Shown: piece by piece, positions 1 through 64,000 of the stretch
Position numbering within the stretch: position 1 is the first letter of the stretch
Layout: each line of letters begins with the position of its first letter
Assembly: GCA_903882645.1 (NCBI GenBank)
Contig: CAIRXZ010000361.1
Coordinates: forward strand, 1 to 64,000
DNA: 64,000 nt
Direction: 5' to 3'
DNA from: an uncultured Acidobacteriia bacterium
Lineage (GTDB): Bacteria > Acidobacteriota > Terriglobia > Bryobacterales > Bryobacteraceae
Notes under the pieces: generated by a model
Databases searched by the model: none
What the model saw: the letters and a program-made list of their open reading frames with translations, nothing else
What the model was told of the DNA's origin: nothing
Translations under genes and position numbers: made by a program

Positions 1-1316
1 ATATCTTCGTACCAGTTGACGGCCCACTGGTCGTCGCGATCGATGAAGTCGATCTTCAGCCCCGCAATGCCCCATTTCGCATACATGGGGAAGTCCCGCC
101 TGTAGACCGCGCTGTCGATGAAGTCGTTGAAGTGGAACCACAGCCAGATGCGCACGCCCCTTTCCTTGCCAAAGGACACCAGGTCGGGCACGATCGACTT
201 GTCGCCGATCTCCGACAATTGATACGGCCAGTTCATGTCGGCGGCAAGCTGAATGTACTGTTTGAGCGTGGGGAGGTCGTTGCGCCCCACGTTGGGCCAC
301 CAGGCGCCCCAGGACGACATGCCCGGCTTGACCCAGGACGTGTCGGCGAGCTGGCTCGGGGTGGCCAGGTTCAACACCAGGTCGCTCTGAATCAGGTCGG
401 CAGGCTGGCGGCCGATGATAAAGGTCCGCCAGGGGGAATTGTGGGGAGTCTTGGCCACCACCAGGCCTGTCTGAACCTGGCCTGCCGGCGCCGGAGCCGT
501 GCTCACCGCCGCCCCATTGGCCGCGGACGGATTGCGCGACGGCCACGGCTGTGGCGGGATCGGCGGAGCCAGTTGCGCCTCCAACGTATACTTGGCGCCG
601 GCCTTGGTCGCCAGCCACATACCGGACCAGTCGAGCAGGTCGGACTCGGTGATGGCGACATACGCCGCGGGCGTCCGGACCAGAAACGGCAGCCCATGCT
701 TGTAAGTGGGGTTAAGCCCGGAAAGCTTGTTGGGCGCGTATCGCCATTCCTGGGAGCCGATGAATCCGCCCTCGGGGCGGGCGGCGCCCTCGGGGTTGTT
801 CCAGCCCGCCCAGACCGGATCGTCGTCGGCGAACGTGAATTCCGTCGCGTCGCGCGTCACGGTAAAGGAGTCCATCCCGGGCTGCTGGGGGAGGACCAGG
901 CGGAAGGCCACGCCGTCGTTGTACGCCCTGGCGACCGCGCCAAACGTGCGGTCGCCTTCCTTCAGCGTCAGGGTCAGTTCATTGAAACGATCCCGCACGT
1001 CGCGGTTCTTGCCGAACTCGTTCACCCAGTGAGTGTCGGACGACCTCCGTTTCTCGCTCTGCAAGGCGGGCTTCTCGCCCAGCTTCACATTGCCGGCCAG
1101 CTCCAGCCCAAGGCGGGACCGCAGCAGCGCCGGCTTGCCGTCCACCGTGATGCTGTAGCCCAGGGGGGCGTCCGTCTGAATGGCGATGGCGATCTTCCCG
1201 TCGGGCGAGCGAACTTCGCGCGCCGCCCCGGCAGCCGCGGCCGCGGCCGGCAGGCACGAGAACAATACAGTTCCAACTAGAACGCCAGCGTTCCGGCAAT
1301 AACGACGGATGTTCAT
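1..1316 (-). CDS. GH97 family glycoside hydrolase, truncated by window edge
   Basis: A secreted alpha-glycosidase-like enzyme of family GH97, probably acting on alpha-linked oligosaccharides in the periplasm. The first 438 codons are visible; the C-terminus lies beyond base 1. A signal peptide covers about residues 1-28 (hydrophobic run ending in an Ala-rich stretch). The typical N-terminal strand REVRSPDGKIAI follows, then RAYNDGVAFR near residue 170, and the barrel motif GLKIDFID whose first Asp is about residue 423. The ATG at 1316 has AGGAGGAA just upstream, so the start is firm. The next gene upstream on the same strand is a second GH97 only 33 bases away, which suggests co-transcription. 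Exact substrate cannot be read from sequence. Confidence 0.9.
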   Translation of the reverse strand, partial: MNIRRYCRNAGVLVGTVLFSCLPAAAAAAGAAREVRSPDGKIAIAIQTDAPLGYSITVDGKPALLRSRLGLELAGNVKLGEKPALQSEKRRSSDTHWVNEFGKNRDVRDRFNELTLTLKEGDRTFGAVARAYNDGVAFRLVLPQQPGMDSFTVTRDATEFTFADDDPVWAGWNNPEGAARPEGGFIGSQEWRYAPNKLSGLNPTYKHGLPFLVRTPAAYVAITESDLLDWSGMWLATKAGAKYTLEAQLAPPIPPQPWPSRNPSAANGAAVSTAPAPAGQVQTGLVVAKTPHNSPWRTFIIGRQPADLIQSDLVLNLATPSQLADTSWVKPGMSSWGAWWPNVGRNDLPTLKQYIQLAADMNWPYQLSEIGDKSIVPDLVSFGKERGVRIWLWFHFNDFIDSAVYRRDFPMYAKWGIAGLKIDFIDRDDQWAVNWYED

Positions 1317-1349
1317 GACTTTCCTCCTGTGAATTGGTCAGGCATCTGG

Positions 1350-3251
1350 CTATCTCTTAAGCATGGCGACAAAGCCGCCGCCGGAGCGCAGATCGATGGA
1401 GAGCGAGTCGTTCCCGGTAAGCGTGACGTGCTCGACCTTGAGGGCCGCCGGTTCCACCGTATCGCGCAGGAGCGTGGCCAGATAGGGGGTGGAGCGCCCG
1501 CCTTGCGGTTGCGGCCCTCTGAGGAAGGCGGAGAGATCGATACGCACGTTGCGCGCCGTGGCCCCGTTGGTAATCGCCAGAAACCAGGTGTTGCCGCTGC
1601 GCCGGGCGAAGGCCGCCACTTGCCGGATTTCGGAGACCGGCAGAACGACGGTCTCATCCCAATGGCTCGGGATGGCTTTGAGCACGTCCACGGACGGGTT
1701 CTCCAGCATATGCTGGGGGTGCGCCACGTAGACCAGCAGCGGAGATTGCAGGATGACGGCATTGGCAACCTGGTGCGCCCAGGTGGTATCGGCGATCAAG
1801 GTTCCAAAGTGGGTAGGCGTGTAATCGCCCATTCCGGCCAGCATGCGGGTGAACGGCAGGACGACGTCGTGCTGCGCGTAGGGCGGGAAGAACTCCATCC
1901 CGCGGATGCCTTCGATGCCAACGATATTGGGATAGGTTCGTTCCAGACCGGTCGGCTTGTTGGCGCCATGGAAATCGACCATCAGGTGGTGCTCGGCGGC
2001 CGCTTTCGCCAGCATCTCATAGAGATCGATCACCTCTTTGTTCTCGTGGTCGAAGAAGTCTATTTTGAGGCCCGCGATACCCACCCGGTCGCATATTTCG
2101 AGAGTCTGCTGAAGGGCCTTGGGGTCCTGCAACAGGGAGCGGATGTTCCACACGAAGGCCTTCACTCCGTGCTCGCGCATGTAGCCCACGACATCCTTCA
2201 ACTGCGCCTCGGACCAACTGTTCCGCCAGAAGCCCTCGATCACGATGTATTCGAATCCCATCAGCGAACCGAGCCGCGCCATCTCTTTCTGCCCTTCGGG
2301 CGACGCGTCCACGCCGTCTAGGTAGCTCCAGACCGCGCGGCCGGGCTTGATCCAATCGGTGTGAATGCCCTGGGGGAAGAGCTTTGGATCGGGAGGCGCG
2401 GCGACGTTGTGCACGATGTCGCAGTTAACCAGGGCATTCAGGTCCGCGCCGATCATCACGATTCTCCAGGGCGTGGTGATGGGGCCGCTAATCACCGCCG
2501 GATGGCTGAGGCGCTCGACGTCCTTGGCGTATCGCGAGCGGAAGCCGAAGGACGCAGGCTCGGCGTGGCCTAACCTGGCGTGCAGCGCCTGGGCGGCATC
2601 CGCCTGGAAGACCATCCCGCTGTAGTTGACCAGGGCACCCTCGGTGATGGAAGCGTAGGCGCTCTTGTCGCGCAGCACGAAGGTGAACGGGGGATTGGTC
2701 CACTCGCCGTCCATCATGCCCTCGATGGTGTTGGTCGTGGTCCGCCACGGATAAAGCCCTTCGTAGCCGGACACGTAGTTCTGCGGCGCGATGACGCTTC
2801 CCGCGGGGACGCGGAACACGGTGGCTTCGTCGGGCGTGCGGACGCCCTGGCCCGGCACGAGGTGACGGAACGCGACGCCGTCGTTGTAGGCCCGGATCTC
2901 GAGCGTATAGGACGTTCCCGTCTTGGACGTCACGGCGACCTTGGCGCCGTTGCAGTTGTCCACCACGGTGGAGTGCGGGCCGTACCAGGGGTAGGTCTCG
3001 TTGACTTTGTAGGTGTCCGCCTTCCCGATCTGGGCGCCGTCGGCGAGATCCACCTTGTCGATCACGATGCCCAGCGGGGACCGGTCGATGATGTTCTTCG
3101 AGTTGAACGTGACCGTGTATTCGAGATGGCCCTGGGCGCCGGCGGACAACAAAAATTGCACGCGGCCATCCGGGCTGGCCACGGTCACGTCCGCCGCCGC
3201 GGGGAAGGACAGGCACAAAAGGGCAAGTGGGAAAAGAATGCGTGTTTTCAT
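1350..3251 (-). CDS. GH97 family alpha-glucosidase/alpha-galactosidase
   Basis: A 633-residue secreted GH97 enzyme, the usual length for the family. A signal peptide ends about residue 20 (FPAAA/D). The N-terminal beta-sandwich starts VTVASPDGRVQF, and the TIM barrel carries GLKIDFFDH with Asp398 and GMEFF with Glu453. Their 55-residue spacing equals that of the nucleophile and acid/base of the retaining Bacteroides GH97b enzyme as I remember it (Asp415, Glu470), so a retaining mechanism, often alpha-galactosidase, is inferred. AGGAG precedes the ATG. It is the upstream member of a tandem GH97 pair and probably leads that transcript. Confidence 0.92.
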   Translation of the reverse strand: MKTRILFPLALLCLSFPAAADVTVASPDGRVQFLLSAGAQGHLEYTVTFNSKNIIDRSPLGIVIDKVDLADGAQIGKADTYKVNETYPWYGPHSTVVDNCNGAKVAVTSKTGTSYTLEIRAYNDGVAFRHLVPGQGVRTPDEATVFRVPAGSVIAPQNYVSGYEGLYPWRTTTNTIEGMMDGEWTNPPFTFVLRDKSAYASITEGALVNYSGMVFQADAAQALHARLGHAEPASFGFRSRYAKDVERLSHPAVISGPITTPWRIVMIGADLNALVNCDIVHNVAAPPDPKLFPQGIHTDWIKPGRAVWSYLDGVDASPEGQKEMARLGSLMGFEYIVIEGFWRNSWSEAQLKDVVGYMREHGVKAFVWNIRSLLQDPKALQQTLEICDRVGIAGLKIDFFDHENKEVIDLYEMLAKAAAEHHLMVDFHGANKPTGLERTYPNIVGIEGIRGMEFFPPYAQHDVVLPFTRMLAGMGDYTPTHFGTLIADTTWAHQVANAVILQSPLLVYVAHPQHMLENPSVDVLKAIPSHWDETVVLPVSEIRQVAAFARRSGNTWFLAITNGATARNVRIDLSAFLRGPQPQGGRSTPYLATLLRDTVEPAALKVEHVTLTGNDSLSIDLRSGGGFVAMLKR

Positions 3252-3646
3252 CGGCGTTCTCCTTTCAACGAACCGGGGCTAACCGTATGGCGCTGCCGCC
3301 GGCCGACGCGAGCGCTGCCCACAGAACCAGGGCGAGCATCCTGGCGATTTTCGGACCGTAAAGCATGTTTTCCCTAGACTACTACAGATGCCTTCTCCTT
3401 GAGCGGGACCTGCCGCGACAGAGAACGCCAGACTGCTGGAATTGTTATTGACATGCGCAACGTGGCGCGTTACGGTACGGTAGGATTATATCGAAGGTTT
3501 TCGGCGGCACCGAGGAAGGCTGGCTTGTGCAACAGGCCCAATATGACCTTGCCCAAGTCCGCCGCGACCGGTTGAAGCTAAGGCGGCTCGAAGTCGCGTA
3601 GCGGTTTCTGCCCGCGTTGCCCCTTCGCCTCCGAATGCGGTAATAC
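3252..3646. other. Intergenic region without a convincing gene
   Basis: About 395 bases between the GH97 pair and pncA. It holds TTGACA at 3448-3453 on the plus strand with only a weak -10 seventeen bases later, and a short palindromic stretch around 3455-3467 (AACGTGGCGCGTT). On the plus strand 3494-3601 reads as an open stretch ending at TAG whose translation (VQQAQYDLAQVRRDRLKLR) faintly resembles the hairpin of HlyD-type adaptors, but there is no start codon. It could be a decayed gene end. No terminator with a T-run is visible. Confidence 0.4.
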
Positions 3647-4255
3647 TCAGCAACAGATGTCGGAGACAGTGGCTAGAGTTCCGCCGGCGGCGCGGATTTC
3701 GACGAGGGCGCGGGCGGAGTCTTCGGGCTTCAGGGCTTCCACGGCGTCCGTCACCACCGTCACCGGGATGCCGGTCTTGAGAAGGCCGCGGGCGGCGTGG
3801 AGCACGCAGATTTCCGTCACTACGCCGTAGACTACGTAACGTTCGGCGTTCAGGCGCTGCAACAGGGCGGGCAGGTTGGCGCTCTGGAACACGTCCACCG
3901 TGCGCTTCTCGAAGACGATTTGTTGCGCGGCGTCGATCTGTGCATCGGCGTTGGCAGACCACGAAAGACGATGGTCTGCCCCACTGGGAATCACGACGCG
4001 GCGGTCCAGCAGCGTGGCTTCGGGCTTGCGCTGGCCCATGGTCCCGGCGACGCAGTGCGGGGGCCACTGGGAGAATTCGGGATCGTCCTCCGCGTGGGCG
4101 TCGGTTGTCGAGACCACCGGAAAGCCGCGCTCGGCGGCGAAACGGTTGAGCCGCGCGACGGCGGGAACGATGCGCTCCGCCTTGGGCGCATAGAGGGCGC
4201 CCGCGGGGTAGAGGAAATCGAGCTGCGTATCGATATCGAAGAAAACCGTTCTCAT
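3647..4255 (-). CDS. pncA: Nicotinamidase / isochorismatase-family cysteine hydrolase
   Basis: A cytoplasmic hydrolase of 202 residues that converts nicotinamide to nicotinate in NAD salvage. The cysteine-hydrolase triad is visible: Asp9 in DIDTQLDF, Lys117 in FEKRTVDVF and Cys150 in VVTEICVLHAARG. Metal ligands fit Asp52, His54 and His67. The ATG at 4255 overlaps the TGA of pncB in an ATGA, so the two are translationally coupled. Nicotinate produced here would be used directly by the pncB product. An open frame continues upstream to 4471 but would lie inside pncB, so the ATG that begins the family motif is preferred. Confidence 0.9.
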   Translation of the reverse strand: MRTVFFDIDTQLDFLYPAGALYAPKAERIVPAVARLNRFAAERGFPVVSTTDAHAEDDPEFSQWPPHCVAGTMGQRKPEATLLDRRVVIPSGADHRLSWSANADAQIDAAQQIVFEKRTVDVFQSANLPALLQRLNAERYVVYGVVTEICVLHAARGLLKTGIPVTVVTDAVEALKPEDSARALVEIRAAGGTLATVSDICC

Positions 4256-5565
4256 GCCAGCAGGTTGCGGCGGGTCCGCTCGACGAGCATGCGCAACTCG
4301 CGGCTGTAGACCACGGCGCGAGGCTCCGCCACTTCCAATTGTCGCAGAGCCGGCGAGAGCTTTGCGACGGAAACGACGGCCCGCCGGCGCGCCTCTTCGA
4401 GCGAAGGCAGCGGCTCCACCAGGCGGCCGCCCAGGATCACCGGGCGGAGCAGGGCCTCGCCATTGCCGCATTCACCCGAGCGCGCGATCACGTCGCGCGG
4501 CCCCTCGCGGAAGATCTGCTTGGCGCCGGGGACGGAGATCTTGCCCTCGCTGAACTTAGCGGTGTAGCGCTTGATGCCCTGGATATCCAGCTCGACCATT
4601 TTGTAAATGGCGCCCATGGCGGGGGCGTCGGCCGAGGTGGCGATCTCCGTGCCCACGCCGAAGGCGTCGATGGGCGCGCCGGCGTTCACCAGATCGCGGA
4701 TACGGTACTCGTCCAGATCGCCGCTCACCATGATTTTGGCGTCCGTGAGGCCGGCTTCGTCCAGGATGGCGCGGACCTGCCGCGAGAGCACCGAGAAATC
4801 GCCGCTATCGAGCCGCACGCCCCACATCGGCCGGCCGGTTTGGGCTGCCCGGCGCGCGCCCTCCAGCGTGTCGTAGGTATCGATGAGCTGGACGGTGGAT
4901 TCGCCCAGCACCTTCCGGAGCTGCCGGAACGCCTCCGCCTCGCTCGGAAAGGACATGACCCAGGAATGCGCGGCCGTGCCCATGACGGGAATGCCGTAGC
5001 GGAAGCCGGCCAGCGTGTTGCTGGTTCCCGCGCAGCCGCCGAGATAGGCCGCGCGCGCGCCGAGGACGCCCGCTTCCGGCGTGTGGGCGCGGCGCGTGCC
5101 GAACTCGACCACGGGCCGGCCGCCAGCTACCTCCACGCATCGCGCCGCCTTGGATGCGATCAGGGACGGAAACGTGACCGCGGAGAGCACGTAGGTCTCC
5201 GGGATTTGCGCTTCGACGACGGGCGCGCGGACGATGAGCAGAGGCTCGCCGGCGAACAGAGGCGTCCCTTCGGGGACGGCGAAGAGATCGCCCGTGAAAC
5301 GCAGCCCGCGAAGATAGTCGAAGAACGCCGGCGAGACGTTGCGGAACTGCGCCAAACCGCGAAGGTACTCGACCTCTTCGGCCGTGAAGCTCAAATTGAG
5401 CAAATACTCCACGACCTGCGGGATGCCCGCCGCAAGCACGTAATTCCGGCGCGCGGGCAGCCGCCGGATGGTGAGCTCGAAAGTGGCCTTTTCTTCAGCC
5501 TTGCCGGCTTCGAAATAGCCGGCCGCCATGGTGAGCTCGTAGAGGTCGGTGAGGAGGGCGGACAT
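4252..5565 (-). CDS. pncB: Nicotinate phosphoribosyltransferase
   Basis: Converts nicotinate and PRPP to nicotinate mononucleotide, the committed step of the Preiss-Handler pathway. The protein has 437 residues and opens with LLTDLYELTMAAGY, diagnostic for the family. EFGTRRAHTPEAG, GTAAHSWVMSF, GVRLDSGDF and KIMVSGDLDE follow in the usual order. The last bases overlap pncA by four. A CAGC-rich repeat element fills the gap upstream, so its promoter must lie in or beyond that element, or it is read through from the ABC operon. The class is the longer bacterial/archaeal type; NadC is excluded by the motifs. Confidence 0.93.
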   Translation of the reverse strand: MSALLTDLYELTMAAGYFEAGKAEEKATFELTIRRLPARRNYVLAAGIPQVVEYLLNLSFTAEEVEYLRGLAQFRNVSPAFFDYLRGLRFTGDLFAVPEGTPLFAGEPLLIVRAPVVEAQIPETYVLSAVTFPSLIASKAARCVEVAGGRPVVEFGTRRAHTPEAGVLGARAAYLGGCAGTSNTLAGFRYGIPVMGTAAHSWVMSFPSEAEAFRQLRKVLGESTVQLIDTYDTLEGARRAAQTGRPMWGVRLDSGDFSVLSRQVRAILDEAGLTDAKIMVSGDLDEYRIRDLVNAGAPIDAFGVGTEIATSADAPAMGAIYKMVELDIQGIKRYTAKFSEGKISVPGAKQIFREGPRDVIARSGECGNGEALLRPVILGGRLVEPLPSLEEARRRAVVSVAKLSPALRQLEVAEPRAVVYSRELRMLVERTRRNLLA

Positions 5566-5573
5566 AAGCCGGC

Positions 5574-5706
5574 TCTCAGCGGTCAGCTATCAGCTTTCAG
5601 CTAAGCAACCACTCCCTTACGGTCGTGGCTCGTCGGAGTCGCGACCCGTACGCGCCGCGAGCGTAAGCGAACGGTTGCTTAGCTGATGGCTGATGGCTGA
5701 CGGCTT
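5574..5706. repeat. CAGC-rich imperfect inverted repeat, copy 1
   Basis: The left arm is made of degenerate CAGC-containing units (GGTCAGCTATCAGCTTTCAG) and the right arm of their complement (GCTGATGGCTGATGGCTGAC). Inside the arms a second inverted pair AAGCAACC / GGTTGCTT encloses ACTCCCTTACGGTCGTGGCTC and a related complement. The unit fills the whole gap between pncB and the DUF4340 gene. Four more copies occur in this window. Confidence 0.85.
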
Positions 5707-5708
5707 CA

Positions 5709-7016
5709 CTACTTCTTCTTTTTCTCCGGAGGCGCTTCCTTCACGTCGGCGGCGGCTTTCTGCAGGTCTTCCACGATCTTGGCTTCCAGTTCATAGATGC
5801 TAGGCTCGGCTTCGCGCTTCGCGAAATACTGGCTGCCCTGCTTCGAGATCGTCACCTTCTCGACGCGCTTGCCGTCGTTGGACGTGACGGTCGCTTCGAA
5901 CGCGGGCTCGCCGCCGCCCTTCTCGCTGAATTTGGACGCGCTCAGGTCGCGGAGCTTGTCGATCAGATCCTGGACCGTGGCGCTATCCATGGTCTTCGGG
6001 CCGGACATCCATTTGTCCCCGGTCTTGACGTACGCCGCGCCTTTCAGCTCGATCTTGCTGGGGTCGTTGAAGCCGAAATCGAACAGCTTCTTGTTGCGAA
6101 AATCGTCGAGGCCCTTGGCGAGCGCGTCTCCCGCGTCGGAAGAGGTCTTCCACACGCCCTCGACCGCCGAGCTCTTGGCGTAGTAATTGTTGTCTTTGTC
6201 CTTGCGGATCTCGATGTTCTGGCTGCCGGCCGCATCGGTCAGCGAGGCGGACGCCAGCTTCGGCGCGGCGGCGAACTTTTTGGCGGCGTCCTCGGGCAAC
6301 TCGGTGGTATCCAGCTTGGCGTCGCGCAACTTGTCCACCAGGGAACCCACGGCCGAGCTGTCGGCGCGCAGCGGACGGGGCTTCACGATCTGCCACTCGT
6401 TCTGTCCGTTCTTGCCGAACTCGATAGTCTGGCCTTTGGCCGTCAATTCCACGCGGGTGAGCTTGTCGGAGTCGAACGTGAGCAGGCGCTTGTCGCGCAG
6501 CTCCTCGGGCCGCTTGTCGAGGTTCGTTTTCGCGTAGTTGGCGATGGTGTACACGTGCGGATCGCCGGCTAGCTTCGCGTAGTAGCCGGCCGAGTCGAGG
6601 GTTGCGCTGCCCACCAGCAGCTCGCTCGACTTGCCGTCCTTCTTGACGATTGTGACGTCCAGGGTGGGGATGTCCAGCCCGAATTCATGGGGGTCGGCCG
6701 CGCTGTCGGCGACCTTCTTATCGGCGTTCAGCGAGGAGAGCGTGGAGACCATGGTGGCGACCGCGTCCTGGTCCGCCGCCAGCGGTTTCGGCTGGGTCAT
6801 AGTCCACTTGCCGTTGTCGCGCAGCAAGTCGATGGTGATATCGGTCAGGGTCTTGATCCGGATCTCCTGAAACTGGTCGTCCGGAATCGAGAGGATCTTT
6901 GTGGAAGTGTCCGCGGGCGCCTTGCCGGCGGCGGCCTGTTTCTTGTTCGACCACCAGATCAGGGCGCCCAGTACAGCCAAAAGAACGACGGCGATGAGGA
7001 GTCCCTTCGGCTTCAT
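5709..7016 (-). CDS. DUF4340 domain protein, ABC-system auxiliary
   Basis: A 435-residue protein with one N-terminal membrane anchor (about residues 5-22) followed by repeated beta-rich DUF4340 units and a highly charged Lys-rich end. DUF4340 proteins regularly sit downstream of GldA/F/G-type ABC genes, and that is the arrangement here: only three bases separate it from the GldG-like gene, and GAGGAGG lies just before its ATG inside the end of that gene. It probably acts on the outer face of the inner membrane as part of the complex. The biochemical role of the family is unknown. Confidence 0.85.
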   Translation of the reverse strand: MKPKGLLIAVVLLAVLGALIWWSNKKQAAAGKAPADTSTKILSIPDDQFQEIRIKTLTDITIDLLRDNGKWTMTQPKPLAADQDAVATMVSTLSSLNADKKVADSAADPHEFGLDIPTLDVTIVKKDGKSSELLVGSATLDSAGYYAKLAGDPHVYTIANYAKTNLDKRPEELRDKRLLTFDSDKLTRVELTAKGQTIEFGKNGQNEWQIVKPRPLRADSSAVGSLVDKLRDAKLDTTELPEDAAKKFAAAPKLASASLTDAAGSQNIEIRKDKDNNYYAKSSAVEGVWKTSSDAGDALAKGLDDFRNKKLFDFGFNDPSKIELKGAAYVKTGDKWMSGPKTMDSATVQDLIDKLRDLSASKFSEKGGGEPAFEATVTSNDGKRVEKVTISKQGSQYFAKREAEPSIYELEAKIVEDLQKAAADVKEAPPEKKKK

Positions 7017-7019
7017 GGC

Positions 7020-8447
7020 CTACCTCCTCTTCCACCACGTGCCGAGGCCGAAGCCGACCACGGCCAGCGGGAAGATCACCACGCTCAGCCAGAACAGCAT
7101 GTTGAGGCGCTGCGCGGTCATGTTGAGCGGCCGGTCTTCCGGCTCCTTCGGCCGGATGGAGATGAGGTCCTCGTCCGAGCTGAGCCAGTTGACGATATTG
7201 CCGAACAGATCGCGGTTGGCGAGGCGGCGCGAGCCGAGAAGGCTATTCTCCGCCCATTCGGACGTGCCGAACACGACAAAACGCCCGGAAGGGGTTCCGG
7301 AGTATGTGCCGGCGGCCGCCAGGGTGAGCGGCCCCTTCTTCCCCTTCTTCGGGTCCACCGCGCCGTCCGGTCCAATTGCGGAGGCCGCGAGGCTGTCCTC
7401 CGTGGTGGCGATCAGTTTATCCACCGTAGTCTTGGCGCCGGCCTTGATGTCCAAGGAGCGAGCCAGCGGGAAAGCGGTAGGCACACCGGTCAAGGGCTGG
7501 GTGATCGCGTGCGAGGGGTACTGCGCGATGAGGGGAACCTCGGGGCCGAGACCAAAGAGTTGCCCGATGCCGCTGAGATCGAGCGACAGGTCCTTGTTCA
7601 CGGTCACGCCCCACTCGGCCAGCAGATTCAGCAATTCCGTATTGTCGGCGGGCGGCAGCGAGCGCCCCAGACGGAGCGTCTCGTCGAGCATGATGAAGGC
7701 GCGGCCGCCTCCTTCCACGTAGGACTTGATTCCGGCCACCACGGGGGCCGGATAGTCGGTGCGCGGTCCGCCCACCACCAGCACGGAGCAATCCTTGGGA
7801 ACCTCGAAAGCGGCCGCCGGCGCCGCCTGGCCGACGTTCAGCGTCTTGCCGGCTTCGATCGCGGCGCCTTTGGGCGTGACGGTGCGGGTTTTGTAGTTGT
7901 CGCGCTCCACAAGCTGCTTGGCGAACGAGTAGCCGCTCGCGGCTTCGTCGTCGATGCCATGCTCGCCGCCGGCCGAAAGGAAGCACACGTTGCGATCCCC
8001 GGTCTTCGACGCGCGGACCAGCGCCCCGGTGATTTCCTCCTCGGTGAGCGACTTGGCGCCTTCCTTTTTCGCCCCGATCGCAACCACCACCGGCGAATCG
8101 CTGCGGTAGCCGGCCGCCAGGGCCTGCTGCTTCTTGCGCACGGGGTCGATGTAATCGGCATGGACCTTGGGCGACAAGCTCGCATACCGTTCGAGCAGGT
8201 CCTTCGCGGTCTGGAAGCTGGTGGTGTCGCCGAAGTAAGTGAGACGGGCGTCGGATTTCAAGCCCCGCACGAGCTTGAGAGTCTGGTCGGAGAGACTGAA
8301 CTGCTTGTTGGCGGTGGCGTCGTAAGACTTGTCGTAGCGGTTGGCGAGGAAATTCACCGCGGCCAGCACCGCCAGGATCACCAGGGTATAGACGACGGCG
8401 TAGCCGGTGTATCTGGTCTGTCGCGATTTCATCCAGTTGGCGGCCAT
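7020..8447 (-). CDS. GldG-family ABC transporter auxiliary protein
   Basis: 475 residues with an N-terminal transmembrane helix (YTGYAVVYTLVILAVLAAVNF) and a C-terminal one (MLFWLSVVIFPLAVVGFGLG), with a large extracytoplasmic region between. This is the architecture of GldG and uncharacterised ABC auxiliary proteins. The stretch NKQFSLSDQTLKLVRGL after the first helix is typical. GGAGGG precedes the ATG. It lies one base after the permease gene and directly before the DUF4340 gene. In gliding Bacteroidetes GldFG form the permease with GldA; in acidobacteria the transported substrate is not known. Confidence 0.88.
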   Translation of the reverse strand: MAANWMKSRQTRYTGYAVVYTLVILAVLAAVNFLANRYDKSYDATANKQFSLSDQTLKLVRGLKSDARLTYFGDTTSFQTAKDLLERYASLSPKVHADYIDPVRKKQQALAAGYRSDSPVVVAIGAKKEGAKSLTEEEITGALVRASKTGDRNVCFLSAGGEHGIDDEAASGYSFAKQLVERDNYKTRTVTPKGAAIEAGKTLNVGQAAPAAAFEVPKDCSVLVVGGPRTDYPAPVVAGIKSYVEGGGRAFIMLDETLRLGRSLPPADNTELLNLLAEWGVTVNKDLSLDLSGIGQLFGLGPEVPLIAQYPSHAITQPLTGVPTAFPLARSLDIKAGAKTTVDKLIATTEDSLAASAIGPDGAVDPKKGKKGPLTLAAAGTYSGTPSGRFVVFGTSEWAENSLLGSRRLANRDLFGNIVNWLSSDEDLISIRPKEPEDRPLNMTAQRLNMLFWLSVVIFPLAVVGFGLGTWWKRR

Positions 8448-8448
8448 G

Positions 8449-9219
8449 TTATGCCCTCCACCGCAGCGATTCGAGCGATCGCGAAGTCAGGAATAAAGAC
8501 AAGAACATCATGGACAGGTAGAACACCACGTCCTTGGAATCGAGCACGCCTTTGCCGAAATTCTCGAAGTGCGTCACGATCGACATGTAGTTGACGACCG
8601 TCGCGGTGACGGAACTGTCGAACGCCGTGAACCAGCTCAGCAGCCACAGCAGCAGCGAAATGAAGAACGTGGCGATTCCCGCGATGATCTGGTTCCTGGT
8701 CATGGTGGAGATCAGCGCGCCGATGGCCAGCAGGCAGCCCCCCTGCAACAGCAGGCCCAGGTACCCGACCAGCACCGGCCTGAGGTCGGGCTTGCCCCAG
8801 AGGACCAGGAGCGCGATGTTGAGCATCGACATCAGCAGCACGCAGACGTACAGCAGCAGGGCGCCGAGCCACTTGCCCAGAATGATTTCGATATCCTTCA
8901 CCGGCGAGGTGAGCAGCAGTTCGATAGTGCCGGTGCGTTTCTCTTCCGCGAAGAGACGCATGGTAATCATGGGGACCATGAAGAGCGCAATGGTGCCGGC
9001 GAAGCCCAGCAGGGGCCGGATGATCTGATCGTTGACGCTCATGGGCCCCCCTTGGCCCATCCCTTGCGCCTGCAGCAGGGTGTAGCGCACGAAATCGCGC
9101 GAGGCGTTGTAGAACACCCAGCCGAAAATCAGCCCGAAGATCGCCATCACGGCGTAAGCGATGGGGGAGGCGAAATAGCTCCTGAGTTCCTTCTGGCAAA
9201 TAAGGAGTACGTTCTTCAT
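8449..9219 (-). CDS. ABC-2 type transporter permease, GldF-like
   Basis: 256 residues with about six membrane segments and the conserved cytoplasmic motif RLFAEEKRTGTIELLLTSP found in GldF/NosY-type permeases. It is encoded between the ATPase gene, whose TGA overlaps its ATG by four bases, and the GldG-like gene. It would form the membrane channel of the complex with the GldG-like protein and be energised by the ATPase. The ATGA overlap implies coupled translation. Confidence 0.9.
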   Translation of the reverse strand: MKNVLLICQKELRSYFASPIAYAVMAIFGLIFGWVFYNASRDFVRYTLLQAQGMGQGGPMSVNDQIIRPLLGFAGTIALFMVPMITMRLFAEEKRTGTIELLLTSPVKDIEIILGKWLGALLLYVCVLLMSMLNIALLVLWGKPDLRPVLVGYLGLLLQGGCLLAIGALISTMTRNQIIAGIATFFISLLLWLLSWFTAFDSSVTATVVNYMSIVTHFENFGKGVLDSKDVVFYLSMMFLSLFLTSRSLESLRWRA

Positions 9220-10208
9220 TGCTTCGGTTCTCCTTCCTTCCGGTTCTCTTCGGCCGCTCCCTGCCCGGCGGCCGTAAGTTGCAGGAAGATGTCTTCCAGG
9301 CTGAGACCCACGGCGTGCAGTTCGTTGAGGTTCCAGCCGGCGTTGACCACCGCCCGCGCCAGCTCGGCGCGAATGTGGCGGCCCTGCAAGCTTTCCACTT
9401 CGAAGCGAATGCGGCCGTCCTTGGAGTCCTTCATGACCACGCGGCTGACGCCGGGGGCCTGCTCCAGGCGCTGCTGCACCTCGGTGGGATTGGGCTGCCC
9501 GCCGGCGGCGTCCACCTCGACCGCCACGGCTTCGGCGCCGCGCAGCCGGTTGGTCAGATTCGCCACCGAATCGATGGCCGCCAGCCTGCCTTTGTTGATG
9601 ATGATGACGTGCTCGCAGGTATGCTCCACTTCCGCGAGAATGTGGGTGCTGAGGATGATGGTGTGCTCCCCGGCCAGCGCGCGGAGCAGTTCGCGAATCT
9701 CGATGATCTGCTTGGGATCGAGGCCGGAAGTCGGCTCGTCGAGAATCAGCACGTCGGGGTTGTGGATCATGGCCTGGGCCAGTCCCACGCGCTGCCGGAA
9801 GCCTTTCGAAAGCTTGCCGATGAGCCTGTTGCGGACGTCGCCGAGAGCGCAGCGGCCGGTGACCTCGTCGATTCGCTTGGCAATGTCCGCCGAGGAGATG
9901 CCCTTCAGCCTGCCGGCGAAGCGAAGATACTCGGACACCTCCATCTCCGGATAGAGCGGCGGCGTTTCCGGAAGGTATCCGATGCGCCGTTTGACCTCCA
10001 ACGGGTTTTCCTGCACGTCGAAGCCGGCCACCGACGCCTTGCCGGACGTGGGCGGCAGAAAACAGGTCAGAACCCGCATGGTGGTGGTCTTCCCGGCCCC
10101 GTTCGGGCCCAGGAAGCCCACGATCTGTCCCTTTTCGACCTCGAAGGAGATGTTGTCCACGGCGACCGTGCGGGCGTATCGCTTGGTGAGACCTTCGACT
10201 TTAATCAT
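9216..10208 (-). CDS. ABC transporter ATP-binding protein, GldA-like
   Basis: 330 residues when started at MIKVEGLTKRYA. Walker A GPNGAGKT is at 34-41, the signature region reads LSKGFRQRVGLAQA and Walker B VLILDEP. The last 100 residues form the extra C-terminal domain common in GldA/CcmA-type ATPases. An upstream in-frame ATG at 10259 would add 17 residues that do not resemble the family, and neither start has a strong ribosome site. First gene of a four-gene operon with permease, GldG and DUF4340 proteins. Confidence 0.9.
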   Translation of the reverse strand: MIKVEGLTKRYARTVAVDNISFEVEKGQIVGFLGPNGAGKTTTMRVLTCFLPPTSGKASVAGFDVQENPLEVKRRIGYLPETPPLYPEMEVSEYLRFAGRLKGISSADIAKRIDEVTGRCALGDVRNRLIGKLSKGFRQRVGLAQAMIHNPDVLILDEPTSGLDPKQIIEIRELLRALAGEHTIILSTHILAEVEHTCEHVIIINKGRLAAIDSVANLTNRLRGAEAVAVEVDAAGGQPNPTEVQQRLEQAPGVSRVVMKDSKDGRIRFEVESLQGRHIRAELARAVVNAGWNLNELHAVGLSLEDIFLQLTAAGQGAAEENRKEGEPKQ

Positions 10209-10419
10209 AATTGGTTGTCCCAGAGAAGAAAGACGTGCGAATTTGGCATTTGGGCGCAAAGAGGGCGCGCAGCGTGGCGCCGAAACGGAATTCTCCTGAA
10301 GCTCTATGGTATGAAGAGCGGCAAAGGGTTGTCAAACGGGGCCTGTCGGGGGGAAGTTGCCGGCGGTTCAACGCCGGGACGGTCCAGACATCGGCTGCGT
10401 GTCGCGATTCAACTCAGTT

Positions 10420-10557
10420 TCAACCGATTTTCGTCCGATGGCCCTTGAGGGGATCTGGCAGAAACAGGGAGACCGCGGTCGCCAGCAGGCACAGGATTAC
10501 CGCGGCGCCGAGCGCGACATTCATCACCGTAAGCCAGAACGTTGCTGGATCCGTCAC
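10420..10557 (-). CDS. Small single-span membrane protein (45 residues)
   Basis: A short gene read as GTG start with GGGAGG seven bases upstream. The protein begins MTDPATFWLTVMNVALGAA, has one hydrophobic helix of about 25 residues, then the polar tail FLPDPLKGHRTKIG. The strong ribosome site, the clean helix and the charged tail argue for a real gene. It lies 212 bases upstream of the ABC ATPase gene on the same strand and could be an accessory to it or independent. No family recognised. Confidence 0.55.
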   Translation of the reverse strand: MTDPATFWLTVMNVALGAAVILCLLATAVSLFLPDPLKGHRTKIG

Positions 10558-10646
10558 GTAAACCGCCTCCCGCTCGACCAAGCCCCGCCCGCCTCCTTTC
10601 GGCCAGCCCAGAGTACTGTGGGCGCCGCGAGACGAGTCCGTCTAAG

Positions 10647-10673
10647 ATTATAGCTCTATTAAGCCCCATTATA
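10647..10673 (-). promoter_or_regulatory. AT-rich stretch with two TATAAT boxes (minus strand)
   Basis: Two perfect minus-strand TATAAT hexamers occur at 10673-10668 and 10652-10647 in an otherwise GC-rich gap, upstream of the small membrane protein and the ABC operon. No good -35 was found at 17 bases from either, so the assignment rests on the -10 boxes and on position. Confidence 0.3.
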
Positions 10674-10827
10674 CGACGCAGTACATTCGGTCCCCTGAAC
10701 CGGCCAAACCCGACCAGGGATCGGGTTGTGGGCCGCTCCACCGCCTGGCGAGGTCCTCGAAAGCCGCGTCGTGTTCCAAGGTTCCCCATGGCAGCCTCGA
10801 AATACCCCGCGCTGCTACATTAGAGGC

Positions 10828-11598
10828 TTGATCCTGCCGACATTTTCCGGAATCGCGGCGCCGGCGCTGGCGACAGCGGTGGGGCTGGGCGGCGCGGCGG
10901 TGGGGGTGTGGCTGACCAACGCGCATCGCCGGGTCCGCCTGGCGGCGCCGTTGAGCGCGGGCGTGCTGCTGGGGGTGGCACTGTTCGGACTGGCGCCGGA
11001 GCTGGCGCTGGAGGCCGGCTGGACCGCCACCGCGCTGCTTTTCGCCGCGGGTTTCCTGCTGCTATTCGCGGTGGACCGCTGGGCCTATCCGGTCTGCCCG
11101 GCCTGCTCGCACGATCACGACCATGCCGCCTGCTCCACGGAATTTCACGGCTTCGCCCTGCCCCTGATCGCGGCGGCCTCGGCGCACAGCTTCATGGACG
11201 GCTGGAGCGTGGCGGCCACGCAACTGGCCGCGCCTCTCGGCCTGCGGGTGGCGGTGCCGCTGGCGATCGCGCTGCACAAATTGCCCGAAGGCATCGCGCT
11301 CGGCGGGATGCTGCGCGCGTCCGTGAAGTCGCGCCCCGGAGCGCTGGGCTGGTGCGCCGTCGCCGAAGGGACCACGCTGCTGGGTGGCGCGGCCGGGCTG
11401 TGGATGGCGCCGCGCTTAGGGAGCGGATGGATTACCTACCCGGTGGGCGTCACCGCCGGCTGGCTCTTCTACCTGGGCTGCCACGCCATACACCAGGAGT
11501 GGAAACGGCGCGGGGCCGCTCCGGCGTTTCTTTCGGCGGCGGCAGGCGCGGCGGGAGCGGCGCTCATTCAGCGGGGGGCGGAAGCGCTGCTGCGGTAG
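10828..11598 (+). CDS. ZIP family metal transporter
   Basis: Inner-membrane importer of divalent metal, probably zinc. From the TTG at 10828 it has 256 residues and about eight helices. A His-rich loop CSHDHDHAAC lies after the third helix. The paired metal-site helices read HSFMDGWSV and HKLPEGIALG; the second is the ZIP signature. The start is uncertain: the frame is open to 10726, but conservation begins after the TTG. TACATT lies seven bases before that codon, consistent with a leaderless transcript. Converges on the PIN gene. Confidence 0.85.
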   Translation: MILPTFSGIAAPALATAVGLGGAAVGVWLTNAHRRVRLAAPLSAGVLLGVALFGLAPELALEAGWTATALLFAAGFLLLFAVDRWAYPVCPACSHDHDHAACSTEFHGFALPLIAAASAHSFMDGWSVAATQLAAPLGLRVAVPLAIALHKLPEGIALGGMLRASVKSRPGALGWCAVAEGTTLLGGAAGLWMAPRLGSGWITYPVGVTAGWLFYLGCHAIHQEWKRRGAAPAFLSAAAGAAGAALIQRGAEALLR

Positions 11599-11606
11599 AC
11601 GCATTT

Positions 11607-12149
11607 TCAAACGCCGTCGATTTCGGAAAGGGGCATCTCGCCAATTTCGATGAGAAACTCGTTGACTGATGTCTTGGGCAGCCGGATACCACGGTGGAAC
11701 AACTCCGCAAAGTGAGTTCGGCAGGCAGCCGAGGAGAATAGTCCGAGTTCAAAGAGCCGTTTGAGAATCCAGAACGTCCCGTGAAAATCGCGGCCGAAGC
11801 TCTCTGCCAACTTTCGGCCCCAAGGGTCGTCAACGACAACCATCGCGCCTACCTCGGCCGCCTGAACAACGGCCTCTGCCTCGCCGCGATCTTCCACGCC
11901 CTGCGCCGCGCGTTCGATCAGCAGGATATCTACCGTGCCTCTGTCGTAGTCGTCGCAGCGCTCGACAAAGGCGTACGAATCCAGCACTGCCTTAAGACGA
12001 TCTTTCGTCGCACGACGCCTGAACAACTCGATTTGAACCGCTCTGGGGAGCAGCACACGGGAAAACAGGAAGCTGAGCTGAGGCAGCAAATTGAGGTGGT
12101 CGAGAGCGATGACGCTGGACGCGTCTATGGTACATGCCGGCAGCCGCAT
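11607..12149 (-). CDS. PIN-like domain protein (DUF3368 type)
   Basis: 180 residues starting MRLPACTIDASSVIALDHLNLLP. The first PIN Asp lies in TIDASSVIAL. The middle has the DUF3368-like block DRGEAEAVVQAAEVGAMVVVDD followed by GRKLAESFGRDFHGT, which supplies further acidic residues. DUF3368 proteins are usually toxins or nuclease partners next to small antitoxins; here the only partner is the TIR-like gene ten bases upstream. No strong ribosome site, so translation may depend on that gene. Ribonuclease activity is inferred from the fold only. Confidence 0.75.
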   Translation of the reverse strand: MRLPACTIDASSVIALDHLNLLPQLSFLFSRVLLPRAVQIELFRRRATKDRLKAVLDSYAFVERCDDYDRGTVDILLIERAAQGVEDRGEAEAVVQAAEVGAMVVVDDPWGRKLAESFGRDFHGTFWILKRLFELGLFSSAACRTHFAELFHRGIRLPKTSVNEFLIEIGEMPLSEIDGV

Positions 12150-12159
12150 GGCGTAGGCG

Positions 12160-12639
12160 CTAATCCTGCGGAACGAACGCAGCCAGGACCAACAGACCAA
12201 GGGCTACGGTGCCGAGCGCGATGAGGGCTTTCTTTGTCCTCTGCCCGCCCTCGACGTTCTTCAAGTGCTGCACAATTGCCAATTCTGCCTGATCGGGATT
12301 CGTGGGATCGACGACAATGACAATGAAGTTCGAGCCGACGAAGGGCTGCAACTGCGGCGCGACGTGGGGGGCAGCCATCACTGTTGTGGGCTTCTGGCTG
12401 GCCTGGCTGGCCTGGAGTTCCTGCCAGCAGGCCCCCGAGATCACCACACCGACGACGCCAAGAATCACGTCCGCCTGGTTCAGTTTCAGTGCGGACTCCT
12501 CATTGATGACAGCGGCCGGAATCTGTCGGGTGTAGGCAGGGGGCACGTACACCGTCAGTCCATTGACAGCGCCCAGGGCCTGGAGCCGGAGCGCCGTCAC
12601 CTGGTCGGCCGCGCTGCCGTATGAGATAAATACCTTCAT
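12160..12639 (-). CDS. TIR-like domain protein with C-terminal membrane anchor
   Basis: 159 residues. The N-terminus MKVFISYGSAADQVTALRLQ matches strand A and box 1 of TIR-type domains. A region ALKLNQADVILGVVG follows, then SGACWQELQAS, where Glu74 sits where the NAD-hydrolase Glu of TIR enzymes lies. The last 25 residues form one hydrophobic helix after a Lys-rich patch (RTKKALIALGTVALGLLVL), so the domain would hang on the inner membrane. It is followed ten bases later by a PIN-domain gene. The pairing resembles defence or toxin modules, but I do not know this exact combination. TIR enzymatic activity is unproven. Confidence 0.65.
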   Translation of the reverse strand: MKVFISYGSAADQVTALRLQALGAVNGLTVYVPPAYTRQIPAAVINEESALKLNQADVILGVVGVVISGACWQELQASQASQKPTTVMAAPHVAPQLQPFVGSNFIVIVVDPTNPDQAELAIVQHLKNVEGGQRTKKALIALGTVALGLLVLAAFVPQD

Positions 12640-12690
12640 TGCTCGCCTACCCCAATTGTAGCGCTGGCGACCGCTGCCGGCCGGCTGCGC

Positions 12691-13017
12691 TCAAACGACA
12701 AGCACGACCCGCCACACCCCGTACGCCGCAAATACGGCCAGGCCCGCGCTCCACAGGCGGGCCCGCGCCGGGCCATCCCATAACAGCGAGAACACCATCG
12801 CCATCCCCAGGGGGCTGAGAGCATTAAACCCGATCGCGGCGCTCCAGTGGCCCTTGGCCAGCTCGAACATCGCCCGCGTGAGGCCGCAGAAGGGGCAGGA
12901 CCGGCCCGTCAGCCAATGAAAACCGCAGAGGCGGAAGGCCGGCTGGGCTGGAAGCCGGAACAGCCAAAGCGCGCCGAACAGCAGCGCAATCGCCGGAATC
13001 CGCCACAACCTGGCCAT
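12691..13017 (-). CDS. DUF2752 small membrane protein
   Basis: 108 residues with three or four helices. The signature of DUF2752 is clear: CGFHWLTGRSCPFCGLTRAMFEL, with a CPFCG pair and an Arg after the following Thr. The ATG lies two bases after the zinc-ribbon protein's TGA, with GTGAGG as ribosome site inside that gene, so the two are co-translated. Function of DUF2752 is unknown; the frequent neighbour is a zinc-ribbon membrane protein, as here. Confidence 0.85.
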   Translation of the reverse strand: MARLWRIPAIALLFGALWLFRLPAQPAFRLCGFHWLTGRSCPFCGLTRAMFELAKGHWSAAIGFNALSPLGMAMVFSLLWDGPARARLWSAGLAVFAAYGVWRVVLVV

Positions 13018-13019
13018 CC

Positions 13020-13712
13020 TCACAGCGTTTCGACCGTCCGCTGCTCGAACCCGACGATTTCCTGGTAGGCCACGGTGACCGCCGCCACCGAGATGGGAAT
13101 CGTCACCAGCAAGCCGACCAGGCAGCAAATCGCCCCGAGCACGTTGAGGAAGAACAGGGCCACTAGAAACATGCTGAAGCCGAAGTAGTCGTTCCGCACC
13201 ACCGCGCGGCTGGCCTCCATGGCGTCCCAGAAGTCCATGCGCTTGTCCACGATAAAGAGATAGGTGAACTTGTAGCTGGCGGCCAAGACGATTCCGGGGA
13301 TGATGCAGAACAGCGTCCCGATGGAGACGAAAAGCGTAATGACCAGCGAGGCCACCAGGGCGGGGACGAAGAAGTTGAACCCCGTGAACAGGTCCGCGAA
13401 TTCCGCCCGGCGGCGGAGCGTATGCTTCATGCAGTAGATGAAGAAGCCGGCGGTCAACGGGCCTTGGATGATGAAGGGAACCATGGAGCCAAGAAGGAAC
13501 GTGACCAGAGCCAGCGCGGCGTAGATGGGGATATCCTCCTTCACGAGGCTCCACCCTGCGCCGATCCAGCGGCCCGTCTGCGCGTTGATTCCCGGCCGGG
13601 ACGCCCAAGCGGGGCCGGCCGGGGATGGAGCGGGCGCCGCCAGGGACGCGCCGCACTGCGGGCAGAAACTGACGCCCGGGCCAACCTGCGTACCACAACT
13701 GTGACAAAACAT
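13020..13712 (-). CDS. Zinc-ribbon membrane protein
   Basis: 230 residues. The N-terminus is a double zinc ribbon ([20 protein letters not shown]) followed by a Pro/Ala linker and a membrane domain of five or six helices (about residues 60-220) rich in Phe, Leu and Ile. It resembles DUF975/YIP1-like integral membrane proteins. GAGGAG lies five bases before the ATG. Divergent from clpB. Role unknown; coupling to the DUF2752 gene suggests that the pair works together in the envelope. Confidence 0.8.
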
Positions 13713-13901
13713 GAGATCTCCTCAGGGTCCATACGAAGACCCGCGGCCGGTTGTTCCACCCTAACTCGCCAGGAGCGCGGGAGCGTCCTCAGGGTTTCGC
13801 GCCAGACGCCCGCGCCGTCTCGCCTGGACCGCTCTGACGTTCGCGGCTCGAAAGGCATCATACCATCCCGCGCTGCGCGCCGTTTTATCATGGAATCAGC
13901 A

Positions 13902-16550
13902 ATGTTCCGACTGGACAGACTCACTCAGAAAGCGCAAGAGGCGGTGCAGCAGGCGCAAGCCATCGCCGAGAAGAACCAAAGCCAGGTGATGTTCCCGCTG
14001 CACTTGCTGGTGGCCCTGGCCGAGGAGAAGGAAGGTATCGTCCGGCCCGTGCTGGAGAAGTGCGGCGCGCATCCGGACGCGATCCTGGGCGAGGCCGCGC
14101 GGATGATCGCGAGCCTGCCCAAGACGGCGGGAGCGCAGCCCGGGATGTACCTTTCGCAGCCCTTGAACCAGGTGCTGGAGCGGGCCTTCGACGAGGCCGG
14201 GCGCTTCAAGGACGAGTTCGTCTCGACCGAGCACCTGCTGCTGGCCATCGCCGAGCAGCGCGGCGACCCGGCCGGCCAGCTCCTCGACCGCGCCGGCGCG
14301 ACGCACGACGCCATCCTCAAAGCCCTGGTTTCGGTCCGCGGCGGCCAGCGGGTCACCGACCAAAGCCCCGAATCGAAGTACCAGGCCCTCGAGCGCTACG
14401 CTCACGACCTCACCGATTCCGCCCGCAAGGGCAAGCTCGACCCCGTCATCGGCCGCGACGAAGAGATCCGGCGCGTGATGCAGGTGCTCAGCCGCCGCAC
14501 CAAGAACAACCCGGTGCTCATCGGCGAGCCCGGCGTCGGCAAGACCGCCATCGTCGAAGGCCTCGCCCAGCGCATCGTCCGAGGCGACGTGCCGGACCAG
14601 CTCAAGAACAAGCGCCTGGTGGCGATCGATCTCGGCTCCATCATCGCCGGCGCCAAGTTCCGCGGTGAATTCGAGGACCGGCTCAAAGCCGTCGTCAAGG
14701 AGATTGTCGATTCCGAAGGCGAGATCATCTGCTTCATCGACGAACTGCACACGCTGGTGGGGGCCGGCTCGGCCGAGGGCGCCATCGACGCCGCCAATCT
14801 GCTCAAGCCCGCGCTGGCCCGCGGCGAGCTGCGGTGCATCGGCGCCACCACGCTCAAGGAATACAAGAAGTACGTGGAGAAGGACGCCGCGCTGGCGCGC
14901 CGCTTCCAGACTGTGCTGGTCGGCGAGCCTTCCGTGGACGATACCATCGCCATTCTGCGCGGCCTCAAGGAGAAGTTCGAGATCCACCATGGCGTGCGCA
15001 TCAAGGATTCCGCCATCATCGCCGCCGCCGTGCTTTCGCACCGCTACATCGCGGACCGTTTCCTGCCGGACAAGGCCATCGACCTCATCGACGAGGCCGG
15101 CTCCGCGCTGCGCCTGCAAATCGGCTCCATGCCGATCGAAATCGACGACCTGGACCGCCGCATTTCACACCTCGAGATCGAGCGTCAGGCGTTAAGCAAG
15201 GAGAACGACGCCGGCTCGCGCGAACGGCTGCGCCACGTCGAGGACGATCTCGAGCGGCTGCGCGGCGAAGCGGCCGGATTGAAGGAACGCTGGAACCGCG
15301 AAAAGAGCGCCATACAGCGCGTGCGCCAGCTCAAAGAGGAGCAGGACGCCCTGCGGCAGCAGGAGGAGAAGGCCAGCGGCGCGCGCGACTGGGAGAAGGC
15401 CGCCGAGCTGCGTTACGGGCGCCTCTCGCAAATCGAGAAGGACATACAGGCCGCCGAGCAGGAGCTGGAATCGGTCAAGGAAACCGCGCTGCTCCAGGAA
15501 GAGATCGGCGAGGACGATATCGCCCGCATCGTGGCCAAGTGGACCGGCATCCCGGTGGCGCGCATGATGGAGGGCGAAATCCAGAAGCTGGTTCAGATGC
15601 CGGACCGCCTCAAGGACCGCGTGGTCGGGCAGGACGAGGCCGTGCGCCTGGTATCCAACGCCATTCTGCGCAACCGCGCCGGCCTGAGCGATCCCGCCCG
15701 GCCCATCGGCAGCTTCATTTTCCTCGGCCCCACCGGCGTCGGCAAGACCGAGTTGGTGCGCGCCCTGGCCCACTACCTCTTCGATGACGATAAGGCCATG
15801 ATCCGCGTGGACATGTCCGAGTACATGGAGAAGCACGCCGTGTCCCGCATGATCGGGTCGCCTCCGGGATACATCGGCCATGAGGAAGGCGGCCAGCTTG
15901 TCGAACAGGTGCGCCGCCGTCCTTATTCGGTGGTCCTGTTCGACGAGATCGAGAAGGCCCACCCGGATGTCTTCAACGTGCTGCTCCAGATTCTGGACGA
16001 TGGCCGCCTGACCGATGGCCAGGGCCGCACGGTCAGCTTCAAGAACACCGTGATCGTCATGACTTCCAACATCGGCACCGGGATGCTGGATAAGAACACC
16101 ATCGGATTCTCCGTGAACGACCGGAATAGGAGCGGCGACGATACCCGCAAGCGGCTGCTGGACGCGCTGCGCACCGCCTTCCGGCCGGAGTTTCTGAACC
16201 GCGTGGACGATATCATCGTATTCAACACGTTGAGCCGCGAGCATCTCACGCGGATTGTCGACATTCAGTTGGACGCCGTGAGCAAGCTATTAAGGGAGCG
16301 CAAGATCGGGCTGGAGGTCACGGCCGCGGCGAAGGATCTGATCGTTGCCGAAGGCTACGACCCGCAGTACGGGGCCCGTCCCATGCGGCGCGCCATTCAG
16401 CGCCTGGTGCAGGACCCGCTGGCGCACAAGCTGATGCGGGGCGAGATCGTGGAAGGCGACGCCGTTTTGGCGGACGCGAAGAAAGGCGCCGGGGTGCTGG
16501 AGTTTTCCAAACTGGAAGCCATCAGCCTTCAGCCATCAGCCGTCAGCTAA
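13902..16550 (+). CDS. clpB: ATP-dependent chaperone ClpB
   Basis: Hexameric disaggregase that works with DnaK. 882 residues, close to the usual length. The double Clp-N repeat is at 1-150, NBD1 has Walker A GEPGVGKT at 208-215, the coiled-coil M domain lies about 400-520, and NBD2 has GPTGVGKT at 609-616. The start was set at [12 protein letters not shown], matching the family; MESAMFRL four codons upstream is also possible. The last eleven residues ([11 protein letters not shown]) and the stop codon are encoded by a CAGC-rich repeat element, so the native end has been altered. Confidence 0.96.
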
Positions 16551-16689
16551 AACCGAGACCGCGGGGGGCGTGTGGCGCGGAGACGAGGCGATGTGCTCTG
16601 TAGGGGCCGGGCGTGCCCGGCCCGAAGTCTGAGGAACGAGTCGGGCGACGCAGAACTAGCTGATGGCTGAAGGCTGATGGCTAAAGGCT
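16514..16689. repeat. CAGC-rich imperfect inverted repeat, copy 2
   Basis: The left arm (GCCATCAGCCTTCAGCCATC) lies inside the 3' end of clpB and gives its stop codon. The right arm (GCTGATGGCTGAAGGCTGAT) ends 13 bases before the htpX start. The centre contains a GGGGCCGGGCGTGCCCGGCCC palindrome-like core near 16601-16622, a motif also found in copy 4 and alone near 19581 and 36590. Confidence 0.85.
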
Positions 16690-16702
16690 ATTGGAGTTAC
16701 CT

Positions 16703-17545
16703 ATGAACACCTTAAAGACCGCTGTGCTACTTGGCCTTCTGGCCGCCGTACTGCTGATCGGAGGCCAGGCGATCGCCGGACGCCAGGGGCTCTATGTGGG
16801 CCTGGGGCTTGCGATCATGATCAACTTCGCAAGTTATTTCTTCTCCGATAAGATCGCCCTTTCCATGTACTCGGCGCAGCCGGTGAGCGAAACCGAGAAC
16901 CCCGAGGCGTACCGCCGCGTCGCGCCCATCGTGCACGGCCTGTGCCATCGCATGGGCCTGCCCATGCCCAAGCTGTACCTGATTCCCGAGGATTCGCCCA
17001 ACGCTTTCGCCACCGGCCGCGGCCCGTCGCACGCCTCGGTGGCCTTCACCACCGGGATCCTGCGGCTCATGAACGATAACGAGATCGAAGGCGTGGTGGC
17101 GCACGAACTGGGCCACGTGCTGCACCGCGACATCCTGATCAGCTCGGTGGCGGCCACGCTGGCCGCGGCCATCACGTTCCTGGCCCGCATGGCATTTTTC
17201 TTTGGCGGATCGAGCCGCGACGACGACAACCGCGGCGGCGCTCTAGGCGCGATCCTCATGATGATCCTGGCGCCCATCGCCGCCATGCTCATACAGATGG
17301 CCATTTCGCGCTCGCGCGAGTACGATGCCGACGCGGCTTCGGCCAAGTACGTGGGCTCGCCCTACCCGCTCATCAATGGCTTGAAGAAGCTGGAAGGCTG
17401 GTCGAAGAGCATTCCCATGGACGCCACGCCATCCACCGCGCATATGTTCATCATCAAGCCCTTCACCGCCGGCGGCATGAAGACCCTGTTCTCGACGCAC
17501 CCCTCGACGGACTCCCGCATCGCCCGCTTGCAGGCGATGCGATGA
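16703..17545 (+). CDS. htpX: Membrane protease HtpX (M48)
   Basis: Zinc metalloprotease for quality control of inner-membrane proteins. 280 residues. Two N-terminal helices (7-24, 31-48), the HELGH zinc motif at 134-138, two further helices, then SRSREYDAD whose Glu is the third zinc ligand. GGAG lies six bases before the ATG at 16703; a TTG four codons earlier is less likely. The stop overlaps the next gene by four bases. Its position after clpB groups two proteostasis genes, though a repeat element separates them. Confidence 0.95.
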   Translation: MNTLKTAVLLGLLAAVLLIGGQAIAGRQGLYVGLGLAIMINFASYFFSDKIALSMYSAQPVSETENPEAYRRVAPIVHGLCHRMGLPMPKLYLIPEDSPNAFATGRGPSHASVAFTTGILRLMNDNEIEGVVAHELGHVLHRDILISSVAATLAAAITFLARMAFFFGGSSRDDDNRGGALGAILMMILAPIAAMLIQMAISRSREYDADAASAKYVGSPYPLINGLKKLEGWSKSIPMDATPSTAHMFIIKPFTAGGMKTLFSTHPSTDSRIARLQAMR

Positions 17546-18705
17546 ACGAAGTCCGCGTCAACCGGAAGGCGGCCGAGCGGGTCGCCTCGGGACACCCGTG
17601 GATTTTTTCGAGCGACGTCACGGATCGAGACGGCGCGCAGCCCGGCGAGGCCGTCAAGGTGGCCGACCCGCGCGGCCGGCCGCTCGGGACGGCGCATTAT
17701 AGTTCCACCTCGGAAATCACGCTGCGGATGCTCTCGCCGCAAGTCGAGGAGATCGGCCGCGATTTTTTCCTGCGCCGCATCCGAGCCGCGGAGGAGCACC
17801 GGCGCGCGGTGGTACGCCACAGCGATGCCTATCGCGTGGTACACGGCGAGGCCGACCTGCTTCCCGCTCTGGTTGTGGACCGTTATGGGGACTACCTGGT
17901 GATGCAGACGCTCGATCAGGGGATGGACGCGGCCAAGGGCGATATCGCATCCTGCCTCGAAGAGATCTTCCATCCGCGCGGCATCGTGGCCCGTAACGAC
18001 GTAGCCGTCCGAGCCAAAGAGAACCTGCCGCAGGAATGCTGCGTGGCCTCAGGCGAGATTCCCGAGTTGGTCACGGCGCACATGAACGGCCTCGCCCTGC
18101 GCGCGGACCTGCTGCGCGGGCAGAAGACCGGCATTTTCCTCGATCAGCGCGAGAACTACCGCGCGGCCGCGCATTACGCGCGCGGCGGGAAGGCGCTCGA
18201 TTGCTTCACCTCGACCGGCGGCTTCGCCCTGCACCTGGCGGCGCATTGCGAATCCGTCGAGGCCGCGGATAGCTCGGCGGGCGCGCTGGCCATTGCCCGC
18301 GCCAACGCGGAGGCCAACGGGATCGCCAACATCGAATTCAACGAGTCCGACGTCTTCGATCTGCTGGCCGGGTACGCCTCCGCGCGCCGCAGGTTCTCCA
18401 TGGTGGTGCTCGATCCGCCGGCCTTCGCGAAATCGCGCCGCAACCTGGACCCGGCGGCGGGCGCCTACAAGGAAATCAACCTGCGCGCCCTGCGCCTGCT
18501 CGGCCCCGGCGGCATCCTGGTGACGTGCTCGTGCTCGCACCACGTAAGCGAGGCCATGCTGCTCGAGGTGGTGGCCCAGGCGTCGCTTGACGCCAACCGC
18601 GCTCTGCGCGTTTTGGAGCGCCGCACCCAGAGCCAGGACCACCCCATCCTGCTCACCGTGCCCGAGACCCACTATTTGAAGTGTTTGATTCTGGAAGTGA
18701 TGTAG
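17542..18705 (+). CDS. rlmI: RlmI-type 23S rRNA (cytosine-C5) methyltransferase
   Basis: 387 residues. The N-terminal PUA-like domain (RVNRKAAERVASGHPWIFSSDV) recognises RNA. The C-terminal Rossmann domain has KTGIFLDQRENYR, the SAM loop CFTSTGGFALHLA and the catalytic motif LDPPAFAKS, as in RlmI/YccW (m5C1962 of 23S rRNA). The ATG overlaps the htpX stop (ATGA). The specific target base is inferred from family resemblance. Confidence 0.88.
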   Translation: MNEVRVNRKAAERVASGHPWIFSSDVTDRDGAQPGEAVKVADPRGRPLGTAHYSSTSEITLRMLSPQVEEIGRDFFLRRIRAAEEHRRAVVRHSDAYRVVHGEADLLPALVVDRYGDYLVMQTLDQGMDAAKGDIASCLEEIFHPRGIVARNDVAVRAKENLPQECCVASGEIPELVTAHMNGLALRADLLRGQKTGIFLDQRENYRAAAHYARGGKALDCFTSTGGFALHLAAHCESVEAADSSAGALAIARANAEANGIANIEFNESDVFDLLAGYASARRRFSMVVLDPPAFAKSRRNLDPAAGAYKEINLRALRLLGPGGILVTCSCSHHVSEAMLLEVVAQASLDANRALRVLERRTQSQDHPILLTVPETHYLKCLILEVM

Positions 18706-18736
18706 CGCGAGTCCGCGCGCCGCGCAACTGTCCAGA

Positions 18737-18771
18737 TTGAATTGTCCGGCGGAATCCCGTACAATTGAACC
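18737..18771 (+). promoter_or_regulatory. Promoter and overlapping operator of the toxin-antitoxin pair
   Basis: TTGAAT (18737-18742), 17 bases, TACAAT (18760-18765). The expected transcription start coincides with the A of the ATG at 18772, so the mRNA is probably leaderless. An inverted repeat AATTGT (18740-18745) / ACAATT (18761-18766) overlaps both boxes, a placement typical of autoregulation by an antitoxin. Confidence 0.6.
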
Positions 18772-19059
18772 ATGCCCCAAACGGCCAATCGCACCGCTCG
18801 TATCGAAGCTCGAATTGCGCCCGATGCGCTTCGGGTCGTCAGGCGCGCCGCCCGGATCCAGGGCCGCAGCATCAGCGATTTCCTGGTGACGGCCGCTCAG
18901 GAGGTCGCACACCGGACAATCGATGAGGCCCAAGTCGTTCGCCTGTCGGTGGAGGACCAGCGGCGCTTCGTCAAGCTAATTCTGAATCCGCCGGCTTTTG
19001 CGCCTGCCCTGAAGCGCGCGAAGAGGGCCCACGCCCGCTTGATCGCATCGCCGCAATGA
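18772..19059 (+). CDS. DUF1778 (TacA-like) antitoxin
   Basis: 95 residues. The N-terminal part TARIEARIAPDALRVVRRAA...GRSISDFLVTAA is the ribbon-helix-helix DNA-binding domain of DUF1778. The C-terminal 40 residues (LSVEDQRRFVKLILNPPAF) form the toxin-binding tail. It would neutralise the GNAT toxin encoded next, whose ATG overlaps its TGA by four bases, and repress the shared promoter. Confidence 0.9.
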   Translation: MPQTANRTARIEARIAPDALRVVRRAARIQGRSISDFLVTAAQEVAHRTIDEAQVVRLSVEDQRRFVKLILNPPAFAPALKRAKRAHARLIASPQ

Positions 19060-19547
19060 CCGGTTCATTTCTTGTCGAGCCGCTTGCGCCAGGCCTCGAT
19101 CGCACTGGGTTCACGTGTGGCGTCGATGCGCTCGACCGGTATTTTCTACGCCAGGCCGGTCAGGATGTGCGCCGCCGCGCCACGGCCTGTTTCGTGGCTC
19201 GCGAGATCGCCACTGGGAAAACTGCCGGATACTACACATTGGCCGCGGGCGGCGTCCTTCTCGCGGAGATGCCCGCCCGGTTTGCCAAGCGGCTGCCGCG
19301 CTATCCTTCCGTTCCTGTCGCGCGTCTTGGACGCCTGGCGGTGGCTCTCGCCTATCGCGGCCTTAAACTCGGAGGAGCCCTGCTGTGGGACGCGGTAGAC
19401 CGCGCCGCCCGGTCCGAGATTGCCGTTTACGCGCTGGTGGTCGATGCCAAGGATGAACAGGCGGAGAGTTTCTATCGCCATCATGGCTTCGTCGCATTTG
19501 GCGGCTCGCCGCGGAAACTCATTTTGCCCTTGTCAAGCCTGAGGTAG
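19056..19547 (+). CDS. GNAT-family (TacT-like) acetyltransferase toxin
   Basis: 163 residues with the TacT pattern: FTCGVDALDRYFLRQAGQDVRRR at the start, GYYTLAAGGV, then the acetyl-CoA block VPVARLGRLAVALAYRGLKLGGALL, and the C-terminal FYRHHGFVAFG. TacT-type toxins acetylate the amino group of aminoacyl-tRNA and stop translation. Coupled to the antitoxin by an ATGA overlap. A full domain with no disruption is visible, so it is probably functional. Confidence 0.9.
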   Translation: MTGSFLVEPLAPGLDRTGFTCGVDALDRYFLRQAGQDVRRRATACFVAREIATGKTAGYYTLAAGGVLLAEMPARFAKRLPRYPSVPVARLGRLAVALAYRGLKLGGALLWDAVDRAARSEIAVYALVVDAKDEQAESFYRHHGFVAFGGSPRKLILPLSSLR

Positions 19548-19580
19548 CGCGATTCCGCGCGGCATAGCGCCTTGGTGGGC

Positions 19581-19608
19581 GTAGGGGTCGGGCATGCCCG
19601 ACCCCTAC
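19581..19608. repeat. Perfect GTAGGGGTCGGGCA palindrome
   Basis: Fourteen bases followed directly by their exact complement, between the converging toxin and NIPSNAP genes. It provides the last codons of the NIPSNAP gene. Near-identical motifs sit near 16601, 32722 and 36590. It may act as a bidirectional hairpin terminator although no T-run follows. Confidence 0.8.
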
Positions 19609-19991
19609 CGGAGTTGTGAGAATTCGGTGGGACTCAGGTAAACCGATTCGGTCTTTTGCACGATCGGCCCGGCGGCCTCGGAATCGGCTTTCACCTTGAT
19701 CCACTCGGGGTTGTTGCGGAAGTCGACCCAGTTCTTGTCGGCGGCTTCGCGGCTGGGATGCGCCAGAATGTAGATCAGCGTGTTGCCGGACCTCTCCGGG
19801 TCTTGAGGAACCCAGTAGCCGATACTTTCCATGTTGTGCCGCTTGAAGATGGCGATGGTGTGATCGCGGAAGCGGGCCTTGAGAGCCTCCAGCTTCCCCG
19901 GGTAACAGGTGTAGGTCCGCAGCTCATAGACGCGGCTTTGCGCGCCGGCGAAACCGGCGGCGAACACCAGGAGCAACAGGAATTTACGCAT
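19605..19991 (-). CDS. Secreted NIPSNAP family protein
   Basis: 128 residues: a signal peptide (MRKFLLLLVFAAGFAGAQ) followed by the NIPSNAP dimeric alpha-beta barrel, RVYELRTYTCYPGKLEALKARF...IGYWVP and the closing half DKNWVDFRNNPEWIKVK. Such small exported NIPSNAP proteins are common in acidobacteria; activity unknown. The TAG stop lies inside the GTAGGGG palindrome. Stands alone between two repeat elements. Confidence 0.88.
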   Translation of the reverse strand: MRKFLLLLVFAAGFAGAQSRVYELRTYTCYPGKLEALKARFRDHTIAIFKRHNMESIGYWVPQDPERSGNTLIYILAHPSREAADKNWVDFRNNPEWIKVKADSEAAGPIVQKTESVYLSPTEFSQLR

Positions 19992-20017
19992 AGAGATAGT
20001 GTAGTATGCCGGGATGA

Positions 20018-20172
20018 AGCTGTCAGCGTTCAGCGGTCAGCTTTCAGCTAAAACCAAGACCGCGCGACTCTCTCGCCGGTCGTATGGAAAATGCGGCGAG
20101 GCCTTGCAGGGGCGCAGCATAACCGGCCCGCAGTTGTCTTGGCTGAAAGCTGAACGCTGAACGCTGACAGCT
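20018..20172. repeat. CAGC-rich imperfect inverted repeat, copy 3
   Basis: Left arm AGCTGTCAGCGTTCAGCGGT... and right arm ...AACGCTGACAGCT are almost exact complements over about 31 bases; an inner CCAAGAC / GTCTTGG pair extends the stem. It ends four bases before the first BlaI-type operator dyad. Confidence 0.88.
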
Positions 20173-20175
20173 TTC

Positions 20176-20218
20176 TACGATCTTTCTCGTTGACATACGA
20201 TCCACCTCGTAGTATTCT
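20176..20218 (+). promoter_or_regulatory. Promoter with two tandem BlaI-type operators
   Basis: TTGACA (20190-20195), 17 bases, TATTCT (20213-20218). Two dyads of the same form lie across it: TACGA-N6-TCGTT at 20176-20191 and TACGA-N6-TCGTA at 20196-20211, with centres 20 bases apart, about two helical turns. They resemble BlaI/MecI operators. The start codon at 20225 is seven bases after the -10, so the transcript is leaderless or nearly so. Confidence 0.7.
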
Positions 20219-20224
20219 TCTTCC

Positions 20225-20602
20225 ATGCCCCCGCTTCCCACCGGAGCCGAGCTCGAAATCCTGGCCGTGCTCTGGCGGCTCGGCCCGAGCACCGTGCGCG
20301 AGGTCTACGCGGCTCTCGACAAGAACAGCGGCTACACCACCACGCTCAAGCAGATGCAGGTGATGACCGAGAAGGGCTTGCTCACCCGCAGCGAGCGCTA
20401 CCGGTCGCATGTTTATGAGGCCGTAGCGCCCATGGAAGACACGCAGCAGCAGATCGCGGGCGACCTGCTCCGCCGCGCGTTTGGGGGGTCGGCGGCGAAC
20501 CTGGTGTTGGGCGCGCTGAAAGCCCAGCCGGCGTCGGACGAAGACTTGGCCGAGATCCGGCGCGTGTTGAAGGAGTTCGAGAAAAGGGAGAGATCCCGAT
20601 GA
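20225..20602 (+). CDS. BlaI/MecI/CopY family repressor
   Basis: 125 residues. The winged-helix region PTGAELEILAVLWRLGPSTVREVYAAL...GYTTTLKQMQVMTEKGLL is the BlaI DNA-binding domain; the C-terminal half (GDLLRRAFGGSAANLVLGAL) holds the dimerisation helix with the cleavage region. It should bind the two dyads in its own promoter and be inactivated through the M56 protein encoded next, with a four-base overlap. Confidence 0.92.
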   Translation: MPPLPTGAELEILAVLWRLGPSTVREVYAALDKNSGYTTTLKQMQVMTEKGLLTRSERYRSHVYEAVAPMEDTQQQIAGDLLRRAFGGSAANLVLGALKAQPASDEDLAEIRRVLKEFEKRERSR

Positions 20603-23352
20603 GCGCGGTCGAGCTTGTATTGAGGCAGCCATGGGTAGCGCGGGCGGGTTGGACGCTCGTTCACTTCCTGTGGCAAGGCACATTGATTGCGGTACTTCTG
20701 GCGGCCGTCCGCGGCGTGGCGGGACGGCGGCTCACGGCCCGCGCGCGGTATGCGATGGCCTGCCTCGCCCTCGGGTTGATGACGCTGGCGCCGCTGGCCA
20801 CCTTCCTGGCGGCGGGCAACCCGGACGCGCGCGCCCTGCCTGCGCCGGTCTGGCGCGTGTCCGGGGGCGCGGCCTGGGAGCGGGCCTTGCCGTGGCTGGT
20901 GGTGGTGTGGCTCTGCGGGGTGGCCGTGTTCTCCGTGCGGCTGATCGGCGGCTGGCGGCTCACCGCGCGGTTGCGGAAGGTGGCCGTGCGGCCCGCTCCA
21001 CCCGAATGGCGGCAGGCCCTCGAAGGGTTGATCCGCCGCATGCGCGTTTCCGCGCCGGTGCGCCTGCTGATTTCCTCCCGCGTGGCCGTGCCTATGGTGG
21101 TGGGATGGCTGCGGCCGGTGATCCTGATGCCCGCGGCGGCCCTGACCGGGCTGCCGCTCGAACAAGTGCAGGCGCTGCTCGCGCACGAACTGGCGCACAT
21201 CTTCCGTCACGACTACCTGGTAAACATCCTGCAAAACGTCGCCGAAGCGCTGCTGTTCTACCACCCCGCGGTGTGGTGGGTGTCCGGGCAGATCCGCACG
21301 GAACGCGAGTTGTGCTGCGACGACCTGGCGGTGGCCGCGTGCGGCGACGCGCTGACCTACGCCTACGCGCTGGCGGACCTGGATTCCGGGCGGCGGTCGC
21401 GCCTCAAAGCCGCTCTGGCGGCCGATGGCGGTTCCCTGCTGCAACGCCTTCGCAGGCTGGCCGGCGAATCGGAGGCGCTCTCGCACAATCTGCCGGGGCC
21501 CGGCACGGCGTGGGCTTTGAGTCTGCTGTGGCTGGCGGGCATCGGCGCGGCTGCGATTCACGGGGCCCAGACCCCCGTGGCGCATGTCTTCCACGCCACG
21601 CCCCAGCCCTCCGCCGCGGCAAGCGTTGCCCCGACGCCGGTGTCGCCGCCGAGGAAAGTCCGCGCGCCCGCTTCGCCCGTCGTTTCCGCGCTGCTGTTCG
21701 ATCCGTTCTTCGCGCCGCCCCAGGCGGCGGTCGCGGGCGCTTCCGGAGCCGAGAAACTCAAGAACGCCCGCGTGGAGGGGACGGTGTCCAGCCTGACCGG
21801 CGAACCGTTGAAGAAAGCCACGGTGCGCCTGACGACGAATAGCGCGCCGGCGAACCAGGGGCCGGCGTCGTACGCGGAAACCACCGACGATGCCGGCAAG
21901 TTCGCAATCGAGGATGTCCAGCCCGGCAGCTACACGCTCTCCGCAACGAAGACAGGCTTCCTTCCGGCCCGGTACGGCGCTCGTACGCCCACAGCGCCTG
22001 GCGCGACCCTTACGGTGGCCGAGGGTGCGGCGCTCAAGGACCTGGACATCAAACTGACGCCGCAAGGCATCCTAGCGGGCCGCCTCACGGACTATGACGG
22101 CGAGCCGGTTCCGCATGGGTGGGTGAAGCTGTTCAGCACTGTGTACGTAAATGGCCGGCGGCAGTACAACCACATGACCTACCGGACCAACTCCCTGGGC
22201 GAGTTCAGCTTGGGCAACGTCTCGCCGGGGCGCTATTACCTGAGCGGGGAGGTGCTGGAGCAATCCCCGGACGTGGAACCCGGCATGGGCGACGTGGCGA
22301 CGTACTATCCCAACGCGCTCGAGCCGGCCGCCGCCACCCTGATCGAGGTAACCGCCGCCGCCCGCCTGGAAGGAATCAACCTACGGCTTCGCCGCGAACG
22401 CGTCTATTCGGTCACCGGCAGGGTGATGTTGAACGGCGCGCCGGTGAAGGCCCAGGTGAGCTTTTCGGTGATACCGCCGATGGGCCGACCATCCTGGCCG
22501 TCGCAAACGCTGGACGACGGCTCGTTCCGGATGCACGACCAGCTTCCGGGCGTCTACACGCTGCTGTGCTACGGCGGGGCGCCGGCCCTGCGCACGGTGA
22601 GCGGGAGGCTGCAATTCACGATCAAGGACTCGAACCTCAATGGGCTGCCGTTCGCGCTCGACCAAGGGGTGGAGGTGAACGGGGTCCTCAAAGTGGATGG
22701 GGCGGATTGGCAGAGCCAGTTCACCCAGCCCGGCAGCCCTTCGGGCGCGCCCTCGCCCGTATCGCGGCCATACGTGCGGCTGATCCCCGACGAAGAAGTG
22801 GGCGTATCGCGCGTGGCGACGGCCAACGACGACGGGACGTTTCAGATGCAGCCGATCGGGACAGGCAGGTATCGGCTTGGCGTAATGCCCCTGCCGAAGG
22901 GAGCATACGTGAAATCGGCGCACTACGGCCAGGAGGATGTCACCCGCGCACCGCTCGAGATCGGAGGGCGGGCCGCCCCTCTGGAGATCGACATATCCTT
23001 GAAAGCGGCCACCATCACGGGCGCCTTGAGCGGCGACAATAGCGAGCCGCTATCCGGAGTTCAAGTGACGGCATGGCCGAAGGTCCCAAACCTGGGGGAC
23101 TCGGCGCTCGGGGTGAAATCCGCCTCCACGGACCAGAGGGGCGCGTTCAGCATTGCGGGATTGCCGCCCGGCGAGTATTACGTCGCCGCATGGGAAGAAA
23201 TCGATTCCGGCCTGCGGACGTACCCGGATTTCCTGGCGAAGTTCACGGACCGGGCAGCGGCCGTGAAGTTGGATGAAGGCTCGCAAGCGAGCGTGGCTGT
23301 CAAGCTGATCCCGAGGGATGCGGTCGCCGCCGAGGCGGCCAAGCTGCCGTAG
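20599..23352 (+). CDS. M56/BlaR1-type membrane metallopeptidase fused to carboxypeptidase-regulatory repeats
   Basis: 917 residues. The first 330 hold four or more helices and the peptidase motif HELAHIFRHD (His196-Glu-x-x-His200), with the third ligand region TERELCCDD. After about residue 389 no penicillin-binding sensor is seen; instead there are several beta-sandwich repeats of carboxypeptidase-regulatory type (RVEGTVSSLTGEPLKKATVRL, GILAGRLTDYDGEPVPHG, GALSGDNSEPLSGVQV). Known M56 proteins sense a signal outside and trigger BlaI cleavage; here the repeats are the likely extracellular sensor. Ends ten bases before a gene with related repeats. Confidence 0.88.
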   Translation: MSAVELVLRQPWVARAGWTLVHFLWQGTLIAVLLAAVRGVAGRRLTARARYAMACLALGLMTLAPLATFLAAGNPDARALPAPVWRVSGGAAWERALPWLVVVWLCGVAVFSVRLIGGWRLTARLRKVAVRPAPPEWRQALEGLIRRMRVSAPVRLLISSRVAVPMVVGWLRPVILMPAAALTGLPLEQVQALLAHELAHIFRHDYLVNILQNVAEALLFYHPAVWWVSGQIRTERELCCDDLAVAACGDALTYAYALADLDSGRRSRLKAALAADGGSLLQRLRRLAGESEALSHNLPGPGTAWALSLLWLAGIGAAAIHGAQTPVAHVFHATPQPSAAASVAPTPVSPPRKVRAPASPVVSALLFDPFFAPPQAAVAGASGAEKLKNARVEGTVSSLTGEPLKKATVRLTTNSAPANQGPASYAETTDDAGKFAIEDVQPGSYTLSATKTGFLPARYGARTPTAPGATLTVAEGAALKDLDIKLTPQGILAGRLTDYDGEPVPHGWVKLFSTVYVNGRRQYNHMTYRTNSLGEFSLGNVSPGRYYLSGEVLEQSPDVEPGMGDVATYYPNALEPAAATLIEVTAAARLEGINLRLRRERVYSVTGRVMLNGAPVKAQVSFSVIPPMGRPSWPSQTLDDGSFRMHDQLPGVYTLLCYGGAPALRTVSGRLQFTIKDSNLNGLPFALDQGVEVNGVLKVDGADWQSQFTQPGSPSGAPSPVSRPYVRLIPDEEVGVSRVATANDDGTFQMQPIGTGRYRLGVMPLPKGAYVKSAHYGQEDVTRAPLEIGGRAAPLEIDISLKAATITGALSGDNSEPLSGVQVTAWPKVPNLGDSALGVKSASTDQRGAFSIAGLPPGEYYVAAWEEIDSGLRTYPDFLAKFTDRAAAVKLDEGSQASVAVKLIPRDAVAAEAAKLP

Positions 23353-23361
23353 GGAGGAATC

Positions 23362-25056
23362 GTGCGCAGACTGTCTATAGCGTTGCTGATCGGCGCCGCC
23401 GCCTTCGCGCAGCCCGCCGAGGCTCCCAGGAAGCCCCACGTAGCCGGGCGAGTCGTCAAGCAGAATGGCGAACCCCTGCGCCACGCGACGGTCACGTTGC
23501 TCGGCAGGGAACGGTACACCGGCACTGCCGACGCGAACGGCGCGTTTGCCTTCGATGGCATCGCGCCCGGCAGGTATGCGCTGATCGCCCAGCGCGTCGG
23601 CTACGCATCGCAGAAATACGGCGCGGCCGCGCCGCTGGACCGCAGTTGCCACGGACTCGACGATTTCAACCTCCAGGAGGACCGCGCGGACTGGGGCTTC
23701 GACATTGTCGGCAACTTCCGGCAATGCATCGAGCGCGCTCCGGGCACGATGCTGGCTCTGACGGCGGACCTGGAGATGAAGGACCTCGTGATTCGAATCG
23801 CGCAACTGGGAGTGATCGGCGGCAAGGTCACGAACCAGGATTCCGAGCCTGCGTCAGGGCAAGTCATGGCCACGGTCCGTGAACCAGGGGCAAAAAGCGC
23901 TCGAATCGTGTCCACGTCCACCATCGGCCCCGACGGCGAGTACACCGTCGGCGACCTGCTGCCGGGCCGCTATTATCTTTTCACCAGAGGCGCCAACCCG
24001 CTGACTGGAACTCAAGACCGCCTAAGCAAACCGCCCCTGGAGGCCGAAGTCCCGACGTACTACCCGAGCGCGCTCGATGAATCCGAGGCCGTGCCCGTGG
24101 ATGTGAAGGCCGGGGAGGTATTGCGGGGAGTGAACATCCTCGTGCGGCGGGGGCGCGTCTTCTCGATCCGCGGCACGGCCGCCATGCCGGCGGGCGGCGG
24201 TCTGGCGGGGACCATGCTCGCGACACTCGCGCCGAAAGAAGGAGCAACCGGTTCCTCGTATGTTGCGATGGCTATCGTCGGGGCCGATGGGACGTATGCA
24301 TTCCGCAATGTGGCCTCCGGCGCGTACGTCATTTCCTGCCGGACGCAGGCTCTGTTCGGGCGCCGGGAGGTGGTTGTCTCGGCAGCCGACGTGGAGGGCG
24401 CAAATCTAACCATGGTCCCTGGCATTGCCATGGCGGGCGCTGTGAAGGTGGAAGGCGTCACTCCGGGGACTTGGCCCACCGTGACGCTCGCCGCGGTGGA
24501 CGGAAGCTCCGCGGCCAGCTCGGCGAGGTTCGATGCCAACGGGGCGTTCACATTCCCATCGAGCGTAGCGCCGATGGCCTACATGGTTCGCCTCACGGCG
24601 CTGCTGCCGGGCACGTACGTGAAGTCCATTCGCTACGGCAACCAGGATGCGCTCCGCGGGCCGCTGGATCTCACCGGCGGCGCTTCGGGCAGCCTCGATA
24701 TCGTGCTTTCCTCGAAAGCCGCCGCCCTTACGGGCAAGGTGACTGACGCCAGGGGCGATGCCGCGCTGGGTGTACTGGTCACCGCCTGGCCACGGAAGGC
24801 GGAAGTGACCGGCGGGGTCCACTCCGCCAGCACGGATCAAAACGGCCGCTACGAGATCGCGGACTTGGGGCCGGGCGATTACTTTGCCGCTGCGTGGGAA
24901 GACATCGATCCCGGATTGGCCGAGGCCCCCGAGTTCCTGGCGCGCTTTCAAAACCAGGCCGCTGCCGCGCACCTGGAAGAAGGCGCCCGCGCCAGCGCGG
25001 ATGTGAAACTGGTCCCTCGCGAGCGGACTGACGCAGAAGCGGCCAAGCTCCCGTAA
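23362..25056 (+). CDS. Secreted carboxypeptidase-regulatory-like repeat protein
   Basis: 564 residues from a GTG with GGGAGGA just upstream. Signal peptide RRLSIALLIGAAAFAQP. At least four beta-sandwich repeats follow: HVAGRVVKQNGEPLRHATVTLLG, GGKVTNQDSEPASGQV, FSIRGTAAMPAG, LTGKVTDARGDAALGVLVTAWP. Its last 100 residues align with the end of the preceding M56 protein down to the closing AAKLP, so it probably arose by partial tandem duplication. It may bind the same ligand as the M56 sensor region. No enzyme domain is seen. Confidence 0.8.
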   Translation: MRRLSIALLIGAAAFAQPAEAPRKPHVAGRVVKQNGEPLRHATVTLLGRERYTGTADANGAFAFDGIAPGRYALIAQRVGYASQKYGAAAPLDRSCHGLDDFNLQEDRADWGFDIVGNFRQCIERAPGTMLALTADLEMKDLVIRIAQLGVIGGKVTNQDSEPASGQVMATVREPGAKSARIVSTSTIGPDGEYTVGDLLPGRYYLFTRGANPLTGTQDRLSKPPLEAEVPTYYPSALDESEAVPVDVKAGEVLRGVNILVRRGRVFSIRGTAAMPAGGGLAGTMLATLAPKEGATGSSYVAMAIVGADGTYAFRNVASGAYVISCRTQALFGRREVVVSAADVEGANLTMVPGIAMAGAVKVEGVTPGTWPTVTLAAVDGSSAASSARFDANGAFTFPSSVAPMAYMVRLTALLPGTYVKSIRYGNQDALRGPLDLTGGASGSLDIVLSSKAAALTGKVTDARGDAALGVLVTAWPRKAEVTGGVHSASTDQNGRYEIADLGPGDYFAAAWEDIDPGLAEAPEFLARFQNQAAAAHLEEGARASADVKLVPRERTDAEAAKLP

Positions 25057-25137
25057 GTGGGGCGGACCTCCCGGTCTGCCTTCTTATAATGGCCAGGGAC
25101 AAACAGATCTCTCCACGCGGCGCAAGAATGGCGCATT

Positions 25138-25157
25138 GGGACAGATTAGTCTGTCCC
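25138..25157. terminator. Hairpin between converging genes
   Basis: GGGACAGA-TTAG-TCTGTCCC, an eight-base perfect stem with a four-base loop, 81 bases after the plus-strand gene and five before the minus-strand stop. There is no T-run on either side, so its action as a terminator is uncertain. Confidence 0.5.
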
Positions 25158-25162
25158 GGGCC

Positions 25163-25702
25163 CTACTTCGTATGCCCGATTTCGTAGACGTAGATCTTGT
25201 GTTCGGTGGAGCCCGTCTTGACGACTTTCAGACGGGTGGGATTCCAGCCCCGGATCGGATAATCGGTCGAGACGACGCGCGCTCCGGGGCGGAGGTACTT
25301 CTCGAGGTTGGGTTTGAGCCGCTCGTTGGAGCTGGTGAGCAGGTACATGGTGACCACGGTGGCCGGGCTGAGGTCCACGTGCAGGGCGCTGGCCTGGATG
25401 ATCTTGACGCGGTCCTGGAGGCCCAATTCCCGAATCCGCCGCTCGGCGGCGCGGCAGAGTTCGGGCATCATCTCGATGCCGACGCCGCGCGCGCCGAAGC
25501 TGCGCGCCGCTGTAATCACCACGCGGCCGTCGCCGCTGCCCAGGTCGTAAACCACGTCGCCGGGCTTGACGGCCCCGTATTCCAGTATGGTTTCCACCAG
25601 GGTCTGCGGCGTGGGGATGTACGGCGCGAGGTTCTCAAATTGCTGGGCCGGGCAAGGAAGACCGGCCGCTACGGCAAGCAACGCGGTGGCGAGAACTCGC
25701 AT
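25163..25702 (-). CDS. Class I SAM methyltransferase-like protein with signal peptide
   Basis: 179 residues. The first 20 (MRVLATALLAVAAGLPCPAQ) look like a cleavable signal peptide. A Rossmann methyltransferase follows: YIPTPQTLVETILEYG, motif I VYDLGSGDGRVVI, the acidic end of strand 2 (GVGIEMMP) and KIIQASALHVDL. It resembles small acidobacterial methyltransferases that contain PTP at the start of the domain. An export signal on a SAM enzyme is odd, because SAM is cytoplasmic. Only two bases separate its start from the upstream gene's stop. Confidence 0.82.
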   Translation of the reverse strand: MRVLATALLAVAAGLPCPAQQFENLAPYIPTPQTLVETILEYGAVKPGDVVYDLGSGDGRVVITAARSFGARGVGIEMMPELCRAAERRIRELGLQDRVKIIQASALHVDLSPATVVTMYLLTSSNERLKPNLEKYLRPGARVVSTDYPIRGWNPTRLKVVKTGSTEHKIYVYEIGHTK

Positions 25703-25704
25703 AA

Positions 25705-26916
25705 TTACCGCGACGGCGCGCCCGCCGTCCTCCCAAACTTCGATTTTACGATACGGCCCATGATTTCGCTCAAGGAGAAAAACATGTCCCGCGGCCGGCT
25801 GATGGTGTACTGGGCGCCCTTGAGGGCGTGGACGGCGCCGCCGATGGCGTCCCGCCCCAGGTTGTTCTGCGGGTTCAGGTTGTAGCTCATGTAGAACACC
25901 GGGAATTTGACCTCGCCCAGGTCCTTTAGTGCGTCCGGCGGAACCGATTCGTCCCCTGCCGCTTTCGGCCCTGCAATAATGACGGCGTCCGGCTGGTCCG
26001 GGTTGCCGCCGATTTCCCGCGACAGAAAGCCCGACAGGAATTCCGCGTCGGCGTGCTTCCTGGCCAGCTTCTTCAGGTCTATCGTACCCAGATTGAGGGA
26101 CTTAAGCGCCGCGCCCAACGCCGGAAAGTCGATTCCGGAAGCCTGCTCCTGGCGGTAGATCACACGCTGTTCTTGCATGTTGAAGGCGACTACGGAGAAT
26201 TTCCCGATGCGGGGATCGCGCGCGAGGCCCCTGAGAATGGCGACCAACGCGCTCGTATCGGACGGCTGAAGCGCGGCCGAGGACTCGTCCTGCGGGGCGA
26301 AATTGACGATCGCCTTCACGCTGAGCGCCGGATCGCGCTCCCGGCGCTGGACGGGGGGTTCCTCCCGGAAGGGCTCCGTGTCGGCCGCCAGCACGGCGCC
26401 CGCGGCGATGTTGAGCGGCATCTGCCGGTCTCTCGGCGGCAGAATCGCCTCGACATCCCAATTCGAGGAGCACACCCGCCTGGCGCGATCGCGCATCAGC
26501 CAGGACACGTGGTACTTCCCTTCCCCGACGTCGAACGCGCCCCGGAGATTCGCGTCGCCCTTGGCATCCCCATCGATCTCCGGGACCGGCACGTGCTGGG
26601 AGAAGTAGACCGGCGCCTGGGGACGGGCCGCCGGGACCACCCGAAAAACCATGGTGAGCTGGTTAAGACCGCCCGCGAGTTCCTTCAGCGGGACAGTCAC
26701 CTCGTAACCCGAGTGGTACTTGAGGTCGAAACCGAGCGAGGGCTTGGTGGAATTGACCGTGCAAGGGAGGTCCTTGCGCGTCTCGTCGTGTTCCAGGACG
26801 GCTGCATCGGAGAACAGCGGCCGCGCCGCGCCTCCCGAGACCGGCATGAGTTCCTGGGCGTGAAGCGCCGCCGCGGTAGCCGCCAATGCGCCTAAAACGA
26901 ATCGCGTCTTCCTCAC
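25705..26916 (-). CDS. Secreted acidobacterial protein, possible vWA-like fold
   Basis: 403 residues from the GTG at 26916. A signal peptide (RKTRFVLGALAATAAALHAQ) is followed by a beta-rich N-terminal half and a C-terminal half alternating strands and helices (FSVVAFNMQEQRVIYR, DAVIIAGPKAAG, KFPVFYMSYN) that could be a von Willebrand A-like fold without a clear MIDAS. The function is not recognised. It sits two bases before the methyltransferase-like gene, so the two exported proteins probably work together. A good promoter lies just upstream. Confidence 0.7.
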   Translation of the reverse strand: MRKTRFVLGALAATAAALHAQELMPVSGGAARPLFSDAAVLEHDETRKDLPCTVNSTKPSLGFDLKYHSGYEVTVPLKELAGGLNQLTMVFRVVPAARPQAPVYFSQHVPVPEIDGDAKGDANLRGAFDVGEGKYHVSWLMRDRARRVCSSNWDVEAILPPRDRQMPLNIAAGAVLAADTEPFREEPPVQRRERDPALSVKAIVNFAPQDESSAALQPSDTSALVAILRGLARDPRIGKFSVVAFNMQEQRVIYRQEQASGIDFPALGAALKSLNLGTIDLKKLARKHADAEFLSGFLSREIGGNPDQPDAVIIAGPKAAGDESVPPDALKDLGEVKFPVFYMSYNLNPQNNLGRDAIGGAVHALKGAQYTISRPRDMFFSLSEIMGRIVKSKFGRTAGAPSR

Positions 26917-26938
26917 CAGGCCACACTCAACGCTGTTC

Positions 26939-26967
26939 GTATTATGCCTCAGATGGCGGCTGGTAAA
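26939..26967 (-). promoter_or_regulatory. Sigma-70-type promoter
   Basis: On the minus strand TTTACC (26967-26962), exactly 17 bases, TAATAC (26944-26939). It points to the secreted-protein/methyltransferase operon that starts at 26916, giving a leader of about 16 bases. The same gap feeds the divergent oxidoreductase gene. Confidence 0.6.
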
Positions 26968-26986
26968 ATGGGAGCGGAGGGGGGAG

Positions 26987-27655
26987 ATGGGCTTGTTCGG
27001 CTCGGATAGGGAGAAGGAACAGAGCGCCGAGATCCCTTCGCCGGAGGGATTGCCCCCGGACGTCGTCGTCAGCCCCGATATCCGGCGCGCGCAACGCGTC
27101 CCCCCGGGACAATCCCGAACCAGAAAGTGGCCCGTGCTGGATGCCAGCGGGCCGCCCGCCATCGACTTGGCCAAATGGCGCTTCCGGATGGCCGGGTTGG
27201 TGAACCGGGAAGCCGAATGGACTTGGCGGGAATTCCTCGGTCTTCCGCGCGTCCGGGTCTTCGCAGATTTCCATTGCGTGACGCGCTGGTCGCGCCTCGG
27301 CAACCTTTGGGAGGGAGTCTCCACCCGCGAGTTGCTTGAGCGGTCGGGCGGCGCATCCCCGGAGGCGCGCTATGCGATGGTCCGCGGGTACGACCGCGGC
27401 TGGACCACCAACCTGCCGATCGAGCACTTTCTGGCCGAGGATGCCCTGGTGGCGATTCTTCACGACGGCGAGCCTATCGCGGCCGAACACGGAGGCCCGG
27501 CGCGGCTGATCGTTCCGCGCCTGTACGCCTGGAAAAGCGCCAAGTGGATCGCGGCGGTCGAGTTGATGGCCGGCGACCGCCCCGGCTTCTGGGAATCCAA
27601 CGGCTACCACATGCGTGGCGACCCGTGGACCGAGGAGCGCCACGGCGGAGCCTAA
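26987..27655 (+). CDS. Sulfite-oxidase-type molybdopterin oxidoreductase
   Basis: 222 residues of the sulfite oxidase/YedY fold. The Mo-ligand Cys is in DFHCVTRWSRLGN, preceded by the family block WTWREFLGLPRVRVFADFHC; ISTRELLE-like and GGPARLIVPRLYAWKSAKWI segments follow, typical of the cofactor pocket. GGAG lies just before the ATG. Unlike MsrP/YedY there is no Tat signal peptide, so the protein is probably cytoplasmic. The substrate is unknown. Its end overlaps the converging gene by four bases. Confidence 0.88.
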   Translation: MGLFGSDREKEQSAEIPSPEGLPPDVVVSPDIRRAQRVPPGQSRTRKWPVLDASGPPAIDLAKWRFRMAGLVNREAEWTWREFLGLPRVRVFADFHCVTRWSRLGNLWEGVSTRELLERSGGASPEARYAMVRGYDRGWTTNLPIEHFLAEDALVAILHDGEPIAAEHGGPARLIVPRLYAWKSAKWIAAVELMAGDRPGFWESNGYHMRGDPWTEERHGGA

Positions 27656-28071
27656 TGCACCGTCGCCGCCCGGCGGCGCTTCAGGTGGCGGCAGGAAACG
27701 TACGGCGCCCCCGCCGGCGGCGGTTCGGATACCATTCCAGTCTGAATCTCGTCGAGCATGCTGGTGACGTGCAGACTTGAGCGGTCGAAACCGCGAGCTT
27801 CGAGCGCGGCGCGGACTTCCTCCATCCGCCCCGCATAGGCTGGGAACTCGACCAGGGTCGCATCTTCCTCCGACTCCCGGCCGTCGCCATAGCGGTAGAC
27901 CACCGCGGCGTCGTGAAAGATCTCGGGGCTAATCGGAAACGGAACCTGCGCCAGCGCTTCCAGCAGGGATTCCAGGTCGCGCGGCTTCACGCAGATCGAA
28001 ACGGAAACCAAATCCCCTTCGCTCCCCGACAGCGAAGGGCCGGCCGAGGCCGTTTTGGGCCAGACGCTCAT
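27652..28071 (-). CDS. Hypothetical protein, 139 residues
   Basis: Started at the ATG at 28071 with GGAGGAG four bases upstream, better than the ATG five codons earlier. The predicted fold alternates strands and helices (DLVSVSICVKPRDLESLLEAL, ATLVEFPAYAGRMEEVRAAL, SSLHVTSML), possibly ferredoxin-like. The C-terminus is basic (CRHLKRRR). No family recognised. It is preceded by a terminator-like hairpin in its own leader. Cytoplasmic. Confidence 0.6.
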   Translation of the reverse strand: MSVWPKTASAGPSLSGSEGDLVSVSICVKPRDLESLLEALAQVPFPISPEIFHDAAVVYRYGDGRESEEDATLVEFPAYAGRMEEVRAALEARGFDRSSLHVTSMLDEIQTGMVSEPPPAGAPYVSCRHLKRRRAATVH

Positions 28072-28110
28072 CGACTCCTCCAGCATCCGGCGGCCAGACT
28101 GCCAAAAACG

Positions 28111-28200
28111 AAAAAACCCTGGAGCCCAAGGGCGCCAGGGTCGAATGTTCTCGAACAGACCGACTCACCTTTAGCACTTTTTTTCGTGGTTGCAATTAGC
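28111..28200 (-). ncRNA. Candidate small RNA or leader ending in an intrinsic terminator
   Basis: On the minus strand a GC-rich stem CCCTGGcGCCC-TT-GGGCtCCAGGG (28140-28117) is followed by TTTTTT, then CG and TTTTT: a textbook intrinsic terminator. Just upstream lies another self-complementary segment (TGTTCGAGAACA, 28157-28146) flanked by GGTC/GACC. The unit lies 40 bases before the hypothetical gene and 209 bases after the parvulin gene. It may be the terminator of the parvulin transcript, an attenuator, or an independent small RNA. It matches no riboswitch class I know. Confidence 0.4.
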
Positions 28201-28408
28201 CAGACTCAAAGAGCCTTAAATCAATCCACGTCACCTAAAACATACCACGGAACGGGAGCCGATGCAACGGGATTTACAGCGGGATTTACAGCGGGACCTG
28301 CGGCGAGGCGTCTGCGTCCGGGTTTGAATTCTCGATAGCGGCACGGTACGCCCGCTCAATCCGCTCCGCCAAATCCGGCCCTCTCATGAACCGGCGCGGG
28401 CGCTATCC
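28201..28408. other. Intergenic region
   Basis: No gene seen. It contains two direct copies of GGGATTTACAGC at 28269-28293 and an AT-rich patch around 28205-28250 that could hold a minus-strand promoter, but no convincing pair of boxes was found. Confidence 0.4.
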
Positions 28409-29344
28409 TCATTTGGGCTGCGCGGGCGGCGGGAAGAACTCCGGATCGAGCGTCACCGAAGCCTTCTTGACCAGGTCTTGGAGCGCCTGCTGATTCCGCT
28501 GCGGACCCAGCTTGCTCTCCAGGCTGGGCCGCGCCTCTTCGAAGCTCTTGACGCCCTTGGATTCCAGCTTGATCAGATGGTAGCCGAACTGGGTCCTCAC
28601 GGGCTCGCTCAACTCGCCCGGCTTGAGCGCGAATGCCGCCTGGTCGAAAGCGGCGACCATCGCGCCGTGCGAGAAATCCCCGAGGTCGCCGCCCTTGGCC
28701 CCGCTGCCCGCGTCGTCGGATTCCTCCGTGGCGATCTTGGCGAAATCTTCACCTCCCGCGATCCTCTGGCGCAAGGCCTGCGCCTTGGCCAGCGCCTCGG
28801 CGTCGGTCAGATCCTTCTGGCCGGTCTTGACTGGAACCTGCGAACCTTGGAAGCGGATCAGGATGTGGCGCGCGCGCGCCTGCTCGAACTCGGTCTTGTG
28901 GTCGTCGTAGTACTTCCGCAACTCGGCTTCGGCGGGCTTGGCGCTCTTGGCGATCTCCACCATCGTGACGTTCGCCAGGAGGTTCTCGACCTGGAAATGA
29001 AACTCCGCCGTCTGGTCCAGCTTCTGGCGGCGGCCTTCTTGCGCCAGGACGAGCATCTGGACCAGGTTGTTGGCGAACTGCGTGCGGTTGGCGCCCCGGG
29101 TCTGGGCCCTGTATTGCTCCGGCAAAGAGTCGATAATCCGGTCGAAATCCGCTGCGGTGATCTTCCGTTCGCCCACGGCGATGACCACTCTGTCCGGAGG
29201 AACGGCCGGAGCGGGTGGGCCGGGCAGCGGCAGGAGAAACGTATTGGGCGGCAGAGGCGCCTGGCCGGCAGGCGTGGGCGCCGGCGTCTGCGCCAGCAGA
29301 CACGCCGCTGGAAGAAGAATACAGAGGTTGCGGAGATGCGTCAT
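28409..29344 (-). CDS. Peptidylprolyl isomerase, SurA/PrsA-like parvulin
   Basis: 311 residues. A signal peptide is followed by a Pro-rich linker, the SurA-type N-terminal helical domain (ITAADFDRIIDSLPEQYRAQTRG...FANNLVQMLVLAQEG) and a parvulin domain (about 155-275) with ARHILIRF, GGDLGDFSHGAM and VRTQFGYHLIKLE. It helps outer-membrane or periplasmic protein folding. Divergent from the DUF3108 gene. The parvulin core residues are intact. Confidence 0.92.
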   Translation of the reverse strand: MTHLRNLCILLPAACLLAQTPAPTPAGQAPLPPNTFLLPLPGPPAPAVPPDRVVIAVGERKITAADFDRIIDSLPEQYRAQTRGANRTQFANNLVQMLVLAQEGRRQKLDQTAEFHFQVENLLANVTMVEIAKSAKPAEAELRKYYDDHKTEFEQARARHILIRFQGSQVPVKTGQKDLTDAEALAKAQALRQRIAGGEDFAKIATEESDDAGSGAKGGDLGDFSHGAMVAAFDQAAFALKPGELSEPVRTQFGYHLIKLESKGVKSFEEARPSLESKLGPQRNQQALQDLVKKASVTLDPEFFPPPAQPK

Positions 29345-29423
29345 TTCTTCATCTTACCAGCCACGCCGCTCCGGGCCGGCCCTCGTTGCGCCCGGCTTGC
29401 TCCATCTGCCACACTGGTCTTCG

Positions 29424-30164
29424 ATGCGCTTGAAGCTCCTGCTGCTGGCCTTGGCGTGCGCTCCGGGAGCGCTGGCGCAAGGCGATGCCCTTCCCTCCGC
29501 GGAGACGCTCACCTACCGGGTCGAATGGCGCCTGATTACGGCCGGCAGGGCCCGGCTCGAATGGAGCGCCGCGCCGCAGCCCCAGCCGGGATGGCAGGCC
29601 AAGCTGCACCTGGAATCGACCGGGCTGGTCTCCAAGCTCTATAAGGTGTGGGACGATTACGCCGCCGGCCTCGACCAGGGCATGTGTGTGGCCTACTCGC
29701 AGTTGACTTCCCAGGAAGGCAGCCGCCAGCGCGAGACCAAAATCACCTTCGACTCCCGGACCAGGAAGGCCAGTTACCTGGAGCGCGACCGCCTGAAGAA
29801 CGCCGTGCTGTTGTCGCACGAAATCGATATCCCGCCGTGCACCCACGACGTGATCGGCGGGCTTTACTTTCTGCGGACGCTGAACCTCGAACCCGGGCAG
29901 AGCGCGCAGGCCCCGGTCAGCGACGGGAAAAGGGCCGTCATGGCCAGGATCGAGGCGCAGCAGCGCGAAGATATCAAGGTCCCCGCCGGCTCTTTCAAGA
30001 CGGTCCGTTACGAGTTGTACCTGTTCAACAACGTTTTGTACCACCGCTGGGCGCATCTTTACGTGTGGCTCACCGACGACCGGCGCAAACTGCCGGTGCA
30101 GCTCCAGGTGCGGATGCAGATCGCCATCGGCACTATCACCTTCGAGCTGGAGAAACGCGAATAG
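29424..30164 (+). CDS. DUF3108 family periplasmic protein
   Basis: 246 residues with a signal peptide (MRLKLLLLALACAPGALAQ). The DUF3108 pattern is seen: ETLTYRVEWRLITAGRARLEW, HLESTGLVSKLYKVWDDY, DVIGGLYFLRTLNLEPGQ and KLPVQLQVRMQIAIGTITFELE at the end. Function of DUF3108 is unknown, but it is thought to be a beta-barrel-like lipid- or glycan-associated periplasmic protein. The frame stays open beyond its TAG into a zinc-ribbon sequence. Confidence 0.88.
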   Translation: MRLKLLLLALACAPGALAQGDALPSAETLTYRVEWRLITAGRARLEWSAAPQPQPGWQAKLHLESTGLVSKLYKVWDDYAAGLDQGMCVAYSQLTSQEGSRQRETKITFDSRTRKASYLERDRLKNAVLLSHEIDIPPCTHDVIGGLYFLRTLNLEPGQSAQAPVSDGKRAVMARIEAQQREDIKVPAGSFKTVRYELYLFNNVLYHRWAHLYVWLTDDRRKLPVQLQVRMQIAIGTITFELEKRE

Positions 30165-30275
30165 CGTCCCGCGGGGCGAAATCAGCACACTCGTTGCTGC
30201 TCGAGTTGCGGACGCAGGCCGACGCAGCCGCCGGATGCGCCCTTCTGTTCCTACTGCGGACAGCGGCTCGGATAG
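30165..30275 (+). pseudogene. In-frame zinc-ribbon remnant after the DUF3108 stop
   Basis: Directly after the TAG at 30162-30164, the same frame reads on for 36 codons to another TAG and encodes CCSSCGRR...PFCSYCGQRLG, a double CxxC zinc ribbon. No ATG, GTG or TTG precedes it in frame. It may be the lost C-terminus of the DUF3108 protein, a separate ribbon gene that lost its start, or a readthrough product. Confidence 0.5.
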
Positions 30276-30281
30276 CCGGCC

Positions 30282-30911
30282 CTACCGATTCGGCGGCTTC
30301 TCGCCCGGCCGCATCAGGGTAGGGGCCTTCTTCTGGGAGTCCTTTTCCGCCGCTTTGGCCTCGGCCGATTGGTTGGCGCTGCCGTCGGCGGGAGCCATGG
30401 CGGCCGCGCGATCCTTCTTTTCCTTCTCCTCGCGCGCGGCGACATCCGCGGCGCGTCCGTCCAAGTCCTGCCTGGCGGCGTCCAGACTGTCGGACGCGGT
30501 CTCGATCGCCTGTTCGAGCGAGAAGGCGTAGCTGTCCAGGTCTTTCGGCTTGCTCTCCTGTATCCTGCGCAGCGTGGAAAGCGTATCGGATTCAACCCGC
30601 TCCACGGCGGCGATCCCCTTCTTCAGGTCCAGCTTGCGCGCCAGCGCGTCGTCGGTCACATCGTCCATGGCGTCGACGATCTTCGCATAGGCGTCCAGCG
30701 CCTGATGGATCAGGATGGAGCGGCCGGGCCTGTCCCTCGCGAGCAGGTTCCTGACCAGATCCACTCGCTGCTTGGCGAAGCTCGCGTAGGCTTCGAGGCG
30801 CAAGTCGGGTTCCTGCGCCTCGCGGATCTGTTCGACTTCGGCGGAGGTAAGAAAATCGCTCTGCGCGCCGAGGGAAGCCGCCAGCGCCAGCAAACACGGC
30901 AGGAGTTTCAT
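30282..30911 (-). CDS. Secreted coiled-coil hypothetical protein
   Basis: 209 residues: signal peptide MKLLPCLLALAASLGAQ, then an almost all-helical charged protein, ending in an Ala/Glu/Lys-rich tail (EEKEKKDRAAAMAP). No family recognised. It overlaps the upstream gene by four bases and is the last of a three-gene operon with a TPR protein and another helical exported protein; the three probably form one periplasmic complex. Confidence 0.75.
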   Translation of the reverse strand: MKLLPCLLALAASLGAQSDFLTSAEVEQIREAQEPDLRLEAYASFAKQRVDLVRNLLARDRPGRSILIHQALDAYAKIVDAMDDVTDDALARKLDLKKGIAAVERVESDTLSTLRRIQESKPKDLDSYAFSLEQAIETASDSLDAARQDLDGRAADVAAREEKEKKDRAAAMAPADGSANQSAEAKAAEKDSQKKAPTLMRPGEKPPNR

Positions 30912-31372
30912 TTGTGTTTGCCCTCCATCAGCCCGATCAGCAGGTCGTCGTGGACCTGCTGGACGCGCGCCTTGACCTTGTCCAGCAAAGGCCGGTCCGC
31001 GTAGCTCATCTCCTGCTGGAACGTGTCCAGCCGGCGCAGCAGGTCGCGGGTTTCAATCTCCGCCTTCTTGAACCACTTGGGATGGCTGCGCGGGTTCTTG
31101 CCGGTTTGCTCCAGGGACTTGTACGCCAAGTCCACCGACTCACCGATCTCCGCCGCGGCGGCGGCGGTCTGGGCGTCGTCGCCCGCGTCGTAGGCCTGGC
31201 GCGCGGCCTTCAGCGCGGCCGAGGCGTTGGCGAGCGCCAGCCCGGAGCGCTTTTCCAGGTCCGGTTCGGCCATGGCCGCCTTCAGGTCCGCTCGCGCCGG
31301 CGCGGCGCACAACAGCCATAGACCCAGTGCGCCGGCAATCCACGGGGAGTCCGCCATTCGCACCCGCATCAC
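30908..31372 (-). CDS. Secreted helical hypothetical protein
   Basis: 154 residues. Signal peptide up to about residue 28 (LWLLCAAPARA), then amphipathic helices (EKRSGLALANASAALKAARQAY, EIGESVDLAYKSLEQTG, LLRRLDTFQQEMSYADRPLLDKVKARVQQVHDDLL). Overlaps both neighbours by four bases, so it is the middle gene of a tightly coupled operon. Unknown function. Confidence 0.75.
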   Translation of the reverse strand: MMRVRMADSPWIAGALGLWLLCAAPARADLKAAMAEPDLEKRSGLALANASAALKAARQAYDAGDDAQTAAAAAEIGESVDLAYKSLEQTGKNPRSHPKWFKKAEIETRDLLRRLDTFQQEMSYADRPLLDKVKARVQQVHDDLLIGLMEGKHK

Positions 31373-32580
31373 CTCTTCTCCAGATCCTTCTGAATGATCC
31401 GCGCCCTCTGCCGCGCCTGGAATTCCTGGTCCGGGTTCTTCCCCTGACTCATCGAGAGAAACCGCTGGTACGCCTCCAGGGCGGGCTTCAGTTGCCTGGC
31501 CTTGTCTAAAATGATCGCACGAAAGAACCAGTTGCCGGGAGTATCCTCGCCCAAATCGCGCGCGCGGTCGAGATCCGCGAGAGATTGCCGGACATCGCCC
31601 GTCATGTAGAGCGCGGCGGCCAGTTCGCTCCAGACTTTGGCGTCGCCCGGCTTCAGACGGGCGGCTTCCTGGAACTGCGCCGTCGCCTCCGGAAACCGCC
31701 TGAGATCGCGCAGAGCGCGCGCGTACGACATCCTCAGATCGAAGTCCTCCGCGTCCGCGGCCACGGCCTTTTCGAGCAGAGGAACGGCTTTGTCGAGCTG
31801 CCGGTTCAAGACGTAGGCTTGGGCAAGCAGGGCCCGGTTGGCCGCGCTCGGGTCCTTGGCATACGCCGCCTCCAGGCGGGAAACGCCCTCGGCGTACTGG
31901 CGGGATTCCAGCAGCAGCTCGCCCAGGCGCTTCTGCGCGGCGGCATTGCCGGGAAACTCCCGGTAGATGGCGATGGCTTCGGCGGGCCGGTTGTCCTTCT
32001 CGTAGAGACCCGCCAGCTCGAGAAGCCCTCCCCGGTACGCTGCGTCCATCCCGGCCGCCAGCCGGAAGTGGGGCGCGGCTTCGGCCAGCTTGTCCTGGCG
32101 AGCCAGCGCGCGGGCCAGGCCGAGCTCCGCCTCGGCGGATTTGGGATCGATCTCCAGCGCGCGGCGGAAGCTCTCCTCGGCCCGCTCCGGCGCGCCGGTT
32201 TCCAGTTGGGCCTCGGCCAGGAAATATCGCGGCCGCAGTTCCGCGGGCTTCTGCCGCGCGGCGTCTTCCAGGAGCGGAAGCGCCTCGGCCGGCTCTTTGC
32301 CGCCCATCAACATCATGCCGGCGTTCAGCTCGGCTTCATACAAGCCCGGCTTGAGTTCCAGGGTCTTGCGGTATTCGGCGATGCCTTCGGCGTCGCGGTG
32401 AAGGTAACCGTACGCGAGCGCCAGGTTGAAGTGGGAGAAGTAGTCCTTGGGGTCCGCGGCGATGGCTTCGGTGAACGACTGGACGGCGGCCTCGTACTTC
32501 CCTTCCTCCAGGGCTTTCTGCCCTTCCGAAGCCGGGTCCGACGCTTGCAGAAACAGGAACGCCGCCACCAGGGCCCACAT
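31369..32580 (-). CDS. Tetratricopeptide repeat protein
   Basis: 403 residues with a short N-terminal signal (MWALVAAFLFLQASD) and about ten TPR units through its length (GKYEAAVQSFTEAIAADPKDYFSHFNLALAYGY is the first). It is probably a periplasmic scaffold for the two small helical proteins encoded after it. Its TGA overlaps the next ATG. A CAGC-rich element lies directly upstream. Confidence 0.88.
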   Translation of the reverse strand: MWALVAAFLFLQASDPASEGQKALEEGKYEAAVQSFTEAIAADPKDYFSHFNLALAYGYLHRDAEGIAEYRKTLELKPGLYEAELNAGMMLMGGKEPAEALPLLEDAARQKPAELRPRYFLAEAQLETGAPERAEESFRRALEIDPKSAEAELGLARALARQDKLAEAAPHFRLAAGMDAAYRGGLLELAGLYEKDNRPAEAIAIYREFPGNAAAQKRLGELLLESRQYAEGVSRLEAAYAKDPSAANRALLAQAYVLNRQLDKAVPLLEKAVAADAEDFDLRMSYARALRDLRRFPEATAQFQEAARLKPGDAKVWSELAAALYMTGDVRQSLADLDRARDLGEDTPGNWFFRAIILDKARQLKPALEAYQRFLSMSQGKNPDQEFQARQRARIIQKDLEKR

Positions 32581-32596
32581 AATTCGATTGTAGAAG

Positions 32597-32812
32597 AGCT
32601 GTCAGCGTTCAGCGGTCAGCTTTCAGCTAAAACCCTTCGTTGCCGCTGGCGGCAAACAGGAGACCGGCCATTTGAGAGCGCGGGCGAGGCATGCCTCGCC
32701 CCTACAGAATCGCGGTGTAGGGGCCGGGCATGCCCGGCCCTGGGGCGTAACCGTTGAACGCGCCGCCGAAGGCGGCGAAAAGCTGAACGCTGAAAGCTGA
32801 CCGCTGACAGCT
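32597..32812. repeat. CAGC-rich imperfect inverted repeat, copy 4
   Basis: Arms AGCTGTCAGCGTTCAGCGGT... and ...TGACCGCTGACAGCT flank about 150 bases that include two palindromes: GCGAGGCATGCCTCGC near 32690-32703 and GGGCCGGGCATGCCCGGCCC near 32721-32740. It fills the gap between the TPR operon and gap, ending two bases before the gap stop codon. Confidence 0.88.
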
Positions 32813-32814
32813 TC

Positions 32815-33993
<1,179 letters not shown>

Positions 33994-34004
33994 ACTTGGC
34001 CCTA

Positions 34005-34033
34005 TTGACACGCACCTCATCTTTCCGCACAAT
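34005..34033 (+). promoter_or_regulatory. Sigma-70-type promoter
   Basis: TTGACA (34005-34010), 17 bases, CACAAT (34028-34033), directly upstream of the small two-helix membrane protein gene. GGAAGAGG follows at 34051-34058 as ribosome site. Confidence 0.6.
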
Positions 34034-34064
34034 AACAACAGAGTACTGAAGGAAGAGGTCCTAT

Positions 34065-34337
34065 ATGGGTTCTTTTCTCACGTGGCTCCTGGCGGTTTGG
34101 GGCGTGATTACGGCGGTGTTCATCGTCGTCATGGTCTGGAAATCCCTGATTGGATTCAGGGAGGCGGACGTGGTAATCCTGGACTCCTTGGAGGACAGGC
34201 AGGCCGAAGAGCAGAAACGGGTGATCGCCCGCATGGTCACCCTGACGTCGTGGGCCAAGGGTTTGGGCATCGCTTCGCTGGCCCTCATCCTGCTCACCGG
34301 CGGCTTGTGGACTTACTGGAGCTTGACGGCGCGCTGA
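34065..34337 (+). CDS. Small membrane protein with two helices
   Basis: 90 residues with helices at about 4-26 and 66-85 and a charged loop between (EADVVILDSLEDRQAEEQKRVIARM) that is probably cytoplasmic. Ribosome site GGAAGAGG precedes the ATG. The only plus-strand gene at the edge of the polysaccharide region; converges on fcl. Unknown function and family. Confidence 0.7.
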   Translation: MGSFLTWLLAVWGVITAVFIVVMVWKSLIGFREADVVILDSLEDRQAEEQKRVIARMVTLTSWAKGLGIASLALILLTGGLWTYWSLTAR

Positions 34338-34373
34338 CGGGACATCCCTTCCGGCCGGGAGGGGCGCCGAAGT

Positions 34374-35312
34374 TCACTGCCGGCCGCGGCGCCAGTCGAT
34401 AGTGGCTCGCAGGCCGGCCTCGAGTGTTGTGCGGGCGCGGAAGCCGAACTCGCGCTCGGCCCGGCTCACGTCCAGGCAACGGCGCGGCTGGCCGTTTGGC
34501 CGGGATGCGTCCCATTCGATTCGGCCCGTGTACTCGCAGAGCGCGGCGATCCGCCCCGCCAGGTCGCGGATGGAGATTTCCTCTCCGGTGCCGACGTTCA
34601 CGGGCTCGGCTCCGTTGTAGCGCTCGGCCGCCAGCACGACCGCTTCGGCGGCATCCTCGACGTAAAGGAACTCGCGCGTCGGCGACCCGTCGCCCCACAG
34701 CGTGATGGCGGGTCCGCCGCGCTCCCGGGCTTCCAGGCACTTGCGGATCAGGGCCGGGATGACGTGCGACGAGGCCGGATCGAAGTTGTCGCGCGGACCG
34801 TAGAGATTCACCGGCAACAGAAATATCGCATTGACTCCATACTGCTCGCGGTACGCCTGGCACTGCGCCAGAAGGGCCTTCTTGGCGATGCCGTAGGGGG
34901 CATTCGTCTCTTCCGGGTAGCCATTCCAAAGCGACTCCTCGCGGAACGGCGCCGGCGTGAACTTGGGGTAGGCGCAAATGGTGCCTAACACCACCGTCTT
35001 CTCCGCGCCGTACCGGCGGCAAGCCTCGATCACCTGTATCCCCATGATCGCGTTTTCATAGAAAAACCGGCCGGGATTCTCCTTGTTCGCCCCAATGCCG
35101 CCCACCACGGCGGCCGCGTGGACCACCACCTCCGGCCGGAAACTCTCGAAAAGCTCCTTGACCGCCTCGGCGCGGGTGAGATCGAATTCGCGCCGCCGGG
35201 GCGCCGCGATCCGGCCGCACCCCAGCCCGCGCAGCCGCTCGACGATGTAGGAACCCAGAAACCCGGCGCCGCCGGTGACCAGGATACGTTTGGACTTCAG
35301 ATCCATGTTCAT
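34374..35312 (-). CDS. fcl: GDP-L-fucose synthase
   Basis: Epimerase/reductase making GDP-L-fucose from GDP-4-keto-6-deoxymannose. 312 residues of the SDR extended family: NADP motif GGAGFLG at 14-20, catalytic pair Tyr140 and Lys144 in YGIAK, the WcaG-type segments [23 protein letters not shown] and [14 protein letters not shown]. It directly follows gmd, the enzyme that makes its substrate, across a 170-base gap that holds a repeat. Start at 35312 (MNMDLK); the Met two codons later is also possible. Confidence 0.93.
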
Positions 35313-35339
35313 AGGCGCTTCCAGCGCCGACAGCAACAA

Positions 35340-35450
35340 AAACCGTCGATGTTTGGAAGACAGAAGCCAGGAGTCGGAATCGCCCCAAGTGCCGCTGCGC
35401 ATTCTGACTTCTGACTTCCGACTTCTGACTTCTGTCTCCTGGCTCCCAAA
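35340..35450. repeat. AGAAGTCAG-type inverted repeat
   Basis: The left part reads AGACAGAAGCCAGGAGTCGG (from 35358) and the right part GACTTCTGACTTCCGACTTC... ending TGTCTCCTGGCTCC: imperfect complements built of nine-base AGAAGTCAG units. A related CTTCCGGCTTCC...GACTCCTGGCTCC stretch occurs at 36720-36750. Placed in the gap between gmd and fcl. Confidence 0.75.
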
Positions 35451-35482
35451 TCCCGCGGGGATTTCAAGGGCGAAGCCCTTGC

Positions 35483-36508
35483 CTAGTGTTCCGCGGAGCG
35501 TCTCGCCACGGCTTGCACACCGCCTTGAAGACTGTGCTCCAGGGCCTCGATATCCGCGTCCACCATCATTTTCACCAAACCCGAAAAATCGATGCGCGGC
35601 TCCCACCCCAGCTCGCGGCGCGCCCTCGACGCGTCCGCGCGCAGGGCCGCGACCTCCGCCGGGCGATAGTACCGGGGATCGATCTTGACGTGGTCCCGCC
35701 AGTCCAGCCCGGCGTGCGAAAACGCGGCCACGGCGAACTCGCGAACACTGTGCGATTCCCCCGTTCCAATCGCGTAGTCGCCGGGGACGTCCTGCTGAAG
35801 CATGATCCACATGGCTTCCACGTAGTCCCCGGCAAAGCCCCAGTCCCGCTGGGCGTCCAGGTTCCCCAGGTACAGCGTGTCCTCCAGCCCCAGCTTGATG
35901 CGGGCCACCGAGCGGGTGATCTTGCGCGTCACGAAGGTCTCTCCGCGGCGCGGCGATTCGTGGTTGAAGAGAATGCCGCACGAGGCGTGCTGCCCGTAGC
36001 TCTCCCGGTAGTTCACCGTGATCTGGTGGGCGAACACCTTGGCGCAGGCATACGGGCTGCGCGGGTGGAAAGGCGAAGTCTCGCTTTGCGGCGGAGGAAT
36101 GCTCCCGAACATTTCGCTCGACGAGGCCTGATAGTAGCGGCAATGCAGACCGGCCCGGTGGACGGCTTCGAGCAGCCGCACCGCGCCCAGGCCCGCCACA
36201 TCGGCTGTGTACTCCGGAATATCGAAGCTCACCTTGACGTGGCTCTGCGCCCCCAGGTTGTAGATCTCGTCGGGCTGAATGGACATGAGGCACCGGGCCA
36301 GCGAGCTGGCGTCGGTCAGGTCCGCGTAGTGCAGGAAGAACCGTGCGCCGGCTTGATGCGCGTCCACGTACAGATGATCGACGCGGTCGGTATTGAACGA
36401 AGAAGACCGCCGCTTCAAACCGTGAACTTCATACCCTTTGGCGATCAGCAGATCGGCCAGGTACGACCCGTCCTGCCCCGTGATGCCTGTAATCAGGGCT
36501 TTCGGCAT
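35483..36508 (-). CDS. gmd: GDP-mannose 4,6-dehydratase
   Basis: Makes GDP-4-keto-6-deoxymannose, first step to GDP-fucose or GDP-rhamnose. 341 residues with [11 protein letters not shown] at 7-17, the catalytic Ser-Glu in QASSSEMFG (131-132) and YACAK at 153-157, and the RR loop [18 protein letters not shown] typical of tetrameric GMD. GGAGAGGA lies four bases before the ATG, so the longer frame to 36583 is rejected. Supplies fcl. Confidence 0.96.
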
Positions 36509-36589
36509 GTTCTCCTCTCCACGCGCTCGTCTGTGACTCGCAAGTAGCCTCACCCGGCCACTCCCCAACGGCCGGCGAAGCATCGCCGT

Positions 36590-36760
36590 AGGGGTCGGGC
36601 ATGCCCGGCCCCTGCCTGGCGGCCGAAACGTCCCGGGACAGAGCCGCGGCCGTAAGGGAGCGGTGCTCGCGCGCTATGTCACACTCCCCTTGCCTCCGGC
36701 GCCGCCGGAGGCCGCGCTGGCTTCCGGCTTCCCCGACTCCTGGCTCCCCGCGGCCCCGGA
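36590..36760. repeat. Cluster of palindromic repeat motifs
   Basis: In order: a GTAGGGGTCGGGCATGCCC-type palindrome (36590-36614), GAGCCGCGGCCGTAAGGGAG (36641-36660), which is the complement of the ACCGCTCCCTTACGG motif of copy 1 and of 62234, a perfect GCCTCCGGC-GCC-GCCGGAGGC hairpin (36692-36712), and a CTTCCGGCTTCC stretch related to 35340-35450. It fills the space between the O-antigen ligase and gmd. Confidence 0.75.
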
Positions 36761-36765
36761 CGGCC

Positions 36766-38208
36766 TCAGGCTGGTTGACGGCCCGATTCCCGCATTCTAA
36801 CATCCGTCCCGCGATCCTCCCCACCGCCGGGGGAGGCCGCTCCGCGACTCGCGCGATGGCGCCGGGGCAGTTGCAGAGACGCGCCGGCCACCCCCGCTAT
36901 CCAGGCGAAAACCATGGCATTGGCGGGGACGTACATGTTGAAGTCGACGAAGCTGTGCAACAGCATGGCCGTCATGGCGGCCACACAGGCGATGGAGCGG
37001 CATCGCTCATCGACGGAATGCGCGTAAAGAACGTTCCGGCCCGCGCCCGCGAGAACGCGCAGCACAAACGCAAGGCCGGCGGCAAAGCCGATAATGCCCA
37101 GTTCCGCAAGAACCTGGAGATAGTCGTTGTGCGCGAAATCGGCGGTATTCATCGGCGCCACGGTCTTGTACTTGAGGAAGCAGGATTCGTAGGTTCCCAA
37201 GCCGCACCCGAACAAAGGGTAATCCTTGATTAGCGGGACCGTGTCGCGCCAAAGCTGCGCGCGGGTATCGGCCGTGATGTCCTGCGTGTGGGCAAGATCC
37301 GAGAATCGCGCGACGAGCGGGGCCGATGGCAGAAGAACGAAACCGGCCAAAACCACGGCCGCGATCGCAGCCGCGGGCAGCATGCGCCGCCATCGCGGCG
37401 CGGACGCCGCGTGCTCCTCCCGCCAGCCCCGCACCGAAAGGGTGAGGGCGGCCGCCACCAGCAGCGCCACCAGGGCGGAGAAGAACCCCGTGCGGGAAAG
37501 CGAAAACACGATGGCGATCAACAGGAACGCGGACGCGATCAGCATCCCGCTGGCCTGCAAGGCGGCCCTGGCCGGGATGCCCTGCGGACGGCGATTGCGC
37601 TGCAGGATGGCGACTGCGTACATCGCCGGGAACGGCAGCGCCATTTCCAGAAGGCCGGCGTAGTGGTCCCAACTGCTATAGGTTCCGGTCGCCTGCGCGG
37701 CGCCCGCAACGTATGCCTGCGAGAATCCCAGGATGCCTTCGAGAGTGGTGATGACGATCAGCGGCCAGACCGCGGCCCAGGGGAACCGGTTCAGACGAAT
37801 CGTCGCGTCGCGCACCAGCAGAAAGACAACGGCATACGCGGCCAGCGTGAGCGTCCAGCGCGCCGTGTCGTACGGAGCCACCGTCAGCGTGACGAAGCGG
37901 GGCATGCCGCCCAGCGCCGGCGCGGCGGCGCGAAGCAGCTCGACTCGCGCCGGCGAGAGGATGCGCACCAAGCCCACCGGGAGCGGGGCCAACTGCAAGG
38001 CCGCGACGCCAACCGCCGCAAAAGCGCAAACCAGCGCCACGCGGTTCATCCTGGGGACACGGCGGCGGCGGGGAATCAGGAAGTAAAGCGACGCGACGAT
38101 CCCCGTCGCCAAAACGCAGGGAAGCCACTCTTCCGGCGCTACGCCGGCCCGCTGAAAGCAGGCGTATGCCAGCGTAATGGCCAGCAGGATAATGGCGGCG
38201 ATGTTCAT
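36766..38208 (-). CDS. O-antigen ligase/polymerase-type membrane protein
   Basis: 480 residues with about twelve helices, starting MNIAAIILLAITLAYACF. The Wzy_C-type periplasmic loop is visible: TADTRAQLWRDTVPLIKDYPLFGCGLGTYESCF...FAHNDYLQVLAELGIIG. It would join or polymerise polysaccharide at the periplasmic face. A weak ribosome site leaves the start open to about 38376. It lies behind a strong terminator and upstream of gmd and fcl, whose sugar it may handle. Confidence 0.85.
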   Translation of the reverse strand: MNIAAIILLAITLAYACFQRAGVAPEEWLPCVLATGIVASLYFLIPRRRRVPRMNRVALVCAFAAVGVAALQLAPLPVGLVRILSPARVELLRAAAPALGGMPRFVTLTVAPYDTARWTLTLAAYAVVFLLVRDATIRLNRFPWAAVWPLIVITTLEGILGFSQAYVAGAAQATGTYSSWDHYAGLLEMALPFPAMYAVAILQRNRRPQGIPARAALQASGMLIASAFLLIAIVFSLSRTGFFSALVALLVAAALTLSVRGWREEHAASAPRWRRMLPAAAIAAVVLAGFVLLPSAPLVARFSDLAHTQDITADTRAQLWRDTVPLIKDYPLFGCGLGTYESCFLKYKTVAPMNTADFAHNDYLQVLAELGIIGFAAGLAFVLRVLAGAGRNVLYAHSVDERCRSIACVAAMTAMLLHSFVDFNMYVPANAMVFAWIAGVAGASLQLPRRHRASRGAASPGGGEDRGTDVRMRESGRQPA

Positions 38209-38221
38209 GTCCGCGAAAATG

Positions 38222-38253
38222 AAAAAGGCCTCTGGCGCGAGCCGGAGGCCTTT
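38222..38253 (-). terminator. Intrinsic terminator after the PEP-CTERM gene
   Basis: On the minus strand AAAGGCCTC-C-GGC-TCGC-GCC-A-GAGGCCTTT forms a nine-plus-three base-pair hairpin followed by further Ts. It lies 26 bases after the stop of the PEP-CTERM gene and 14 bases before the ligase start, so the ligase needs its own promoter or readthrough. Confidence 0.85.
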
Positions 38254-38278
38254 CTCAAGAACAGAGGCTTCGAGACTA

Positions 38279-39109
38279 TTATCCGCGGCGGCGGCGAGCC
38301 AGCCCCAGAATGCCGAGACCCGCTCCGAACAGCAACAAGGTCGTGGGTTCGGGCGCGTCCAGCTCGACGTCCACATCGCTGCTGATCAGGGCGTTCGGAG
38401 GTGTCTGGCCGGGACCGGTGGTCCACATATCGTAAGACCCCACAGGAGCGCCGCCGGGCGTAAACTCGTCGATCCCCATGCTCACGCACTGGTCGATGTG
38501 GCCGAGGGTGGGGTCGGTGCACTCCGTCGCGTTGAGTTGGAGATCGCTGGGCGTCCCGTCGGAAACGCCGAACCAGAAGTCCTCGCCCGGTGTGATCTGC
38601 AGGCCCGTGACGTTGAAGGTGAGCTTCCAGACTGCGGCGTATGCCGGCGTGGCGGGGTTGCCGTACGTGGCCGAGTAGTTCGTGCTGCCGTCGCCGGCGC
38701 CGACGTACGGCGCGTACACGCCCGTGGTCGTGGTCGCCAGCGCCGCGATGGTGCCGGCGCCATTGGCGTAGTCGCCGCCGTATAGCGTCAGCGTGGTCCA
38801 CGGAAATACGCTCGGCACGCCGTTAGGCCCAAGGGAGGGATCGACGGGTCCCACAGCCCACACGGTGAGCGTCATTGGCCACCAGTCATAGGCGTCGTTG
38901 TTCTGGACGTCGCCACCGAGCAGATCGCCGGCGGCGATGCCGTTTTGGGCTGTGTTGTAGGCGTTGTTCGATGGCGGATTGGCATTTACTTGCGTTCCGC
39001 TGGTCAGCGGCCGGGAGTAAATGATGTCGGACGCCTGAACCGAAGAGCAAAGTAGGAACGCCACCGCGGCGGCGATCAAGATCTTAGTGATTTTGGCATT
39101 TGTGTTCAT
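38279..39109 (-). CDS. PEP-CTERM sorting domain protein
   Basis: 276 residues: signal peptide (ITKILIAAAVAFLLCSSVQA), a Thr/Asn/Gly-rich beta-type body and the C-terminal PEP-CTERM tripartite signal APEPTTLLLFGAGLGILGLARRRRG. Such proteins are processed by an exosortase and placed on the surface or in exopolysaccharide. GGAGGAAA precedes the ATG. Follows a FecR-like gene by 24 bases. No exosortase gene is in this window. Confidence 0.93.
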   Translation of the reverse strand: MNTNAKITKILIAAAVAFLLCSSVQASDIIYSRPLTSGTQVNANPPSNNAYNTAQNGIAAGDLLGGDVQNNDAYDWWPMTLTVWAVGPVDPSLGPNGVPSVFPWTTLTLYGGDYANGAGTIAALATTTTGVYAPYVGAGDGSTNYSATYGNPATPAYAAVWKLTFNVTGLQITPGEDFWFGVSDGTPSDLQLNATECTDPTLGHIDQCVSMGIDEFTPGGAPVGSYDMWTTGPGQTPPNALISSDVDVELDAPEPTTLLLFGAGLGILGLARRRRG

Positions 39110-39133
39110 GGTTTTCCTCCACGACGCAGTATC

Positions 39134-39589
39134 CTAATACCGGCTCAGACTCGGCGGTGCGGGCGGCGCGTGCCCCACGGGCAGCGCGGCTTGCGCCGAT
39201 CCGCCAGCCGTCGCAGTCGTTGTCACTCCGGCCTGCGCCTGCACCAGCGTATCGCCGGAATACACTCGGAGCGCGGAAGACTGCGCCAGAACGAACGCCA
39301 TCGATCCGCTCAAAAGCTGGAGGGTGAGATCGTCTTTTTTCTCTTGGACCTTGACGCGCGAATTCGGCGCCAATGTCACCACCGTGCCGTCTATAAAACG
39401 CATTGTAGCGGCTGTGTTTCCGGCCGTCACCGTGTCGCCGGGCATGACCGGCCATGACGATACGCCGGCCGTGTTGACCGTTGCATCGCGCAGTTGGAAA
39501 TTCGACGGGCTCTGGACGGAAGCGACGGGCGCCGCCGCGAATGCAGACCCGGCAATCAGTAGAAGAACTAAGCGTCTCAAAACATGCAC
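39134..39589 (-). CDS. Secreted FecR-like domain protein
   Basis: 151 residues from a GTG with AGAGGA seven bases upstream. A signal peptide (LRRLVLLLIAGSAFAAA) precedes a FecR-like beta domain: GDTVTAGNTAATMRFIDGTVVTLAPNSRVKVQE...LLSGSMAFVL. No sigma-regulator helix is present, so it is a stand-alone exported FecR domain, a type often seen next to PEP-CTERM and exosortase genes. Probably the first gene of an operon with the PEP-CTERM gene. Confidence 0.85.
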   Translation of the reverse strand: MHVLRRLVLLLIAGSAFAAAPVASVQSPSNFQLRDATVNTAGVSSWPVMPGDTVTAGNTAATMRFIDGTVVTLAPNSRVKVQEKKDDLTLQLLSGSMAFVLAQSSALRVYSGDTLVQAQAGVTTTATAGGSAQAALPVGHAPPAPPSLSRY

Positions 39590-39662
39590 CTCCGATTCCT
39601 CTCCATTCTATGCAGAACGCCCGGGCAAGTCAATGGAATATTCGCCTTCTTTATGCGCCTAA

Positions 39663-39732
39663 AGTACTATCCAAATAACGCAGAAAACGGGACTTTGTAC
39701 TGGATGAGCCCTACTTTAGTACTAGACGTACT
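39663..39732. promoter_or_regulatory. GTACT-rich stretch upstream of the FecR gene
   Basis: Four GTACT-containing sites within 70 bases (AGTACT at 39663 and 39718, GTACT at 39697, CGTACT at 39727), in a locally AT-rich region. The last two lie in the end of the TPR gene, so part of the pattern may be set by coding. Similar AGTACT sites sit upstream of the other PEP-CTERM gene and of lasso genes A and B1. Confidence 0.3.
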
Positions 39733-40856
39733 GAGTCAACCCATAGAGTCCCTTGAATTCGGTTATCGAACTTCGCCGAGGGCATCCGGATCACTCGGAC
39801 CGCGATCAGGGAAGTCGCGGCCGGCGATCTAAACTCTTGACTTACAAGCGTCCAGTCGCGGGTCCCGCGGAACGGTTCGGTGCGAACGTCCAGCCGCGCC
39901 GGCGCTTCCTGGTCGAAAACCTCCAGCCGCGGGCCTTCGTCGGTGGTGATCCCGCTGGTGCGGACCCATGCGCTTAACTCATAAACCCCGGGCGGTACTA
40001 TGACGGATTCGAGGACATTGGCATAGTACACATTGCCCGTGGCGAGGAATTGGACGCGGAGCGAACGCTTGCCATTGTGCGAAATCGCCCCATCGATGGC
40101 CGTCTCGAACTGGTTCGAAGGCTCAATGCGCCAATCCAGCGCCGATCCGCTGGGGTCCCGCTCGAACCCGCCGTTGAACACCGCATTGGGCGGGTCCTCG
40201 GGCGCACCGGCGAATTCCGTCCAGTCCGCCTTCGCGGCCGCATAGCGGCGGGCGCGCAGCAAGGAATCGATGTACGATGCCGCCAGGCGTTTGTCGGCGA
40301 ATCCGCTCTTTAGGACGTGCCGCCAGGCGATTCGCGCATCGTCCACTTGCCCGGTGGCCGAAAGGTGGCTTGTGTAAGAGACGGCCGCGCGCCGGTCCTT
40401 GCCGATCGTGGCCATCACTTTCGAAGGGTCCGCGATCATCTGGTCGAAGTAGTTGAAAAGCACGGCGTCGTAGTCGGGCACGGTCAGCAGGACGTGCGCC
40501 GCGGAGGAGAGAGCCGCATCGATTTCGCCTGTTTCAAAACGGAAATTGGCGTCGCGCAGCCAGATTTGCGGAAGCCTGCGGTTCAGCGCCAGCGCCCGCT
40601 CGAAGCAGTACCGCGCCGCCGGCAGTTTGCGGTCTCGCGCGAGAGCTTCACCGAGGTCCGTCCACCGGTATGGGTTGGCGCTATCGCGGCGCAACGCTTC
40701 CGTGTACAGCGCCGCAATACGCGCCGGATCCGCGCCCGGCTGCAACGAAAGCTCCTGCGCGGCCAGATCGGGGCGCGCGGAGCCGCCGAGCGCGGTGATT
40801 GCCACGCCGGCTCCGGCGGCCAGCGCGACGGAAAGGATAGCGGCTGGAACATTCAT
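39711..40856 (-). CDS. TPR protein with C-terminal beta-sandwich domain
   Basis: 381 residues. An N-terminal helix (VPAAILSVALAAGAGVAITAL) anchors or exports it. TPR-like helices run from about 40 to 215 (ALYTEALRRDSANPYRWTDLGEALARD). From about 225, NGGFERDPSGSALDWRIEP...GKRSLRVQF is a carbohydrate-binding-type jelly roll (CBM4/9-like). Such proteins are common in acidobacterial exopolysaccharide loci. Likely a periplasmic scaffold that touches glycan. Confidence 0.82.
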   Translation of the reverse strand: MNVPAAILSVALAAGAGVAITALGGSARPDLAAQELSLQPGADPARIAALYTEALRRDSANPYRWTDLGEALARDRKLPAARYCFERALALNRRLPQIWLRDANFRFETGEIDAALSSAAHVLLTVPDYDAVLFNYFDQMIADPSKVMATIGKDRRAAVSYTSHLSATGQVDDARIAWRHVLKSGFADKRLAASYIDSLLRARRYAAAKADWTEFAGAPEDPPNAVFNGGFERDPSGSALDWRIEPSNQFETAIDGAISHNGKRSLRVQFLATGNVYYANVLESVIVPPGVYELSAWVRTSGITTDEGPRLEVFDQEAPARLDVRTEPFRGTRDWTLVSQEFRSPAATSLIAVRVIRMPSAKFDNRIQGTLWVDSVRLVLK

Positions 40857-40890
40857 CTTGGATCACCCTCTGCAAAGCGGAGACTGCCTC

Positions 40891-40915
40891 GAGTTTCGCC
40901 GCTCTTGCGAAACTC
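40891..40915. promoter_or_regulatory. Nine-base inverted repeat upstream of the TPR gene
   Basis: GAGTTTCGC-N7-GCGAAACTC, 35 bases upstream of the TPR start and 58 after the previous gene's stop. No T-run follows, so an operator is as likely as a terminator. Confidence 0.45.
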
Positions 40916-40972
40916 CTTGCCTGTCCCCGCTCTACCCTCTACGAGATCATACCCCTTGCAATTCGCGCTACG

Positions 40973-42118
40973 TCAGCGGAACACGCGGCGCAACGCCGTA
41001 CACGCCAGGCGCACCGGCCTGACCGCATAATACGCCGCCGAAAGACCTCGCGGCAGCGGGATCCACTCGGCATCCAATTGATTGGGTTGCAAGGCGCGGC
41101 GCCAAATGTAGCGCGCCTTCATCCGCGCACTCTCCATGGCGCGAAGGTGGAACCGCGCGCCTCCCCGCTCTCCGGCCAAATGGGTTGCCGAGCCAATGCG
41201 CCGGCCCGCCTCGGCGGCAAGTTCCCGGACAGCGCGAACCCGGCGCGCCCGCTCCACGAAATCGCGCGGCGCGGGGGCCCCGCACAGGTCGTGCGCGAGG
41301 ATCACGGCCATGCCGAGCGCGCGCCGGCACCGCGTGCGCTCGGCCTGGCGCTCCACATCGTCCCAGTCGAGCGGACAACGCGCCACGAGAGCGGCAATGT
41401 CGCAAGCCAGCCGCACGCGCTCCCAGCCCTTGCGGGCGCCGTGGATCGAGAGATAAAGAAGGTGGTCCTCGGGGCAGAGCGTGCGAACCGCAAATCCGGC
41501 CGAGCCGGTGACGATGGAACGTTCCACGGCGCGGCCGGAATCGAAAGAGAGAAAATAGGGCGGCGTGAACCGCCAATGAAGATCCAGCGCCCAATCCAGG
41601 CCCGCGCGCTGCAGCGTGATCTCGCAGGCCCCGCTGAAACCCGTATCCCAAGCCTCGGACCTCTTGCGATGGCCATCCACCGCCAAAAGATCCAACGCTC
41701 TGCCCAATTGCTCGCGGGGAACGAACAGATCGATATCGGTGGAATCGCGCAGCGTCACGTTGCCGTACGCGAGGTGCGCCAGGGCCGGCCCTTTGAAAGC
41801 GACGGCCGTGATGCCGGCGGATTCGAGGTTCCGCCAGATACGCGTCAACTCTCCGGCCATCCAAAGGCTCCGGGCCGCCTTGGATGCCGTCACCGCCCGG
41901 ATCTTGGCCAGAACGCGCGCGCGCGCCGGATCGTCCGGCTGGTTTAAGCCTTCGCCGCCCAGCGCCCGCGAAAGCAGCGGCAGCAGCCCCTGCTGGTCGG
42001 CCAGCTCGAAAAGCAGGGGCCAATCCAGCGGGCCCGCGGACAACTCGGAAACCCGGCGGCGGGCGCTTTCCAGGGACGGAAACCCACAGGCGATCAGGAC
42101 GTCTGGTTCAGGAGCCAA
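40973..42118 (-). CDS. Nucleotidyltransferase-family protein (NTP_transf_5-like)
   Basis: 381 residues from a TTG at 42118; a GTG at 42253 would give 426 but its first residues would be coded by a hairpin. The conserved parts are AVAFKGPALAHLAYGNVTLRDSTDIDLFVP (the GxALAxxxY plus DxD motif of the nucleotidyltransferase fold), DLHWRF and CPEDHLLYLSIHGARKGWERVRLACDIAAL. This family accompanies several RiPP clusters, including some lasso peptide clusters with HPr-kinase-like genes. Here it is 7.8 kb downstream of the lasso kinase, so the link is open. Confidence 0.75.
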   Translation of the reverse strand: MAPEPDVLIACGFPSLESARRRVSELSAGPLDWPLLFELADQQGLLPLLSRALGGEGLNQPDDPARARVLAKIRAVTASKAARSLWMAGELTRIWRNLESAGITAVAFKGPALAHLAYGNVTLRDSTDIDLFVPREQLGRALDLLAVDGHRKRSEAWDTGFSGACEITLQRAGLDWALDLHWRFTPPYFLSFDSGRAVERSIVTGSAGFAVRTLCPEDHLLYLSIHGARKGWERVRLACDIAALVARCPLDWDDVERQAERTRCRRALGMAVILAHDLCGAPAPRDFVERARRVRAVRELAAEAGRRIGSATHLAGERGGARFHLRAMESARMKARYIWRRALQPNQLDAEWIPLPRGLSAAYYAVRPVRLACTALRRVFR

Positions 42119-42224
42119 ATCGGTAACCGGGAGGATTCGCCGCCACGCGGCAACGCGAGTGGAACGGCGCGGGATAACAAGGACGGAGCTTAAGCGGAAG
42201 GAAAGAGAGACCCGAGAAACGCAT

Positions 42225-42251
42225 GCGGGAGCCCACCCTGTGGGCTCCCGC
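42225..42251. terminator. Strong hairpin between PEP-CTERM and nucleotidyltransferase genes
   Basis: GCGGGAGCCCA-CCCTG-TGGGCTCCCGC, eleven-base perfect stem with a five-base loop, 95 bases after the PEP-CTERM stop. No clear T-run. It overlaps the first codons of the longest possible nucleotidyltransferase frame and argues for the shorter start. Confidence 0.6.
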
Positions 42252-42345
42252 ACAAAGTCCTATCGACAACACGCGACGAGGCGCGCGAGGTGCGCCTTGA
42301 GATCACGCCATCACGCCAGTGGGGACGGGACTCGGCCCCAAACTA

Positions 42346-43038
42346 CTATTTCGCGGTCTTCCTTCGGCGGCCAAGGCCGAGCGCCAGCAGCGCTCCGCCA
42401 ACCAGAAGGCCCGCCGCCGGCTCCGGGACTCCGGGCGGGGGAGGAGGAGTGTAGTCGTCCGACAACTTCATGATGTATGGCCCAGCGGAAGACGGGAATG
42501 TCCCGGTCCCATTGGAGAAATACTCATTCTGGGTGCCAATGCCGTTGTCGTTATTCGCCCACTCCCAGATCGCATCGGTCTCGCTTGTGCCAACCTGGGT
42601 GAGGCCAATCCAATACTGGGTGCTCGCTCCCAAGGCGAGGCTGAGTCCGGAGAGATCTATCTGGGCGGGAATGCCGGGATAAAGGGCCTGGAGCTGGGCG
42701 TCGGTCACCGTCCCAATGTTCTGGATGAACGCGCCGGGCGTATTGCTCCCCGAATCCGCAAACAGGTCGACCGTTGCGGAACCAGTCGTAGTAGTGTCGG
42801 TGTTAGGATTAAGAGATAGCGTCAGCACCAAGTCGCTGACCGTGGACGCGGCTGGGGAACTGGTAAACGAATTGTAAAGCGGTCCCCATGTACCCGTAAC
42901 GCACGTAGTCCCAGTTACAACGCAGTTCTGGACCCAATCGCCCGTACCCGAGTCGTAAGCAAGGTTGTCGTACACCGTGCCCGCGGAGCACAGAGCCAGG
43001 CAACCGGAAATCAATAAGGCAAATAGTAGTTTTTTCAC
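42346..43038 (-). CDS. PEP-CTERM sorting domain protein
   Basis: 230 residues from a GTG with GGAGGAAC upstream. Signal peptide KKLLFALLISGCLALCSAG, a Thr/Ser-rich beta body with choice-of-anchor features (YDNLAYDSGTGDWVQNC, TQYWIGLTQVG), a PPPPP spacer and the sorting signal VPEPAAGLLVGGALLALGLGRRRK. Second PEP-CTERM protein of the region, similar in plan but not in sequence to the one at 38279. Confidence 0.92.
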   Translation of the reverse strand: MKKLLFALLISGCLALCSAGTVYDNLAYDSGTGDWVQNCVVTGTTCVTGTWGPLYNSFTSSPAASTVSDLVLTLSLNPNTDTTTTGSATVDLFADSGSNTPGAFIQNIGTVTDAQLQALYPGIPAQIDLSGLSLALGASTQYWIGLTQVGTSETDAIWEWANNDNGIGTQNEYFSNGTGTFPSSAGPYIMKLSDDYTPPPPPGVPEPAAGLLVGGALLALGLGRRRKTAK

Positions 43039-43594
43039 GTTCCTCCTTCGCACCTCACCGAGTATTGTACTGAGTTCCATGCGTAAAGGGAAGTCCCAAG
43101 TGGCTAAAGCAAAAAAAAATGTACTAGTACCGCATGTACCCGTACGGCCCATCGGATGGTCCCCGACGCCGGTTTCGCGCCGGCCGGTGCCTCCCGCACC
43201 CCTCCCGGGACAGCTCGGTCCAGGAAAACAAAGCTTTTAGAATCTGATATTTGCTGTGGTTCTTGCCAGTCCGCGGGCCTCTCCCGCGCAGGATCGAGTC
43301 CGCAATAAACCCACATTCGGTACGAATCCTCACGGAACTGATAATGCCCATTGGCGCCCATCGTGGGGCAGCAAGGCGGCAACCAAAAACCCCGTGGAGC
43401 GAGCCTCCGGCTTGCCATGCCGGCGTCCGTGCCGGCATTTGTTCGGAACGACGCCGGAACGGACGCCGGCGTGGGAGGCCAAGAGGCCCATTCCACAAAT
43501 CGGCGCGGCGCGCGACGAAACGGATCGGTGGGAATACATATGTCGCCTCGACGAGCGAGAAATCGCGGAAAAACGGAGGAACTCCCTGCGCCCG
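43039..43594. other. Intergenic region with palindromes and a repeat copy
   Basis: No gene with a credible start. The first part holds the upstream region of the PEP-CTERM gene with a GTACTAGTAC palindrome at 43121-43130, a run of nine A at 43111-43119 and GTACT at 43068. The second part carries the GTGGAGCGAGCCTCC repeat (43393-43535). Confidence 0.5.
43393..43535. repeat. GTGGAGCGAGCCTCC element, copy A
   Basis: Begins GTGGAGCGAGCCTCCGGCTT, contains a GCCGGC...GCCGGC stem and ends CGGCGCGCGACGAAACGGA. Copy B at 49003-49095 shares both ends almost exactly; copy A has about 50 extra bases in the middle, including another inverted pair (ACGCCGG...CCGGCGT). Confidence 0.75.
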
Positions 43595-45358
43595 TTACTC
43601 CGGGCGGGCGCTGGCGGCCGTGCACGCGGACCGGAAGAAATCCTCGAGCGCCGTCACGGGACGCCTGTCATTGTAGAGTAGCGCGTTGTCGCGTGTCATC
43701 CTCTCGACGATCCCCGCCCGGAACCCGCGGTCCACCGCCAGCCGGACCGCAATCTCGACGTACCCGGCGCGGTCGCGGGCGATCGTATCGGGAACTTCAA
43801 GCTGGCTGAGAATCGCGCCTGCCTGGCGGCTCCGCATCAGATCTCCGGGCAGCGTGACGACGGGAACCCGGCAGGCCACGGCTTCGAAGGTCGAAACGGC
43901 GCTGGACCACCCGATCGTGTCCAAAAAGACGTCCGCGACGCGGTGCAGATTCCAGTAGCGGCGCCGGACAAGCTGCGGCAAGAGAACGCAGTGGTCCGCC
44001 GCGCGAAGACCGGCGTCGGCGAATGCGCGGGCGAGCCGCCTTTCCAGGTCCGCCCCCACCATCGGGTTCGTCACGGTGAAGACGAACTGGGCGCGCGGCA
44101 CGCGCCGGGCGATCTCCGTCAGAACGCAATCGTTCTGCGGGAGGAACTTATAGACCCCCTGGCAGCACAGGAAAACGGCGGCGTCCTCGCGGAGGCGGAA
44201 GTCCCGCCGCGTCATCGTGAGGAGGGGGATCGGAATCGGCGGCCTCCGGTAGCAGACTCCCACGCCGGGAAGCCGGACCAGCCGCTCGCTGTAGTGCTCC
44301 GCGGCCGCCTCGGGTTCGGCGAGAGATCCCGAAAGGAAGTAGTCCACCGTGGGAAGACCCGACGTAATGGGCTGGTCCCAGGCCATGCACTGTACCGGCG
44401 CCAGCCGCAGCGCGGCAAGCTGGGTCATGATGGGGTCCAGGCCGATATCCGGAAACACCAGAATGTGGAGGTCCCGCTCGCGGATGCCGCGGCACGCGTC
44501 CTCCAGCCGGCCGGGTACATGGTCGAATCGGAAACTGATCCGGCGCGCCTCCTCGGTCACGCTGTCCGTCTTGCGGCCGAGGTGCCAGACGTGAACGGCG
44601 AACCGCTCGCGGTCGTGTTCCCTCAGCCATCCCAGGAAATAGCGGGTGGCGGTCCGGTCGCAAAAGCGCCCCGAGACGTAGCCGACGCGCAGACGATCCT
44701 GCCGCGCCGCGGGAGGCATCCCTAGAGGCCGCGCCCACTCTGGATAGTTGGCGGCCATGATCCGGTGCGCCAGCTCTCCGTACTGGACCTGCAAATCTCT
44801 GTCGTTCCGGGCCTGATAACCAAGATGGAAATTCGTGTGTCCACCGATCCCCAGCAGCGCGTTTCGCCGCCGCTCGGGGGAATCGAGCCGGATTTCCCGG
44901 CGCAGCCTCGCCAGCCCCTCCGCGAACCTGCCGCGCCACCGGTCGATTTCCCCGGCCGAGTCGTAGAGCACGGGCAAAGCCAGGGCTTCCTTCAATTGCA
45001 GCGACACATCGCCGGGGAAAGCCCGCAATCCCGCCGCCGCGGCGGCGATGGCTTCTTCCGTGCGATTGCACTGCTCCAGGAGGCCGGCGTATTGGTGATG
45101 CGCCCGGACGGTGGCGGAGCGAAGCAGGCCCTCGCGAAGCAACTCGATGGCCTCCGCGTGGCGGTTCAGTTTCTTGAGGGCGTGCGCGGCTTGGAACCGC
45201 GCGTCCTCATCCAGCGGATTTCCCCGGAGCGCGGCGAGAGAGTCCGCGTGGCGGCGCTCCCACATTTCGTTGGCCTCGCGCTCCAGCCTCTCGGCGGATT
45301 CGTTGAAAACCGTCGCCAGCGGCCGGCCGTCTGTCTTCTCGCCCGAGCGGGTCGTCAT
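43595..45358 (-). CDS. SPINDLY/GT41-like glycosyltransferase with TPR region
   Basis: 587 residues. The TPR-like helical N-terminus (about 30-140) is followed by the O-GlcNAc-transferase-like catalytic region: RLRVGYVSGRFCDRTATRYFLGWLREHD, HILVFPDIGLDPIMTQLAALRLAPVQCMAWDQPITSGLPTVDYFLS, then PGVGVCYRRP and VFLDTIGWSSAVSTFEAVACRVPVVTLPGDLMRSR, which is the nucleotide-sugar site. It could glycosylate proteins or grow glycan. Closely related to the gene at 53707. TGA is nine bases upstream of the preceding GT39-like gene's end. Confidence 0.88.
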   Translation of the reverse strand: MTTRSGEKTDGRPLATVFNESAERLEREANEMWERRHADSLAALRGNPLDEDARFQAAHALKKLNRHAEAIELLREGLLRSATVRAHHQYAGLLEQCNRTEEAIAAAAAGLRAFPGDVSLQLKEALALPVLYDSAGEIDRWRGRFAEGLARLRREIRLDSPERRRNALLGIGGHTNFHLGYQARNDRDLQVQYGELAHRIMAANYPEWARPLGMPPAARQDRLRVGYVSGRFCDRTATRYFLGWLREHDRERFAVHVWHLGRKTDSVTEEARRISFRFDHVPGRLEDACRGIRERDLHILVFPDIGLDPIMTQLAALRLAPVQCMAWDQPITSGLPTVDYFLSGSLAEPEAAAEHYSERLVRLPGVGVCYRRPPIPIPLLTMTRRDFRLREDAAVFLCCQGVYKFLPQNDCVLTEIARRVPRAQFVFTVTNPMVGADLERRLARAFADAGLRAADHCVLLPQLVRRRYWNLHRVADVFLDTIGWSSAVSTFEAVACRVPVVTLPGDLMRSRQAGAILSQLEVPDTIARDRAGYVEIAVRLAVDRGFRAGIVERMTRDNALLYNDRRPVTALEDFFRSACTAASARPE

Positions 45359-45370
45359 GCCGGAGGTCGT

Positions 45371-47074
45371 CTAACGCGCCGGGAGCGGCGCGAACTGCGT
45401 CAATACCTGGCGCTCGAAAGGCGGCAGCCAGGCATGGTACCTAATGGTTGGAAACGGAGCGTCCCGCAAGCCGGGAAGCCGCGAATAGGTCACGAAGTAC
45501 ACCGGGTCGATGCTGGGCATCCCATCCCAAACCCACCCCGGAGTCGCCTCCGGATACTGGCGCCCGGGCAAGAATGGACCGGCGTCCGTCTGGCCAAACG
45601 CACCCACGTCGCCGGAATGCTCGAGCTCGGTCCAGCCATCGTACTCCAGGCCTGCCGTAATGCTGGTGCGGGGAATGCCCGCCGCGGTCATGGCCGACGC
45701 CGCTTCGAGGCTTGCGCGGCGGGCCGCCAGGAAGTCGTGCGTGGTCGCGATGCCGTATAGAGCAAACACTCCGGCCACCATCCATCCCAGCGCCGGCGGC
45801 GCGCTTCGGACCCTTCGCTGGTAGCGCCATAGCAAAGGAATTACCAGGAAGGGCAAGAGCGGGATCAGATAGCGGTCGAAAGGACCCCGATAGAGAATGG
45901 CCAGCGTGTAAACGAAGCAGGCTGGCGCGGAGAGGCGCATGAGCCAAAACGACGATTCGGCATCCGGAGCCGCTGGACGGAACGCGCTGGCCAAGGAGGT
46001 CCAGCGCGGCCACCGCCAGCCTTCGAACAGCGCCGCCGCCGTGAAGCCGGCGCCAACCACCACGAGCGCCGCCAGCACGCCGCGAACCGGAGCCGGCAGG
46101 ATCTCGGGCTTGACGCCGATTTCCATCGTCTGTGGCCAGAGAATCCCGTTCTGCGTCACGATATCGCCTAACAGAAGCTCTTTCTTCAACCGCCAGTGCA
46201 AAACGGCCAGACCGGCGGCCGGGAGCAGCAGACCCGCCGCAAGGCTGAGAGGCGCGCGGAGGCGCTTGCGCCAGTCCGCCAGGTGAATCACCAGGGTCGG
46301 CAGAATGAAGAGCAGGCCCGCCAGACCGACCCAAAGGGCATACACCGCCGCGGCCCGCCAAGGGAGCCTGTGCAGAAGGAGGTCCCGCGCCGCGTGAGGC
46401 TGCCGCACAAACCAGCCGAGGCACAAAGCGGCCCCAATCCCCGACGCGCACCAAAGTAAGAGGGCCGTGATAGCCACGCGGCGCTCCCCGCGCCGGATCC
46501 AGGCCGCCGCGGGGAGCGCGAGCAGCGGCACGACCCACACCACCTGGCGCACGGTTCCTCCCGCGACGCCCGCGGCGGCCGCGGCTGCCAGCCAGCCGCC
46601 GGCCTGGAGCGCGTTCGCGGCGCCTAGCGCCCGCATGGCGCAGTAGACGCAAGCCAGCCAGAAAAACGTGGCCGGAATGTCGGTCATGAACGATGCGGCC
46701 AGCGGGATGAACAGGGGCGAGAGCGTCACGGAGAGTGTTCCGAACAGGGCGAACGGACGATTCAGCCCGGCGCAACGCCCTAGCCGGTACATCAGCAAGG
46801 CGCACCCGGCGGCGAACGGCAGCGTCGATAATCGCAGGAGCGTGAATGAGAAGCCGAAGAGCCGGATCAGCCCAGCCGCCCAGATGGCTTGAACGCCAAG
46901 CATCGGGTCTTGCCTTGCGACGTACGCGAGATGTCCGCAGCGGGCGAGCTCGCGCGCGGAGTAAGCGAACCGCCAGTCGTCGATCACCCCCATTTCGAGC
47001 ACGGGAACGGTGGCGAGGACGCACGCCGCCACCAGAATCGCGCAGCCGATGGAATATAGCCGGTCCGTCTGCAT
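45371..47074 (-). CDS. GT39-like integral membrane glycosyltransferase
   Basis: 567 residues with about eleven helices. The first loop has the acidic pair EMGVIDDWRFAYSARELARCGHLAY, the place of the catalytic Asp/Glu in PMT/ArnT-type GT-C enzymes; HYPER-hydrophobic helices follow and a C-terminal periplasmic domain starts near residue 460. It would use a polyprenyl-linked sugar donor in the periplasm. Acceptor unknown. Neighbours are other sugar enzymes on the same strand. Confidence 0.82.
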   Translation of the reverse strand: MQTDRLYSIGCAILVAACVLATVPVLEMGVIDDWRFAYSARELARCGHLAYVARQDPMLGVQAIWAAGLIRLFGFSFTLLRLSTLPFAAGCALLMYRLGRCAGLNRPFALFGTLSVTLSPLFIPLAASFMTDIPATFFWLACVYCAMRALGAANALQAGGWLAAAAAAGVAGGTVRQVVWVVPLLALPAAAWIRRGERRVAITALLLWCASGIGAALCLGWFVRQPHAARDLLLHRLPWRAAAVYALWVGLAGLLFILPTLVIHLADWRKRLRAPLSLAAGLLLPAAGLAVLHWRLKKELLLGDIVTQNGILWPQTMEIGVKPEILPAPVRGVLAALVVVGAGFTAAALFEGWRWPRWTSLASAFRPAAPDAESSFWLMRLSAPACFVYTLAILYRGPFDRYLIPLLPFLVIPLLWRYQRRVRSAPPALGWMVAGVFALYGIATTHDFLAARRASLEAASAMTAAGIPRTSITAGLEYDGWTELEHSGDVGAFGQTDAGPFLPGRQYPEATPGWVWDGMPSIDPVYFVTYSRLPGLRDAPFPTIRYHAWLPPFERQVLTQFAPLPAR

Positions 47075-47145
47075 TTCCCTACCTGTTCAGCCGGCGGCCG
47101 GTCGCGCCGGGAATTCGTGAGCGTCGTCCGGGTGCGAAACGCCGC

Positions 47146-48027
47146 TCAGTTGAAATACAGAACATCGGGCGCCAATCGCCGTTCCCTGGTGACCGAGTAA
47201 GGACCGGCGGTGCATTTGTACGCCGGGTTGATGCTCAAAACCAAATCCCGGACCAGCCTGGCGTTCCCAAGTCGGTCCGCTGTGTGCTCTACCCCAACCG
47301 AGATCTGGGGCTTGTACCGGCGCAGGATCCCGGCCGCCCCTTCAAGCGCCCCGATCTCCGCGCCTTCTATATCCATCTTGATGAAATCCACTCGCGGCAG
47401 CCGCAGGCTCTCGACCGTCTGGTCCAACGGTTCGACGTCGATTTGGACGTCGTACGCGTCCTCCCCGCAAGGCGGCACGACCATGGAACTCTCGACCGGA
47501 AGGTAAGGGTCGACCCTTAGCCGCATCGCGCCCGCGCGGTCCCACGCGCCTTTCGCCACGACGAGGACTGTTCCGCTTTCGATCTCCGGGGCCATATTCC
47601 ATCGGAGAGCCGAGAGGTTTCCCGGCGCCGGCTCCATGCATATTACCTGTTGCGCTCCGGCCTTCAGAGCCTGCCGTGCGAACAGGCCGATGTTCGCGCC
47701 GATATCGAGCACGATGGCGCCGGGTTTCAGTTGAAGCGGCGGACGGACATACTGGTTCCGTTGGAACTCCGAGACCAGGCACGCGACGTGCAGCGCGATC
47801 CCGGTGTCCATCGTCGCCAGTTCCCCGAGCGGCGTTCGCCAGATCCTCAACCCGTTGCCGCTCCATCCGGGCTGAACCTGTTCCGGCGGCGGCAACTTGC
47901 GATCCCCTTCGTAGAGCGAGAGGGCGGAAACCGGACCGTAGAAGCGTGGCGAGCCCAGCAAGGACAGAACCGCCACGCGAAGGCGCGGATAGAAAAAGCT
48001 GTCCCTGAGCCAGGCCGGAACGGGCAT
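47146..48027 (-). CDS. FkbM family SAM methyltransferase
   Basis: 293 residues, start at MPVPAWLRDSFF five bases after the GT2 stop. SAM motif I VLDIGANIGLFARQAL, then CMEPAPGNLSALRWN and the FkbM end DFIKMDIEGAEIGALEGA. FkbM enzymes O-methylate sugars or natural products; here a sugar of the surface polysaccharide is likely, but its location two genes from the lasso cluster keeps other targets possible. Confidence 0.88.
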   Translation of the reverse strand: MPVPAWLRDSFFYPRLRVAVLSLLGSPRFYGPVSALSLYEGDRKLPPPEQVQPGWSGNGLRIWRTPLGELATMDTGIALHVACLVSEFQRNQYVRPPLQLKPGAIVLDIGANIGLFARQALKAGAQQVICMEPAPGNLSALRWNMAPEIESGTVLVVAKGAWDRAGAMRLRVDPYLPVESSMVVPPCGEDAYDVQIDVEPLDQTVESLRLPRVDFIKMDIEGAEIGALEGAAGILRRYKPQISVGVEHTADRLGNARLVRDLVLSINPAYKCTAGPYSVTRERRLAPDVLYFN

Positions 48028-48031
48028 GGGT

Positions 48032-48979
48032 TCACGTAACCAGCCGCTTGGCTCGCCGGTACCACGGCGCCACGGCCACGGCGCGGCGAAAGCCCACCAG
48101 CCGGGCCGCCAACTTCCAGCGCAGCGGATGCCGCGGCGCATAACCGGGGACCAGTTCTTCCAGGTGGTCCAATACCGCGCGGGATGTCTCCGGGTCCGTC
48201 TCCGAACAGGCTCTTGCGAGCGTATCCAGGCACCCGGCCAGCACCCTTCGCTGGCCGGCGGTCAGTTCGCCGCGCGCTCTCCAGGCCGCTTCGATCTCGA
48301 GAGCGTTCCGGTACCGGCATCGGCGGCTGAGAATCCAATCCTTTTTCCCGGTAGACCCGGCCACCCGGCGGTAATGCGCCACGATTCCGGGCGAGTAAAT
48401 GAACTTTCCCCCTTGAACGGCGCAATCCACCACAAACCTTTCGTCTTCGGCAAGCAGCAGCGTCTCGTTCCACCCGCCGGTCTTATCGATAATGCTCCTC
48501 CGGAAGAAGTAGGCCGCGACGGGCCACCACAGGTTCGCATCGAACAAGTCCAGTTCCGGGTCCGTCATGACGCCGGTGATGACGCTGCCCGGGACAAACC
48601 CGTCTCCCGAGGGAAGCAGCCATTGCCAATCGCCATAAGCCACGTCGGCCCCGGACCTTTGCAGCAGATCGCGCTGCCAACGGACCTTTCCCGGCGCCAG
48701 CAGGTCGTCCGCGTCCAGGTACTGGATGAACTCGCCGCAGGCGAGGGAGAAGCCAAGATTCCGCGCCGCGCTGGCGCCCCGGTTCGGCGTGCTCGCCAGG
48801 CGGACGAAACCGAATTCCCTCCGGACGATCTCCGCGGTGGCATCCGTCGACCCGTCGTCCACCACGATGACCTCGATGTCGTCGCGGCCCTGGGCCACCA
48901 CGCTGCCGATCGTCTCGCGAATCCAGCGCGCGGCGTTATAGCACGGGATGACCACGCTGGTTGTCCCGGGAAGAGTCAT
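48032..48979 (-). CDS. GT2 family glycosyltransferase
   Basis: 315 residues. GT-A fold: SVVIPCYNAARWIRETIGSVVAQ, IEVIVVDDGSTDAT, NRGASAARNLG, and the DxD site QYLDADDLL. LAEDERFVVD serves as the catalytic-base region. Soluble or peripheral; transfers sugar from a nucleotide donor. It is first of a group GT2-FkbM-GT39-GT41 read in the same direction. Confidence 0.9.
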   Translation of the reverse strand: MTLPGTTSVVIPCYNAARWIRETIGSVVAQGRDDIEVIVVDDGSTDATAEIVRREFGFVRLASTPNRGASAARNLGFSLACGEFIQYLDADDLLAPGKVRWQRDLLQRSGADVAYGDWQWLLPSGDGFVPGSVITGVMTDPELDLFDANLWWPVAAYFFRRSIIDKTGGWNETLLLAEDERFVVDCAVQGGKFIYSPGIVAHYRRVAGSTGKKDWILSRRCRYRNALEIEAAWRARGELTAGQRRVLAGCLDTLARACSETDPETSRAVLDHLEELVPGYAPRHPLRWKLAARLVGFRRAVAVAPWYRRAKRLVT

Positions 48980-49002
48980 CGGTATAGCCCGAACCCAAGA
49001 CT

Positions 49003-49095
49003 TCGTGGAGCGAGCCTCCGGCTTGCCATGCCGGCATTCGTGCCGGCATTTGTTCGGAAGGCCGCCGTCGCGGCGCGCGACGAAACGGACAAGTA
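49003..49095. repeat. GTGGAGCGAGCCTCC element, copy B
   Basis: Starts CGTGGAGCGAGCCTCCGGCT, has the stem GCCGGCATTCGTGCCGGC and ends CGGCGCGCGACGAAACGGAC. Shares its ends with copy A at 43393; lacks the middle insertion. Its start lies 24 bases upstream of the GT2 start. Confidence 0.8.
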
Positions 49096-49201
49096 GTAAT
49101 ACTTAACCTGAATTCCGAAGTCAACTTCGGCGAAGTTGGATCTCCACAGCGCAATGGTTTGAGAATGCAGCTTTGTACCGGGGCGCGGCTTCAGCCGTGC
49201 C

Positions 49202-49356
49202 CTGGAGTTTGTACATTCTCCCACCGTCCCTGGTTCGGCGAGCTGCTCGGCATGAGGCAAGACCGGTGTTAGCCCGAAGGGCGTGAGATAATAGCCCACG
49301 GCGCAAGCCGTCGGGAACGGAACCTGCGCTTGAGTAGCCCCGTTCAGGGGCGTAGG
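49202..49356. repeat. Left arm of long inverted repeat around transposase remnant
   Basis: Over at least 49271-49356 this is an imperfect complement of 49514-49600 (shared AGCCCACGGCGCAAGCCGTC and GCCCGAAGGGCGT blocks). The outer block GGAGTTTGTACATT at 49204 matches AATGTACAAACTCC at 49624, so the symmetry extends outward. Confidence 0.8.
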
Positions 49357-49359
49357 AAC

Positions 49360-49464
49360 ATGCCGCACACTTTCGCTTGTCTGTTCGTGCACGTCGTCTT
49401 CTCCACCAAGGACCGTGCGCGCGATCTATCGCCCGAACTGGCGAGCCGCCTTTTCCCTTGCTGA
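49360..49464 (+). pseudogene. IS200-like (REP-associated) transposase remnant
   Basis: ATG followed by 34 codons: MPHTFACLFVHVVFSTKDRA... and a TGA. FVHVVFSTKDR matches the N-terminal strand of Y1/IS200-like transposases; the HUH motif and catalytic Tyr that should follow are missing. It lies exactly between two long inverted arms, like a REP-associated transposase with its flanking repeats. Inactive remnant. Confidence 0.7.
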
Positions 49465-49499
49465 AGAAGCACGGACTGGAACACGACGCGGGGGACCTT

Positions 49500-49640
49500 T
49501 GGGGATGAGGCTCTTACGCCCCTGGAAGGGGCTACCCGAGACTGCGGGTCCGGTTCCCGACGGCTTGCGCCGTGGGCTATTATCTTACGCCCTTCGGGCT
49601 CCGCGTTCAGGGCGCCATGCCAGAAATGTACAAACTCCCG
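49500..49640. repeat. Right arm of long inverted repeat around transposase remnant
   Basis: Complement of the left arm: GACGGCTTGCGCCGTGGGCT, ACGCCCTTCGGGC and GTACAAACTCC. Its own extra palindromes (CCCGGGGCATGCCGGG near 49638-49652) resemble the GGGGCATGCCC cores elsewhere in the window. Confidence 0.8.
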
Positions 49641-49679
49641 GGGCATGCCGGGAGTCCTGCCCCACTACTGAGGCTCGCG

Positions 49680-49870
49680 GAATACAGTGACAGGCTTCAG
49701 CGTACGGATTCTTCGCGGACCACGCGTCGAGAGAGTCTCGACGCGGCAGACACGAGTGTCCGCGCCACGTGGCGCGCGCTCTCAGCGTGCCGCGTCCACA
49801 CTCTTGCGGACGCACGGCGCCGTACCGGATCGCTGGACCCGGGGCGCGGCAGTTGATCGCGGTATTACGC
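49680..49870. repeat. Stack of short palindromes
   Basis: GCGTCGAGA-GAG-TCTCGACGC (about 49727-49747), GCGCCACGTGGCGC (49769-49782) and several GAGTGTCCGCG/GGACACTC pieces lie head to tail. No gene seen. It separates the lasso kinase end from the transposase remnant and might serve as terminator. Confidence 0.6.
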
Positions 49871-49875
49871 GAGGT

Positions 49876-50823
49876 TCAGTAAGCCCGGCCAACGGCGCCG
49901 GCATTCCCCAAATCCGCCAGTATTCCGTCGCAGAGGAGGCCGATTCCCGCGAAATCGTCCGGCGCGGAAACCGCTCGAACCGGAACCGCTCGAACCAGGC
50001 GGCGGAGAACGTCGAACTCACGGGCCCGCATGGCGGAATCCAGCAGGTACCAACTGTAGGTGTTCGCGGCCAGAGCGAGCAGAGCCTCCATGGGCTTTAG
50101 AGGGCGGAATGCCGCTTCGAGCGCCGTCCCCCGGCCTTCAAGAATGTAGATAGCCGTCAGCGGCGCCGGATCGCAGTGAAAGGACGGGACGTCGGCTCGC
50201 ACGCCGGAGGCCAGCGGGAGGTAGCGTTTTTCCCAGTTCGGAGTGATTGCGGGCAGCGCGTCGCCATCTCCGCCCAGGGCCGCCGCCGCGTCCGGCCATA
50301 GATTGACTCGCGGATACCCAGGTTGCACCAGGAACCCGTCGCCGTTTTCCTGGAGCGCCGCCATGTCTTCCGCGAGCACCGCGCAGCCCCTCTGGGCGAA
50401 TCCCGCCGCGGAACTGGATTTGCCAGCGCCCGGGGGGCCGCAGAGCGCCACGGCGCTCCCTCCGGCTACCACCACGCTGGCGTGCAAACACACTGCCCCC
50501 CGCAGGCGCAACGCAAAGCCCATCACTGGGCCGACCAGGTAAGTACAAGTATCTTCGAACGACGAGCCGGGGGACGTGGCGGCTATCACCCGGTCCCCCG
50601 AATCGGCGACCAAGAACTGCGCGTCTTCGTAGACAAAACGGTAGCCGCGCGGCGTCCGCGACACGCGAAGAGACGGACTCGCGTAAATGCCAGGCTCTTC
50701 ACTGGCGGGCGGTGGAAGGCGATCAAACTCTACATCCAGATCCACCGCGTCCGACGACGACGCAATTAACCCTGGAATGGGCCGGTTGGAACGAATCCGG
50801 CAGCCATAGAGCAGATATCGCAC
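49876..50823 (-). CDS. HPr-kinase-like protein of the lasso cluster
   Basis: 315 residues from the GTG at 50823 (MRYLLYGCRIRSNRPIPGL, the usual opening of this subfamily); the frame is open to 50877. LHAS at 113-116, Walker A GPPGAGKSS at 129-137, then AEDMAAL as the metal/Walker B-like site. In paeninodin-type lasso clusters, HPr-kinase homologues phosphorylate the C-terminal Ser of the precursor. The precursor gene ends 128 bases upstream here. Its last residues are TYRTY, so Tyr49 or Thr48 would be the acceptor. A true HPr kinase would be longer, with different N-terminal domain, and lie near ptsH. Confidence 0.85.
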   Translation of the reverse strand: MRYLLYGCRIRSNRPIPGLIASSSDAVDLDVEFDRLPPPASEEPGIYASPSLRVSRTPRGYRFVYEDAQFLVADSGDRVIAATSPGSSFEDTCTYLVGPVMGFALRLRGAVCLHASVVVAGGSAVALCGPPGAGKSSSAAGFAQRGCAVLAEDMAALQENGDGFLVQPGYPRVNLWPDAAAALGGDGDALPAITPNWEKRYLPLASGVRADVPSFHCDPAPLTAIYILEGRGTALEAAFRPLKPMEALLALAANTYSWYLLDSAMRAREFDVLRRLVRAVPVRAVSAPDDFAGIGLLCDGILADLGNAGAVGRAY

Positions 50824-50951
50824 ACCTGGGTCCCTTGCCGGGAAGCCTGCAGGTTGGCGGACACAGCCGAGACACACGCCAGCACTGCGGCGGCGCTAAG
50901 CTCCCCGCAAAACGTCTCGCGCCCAATGAGGCGGACCGACAGGCGCCACGG

Positions 50952-51101
50952 TCAGTACGTTCTATAGGTCGTGTGTCCTATCTCCTGGTGGGGGGATGCG
51001 GTCTTCCCTGTCGTCTTGGTGAGCGTGGTCACATCTCCATACACTCGGAGCTCGGGTGTGTTGTAAGCCGCGCGAACGGGCTTGCTGCTGTTCTCTTGCA
51101 T
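50952..51101 (-). CDS. Lasso peptide precursor
   Basis: 49 residues, ATG with AGGAGGAGA eight bases upstream. The leader contains YNTPELRVYGDVTTLT (13-28), the Y-x2-P-x-L-x2-YG-x-x-x-LT pattern recognised by B1 proteins. Thr30 is the conserved residue at -2. The core from Gly32 reads GKTASPHQEIGHTTYRTY: Gly1 and Glu9 fit a nine-member macrolactam, leaving a nine-residue tail. It lies in a cluster with B1, B2, cyclase and kinase. Its first 73 bases overlap the end of the cyclase gene in another frame. Bioactivity unknown. Confidence 0.9.
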   Translation of the reverse strand: MQENSSKPVRAAYNTPELRVYGDVTTLTKTTGKTASPHQEIGHTTYRTY

Positions 51102-52909
51102 CGGTAAGTCTCCTCCTGTGAAATAAGCCAAGCATTTAGTACTATGGGTCTGAAATCGGCGCGTTCCCACCACCCCGGACTGTCGGGCGCCGCCAAGTGC
51201 GCAGTCGCCGGGTCGACGAAATCGTGGATCCGCTCGTGGGTGCGGGCGGGCTGAGCGATGCGGCCGCCATGTTTCAGGATGCCCTCGTACAGCGGGTTCC
51301 CGCGCAACCCCGCCTTGGGCCGCCGGCGCACCGCCTCGGGCAACATGCCGCGAAGAGCCATCCGCAGCAGCCACTTATCCATGCAGTACGGCAACTCGGG
51401 TATCGCCATGAGCCAGCGGACCAGCCGCAGATCGAAGTACGGGTGGCGAAACTCGATGGCGGCCCCCAGCCACGCCGCATCGCACTGCGTTTCAAAAATG
51501 GACATCCAGCACCATTCGTCGCTCATCGCGGCGCGCGCCAGTGGCCGAAGTCCTTCCTGGACCCGGCTTCCGGACGCTTGAGCCGCGCGCTCCACCACCC
51601 CGCTACGCCGCGCAAAGTCCGCGTCGAGCCAGGCGGGGATCTGATGATTATACCGTGGCGAACGTCCCAGGAAATGCAGCAACGCCGATCGCAAGCGGAG
51701 CTTTGGCACGGCCCGCCGGTCGACCGCGTATCGAATCGCGTTGAGCGCGAACGCCCCCGGCGGAATGGCCCGGAGCGACGCCCAGCTCGTCGGCGGCGAG
51801 AGGTGAAACAGAGGGTCCGCTCCCTGGCCGGTCAGTACCACCGGGGTGTCGCACGATTGCCGGCGATAATAGTCCGCCAGGAACCAGCCGAGCGGGTCGC
51901 CGTTGGGCTCCGGCGTGTCGGCGAACCGCGGCGAGCCATACGGGGCCACGTCGTCCATCGGCACAAATTCGATTGGTATCCCGAGGGCATCCGCCGCCAG
52001 GCCGGCGAAATGGCGCTCGCCGCCGGGGACGAACGTGTCCATCAAAAAACAGTGCGCCCGCAGTTCCGTACCTGGAGCGGCCTTGCGGGCGAAAGCCGCC
52101 ACCGAGGGCGAGTCCAGGCCGCCGCTCATCGCAATGCCGGCCCGCCCAACCCGAAGCCGGTCCGCCACGGCCCCTTCCAGCAGAACGCGAAAGTGCTCGA
52201 CGTAATCGCGCGTGCGGCGGTAGCGGATGCGCTCTCCCGCCGGCAGCGACCAGTATCGCCGGACCGAAACGCCTTCCGCCGTCGCCGTGAGCGCATGCGC
52301 CGGCGCCAGGCGCCGGATGTCGCGGAAAATGGTCGTCGAGAGGTCCTGGCTCCCCCAGAACACCAGATAATCCGCGACGGCCTCCTCGTTCAATTCGTCC
52401 GTCACGGCGGGGTGAAGGCGCACGCAATCGAGCGTGTTGCTGAATATGAGCGTATCCCCCGAGCGCGCGTAAAAGAACGGCTTGACGCCGAAATGGTCCC
52501 GTGCGCAGAACAACTTACGGGCGCGCCCATCCCAGATCGCGAAAGCGAAATCGCCCAGCAGGTGATCTACCGAAGACTCGCCCCAGCGGGCGTAAGCATG
52601 AAGAATCAACTCGCAGTCGGGACGGGTCAAGGCCGATTGCGGCAGCCCCAGTTCGCGGACCAGATCCTCGCGGGCGTCAATCCGGGCGTCGGCGGCGATC
52701 CACACCTGGCCGTCCAGGGACGCCGGCTGGCGCTCGTCGTGCGCCTCATAGGTGGTCTTCAGCAGCGTATGGACAAGCGCCGCCGAATCCCCCAGCCAGA
52801 CTCCCCGGCGATCCGGGCCGCGGAATTCCAAAGCATCCGCCAGGCTCTCCGCGAGAGCGCGGTCCGGGGCCGCGAAATCGAAATGAACGATGCCCGCGAT
52901 GCCGCTCAT
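51029..52909 (-). CDS. Lasso cyclase (asparagine-synthetase-like, C protein)
   Basis: 626 residues. The N-terminal Ntn-type glutaminase domain (MSGIAGIVHF) has Ser instead of the catalytic Cys at position 2, so ammonia release is lost, as in lasso cyclases. The ATP-pyrophosphatase motif SGGLDS is at 262-267. It adenylates the Glu9 side chain and closes the ring with the Gly1 amino group. The ATG overlaps the B2 stop by four bases. The last 24 codons (…CKRTAASPFARLTTHPSSECMEM) run into the precursor gene in another frame and look non-conserved. Confidence 0.92.
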   Translation of the reverse strand: MSGIAGIVHFDFAAPDRALAESLADALEFRGPDRRGVWLGDSAALVHTLLKTTYEAHDERQPASLDGQVWIAADARIDAREDLVRELGLPQSALTRPDCELILHAYARWGESSVDHLLGDFAFAIWDGRARKLFCARDHFGVKPFFYARSGDTLIFSNTLDCVRLHPAVTDELNEEAVADYLVFWGSQDLSTTIFRDIRRLAPAHALTATAEGVSVRRYWSLPAGERIRYRRTRDYVEHFRVLLEGAVADRLRVGRAGIAMSGGLDSPSVAAFARKAAPGTELRAHCFLMDTFVPGGERHFAGLAADALGIPIEFVPMDDVAPYGSPRFADTPEPNGDPLGWFLADYYRRQSCDTPVVLTGQGADPLFHLSPPTSWASLRAIPPGAFALNAIRYAVDRRAVPKLRLRSALLHFLGRSPRYNHQIPAWLDADFARRSGVVERAAQASGSRVQEGLRPLARAAMSDEWCWMSIFETQCDAAWLGAAIEFRHPYFDLRLVRWLMAIPELPYCMDKWLLRMALRGMLPEAVRRRPKAGLRGNPLYEGILKHGGRIAQPARTHERIHDFVDPATAHLAAPDSPGWWERADFRPIVLNAWLISQEETYRCKRTAASPFARLTTHPSSECMEM

Positions 52910-53367
52910 TGCGCGCCGCTCCACTGGACCAGGGGGGTGTACCGCGTCTCGGAGACGCCCACCAGCACGGCGCCGCCGTATTCGACCCAGGCATGCGCAT
53001 CGAACTCGGACGCCCAGTCTTCCACGGGCCCGTTTCCGGCGCCCGGGGCGTTGCGCGGGGGCTTGGCGACCCCGATGTGAAGGCGGGAGTCGTAGCCGAG
53101 ACGGGCGAGCAACCGGTGGGCGGCGAGCGCCTGCACCAGACACGTGGCGCGGGGTACGAATCGGGCCGCGGTCCGTATCGCCCAGGCGGCGCTTCCGGCA
53201 TCCGCCCCCTGTGTTCGCGACACGCGCGGCTGCTTGCGCAGCAGCGCGAACGGCGCCACCGCAAGCTCCAGCCGGGCGCAGGCCAACGCCAGCCAGGCGC
53301 GCGCCAGCAACGCGCGTTTCCGCGGCGGCAGTGCGGCAAACCTACGCCACTGTGGTACGAACTTCAA
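52906..53367 (-). CDS. Lasso leader peptidase (transglutaminase-like, B2 protein)
   Basis: 153 residues from a TTG that overlaps the B1 end by 26 bases. The opening WRRFAALPPRKRALLARAWLAL is the basic-amphipathic start of B2 proteins. Catalytic Cys76 is in PRATCLVQALAAHRLLARLGY and His125 in DAHAWVE; the third residue, usually Asp, is not obvious at VGVSE. Removes the leader after Thr31 when guided by B1. Cytoplasmic. Confidence 0.92.
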   Translation of the reverse strand: MKFVPQWRRFAALPPRKRALLARAWLALACARLELAVAPFALLRKQPRVSRTQGADAGSAAWAIRTAARFVPRATCLVQALAAHRLLARLGYDSRLHIGVAKPPRNAPGAGNGPVEDWASEFDAHAWVEYGGAVLVGVSETRYTPLVQWSGAQ

Positions 53368-53641
53368 TCAGCCCTTCTCCTTCGAGCTTGCCCAACAACG
53401 TCAACAGATCCAGCTCACACCGCCCGGCGTCCACGTCATAGCTTTCCAGCATGGCGTCGCGCACCGACGCGACGGTCCGCGGTTGCTCGATGAGCTTCCA
53501 AACCATGGCGCCAACCGGGTCAAGTCCATAATACACGCCCGTTTTCAGGTTGAGGATCGCGGCCTCGCCTTCCAGGACACAAGAAACCTGATCCGGCGAC
53601 GCCTGGACCACCGTCTCCAGCGTCATTGTTCGTTCAATCAT
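53342..53641 (-). CDS. PqqD-like RiPP recognition protein (B1)
   Basis: 99 residues from ATG 53641 (or 94 from ATG 53626; neither has a strong ribosome site). The PqqD fold is clear: LEGEAAILNLKTGVYYGLDPVGAMVWKLIEQPRTVASVRDAMLESYDVD...LLTLLGKLEGEGLIE. It binds the leader motif Y-x2-P-x-L-x2-YG and presents it to B2. First gene of the lasso group. AGTACT lies 68 bases upstream, at the stop of the GT41-like gene. Confidence 0.9.
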   Translation of the reverse strand: MIERTMTLETVVQASPDQVSCVLEGEAAILNLKTGVYYGLDPVGAMVWKLIEQPRTVASVRDAMLESYDVDAGRCELDLLTLLGKLEGEGLIEVRTTVA

Positions 53642-53706
53642 AGCATTGGATTCGGCTATCCCGTCTGGCCTTTTTCTTACAGTCGGCTCTTTTAGGCCTA
53701 TGTGGC

Positions 53707-55506
53707 CTAGTACTTTTTGCCCGTCCCTTCCCCCCGGGCCGCGGCGTGGCGATTTGCCTCCCCGCGTGGCGGCGTCCGCTCCACGACGTCCCGGTACCAC
53801 TGCTCCAGCGCGAACACCGGGCGACGGTCCGAGTAGAGAGCCGCGTCCCGGCTGGCCATCCGCTCCACAACGCCGGCTCGCCACGCGCTGTCCAGGCCCA
53901 GACGGACCGCGATCTCGACGTACCCGTCCACGTCCGGCGCAATCGTCTCGGTCACTCCGAGTTGGGTGAGGATCGCATAGGACTGCCGGCCCCGCATCAA
54001 TTCCCCCGGAGTGGTAACGACCGGCAGGCGGCAGGCGATTGCGTCCATCGTCGTAATACAGCCCGACCACCCCATCGTGTCCAGGAATACATCGCACACC
54101 CGGTGCAGGTTCCAGTAGCTGAGCCGGCTCTGTTCCGGCAGAAACACGCAGTAGTCCGCCGATCGCAAGCCTTCCGCGGCGAAAGCGCGCCCCAAACGGT
54201 TCCGGAAATCCGCGCCAACCGCCGGGACCGGCGTCACAAACACAAATTGCGCCGCCCTCACTCGCGCGGCGATGCGGGCCAGCACGGAATCGTAATCCGG
54301 AAGGTACTTGTGCATCTGCTGGCAGCACAAGTATGCGGCCGCGTCCTCCCGGATGCCGAAATCGGACCGTGTCTTCCACATCAGGGCTTCCGGAACGAGG
54401 GGCTTTTCGCAGCAGACGCCGATGCCCGGCAAACGCACGAGCCGTTCGGTGTAGTGCGATTGCCCATTCTCGGGCTCCATCAATTCGTTCGAGAGATAGT
54501 AGTCCACCGTCGGAAGGCCGGACGTCGCCGGCCCGCCCCAGGTGGCGGCCTGGACCGGGGCGAGGCGCAGAGCGGCCAACTGCATCGGGATGGGAGAGGT
54601 CCCAATATCCAGGTAGACTAGCACATGCGGCCGGTCCGCCAGAATCGCGCGGCGCGCCGCCTCCGGATCGCCCGGCGCATGGAAAAAACGCGCGCATTCG
54701 CGGCGGACTTCTTCCGTGACGGAATCGGCCTGGTCCCCGGCGTGGTAGCAGAACACTTCGAATTGGCCCCGATCATGGTAGCGGATCCATCCGGAGTGGC
54801 TGTTCATGACGCTGGTGCGCCAGAAATTCGACGAGACGTACCCGACGCGGATCTTCTCTCCCGCCGCGGGCTTGAGCATGGGCTGTGGCCGGGTCCATTT
54901 GGGGTAGCGCGCGGCCATCGCGGAATGGACCATCTGCCCGTATTTTCGTTGCAGCTCCACATCGTTGCGTCCCTGGAAGGCAAGATTGAAATTCGTGTGG
55001 TTTGAGAGCGCCTCCAGGGCGCTCGCCCGCGCCGCCGGCGCGTCCAGCGCCAGTCCGCCGATGAACCGGTCGAGACCCGCCGCGAAACGCTCTCTGTAAT
55101 ACTCGATCTCGGCGCGGCTCTCATAGAGAACCGGGAGCAGCAACGCCTCCGTCAGCCTTGCCGACTGGGAATCCGGGAACAGTAAGACCGCCTGTTGAGC
55201 GGCCGCAATCGCCTCCCGGGTCCGGTTGTTGCCCTGGAGCGCCCAAATGTACGCCAGGTGCAAATCCAGGGACGGCGAACACCGCTCGATGCCTTCCCGC
55301 AGGACGGCGATTCCCCGCTCGTGCTCCCCCGACTCGGCAAGGCGCCCGCCCAGCTTCCGATAGGCCCTTGGGTCGGAGCCGTCTCGCAGCAATCGCTCCC
55401 GGCATCGTTCGACCCCGGCCTGCCGGTCCTCGCGCTCCCGCCGCTCCGTGGCTTCCACCTGTTCCCGGAAGACCTGCCGGAAATGCAACAGTCTTGGATC
55501 GCTCAT
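53707..55506 (-). CDS. SPINDLY/GT41-like glycosyltransferase with TPR region
   Basis: 599 residues from MSDPRLLHFRQVFREQ. TPR-like helices to about 130, then EKIRVGYVSSNFWRTSVMNSHSGWIRYHDRG, HVLVYLDIGTSPIPMQLAALRLAPVQAATWGGPATSGLPTVDYYLS and VFLDTMGWSGCITTMDAIACRLPVVTTPGELMRGR, the UDP-sugar region. Paralogue of the gene at 43595: the two flank the lasso group. Only 65 bases separate it from B1, so they may be co-transcribed. An open frame reaches 55575 but adds no family-like residues. Confidence 0.88.
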   Translation of the reverse strand: MSDPRLLHFRQVFREQVEATERREREDRQAGVERCRERLLRDGSDPRAYRKLGGRLAESGEHERGIAVLREGIERCSPSLDLHLAYIWALQGNNRTREAIAAAQQAVLLFPDSQSARLTEALLLPVLYESRAEIEYYRERFAAGLDRFIGGLALDAPAARASALEALSNHTNFNLAFQGRNDVELQRKYGQMVHSAMAARYPKWTRPQPMLKPAAGEKIRVGYVSSNFWRTSVMNSHSGWIRYHDRGQFEVFCYHAGDQADSVTEEVRRECARFFHAPGDPEAARRAILADRPHVLVYLDIGTSPIPMQLAALRLAPVQAATWGGPATSGLPTVDYYLSNELMEPENGQSHYTERLVRLPGIGVCCEKPLVPEALMWKTRSDFGIREDAAAYLCCQQMHKYLPDYDSVLARIAARVRAAQFVFVTPVPAVGADFRNRLGRAFAAEGLRSADYCVFLPEQSRLSYWNLHRVCDVFLDTMGWSGCITTMDAIACRLPVVTTPGELMRGRQSYAILTQLGVTETIAPDVDGYVEIAVRLGLDSAWRAGVVERMASRDAALYSDRRPVFALEQWYRDVVERTPPRGEANRHAAARGEGTGKKY

Positions 55507-55606
55507 GCTTGCCGGTTGGCTCGCGAGTTTAGAACGCCGCACGCCTGGAAATGCCGGCCTTGATGCGCCGGGCAATGGACCTGCCCGATGCCGCTAAATC
55601 GTCATG

Positions 55607-56740
55607 TTACGGCAACCAACGGAACGCCGCGCCCAGTTGGGCCGCTCCGGCTGCGCTGCCGGCGGCCAGCAGGACGGACACAACGCCCATGGCAGTCAGC
55701 GCCGGCCTGGATATCTTCAGATCCCCGCCGGCCGCCAGGAACAGCAACGCGGGAAATGCCGGACTGACCAGCCGCGGATAAGCCGATAATGCCCCCGCCG
55801 GAGCATTGTACATGAGGCAAAAGCAGGAGTAGCTCATAGCAAATAGCACGTCGGCGCGCCGCAGCGGGGCGGGATCCTTCCTCAGGCGCCGTACGCACGC
55901 TCCGAGCAAGACAATGTGCCCCGCGACGAAGAGGATCTTGACCGCCTCAATGACGGGATGGCCCATGTGCCCGCCGTTCATCAGGTTCCGCGCGATGGCA
56001 AGCAGCGGAATCGACGCCAGGCCGCCGGGCCAGTCCCCACGCTGGTAGCCGGCCACATTCGCAAACAGATCGACATGGGCCAGCCGCAGGCCCGCCAGAT
56101 AGGCGCACGCGACGGCCAGGGCGATCGCCGAGCCGAGGGAGAACCCGCGCCACTTTCTGTCGAGGAGCAGTACCGCCTGGATCGCCGCGACCGCGAAGAT
56201 CCCCACGGGGCGAACCGTGCTCGCGCAGGCCGCCAGGAACATGGCGAGGAGCCAACTGTTCCGCTTCACGCACGCGAACGCTCCGAAGATGAGAGCGAAG
56301 AATAGCGGTTCGGGGCCGCCGAATGCCGCCAGCAAGGTGATGGCGTAGTTCGAGACCATCCAAAACAGGGCCACGCCGCTGCCCCACAGCTCGGCCGCGA
56401 GCCAGAGCGCCACCAACAAGCTGAACACGCTGATGAGGACGATGCAGATGTCGAGGTCCAGACCGGTCAGTCTGGACACGGCCGCGACCGCGTACGGGAA
56501 ACCCCAGAATTGCTTCACGGCCCATATCCGCGTGAAGTCCCAATCGCGGATAGCGGCGCTCAGCAGCAGATAGGCGGGGTTGTCGTTGGCATCCGCCACG
56601 ATCCGCCTGTACGGCGCGATCCGCTGCGCGATCAGCGCCGCCGAGGCGAGCATCGCGCAGGCAGCCGCAAGAACGGCCAGGCGGGGCCGAAGTCCGTCTT
56701 CGGGCGGCCGGGCGGCCCTGGCGCCGGGAGGCATCGTCAT
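55607..56740 (-). CDS. Multi-span membrane protein, putative GT-C glycosyltransferase
   Basis: 377 residues, ten or more helices. ADANDNPAYLLLSAAIRDWDFTRIWAVKQFWGFPYAVAAVSRLTG is like the first loop of DUF2029/mannosyltransferase-type proteins, with Asp residues as catalytic candidates. VKRNSWLLAMFLAACASTVRPVG resembles the second conserved region. Probably adds sugar from a lipid donor. It lies 40 bases after a GT4 gene; two bases of start ambiguity (MTM). Confidence 0.72.
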   Translation of the reverse strand: MTMPPGARAARPPEDGLRPRLAVLAAACAMLASAALIAQRIAPYRRIVADANDNPAYLLLSAAIRDWDFTRIWAVKQFWGFPYAVAAVSRLTGLDLDICIVLISVFSLLVALWLAAELWGSGVALFWMVSNYAITLLAAFGGPEPLFFALIFGAFACVKRNSWLLAMFLAACASTVRPVGIFAVAAIQAVLLLDRKWRGFSLGSAIALAVACAYLAGLRLAHVDLFANVAGYQRGDWPGGLASIPLLAIARNLMNGGHMGHPVIEAVKILFVAGHIVLLGACVRRLRKDPAPLRRADVLFAMSYSCFCLMYNAPAGALSAYPRLVSPAFPALLFLAAGGDLKISRPALTAMGVVSVLLAAGSAAGAAQLGAAFRWLP

Positions 56741-56780
56741 ACAACCGAAATGCGGCGGGCTCCCGCCGCCGGCGGCCTCG

Positions 56781-57998
56781 CTACCGCGCGGCCTCCCCGG
56801 CCTTCGCCGGCTCCCGCGAGGGGGCTTCGGCCAGCCCGAGGATTCCCAGAATGCGGGCCACGCCGTGTTCGACGTCGTAGTGATCGAGGAACGCTTGGCG
56901 CGCGCGCGCTCCGGCGGCAGCCAGCAACTCCGGCTGGGCGGCGAGCGATTCGAGCAGATCCGCCAGGGCGGCCGAATCGCCGGGCTCAATGCGCCAGCCG
57001 CAACCGAAGCGCTCGGCGATCAGGGCCGGGACGCCCGTGGCCGGGCCGGCGTAGATGAACGGCCGGCCGGCGGCCATCATCGCATAGGTCTTGCTGGGCA
57101 CGACCGAGCCGCAGGTTGCGGGGAGTTGGGTGACAAGGCCCGCGTGGCAACTCCCAAAATGCTCGGCCAGCCGCCCGCGTTCCTGGTAGCGGAGGAAAGA
57201 AACGTTCTTGACATTGGCGGCCTCGCAAAACGCCTGAAGCTGAACGTAACGGCTCCCCGCGCCGGCAAAGACGAAGTGGAAACGCGCCGGGTCGGCGAGG
57301 CGGGTCACGGCCCCGGCGATGGTAGACATGTCGTGGGCGCGGCCGAAGTTGCCGGAATAAAGGACGACCAGGGGCTGGCTGGGGGGAAATGGGCGCGGCG
57401 ATATGAGCGCGCCGTCCGCCCAGTTCTCGGCGACCGCGATCTTATCGGCGGGAATTCCGCGGGCGATCAGGCGGTCGCGCATGCTCGAGCCGAGAGCGAT
57501 GATGCCGTCGCAGCGGCGGCGCGAAAAATCCGCCAGGCCGCCGGTCGCGCGGTCCAGCGGGGAGCCGCGGCGAAACACCGAGAGGGCCACGGCGATGTCC
57601 GGGTACACGTCCATCTCCCAACTGAAGTGCCTCGCGCCGCGCAGGATTTTCGCCAGCGCGCCGGCCAGCGACAGCAGCGGAGGCGTGGTAAGGCTGAGGA
57701 CCACGTCCGGACGCGGGCCAAACAGAGCGTACCCGAGCGCGCCGGCATAGAACGTGGCGTAGGAGGCGAGGCGGGCCGCGGGGCTGTATCCGAACGAGGC
57801 GGCCCAGAGACGCCGGACCGTGACGCCGGGAATCTCGAATGTGTCGCCGCCGTGGACGTCGCCGGCGTAGGGCACGCGGGCGCAGACCACTGTGACGGAG
57901 TGGCCCTGGGCGGCCAGCGCCCGCGCCACATCGCCGAGAAGCTGGCCGGTGGGAGCGGCGTCGGGCGGGAAGAATTGATTGAGCAGGAGAAAGTTCAT
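56781..57998 (-). CDS. GT4 family glycosyltransferase (WbuB-like)
   Basis: 405 residues with the GT-B fold: NQFFPPDAAPTGQLLGDVARALAAQGHSVTVVCAR at the start, VLYSGNFGRAHDMSTI at the domain linker, and the donor-site region CGSVVPSKTYAMMAAGRPFIYAGPATGVPALI. WbuB transfers amino-sugar residues; the exact sugar is not readable. Four-base overlap with the methyltransferase gene upstream. Confidence 0.9.
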   Translation of the reverse strand: MNFLLLNQFFPPDAAPTGQLLGDVARALAAQGHSVTVVCARVPYAGDVHGGDTFEIPGVTVRRLWAASFGYSPAARLASYATFYAGALGYALFGPRPDVVLSLTTPPLLSLAGALAKILRGARHFSWEMDVYPDIAVALSVFRRGSPLDRATGGLADFSRRRCDGIIALGSSMRDRLIARGIPADKIAVAENWADGALISPRPFPPSQPLVVLYSGNFGRAHDMSTIAGAVTRLADPARFHFVFAGAGSRYVQLQAFCEAANVKNVSFLRYQERGRLAEHFGSCHAGLVTQLPATCGSVVPSKTYAMMAAGRPFIYAGPATGVPALIAERFGCGWRIEPGDSAALADLLESLAAQPELLAAAGARARQAFLDHYDVEHGVARILGILGLAEAPSREPAKAGEAAR

Positions 57999-58729
57999 GC
58001 TCGCCGCCCGCCGGGCAAAGAGCCGTCCTGCGCGAGACCCCGTCCCCCGCCGGGCTTGCGGGCAAGGAATACCATGCTCTTCCAGAAAAACGGCGCGCGG
58101 CCGGCGCCGGAAAACCGGAGTTCCTCGAAGTTGGCTTCCTCCAACAGGGCGCTAAGCGTTCTCCTCGAAAAGAACTTGATGTGGCCGTGATCCCAAAGCG
58201 CCGTATAGTGCGCGTCCATATGCCCCGCCGCCGCCAGCGCCAGGTTCTTCAGGTAGCCGTGGTAGGGCGTCGTGATCAGCAGTTGGCCCCCCGGCTTCAA
58301 CAGAGCGAAGATGTTCCGAAGGAGCTTGCGCGGATCGAACACGTGCTCGACGACCTCGGTGCACACGATGGCATCGAAGCGAACCTGAGCCAGATCCGGC
58401 GGCATCGGCGCCGTCACGTCCCCGATGTGGAAGACGATCGCGCGATGGTGCTGCCGGGCTTGGGAGATGCCGGACTTCGAGGCATCGACGCCGTGCAGCT
58501 CGAGTCCGCAATCGGTGAACCTCGCCAGTAGAGAGCCGTTGCCGCAGCCGAAGTCGAGGACGCGGCTGCCCGAGGGCAACGAGCGCAGAAAAGGCTCGAC
58601 CGCCTGAAGAAGGAACCGATGAGAAGTTCTCGGACGGGCGTCGGAGTACCTATACTCCGTCGCTGGTTCCGCCGTGACGGCGTCCGGGGTTAACGGCTCC
58701 CGATCGGGTCGAATCTCAGGGCTGGGCAT
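57995..58729 (-). CDS. Class I SAM methyltransferase
   Basis: 244 residues, start at MPSPEIRPDREPL. Motif I SRVLDFGCGNGSLLARF, then ELHGVDASKSGISQA, and the post-II block FDAIVCTEVVEHVFDPRKLLRNIFALLKPGGQLLITTP typical of UbiG/Methyltransf_23. Likely methylates a sugar or a lipid carrier of the polysaccharide. Overlaps the GT4 gene by four bases; the FkbM gene ends seven bases upstream. Confidence 0.88.
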   Translation of the reverse strand: MPSPEIRPDREPLTPDAVTAEPATEYRYSDARPRTSHRFLLQAVEPFLRSLPSGSRVLDFGCGNGSLLARFTDCGLELHGVDASKSGISQARQHHRAIVFHIGDVTAPMPPDLAQVRFDAIVCTEVVEHVFDPRKLLRNIFALLKPGGQLLITTPYHGYLKNLALAAAGHMDAHYTALWDHGHIKFFSRRTLSALLEEANFEELRFSGAGRAPFFWKSMVFLARKPGGGRGLAQDGSLPGGRRA

Positions 58730-58736
58730 GGCGAAA

Positions 58737-59564
58737 TCAGATCGGAAGCGCGACCGCATTCGAGAGGACAACTCGTTTCAAACTCGTTAAATCGAACCTT
58801 CCGGCTGGGTTCCCGGACGGGGACAATTCGAACAGCCCGTAGCCGAGGCCTTCGATGGCATCCAGCAGCTCTTCGACGGAAGAACTCACGTTGGTCAGGT
58901 TCGCGGGGCAGATTTCGATCAGCGCCGCCGCCACCTTGCGGCCGCGAAGCAGTCCGGCCGCGCCCCGAATCACGCGAGGTTCCATGCCTTCGACGTCGAT
59001 CTTCAGGAAATCGATTGCGGCGATACCCGCCTGCGCGCAGTACGCGTCCAGGCTGGCGCAGGACACCTCGGCGAGCGAGCCGCGGGCTTCCCCTGCGACG
59101 GCAATGCGATTGCGGCCGGCATCGCGTTCATCGACGGCGAACGAAACCGTGCCTTCCCGGTCGCCGCAAGCGCGCTGGTTGAGGGTCACGGAGGTCCCGA
59201 AACCGGAAATCGCGGCGACGTTCTTCTTCAACCTGGCGAAAGTGGTGGAGACGGGTTCGAAAGCATGCACCTCAAATCCCAGGCGCGCCAGCTCGAGCGT
59301 GAAGATGCCGAGGTTCGCTCCGACGTCGATGGCGACGGGCCGGACCGAGGCCTTGCGGGCCTGCTTTAGAAAGAGGTACTCGGATTCCGGCACTCCTTCG
59401 CGGTAGGTCCAATACTCGCTGAAGGAGGTCCAGCACCGGACCGCCGAAGCTGGATCGGATTTCAGCCGCACCGGAGTCGCGGAGCGATGCAGCATCCACT
59501 GCGCGTACGCCGCCCACATCGGCGGGGTCGAAGCAAAACGGACTACGTTACTGGTGAAGGACAT
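58737..59564 (-). CDS. FkbM family SAM methyltransferase
   Basis: 275 residues. Motif I AIDVGANLGIFTLELARLGFEVHAFEP and the FkbM block DFLKIDVEGMEPRVIRGAAGLLRGRKVAAALIEICP. Start at MSFTSNVV (59564), which overlaps the GT2 gene by 17 bases. Second FkbM of the region; not closely similar to the one at 47146. Probably O-methylates a glycan residue. Confidence 0.88.
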   Translation of the reverse strand: MSFTSNVVRFASTPPMWAAYAQWMLHRSATPVRLKSDPASAVRCWTSFSEYWTYREGVPESEYLFLKQARKASVRPVAIDVGANLGIFTLELARLGFEVHAFEPVSTTFARLKKNVAAISGFGTSVTLNQRACGDREGTVSFAVDERDAGRNRIAVAGEARGSLAEVSCASLDAYCAQAGIAAIDFLKIDVEGMEPRVIRGAAGLLRGRKVAAALIEICPANLTNVSSSVEELLDAIEGLGYGLFELSPSGNPAGRFDLTSLKRVVLSNAVALPI

Positions 59565-60459
59565 GGCCTGAAACGCCGGACATCGGATGCCCGCCCGCGG
59601 AGGCCGCCGGAAGCTCTCTTCCCTTGGCCCAAATCCAAAACTCATACTCGGCCAGGAGATGGCAGAAGATGTAGCCGGTCGCGCCATCGAGAAAACCGAG
59701 CTTCCAATAAAAATGATAGAAGAACCGCAGCCAATGCGGAAACGGCAGAGCGCGGACGATCCGCTTGAGCCTCCTTCTCAGGTTGTGGGCGGACTGGACG
59801 CCATCGGCGCCGCCGGCGCTCTTCAGCGGTTCCGCGGCCCGCCGCCGCAGGAGCGCTTCCCAATTCGAATACCGGTTGTGCTTCTCGATGAATACTTCGA
59901 TCGAGGGAAAGGCGAAGTGGTCCATGACGTGGCGCAACCGGCCCGCCGGGCCGTCGAGGATCACGTGCTCATGCACCTCGTTGTCGCCGGATCTGGTATC
60001 GGTATCCACGATTCTCTCGTAGAACCCGCGGCCCCTCTTGAAAAGCCGCATGTTCCAACTCGGGAAGTACCCGGCCCGTTTGATCCAGCGGCCCAGAAAA
60101 AAGAACCGGCGGTTGACGTAAAAGCCCGCCGCGGCGCCGGGATCGGCCACCGTTGCGGCGATCTCTTGCGCGAGCGCGGGAGTGATCCTCTCGTCGGCGT
60201 CGAGGATCAGGATCCAGTCGTGCAGGAACGGAATGTTCTCGAGCGCCCAGTTCTTCTTCTTCGGTCCGCCGGGAACATACCGGAACTGGCAGACGGCGGC
60301 TCCAAGATCGCGCGCGATCTCGCAGGTGCGGTCCGTGCTGCCCGAATCGACGGCCACAATCTCCCCGGCCCATAGCACCGAACCGATGCACTCCCCGATG
60401 TTGGCTTCCTCGTTCTTCACGGGGATCAGTACGGAGACGGGAACCGGAGACGGTTTCAT
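59548..60459 (-). CDS. GT2 family glycosyltransferase (WaaE/KdtX-like)
   Basis: 303 residues: SVLIPVKNEEANIGECIGSVLWAGEIVAVDSGSTDRT at the start, then WILILDADERITPALAQEI as the DxD region. The C-terminal half has NRRFFFLGRWIKRAGYFPSWNMRLFKRGRGFYE...VHEHV typical of WaaE-like beta-1,4-glucosyltransferases. The last 60 residues include a hydrophobic stretch that may sit on the membrane. One base separates it from the acetyltransferase gene. Confidence 0.9.
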   Translation of the reverse strand: MKPSPVPVSVLIPVKNEEANIGECIGSVLWAGEIVAVDSGSTDRTCEIARDLGAAVCQFRYVPGGPKKKNWALENIPFLHDWILILDADERITPALAQEIAATVADPGAAAGFYVNRRFFFLGRWIKRAGYFPSWNMRLFKRGRGFYERIVDTDTRSGDNEVHEHVILDGPAGRLRHVMDHFAFPSIEVFIEKHNRYSNWEALLRRRAAEPLKSAGGADGVQSAHNLRRRLKRIVRALPFPHWLRFFYHFYWKLGFLDGATGYIFCHLLAEYEFWIWAKGRELPAASAGGHPMSGVSGHVLHQ

Positions 60460-60460
60460 G

Positions 60461-61057
60461 TCAGCGCCCCGGCCCCTCGATCTCCGCCGCGCCGCGGCGG
60501 TGTTTTACCACCCGGGCGGGATTGCCCGCCACCACGGTTCGCGGCGCCACGTCGCGGGTGACCACCGCCCTGGCTCCGGCCACGGCTCCTTCCCCCACCG
60601 TGACTCCGGGTCCGATGAACGCCCCCGCGGCCACCCAGGCATAATCGCCGATGGTGATCGGGCGGGGCAACAGGGTGAACTCGGGGTCTTCGTAGTCGTG
60701 CGTGGCGGCGCAAAGGTGGGCATGTTGGGAAACCGTGGCATGGGCCCCCAGGCGGATGGGCGCCACCGAGTAGCAATCCACGTCGTCGGCCAGGCAACTA
60801 TAGTCGCCCATGATCAGGTTCCACGGGGCGAAGATCCGGCAGCGCGGGTACGGATGGGCCGTGGAAGCCACGGTCGCGCCGAACAAGCGGAGCAGGAACC
60901 GGCGCCAGCCGTGCAGCGGCTTCGGAGTGGTACGGAAAAGCAAGGCGTAAACAAAGCCCCACGCAAGACGCAGGAAACGGTTCGAGAGGGACAGCCTGTT
61001 CCGGTACGGGAGCTTCGGAGCGCCGCCCGGACGCGAGACCGCGGCGTTTTCACTCAT
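60461..61057 (-). CDS. WcaF-like hexapeptide acetyltransferase
   Basis: 198 residues. Hydrophobic start (RLAWGFVYALLFRTTPKPLHGWRRFLLRLFGA), then left-handed beta-helix hexapeptides (IFAPWNLIMGDYSCLADDVDCYSV, ITIGDYAWVAAGAFIGPGVTVGEGAVAGARAVV) with the acetyl-CoA site His in QHAHLCAATHDYEDP. WcaF-type enzymes acetylate colanic-acid sugars. Overlaps the GT4 gene by eight bases. Confidence 0.9.
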   Translation of the reverse strand: MSENAAVSRPGGAPKLPYRNRLSLSNRFLRLAWGFVYALLFRTTPKPLHGWRRFLLRLFGATVASTAHPYPRCRIFAPWNLIMGDYSCLADDVDCYSVAPIRLGAHATVSQHAHLCAATHDYEDPEFTLLPRPITIGDYAWVAAGAFIGPGVTVGEGAVAGARAVVTRDVAPRTVVAGNPARVVKHRRGAAEIEGPGR

Positions 61058-62219
61058 GCGCGCCACAAAACAACTGGCGGAACGCCTCCGCCCAGTTTCT
61101 GCCGACGTCCGCGGCATTGAGCCGCGAGCTGAGGCTCGCGCAATCCGCGGCCGCGGTGGCCGCCGTTCGGCCGTCGTCGGCCATCCGGCCGCTGAAGAAC
61201 TCCGTCCAGGTCTCCATGCGGAGGTCCATGACGGCCGACTCCGGCGAGAGGTAATCGGCGAGGTACACCTCGTTGGAGATGGCCACGGCGCAGCCCGCCT
61301 GGGCTGCTTCCAGCACGGCCACTCCGAAATTCTCCTGCAACGATGGCAGAAGGAACCACTGGGCGCGCTCCAACAGGTAAGCTTTGTCGGCGCCCGCCAC
61401 CCAGCCGGCGAAGTGAATCCGGTCCCGATAAGGCCCCGCGGCCGCGAGCTTCTCCAGGTGGGCAAGGTATCCGGGGTCGCCCGGCCCCGCGATGACGAGG
61501 TGATAGTCCGGCGCCACGCTGGCCTTGTTCCAGGCTTCGATCAGAAACCCGACATTTTTCTTGGGATGCACCCTGCCAAAAAAGAGGGCCACCCTCCGGT
61601 CCGGCGGCTGCCACAGCTTTTCGTTGCAGGGCCGGCCGGCGTGGCGGTGCATGGGCGCGATCCCGTAAGGGACCACAACCAGCTTGCGGTTGTTAATGCG
61701 GAAAGTGGCGCTGGCGTTCTTCAACTCGCGTTGGGTGGTAAACACCACCGCGGCTGCCCCTTCGTACAGCCATCTCTCCACCAGGCGCCAGTACAGGTGC
61801 TTCTTGACGCGTCTGATAAAGCCGCTCCTGTTGACGGGATAAAGGTCGAGCATGCCGTGCGGAAAGCAGGCATAGGGCACCCCCGCGCGCAGACACTCCA
61901 TGGCGGCCGCATAGCCGGGATAGAGCCACATCCCATGAATCACCACGCCATCGAACTCGCGTACATGCTGGCGGAGCCAGCGCCGGAGACCGGGGGCGTA
62001 GCGGAAGAGCCGAAAAACCGCCGGAGGGGCGATGTGAATTCTCCCTTCCGCCATGGGATTGTCGGCCAGCTCCAGCGGCCCCGGCGCCAGCAGATGGCTC
62101 TCCAGGCCATACGCGACGCCTTCGGCCGATAGATCGACGACCGCGCGGATCGGCCCCCCGTCGCGCTTGTCGAGAGACGAGAGAACGTGCAGGATCTTGG
62201 TTGGCTTAGGGCTCGTCAC
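61050..62219 (-). CDS. GT4 family glycosyltransferase
   Basis: 389 residues. ILHVLSSLDKRDGGPIRAVVDLSAEG is the N-terminal acceptor part, RKLVVVPYGIAPMHRHAG the linker, RVALFFGRVHPKKNVGFLIEAWNKA and PSLQENFGVAVLEAAQAGCAVAISNEVYLADYL the donor site with the E-x7-E motif. Soluble, membrane-peripheral. Upstream lies a repeat, so this is the first gene of a seven-gene run down to 55607. Confidence 0.92.
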   Translation of the reverse strand: MTSPKPTKILHVLSSLDKRDGGPIRAVVDLSAEGVAYGLESHLLAPGPLELADNPMAEGRIHIAPPAVFRLFRYAPGLRRWLRQHVREFDGVVIHGMWLYPGYAAAMECLRAGVPYACFPHGMLDLYPVNRSGFIRRVKKHLYWRLVERWLYEGAAAVVFTTQRELKNASATFRINNRKLVVVPYGIAPMHRHAGRPCNEKLWQPPDRRVALFFGRVHPKKNVGFLIEAWNKASVAPDYHLVIAGPGDPGYLAHLEKLAAAGPYRDRIHFAGWVAGADKAYLLERAQWFLLPSLQENFGVAVLEAAQAGCAVAISNEVYLADYLSPESAVMDLRMETWTEFFSGRMADDGRTAATAAADCASLSSRLNAADVGRNWAEAFRQLFCGAHE

Positions 62220-62224
62220 GAATT

Positions 62225-62310
62225 AACCTGTCCAACCGCTCCCTCACGGTCGCGGCTCTGAAGCCGGTTCAGAGCCGCGCGCGTAAGCAAGCGGTTCCCT
62301 GGGCTGCAAA
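62225..62310. repeat. AACCGCTCCCTCACGG inverted repeat
   Basis: CAACCGCTCCCTCACGGTCG (62233) pairs with CGCGCGTAAGCAAGCGGTT (62278), and an inner GGCTCTGAA-GCCGGT-TCAGAGCC stem (62256-62277) is perfect. The same motif family is inside copy 1 (5606) and in the cluster at 36641. It precedes the GT4 run and follows the acyltransferase stop. Confidence 0.78.
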
Positions 62311-62360
62311 CGTTATCTCGTAACAAGCGCTTAGGCATGGGTCGCGGATCCCCGAGGTTG

Positions 62361-63578
62361 CTATTCCGGGGTGGCGGATCGTGAAGCCGCGAGCTCGGAA
62401 CCCGCGGCCGGCTCGGCCGGCTTCTTCCGGATGCCGGGACGGATGAGCGATACCAGGAACGCTCGGGCGGCGCCGGTCTTCGCCTCCGTCACGCGGGAGA
62501 GCGCGAAAGCGCATAGCAGCGCGCCGGACAGGATTGCGGCCCCCGCTGCCAGCGCCGCCGCCGTAGGTTGCCAGCGGGCGCCCGGCAAGATGATCGCCCT
62601 GGCCAGAACCAGCAGGGGGAAATGGGAGACGTAAAGCGTGTACGAAAAGCCCGCCAGCAGGGCCGCCAACCGGCGGTACGCCCCGCCCACGGGAAAACCC
62701 TCTCTCGACCAGGCGGCCCATACGACGAGGCTCATGATCGCGCCGAGTCCGAAATCCGCCAGAGCGCCGCGGCCGGCGATCCAAGGTCCGGCGATGCACG
62801 CCGCCGCCAATCCGGCCAAGACGATCGCGGCCTTACGCGAAGACGGCATTCGCGCGAGCGTCACCCAGGCGATCGAGGATCCCATCAGCCAGACAAGGAA
62901 ATACACGGCGATCGACTGCCGGACAAACCATAGGCCAATCGCCAACAGGCCGGCGTAGGCGATCCGCTTCCCGATCGCGACGCGCGGCGTGGCGGCGTAA
63001 AGCAGCGCCGGGAAGAACAGGTAGTACCAGAACTCGTTGGCCAGGCTCCACAGCGGCTGGTCCGAGCCGAAGCAGGGGGTCGCGATGGTCTGCAGGAACG
63101 CCGCGCTCCCCGCGAAGGCGCGCCATGTGAAATCGGCCAGGAAAGGCTGGGGGCCGAAGAGTGGATCGGCGATTTGATACAGCCAGGCCCCCTGGGCCGT
63201 ATGGCGGCCGGCCCAATCGCACGCCGCCGTAAGCAACAGAGCCGGAATCAGCGCAACGTATAGCCGGGCGCCGCGGTTGATCAGATAAAGCGGCCAGGAC
63301 CACTGCCCCGCGTTCCAGCCCCGCAGTACGCTCCGGGTGATCAGAAACCCGCTCAGGACGAAGAACACAATCACCGCCTGGTGTCCGAGCGAGGTCGCGC
63401 CATAGAGGACCTTGTGCAGACCGGTCGCCCCCTGGATCTGACCGAAAGAGACAAAAAAGAGGGCGCGGACGTGACCCACCGCGACGGCCAGCGCGGCCAC
63501 CCCGCGGATCATGTCCAGATGCGGCATGCCGTGCGGGGATGAGCCGCCGCCCTGGGATGATGTGCGCTGTTTTTGCAT
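62361..63578 (-). CDS. Acyltransferase 3 family membrane protein
   Basis: 405 residues, about ten helices, starting MQKQRTSSQGGG before the domain HLDMIRGVAALAVAVGHVRALFF, which carries the conserved His and Arg of acyltransferase 3. VIVFFVLSGFLITRSVL follows. LWSLANEFWYYLFFPALLYA is also typical. Such enzymes O-acetylate surface polysaccharides from cytoplasmic acyl donors. Start between MQKQ and MPHLDM uncertain. Confidence 0.92.
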   Translation of the reverse strand: MQKQRTSSQGGGSSPHGMPHLDMIRGVAALAVAVGHVRALFFVSFGQIQGATGLHKVLYGATSLGHQAVIVFFVLSGFLITRSVLRGWNAGQWSWPLYLINRGARLYVALIPALLLTAACDWAGRHTAQGAWLYQIADPLFGPQPFLADFTWRAFAGSAAFLQTIATPCFGSDQPLWSLANEFWYYLFFPALLYAATPRVAIGKRIAYAGLLAIGLWFVRQSIAVYFLVWLMGSSIAWVTLARMPSSRKAAIVLAGLAAACIAGPWIAGRGALADFGLGAIMSLVVWAAWSREGFPVGGAYRRLAALLAGFSYTLYVSHFPLLVLARAIILPGARWQPTAAALAAGAAILSGALLCAFALSRVTEAKTGAARAFLVSLIRPGIRKKPAEPAAGSELAASRSATPE

Positions 63579-63601
63579 CGCCAATTGCCGCCGTATCGGG
63601 A

Positions 63602-64000
63602 TCAACGCGCCGCCGGCGTCTCCACCGCAGCGGCGTTCGATTGGCCGGCGTGCTTCCGAAGCGCCGGCCATGGCGCGGAAGATAGGATAACAGCCTTGCC
63701 GTACTGAGCCAAGTCCAGGCGATCCCACCGCCGTAACTGGCCTGCGATCTTCCGCTCATATACGACCGCCAGGCGTTGGCCGCTCTGGTCCGTGTCGATC
63801 CGCGCGAGCAGTTCCTTCAGTTTCGGCTCCTGAAAATGGACCACTACCCGGTCCTCCCCCAGGCCGGCGAAGGCGTACGCCGTAAGACCTTCCACGCCCT
63901 TGTAGCCCGGAATCGCCTTCACATCCGAACGTTGCGCCTGCGCTTCGGTCCAACCGGTGCGCGCCACCAGAAGAGTCCGCTGGGGGAGGCTCGCCAGCGC
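63602..64000 (-). CDS. C-terminal part of an unrecognised protein, cut by window edge
   Basis: The open frame runs in from the right edge (ALASLPQRTLLVARTGWTE...) to a stop at 63602, so 132 codons are visible. It is mixed alpha/beta with LTAYAFAGLGEDRVVVHFQEPKLKELLARI and an Ala-rich end. No family recognised; the absence of any hydrophobic segment suggests that it is soluble. It precedes the acyltransferase by 23 bases on the same strand, so the two may share a transcript. Confidence 0.55.
   Translation of the reverse strand, partial: ALASLPQRTLLVARTGWTEAQAQRSDVKAIPGYKGVEGLTAYAFAGLGEDRVVVHFQEPKLKELLARIDTDQSGQRLAVVYERKIAGQLRRWDRLDLAQYGKAVILSSAPWPALRKHAGQSNAAAVETPAAR

Follow-up and report, generated by a model that had tools for sequence, protein, structure and literature searches.

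Kinase genes are common in lasso peptide clusters, and the only types found in the literature consulted are those acting on a C-terminal Ser and on Ser3 of the ring. Kinases of the paeninodin/ThcoK/SyanK type, known from Firmicutes and Proteobacteria, modify the C-terminal Ser (PMC9266682, PMC8498205). In the bsf cluster of Bradymonas sediminis (BsfA/BsfK/BsfN), the kinase BsfK phosphorylates ring Ser3, accepts Thr in place of Ser and refuses Tyr (PMC10368454). Pseudomycoidin (PsmK/PsmN) receives a phosphate and then a hexose on a hydroxyl residue, which is again the C-terminal Ser. Two further comparisons are metanodin (PMC12670498), where the core start was set by Thr at position −2 and the acceptor distance in the absence of Gly, and the acidobacterial soil-metagenome clusters 40.1, 44.1 and 482.1, for which the available part of the source (PMC9064862) gives a B1-B2-C-A type gene order, lists no HPr-like K beside A and yielded no product characterisation.

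The locus described here lies at 49876–53641 of the window, i.e. the whole 64-kb stretch of DNA that was analysed, which belongs to an acidobacterial genome assembly of 5.27 Mb in 366 contigs. Judged by reading frames and profile matches, it is an intact cluster for a lasso peptide that also encodes an HPr-kinase-like enzyme for tailoring: five adjoining intact genes in the order B1-B2-C-A-K, all on the (−) strand, are open and retain their active-site residues. The cluster belongs to a known kind, the kinase-tailored lasso clusters, within a clade set apart by the C-terminal motif of its precursors and perhaps also by the size of the ring. With the paeninodin/ThcoK/SyanK type it shares Thr at −2, an HPr kinase homologue that has the His/Lys/Asp active site and is encoded next to the lasso core genes and, as in paeninodin, split B1 and B2 proteins, whereas the core lacks the C-terminal Ser modified there and ends in Tyr, preceded by Arg-Thr. 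With bsf, the locus shares B1, B2, C, a predicted nucleotidyltransferase and an HPr-like kinase of low similarity to classical HPr kinases; bsf differs in its target Ser3, in Ile at −2 of the leader and in a Gly1–Asp8 core. Kinase and nucleotidyltransferase genes also occur in the pseudomycoidin cluster, but here the latter gene (N, encoding a PF14907 protein) is placed 7.6 kb from K. Metanodin differs in its gammaproteobacterial ABC-type cluster with Asn1 and no mention of a kinase.

B1 (53342..53641, (−) strand; alternative start ATG at 53626) was assigned as a PqqD-like leader-binding protein by Pfam PqqD (5.9e-17, 62.2 bits, cut-off 23.4), with 62.8 bits against the cut-off of 80 for the lasso PqqD model NF033536. 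B2 (52906..53367, (−) strand), a transglutaminase-like leader peptidase containing Cys76 and His125, matched Transglut_core3 (3.9e-18) and the lasso B2 model NF033537 (6.9e-20, 71.7 bits, over the cut-off of 33). For the asparagine-synthetase-like cyclase C (51029..52909, (−) strand), which starts with MSGIAG and contains the SGGLDS motif, the lasso cyclase model NF033535 was the best in NCBIfam (4.6e-97), yet its score stayed below the 525-bit cut-off; Asn_synthase and GATase_7 exceeded their Pfam cut-offs, identity to full-length relatives was 37–45%, and C was placed among lasso cyclases on the cyclase tree. The 3′ end of its gene overlaps the precursor gene A (50952..51101, (−) strand) by 73 bases. 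A encodes 49 amino acids and was called from its translation, the Shine–Dalgarno sequence AGGAGGAG eight bases upstream of the ATG, the leader pattern and family comparison. The leader contains Tyr13, Pro16, Leu18, Gly22 and Thr28; its pattern occurred once in the 64-kb window and once in 100 simulated windows, by which a chance origin was rejected. The leader scored 27.5 bits with NF033528 (lasso_cyano, cut-off 33) and 15.9 bits with NF033521 (cut-off 19). Points that weigh against the interpretation are the profile scores of C, B1, K and the leader that stay under curated cut-offs, the lack of an ABC exporter next to the cluster, and a ring acceptor that is Glu and stands at an unusual register. 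A lasso cluster of B1, B2, cyclase and precursor had been proposed in an earlier note on this DNA, and the parts that it named (the PqqD fold of B1, Cys76/His125 of B2, Ser2 and SGGLDS of the cyclase, and in the precursor the leader pattern and the residues that it numbered Thr −2, Gly1 and Glu9) were all recovered by profiles or in the translations; the fifth gene, K, lies inside the same span (50877–49876) and had gone unnamed.

K (49876..50877, (−) strand; possible start GTG at 50823) was assigned to no Pfam family and was identified through NCBIfam, the PDB and fold comparison. In NCBIfam it matched TIGR04352 (HprK-related kinase A) at 9.3e-9, far under the cut-off, and a profile built from 41 relatives of K retrieved HPr kinase in the PDB at 1e-7. 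An AlphaFold model (pLDDT 89.8) matched PEP carboxykinases. HPr kinases and PEP carboxykinases have a P-loop fold in common, and K is predicted from the model to adopt a fold of this HPrK/PEPCK type. An alignment of 119 sequences including BsfK gave the residues H132, G147/150/152, K153, S154, E170 and D171, of which His132, Lys153, Ser154 and Asp171 were invariant among 41 aligned relatives. K thus has the His, the P-loop Lys/Ser and the Asp-Asp pair of an HPr kinase homologue with Glu170 as the first Asp; this position is Asp in 108 of the 119 sequences and Glu in K and 10 others.

The B1-B2-C-A-K order recurs in dozens of loci of Acidobacteriota, Cyanobacteriota, Gammaproteobacteria and Chloroflexota, with cyclase identities of about 37–45%. 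Among the roughly 120 genomes of the same family that were searched, cyclase matches better than 1e-100 were obtained in two besides the source, and in none of three genomes of the same genus, which marks the cluster as accessory. A second lasso cluster with B1, cyclase, precursor and a divergent K was observed on a different contig of the source genome (locus L002; genome G000, contig 44, 16142–17569 and flanks); its precursor is MLDKKTYLAPRLISYGSVAKLTKAKSGPQTDSSGGKCTNNTPPVRRF, with Asp8 as acceptor.

Most precursors encoded beside close relatives of K (60 of 73) have Lys or Arg followed by Ser or Thr, [KR][ST], among their six C-terminal residues, in place of the C-terminal Ser of the paeninodin type; in the window precursor, this is Arg47-Thr48 (50958..50963, (−) strand). 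The motif was noticed in a first set of 43 precursors before it was tested there (37 of 43; shuffling the cores 2000 times gave 4.9 on average and 13 at most), and a second set of 30 was fetched afterwards, in which it was present in 23 (4.3 expected from shuffled cores), the second set being from the same phylum as the first and phylogenetically dependent on it. Where the neighbouring kinase is a divergent one, the motif was found in 2 of 21 precursors; where no kinase adjoins, it was found in 4 of 20, and for two of these four (L049, L010) the locus has a divergent kinase elsewhere. Five of the seven exceptions in the second set belong to one acidobacterial genus-level group (L118, L119, L121) with cores ending in Ser-Arg; the endings observed in place of [KR]T are NRLSR, NASR and NRVSR, and L118 and L119 have two precursors per locus. 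No mention of the motif was found in the literature on phosphorylated lasso peptides. On the cyclase tree, kinase and motif both belong to one well-supported clade, leaving three independent contrasts only and no power; given this confinement to a single cyclase clade, we infer the link between them, and the motif could instead be needed by the cyclase, for export or for binding to a target.

Within Arg47-Thr48, Thr48 is the likely phosphosite by sequence comparison. Tyr49 and Tyr46 were considered and are less likely, because BsfK refuses Tyr, which argues against Tyr49, and the clade retains Thr or Ser. A phosphate (+79.97) appeared in the earlier note as a possibility only; the present comparison suggests Thr48 (core Thr17) as its site. 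That K modifies another Ser or Thr, for instance in the ring, and that [KR][ST] is a motif for export, recognition or a target, would have a precedent in BsfK and its ring Ser3 (PMC10368454) and would suit a motif that is inseparable from the kinase on the tree. We consider this rather unlikely, as a ring Ser or Thr is conserved nowhere across the clade whereas the C-terminal one is, and several exceptions within the clade (L050, L053, L060) end in Ser like paeninodin. In the window, core residue 3 would be Thr34 (GKT) or Gly32, depending on whether the leader is cut after Thr31 or after Lys29; most clade members have Gly there.

This cut was examined by aligning the 73 kinase-clade precursors with Tyr of the leader set as −17, in agreement with published leaders, in which YxxPxL sits at −17 to −12 (PMC10368454). 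In this register, Tyr −17, Pro −14, Gly −8 and Thr −2 characterise the 73, all of which have Thr at −2, this being a selection rule of the precursor scan; without the rule, L076 alone deviates among the convincing precursors. The consensus covers positions −17/−14/−12/−9/−8/−3/−2/−1, usually with [LIMV] at −3 and [QRK] at −1 (Gln, Arg or Lys at −1 in 56 of 73). Cores of the clade mostly start with Ala, Thr, Ser or Asn, and Gly3 is the commonest core residue (25 of the 48 cores with acceptor 9). The acceptor falls at position 9 in 48 precursors, at 10 in 15, at 8 in seven, at 7 in one and at 11 in two; Glu is the acceptor in 2 of 73. With the conserved cut, the first suitable acceptor is at position 10 in L034, L036, L047, L054, L055, L058, L122 and L124, and further in L135, L137, L138, L139, L141, L143 and L144. 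These fifteen cores start with Thr, Asn, Ser or Ala, while a cut moved by one would make several start with Val, Ile, Leu, Gln or Lys and leave no Thr at −2. As the small residue 1 and Thr(−2) would be lost by moving the cut, the comparison favours a fixed cut and makes these precursors candidates for natural ten-residue lasso rings, of which no report was found in the literature.

Applied to the window precursor, the register gives a core that begins TTGKTASPHQE, with Gly at 3. Glu40 is the sole acidic residue of the core region and the only possible ring acceptor, so that the register cut after Lys29 requires an 11-residue ring: the core would be TTGKTASPHQEIGHTTYRTY (50955..51014, (−) strand; 20 residues, 2230.077 Da) with a Thr1–Glu11 ring. 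The earlier note had placed the cut after Thr31, giving GKTASPHQEIGHTTYRTY (50955..51008, (−) strand; 18 residues) with a Gly1–Glu9 ring; its residues and its mass of about 2027.98 Da, recomputed as 2027.981 Da (2107.948 Da with one phosphate), are correct. No close homologue of the core was detected, and a literature search for it gave nothing relevant. The cut itself, which shifts the leader register by two, is possible rather than established. The two cuts were rated about even, and sequence alone cannot decide between them.

Cleavage after Thr31, to which we give nearly an even chance, would keep Thr at −2 and Gly at 1 and form a nine-residue ring, the size found most often in the clade (48 of 73). 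The two precursors of the clade with acceptor 11 (the window and L050) both carry Thr at register +1, which is −2 of the shifted cut, as does L105 outside the clade (TCNVKTFGLYD), although Thr at +1 is common regardless (22 of 73). Leader spacing is variable to the extent that Thr is one residue nearer to Tyr in two L076 precursors, but a Thr31 cut would move Tyr to −19, break the conserved spacing and replace the usual [LIMV] and [QRK] by Lys at −3 and Thr at −1. Gly32, moreover, lines up with Gly3 of relatives including the neighbour L007 (TSGKGSYD against TTGKTASP here), in which a Gly start would leave a six-residue ring, below any described. For cleavage after Lys29, every leader position agrees with the consensus of the 73 precursors, the close neighbour L007 on the cyclase tree starts with TSGK, and the 15 precursors with acceptor 10 and a small residue (Thr, Asn, Ser or Ala) at position 1 suggest a constant cut site and a variable ring size; a ten-residue ring has also been produced enzymatically as an analogue (PMC8498205). 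Natural rings described so far have 7–9 residues (PMC10368454), however, 11 exceeds the 7–10 inferred for the clade, and altering ring size by one usually lowers production strongly (PMC13352647). We give the Lys29 cut somewhat less than an even chance. A decayed core, in which the usual Asp9 has become His at register position 9 and no lasso is formed by still intact enzymes, would account for the rarity of Glu as acceptor and of an acceptor at 11 (2 of 73 each) and for the long branch of the window cyclase (1.02 changes per column); with five open genes that keep their active-site residues and an acceptor-to-motif distance of 8, inside the usual range (8–10 in 45 of 63), it appears improbable.

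Downstream of K, N (40973..42253, (−) strand; Pfam 6.3e-50) encodes a PF14907 nucleotidyltransferase, one of three only in the genome. Among related loci, 33 have a homologue of N, as a rule on the downstream side of K and in many close to it, and in cyanobacterial loci an ABC exporter and a PF14907 gene often follow K. By analogy, N may be a partner that alters the phosphate; the distance of 7.6 kb from K and the glycan genes in between stand against such a role. In several acidobacterial loci, K is followed by genes for TPR and Wzy_C proteins; their counterparts here, the TPR/carbohydrate-binding protein P2 (39711..40856, (−) strand) and the O-antigen-ligase-like Wzy_C protein (36766..38376, (−) strand; Pfam 1.7e-23), each with homologues in 8 related loci, are weakly linked to the cluster. 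The Wzy_C gene was observed beside the TPR gene, downstream of K, in L039, L063, L064 and L081, as at 36766–40856 of the window. Genes of GT2, FkbM, PMT-like, GT41 and PEP-CTERM-like type lie between K and the PF14907/TPR/Wzy_C genes (42253–36766). Two TPR-containing GT41 genes (OGT/NGT-like; 43595–45358 and 53707–55575) with 52% identity to each other lie on either side of the lasso genes and share their orientation, both within the glycan island. The copy upstream of B1 (55575–53707) was considered as a lasso tailoring enzyme, for which no support was obtained, given the second copy at 45358–43595; GT41 was matched in none of 60 related genomes and, among related lasso loci, in L061 only. 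Between the GT41 and PF14907 genes, 42346–43152 encodes a probable PEP-CTERM surface protein (VPEPAAG...GRRRK end), scoring just over the 16-bit cut-off of TIGR02595. The region 49271–49600, between K and the GT2 gene, contains an imperfect 57-base inverted repeat whose arms are 93% complementary and separated by 216 bases, another pair of 29 bases nested within it, and a short ORF (MPHTFACLFVHVVFSTKDR...) resembling, by eye, a REP-associated transposase remnant without a Pfam match.

An intact kinase-tailored B1-B2-C-A-K lasso cluster with the following pathway is the best explanation of the locus and, in our judgement, a fairly probable one; the genes, their motifs, the family membership and the conservation of the C-terminal motif are observed, while we infer expression, step order, phosphosite, cut site and any role of N. 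B1 would bind the YxxPxL leader and present the 49-residue precursor, and K would phosphorylate Thr48 of the C-terminal Arg-Thr motif while the precursor is linear. B2 would then release the core by cutting behind Lys29 or Thr31, in either case with a Thr at −2, and the cyclase would close the ring between Glu40 and the freed N-terminus with the tail threaded through it, after which the downstream PF14907 protein may alter the phosphate in the manner of PsmN from the pseudomycoidin cluster. Extended to the whole clade across Acidobacteriota, Cyanobacteriota, Gammaproteobacteria and Chloroflexota, the proposal would be that an internal Thr is phosphorylated in a C-terminal [KR]T motif, that the leader cut is fixed and that rings vary, naturally up to ten residues (15 of 73) and here to eleven; in this full form we regard it as doubtful. 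A rule of Gly1 and Glu/Asp9, as used in the earlier note and in common mining rules, may mis-assign cores in the kinase clade, and the acceptor distances pose the question of whether natural lasso rings of more than nine residues exist. For this large branch of lasso peptide clusters, which has received little study, the clade-wide [KR][ST] motif would provide a direct rule for the kinase substrate.
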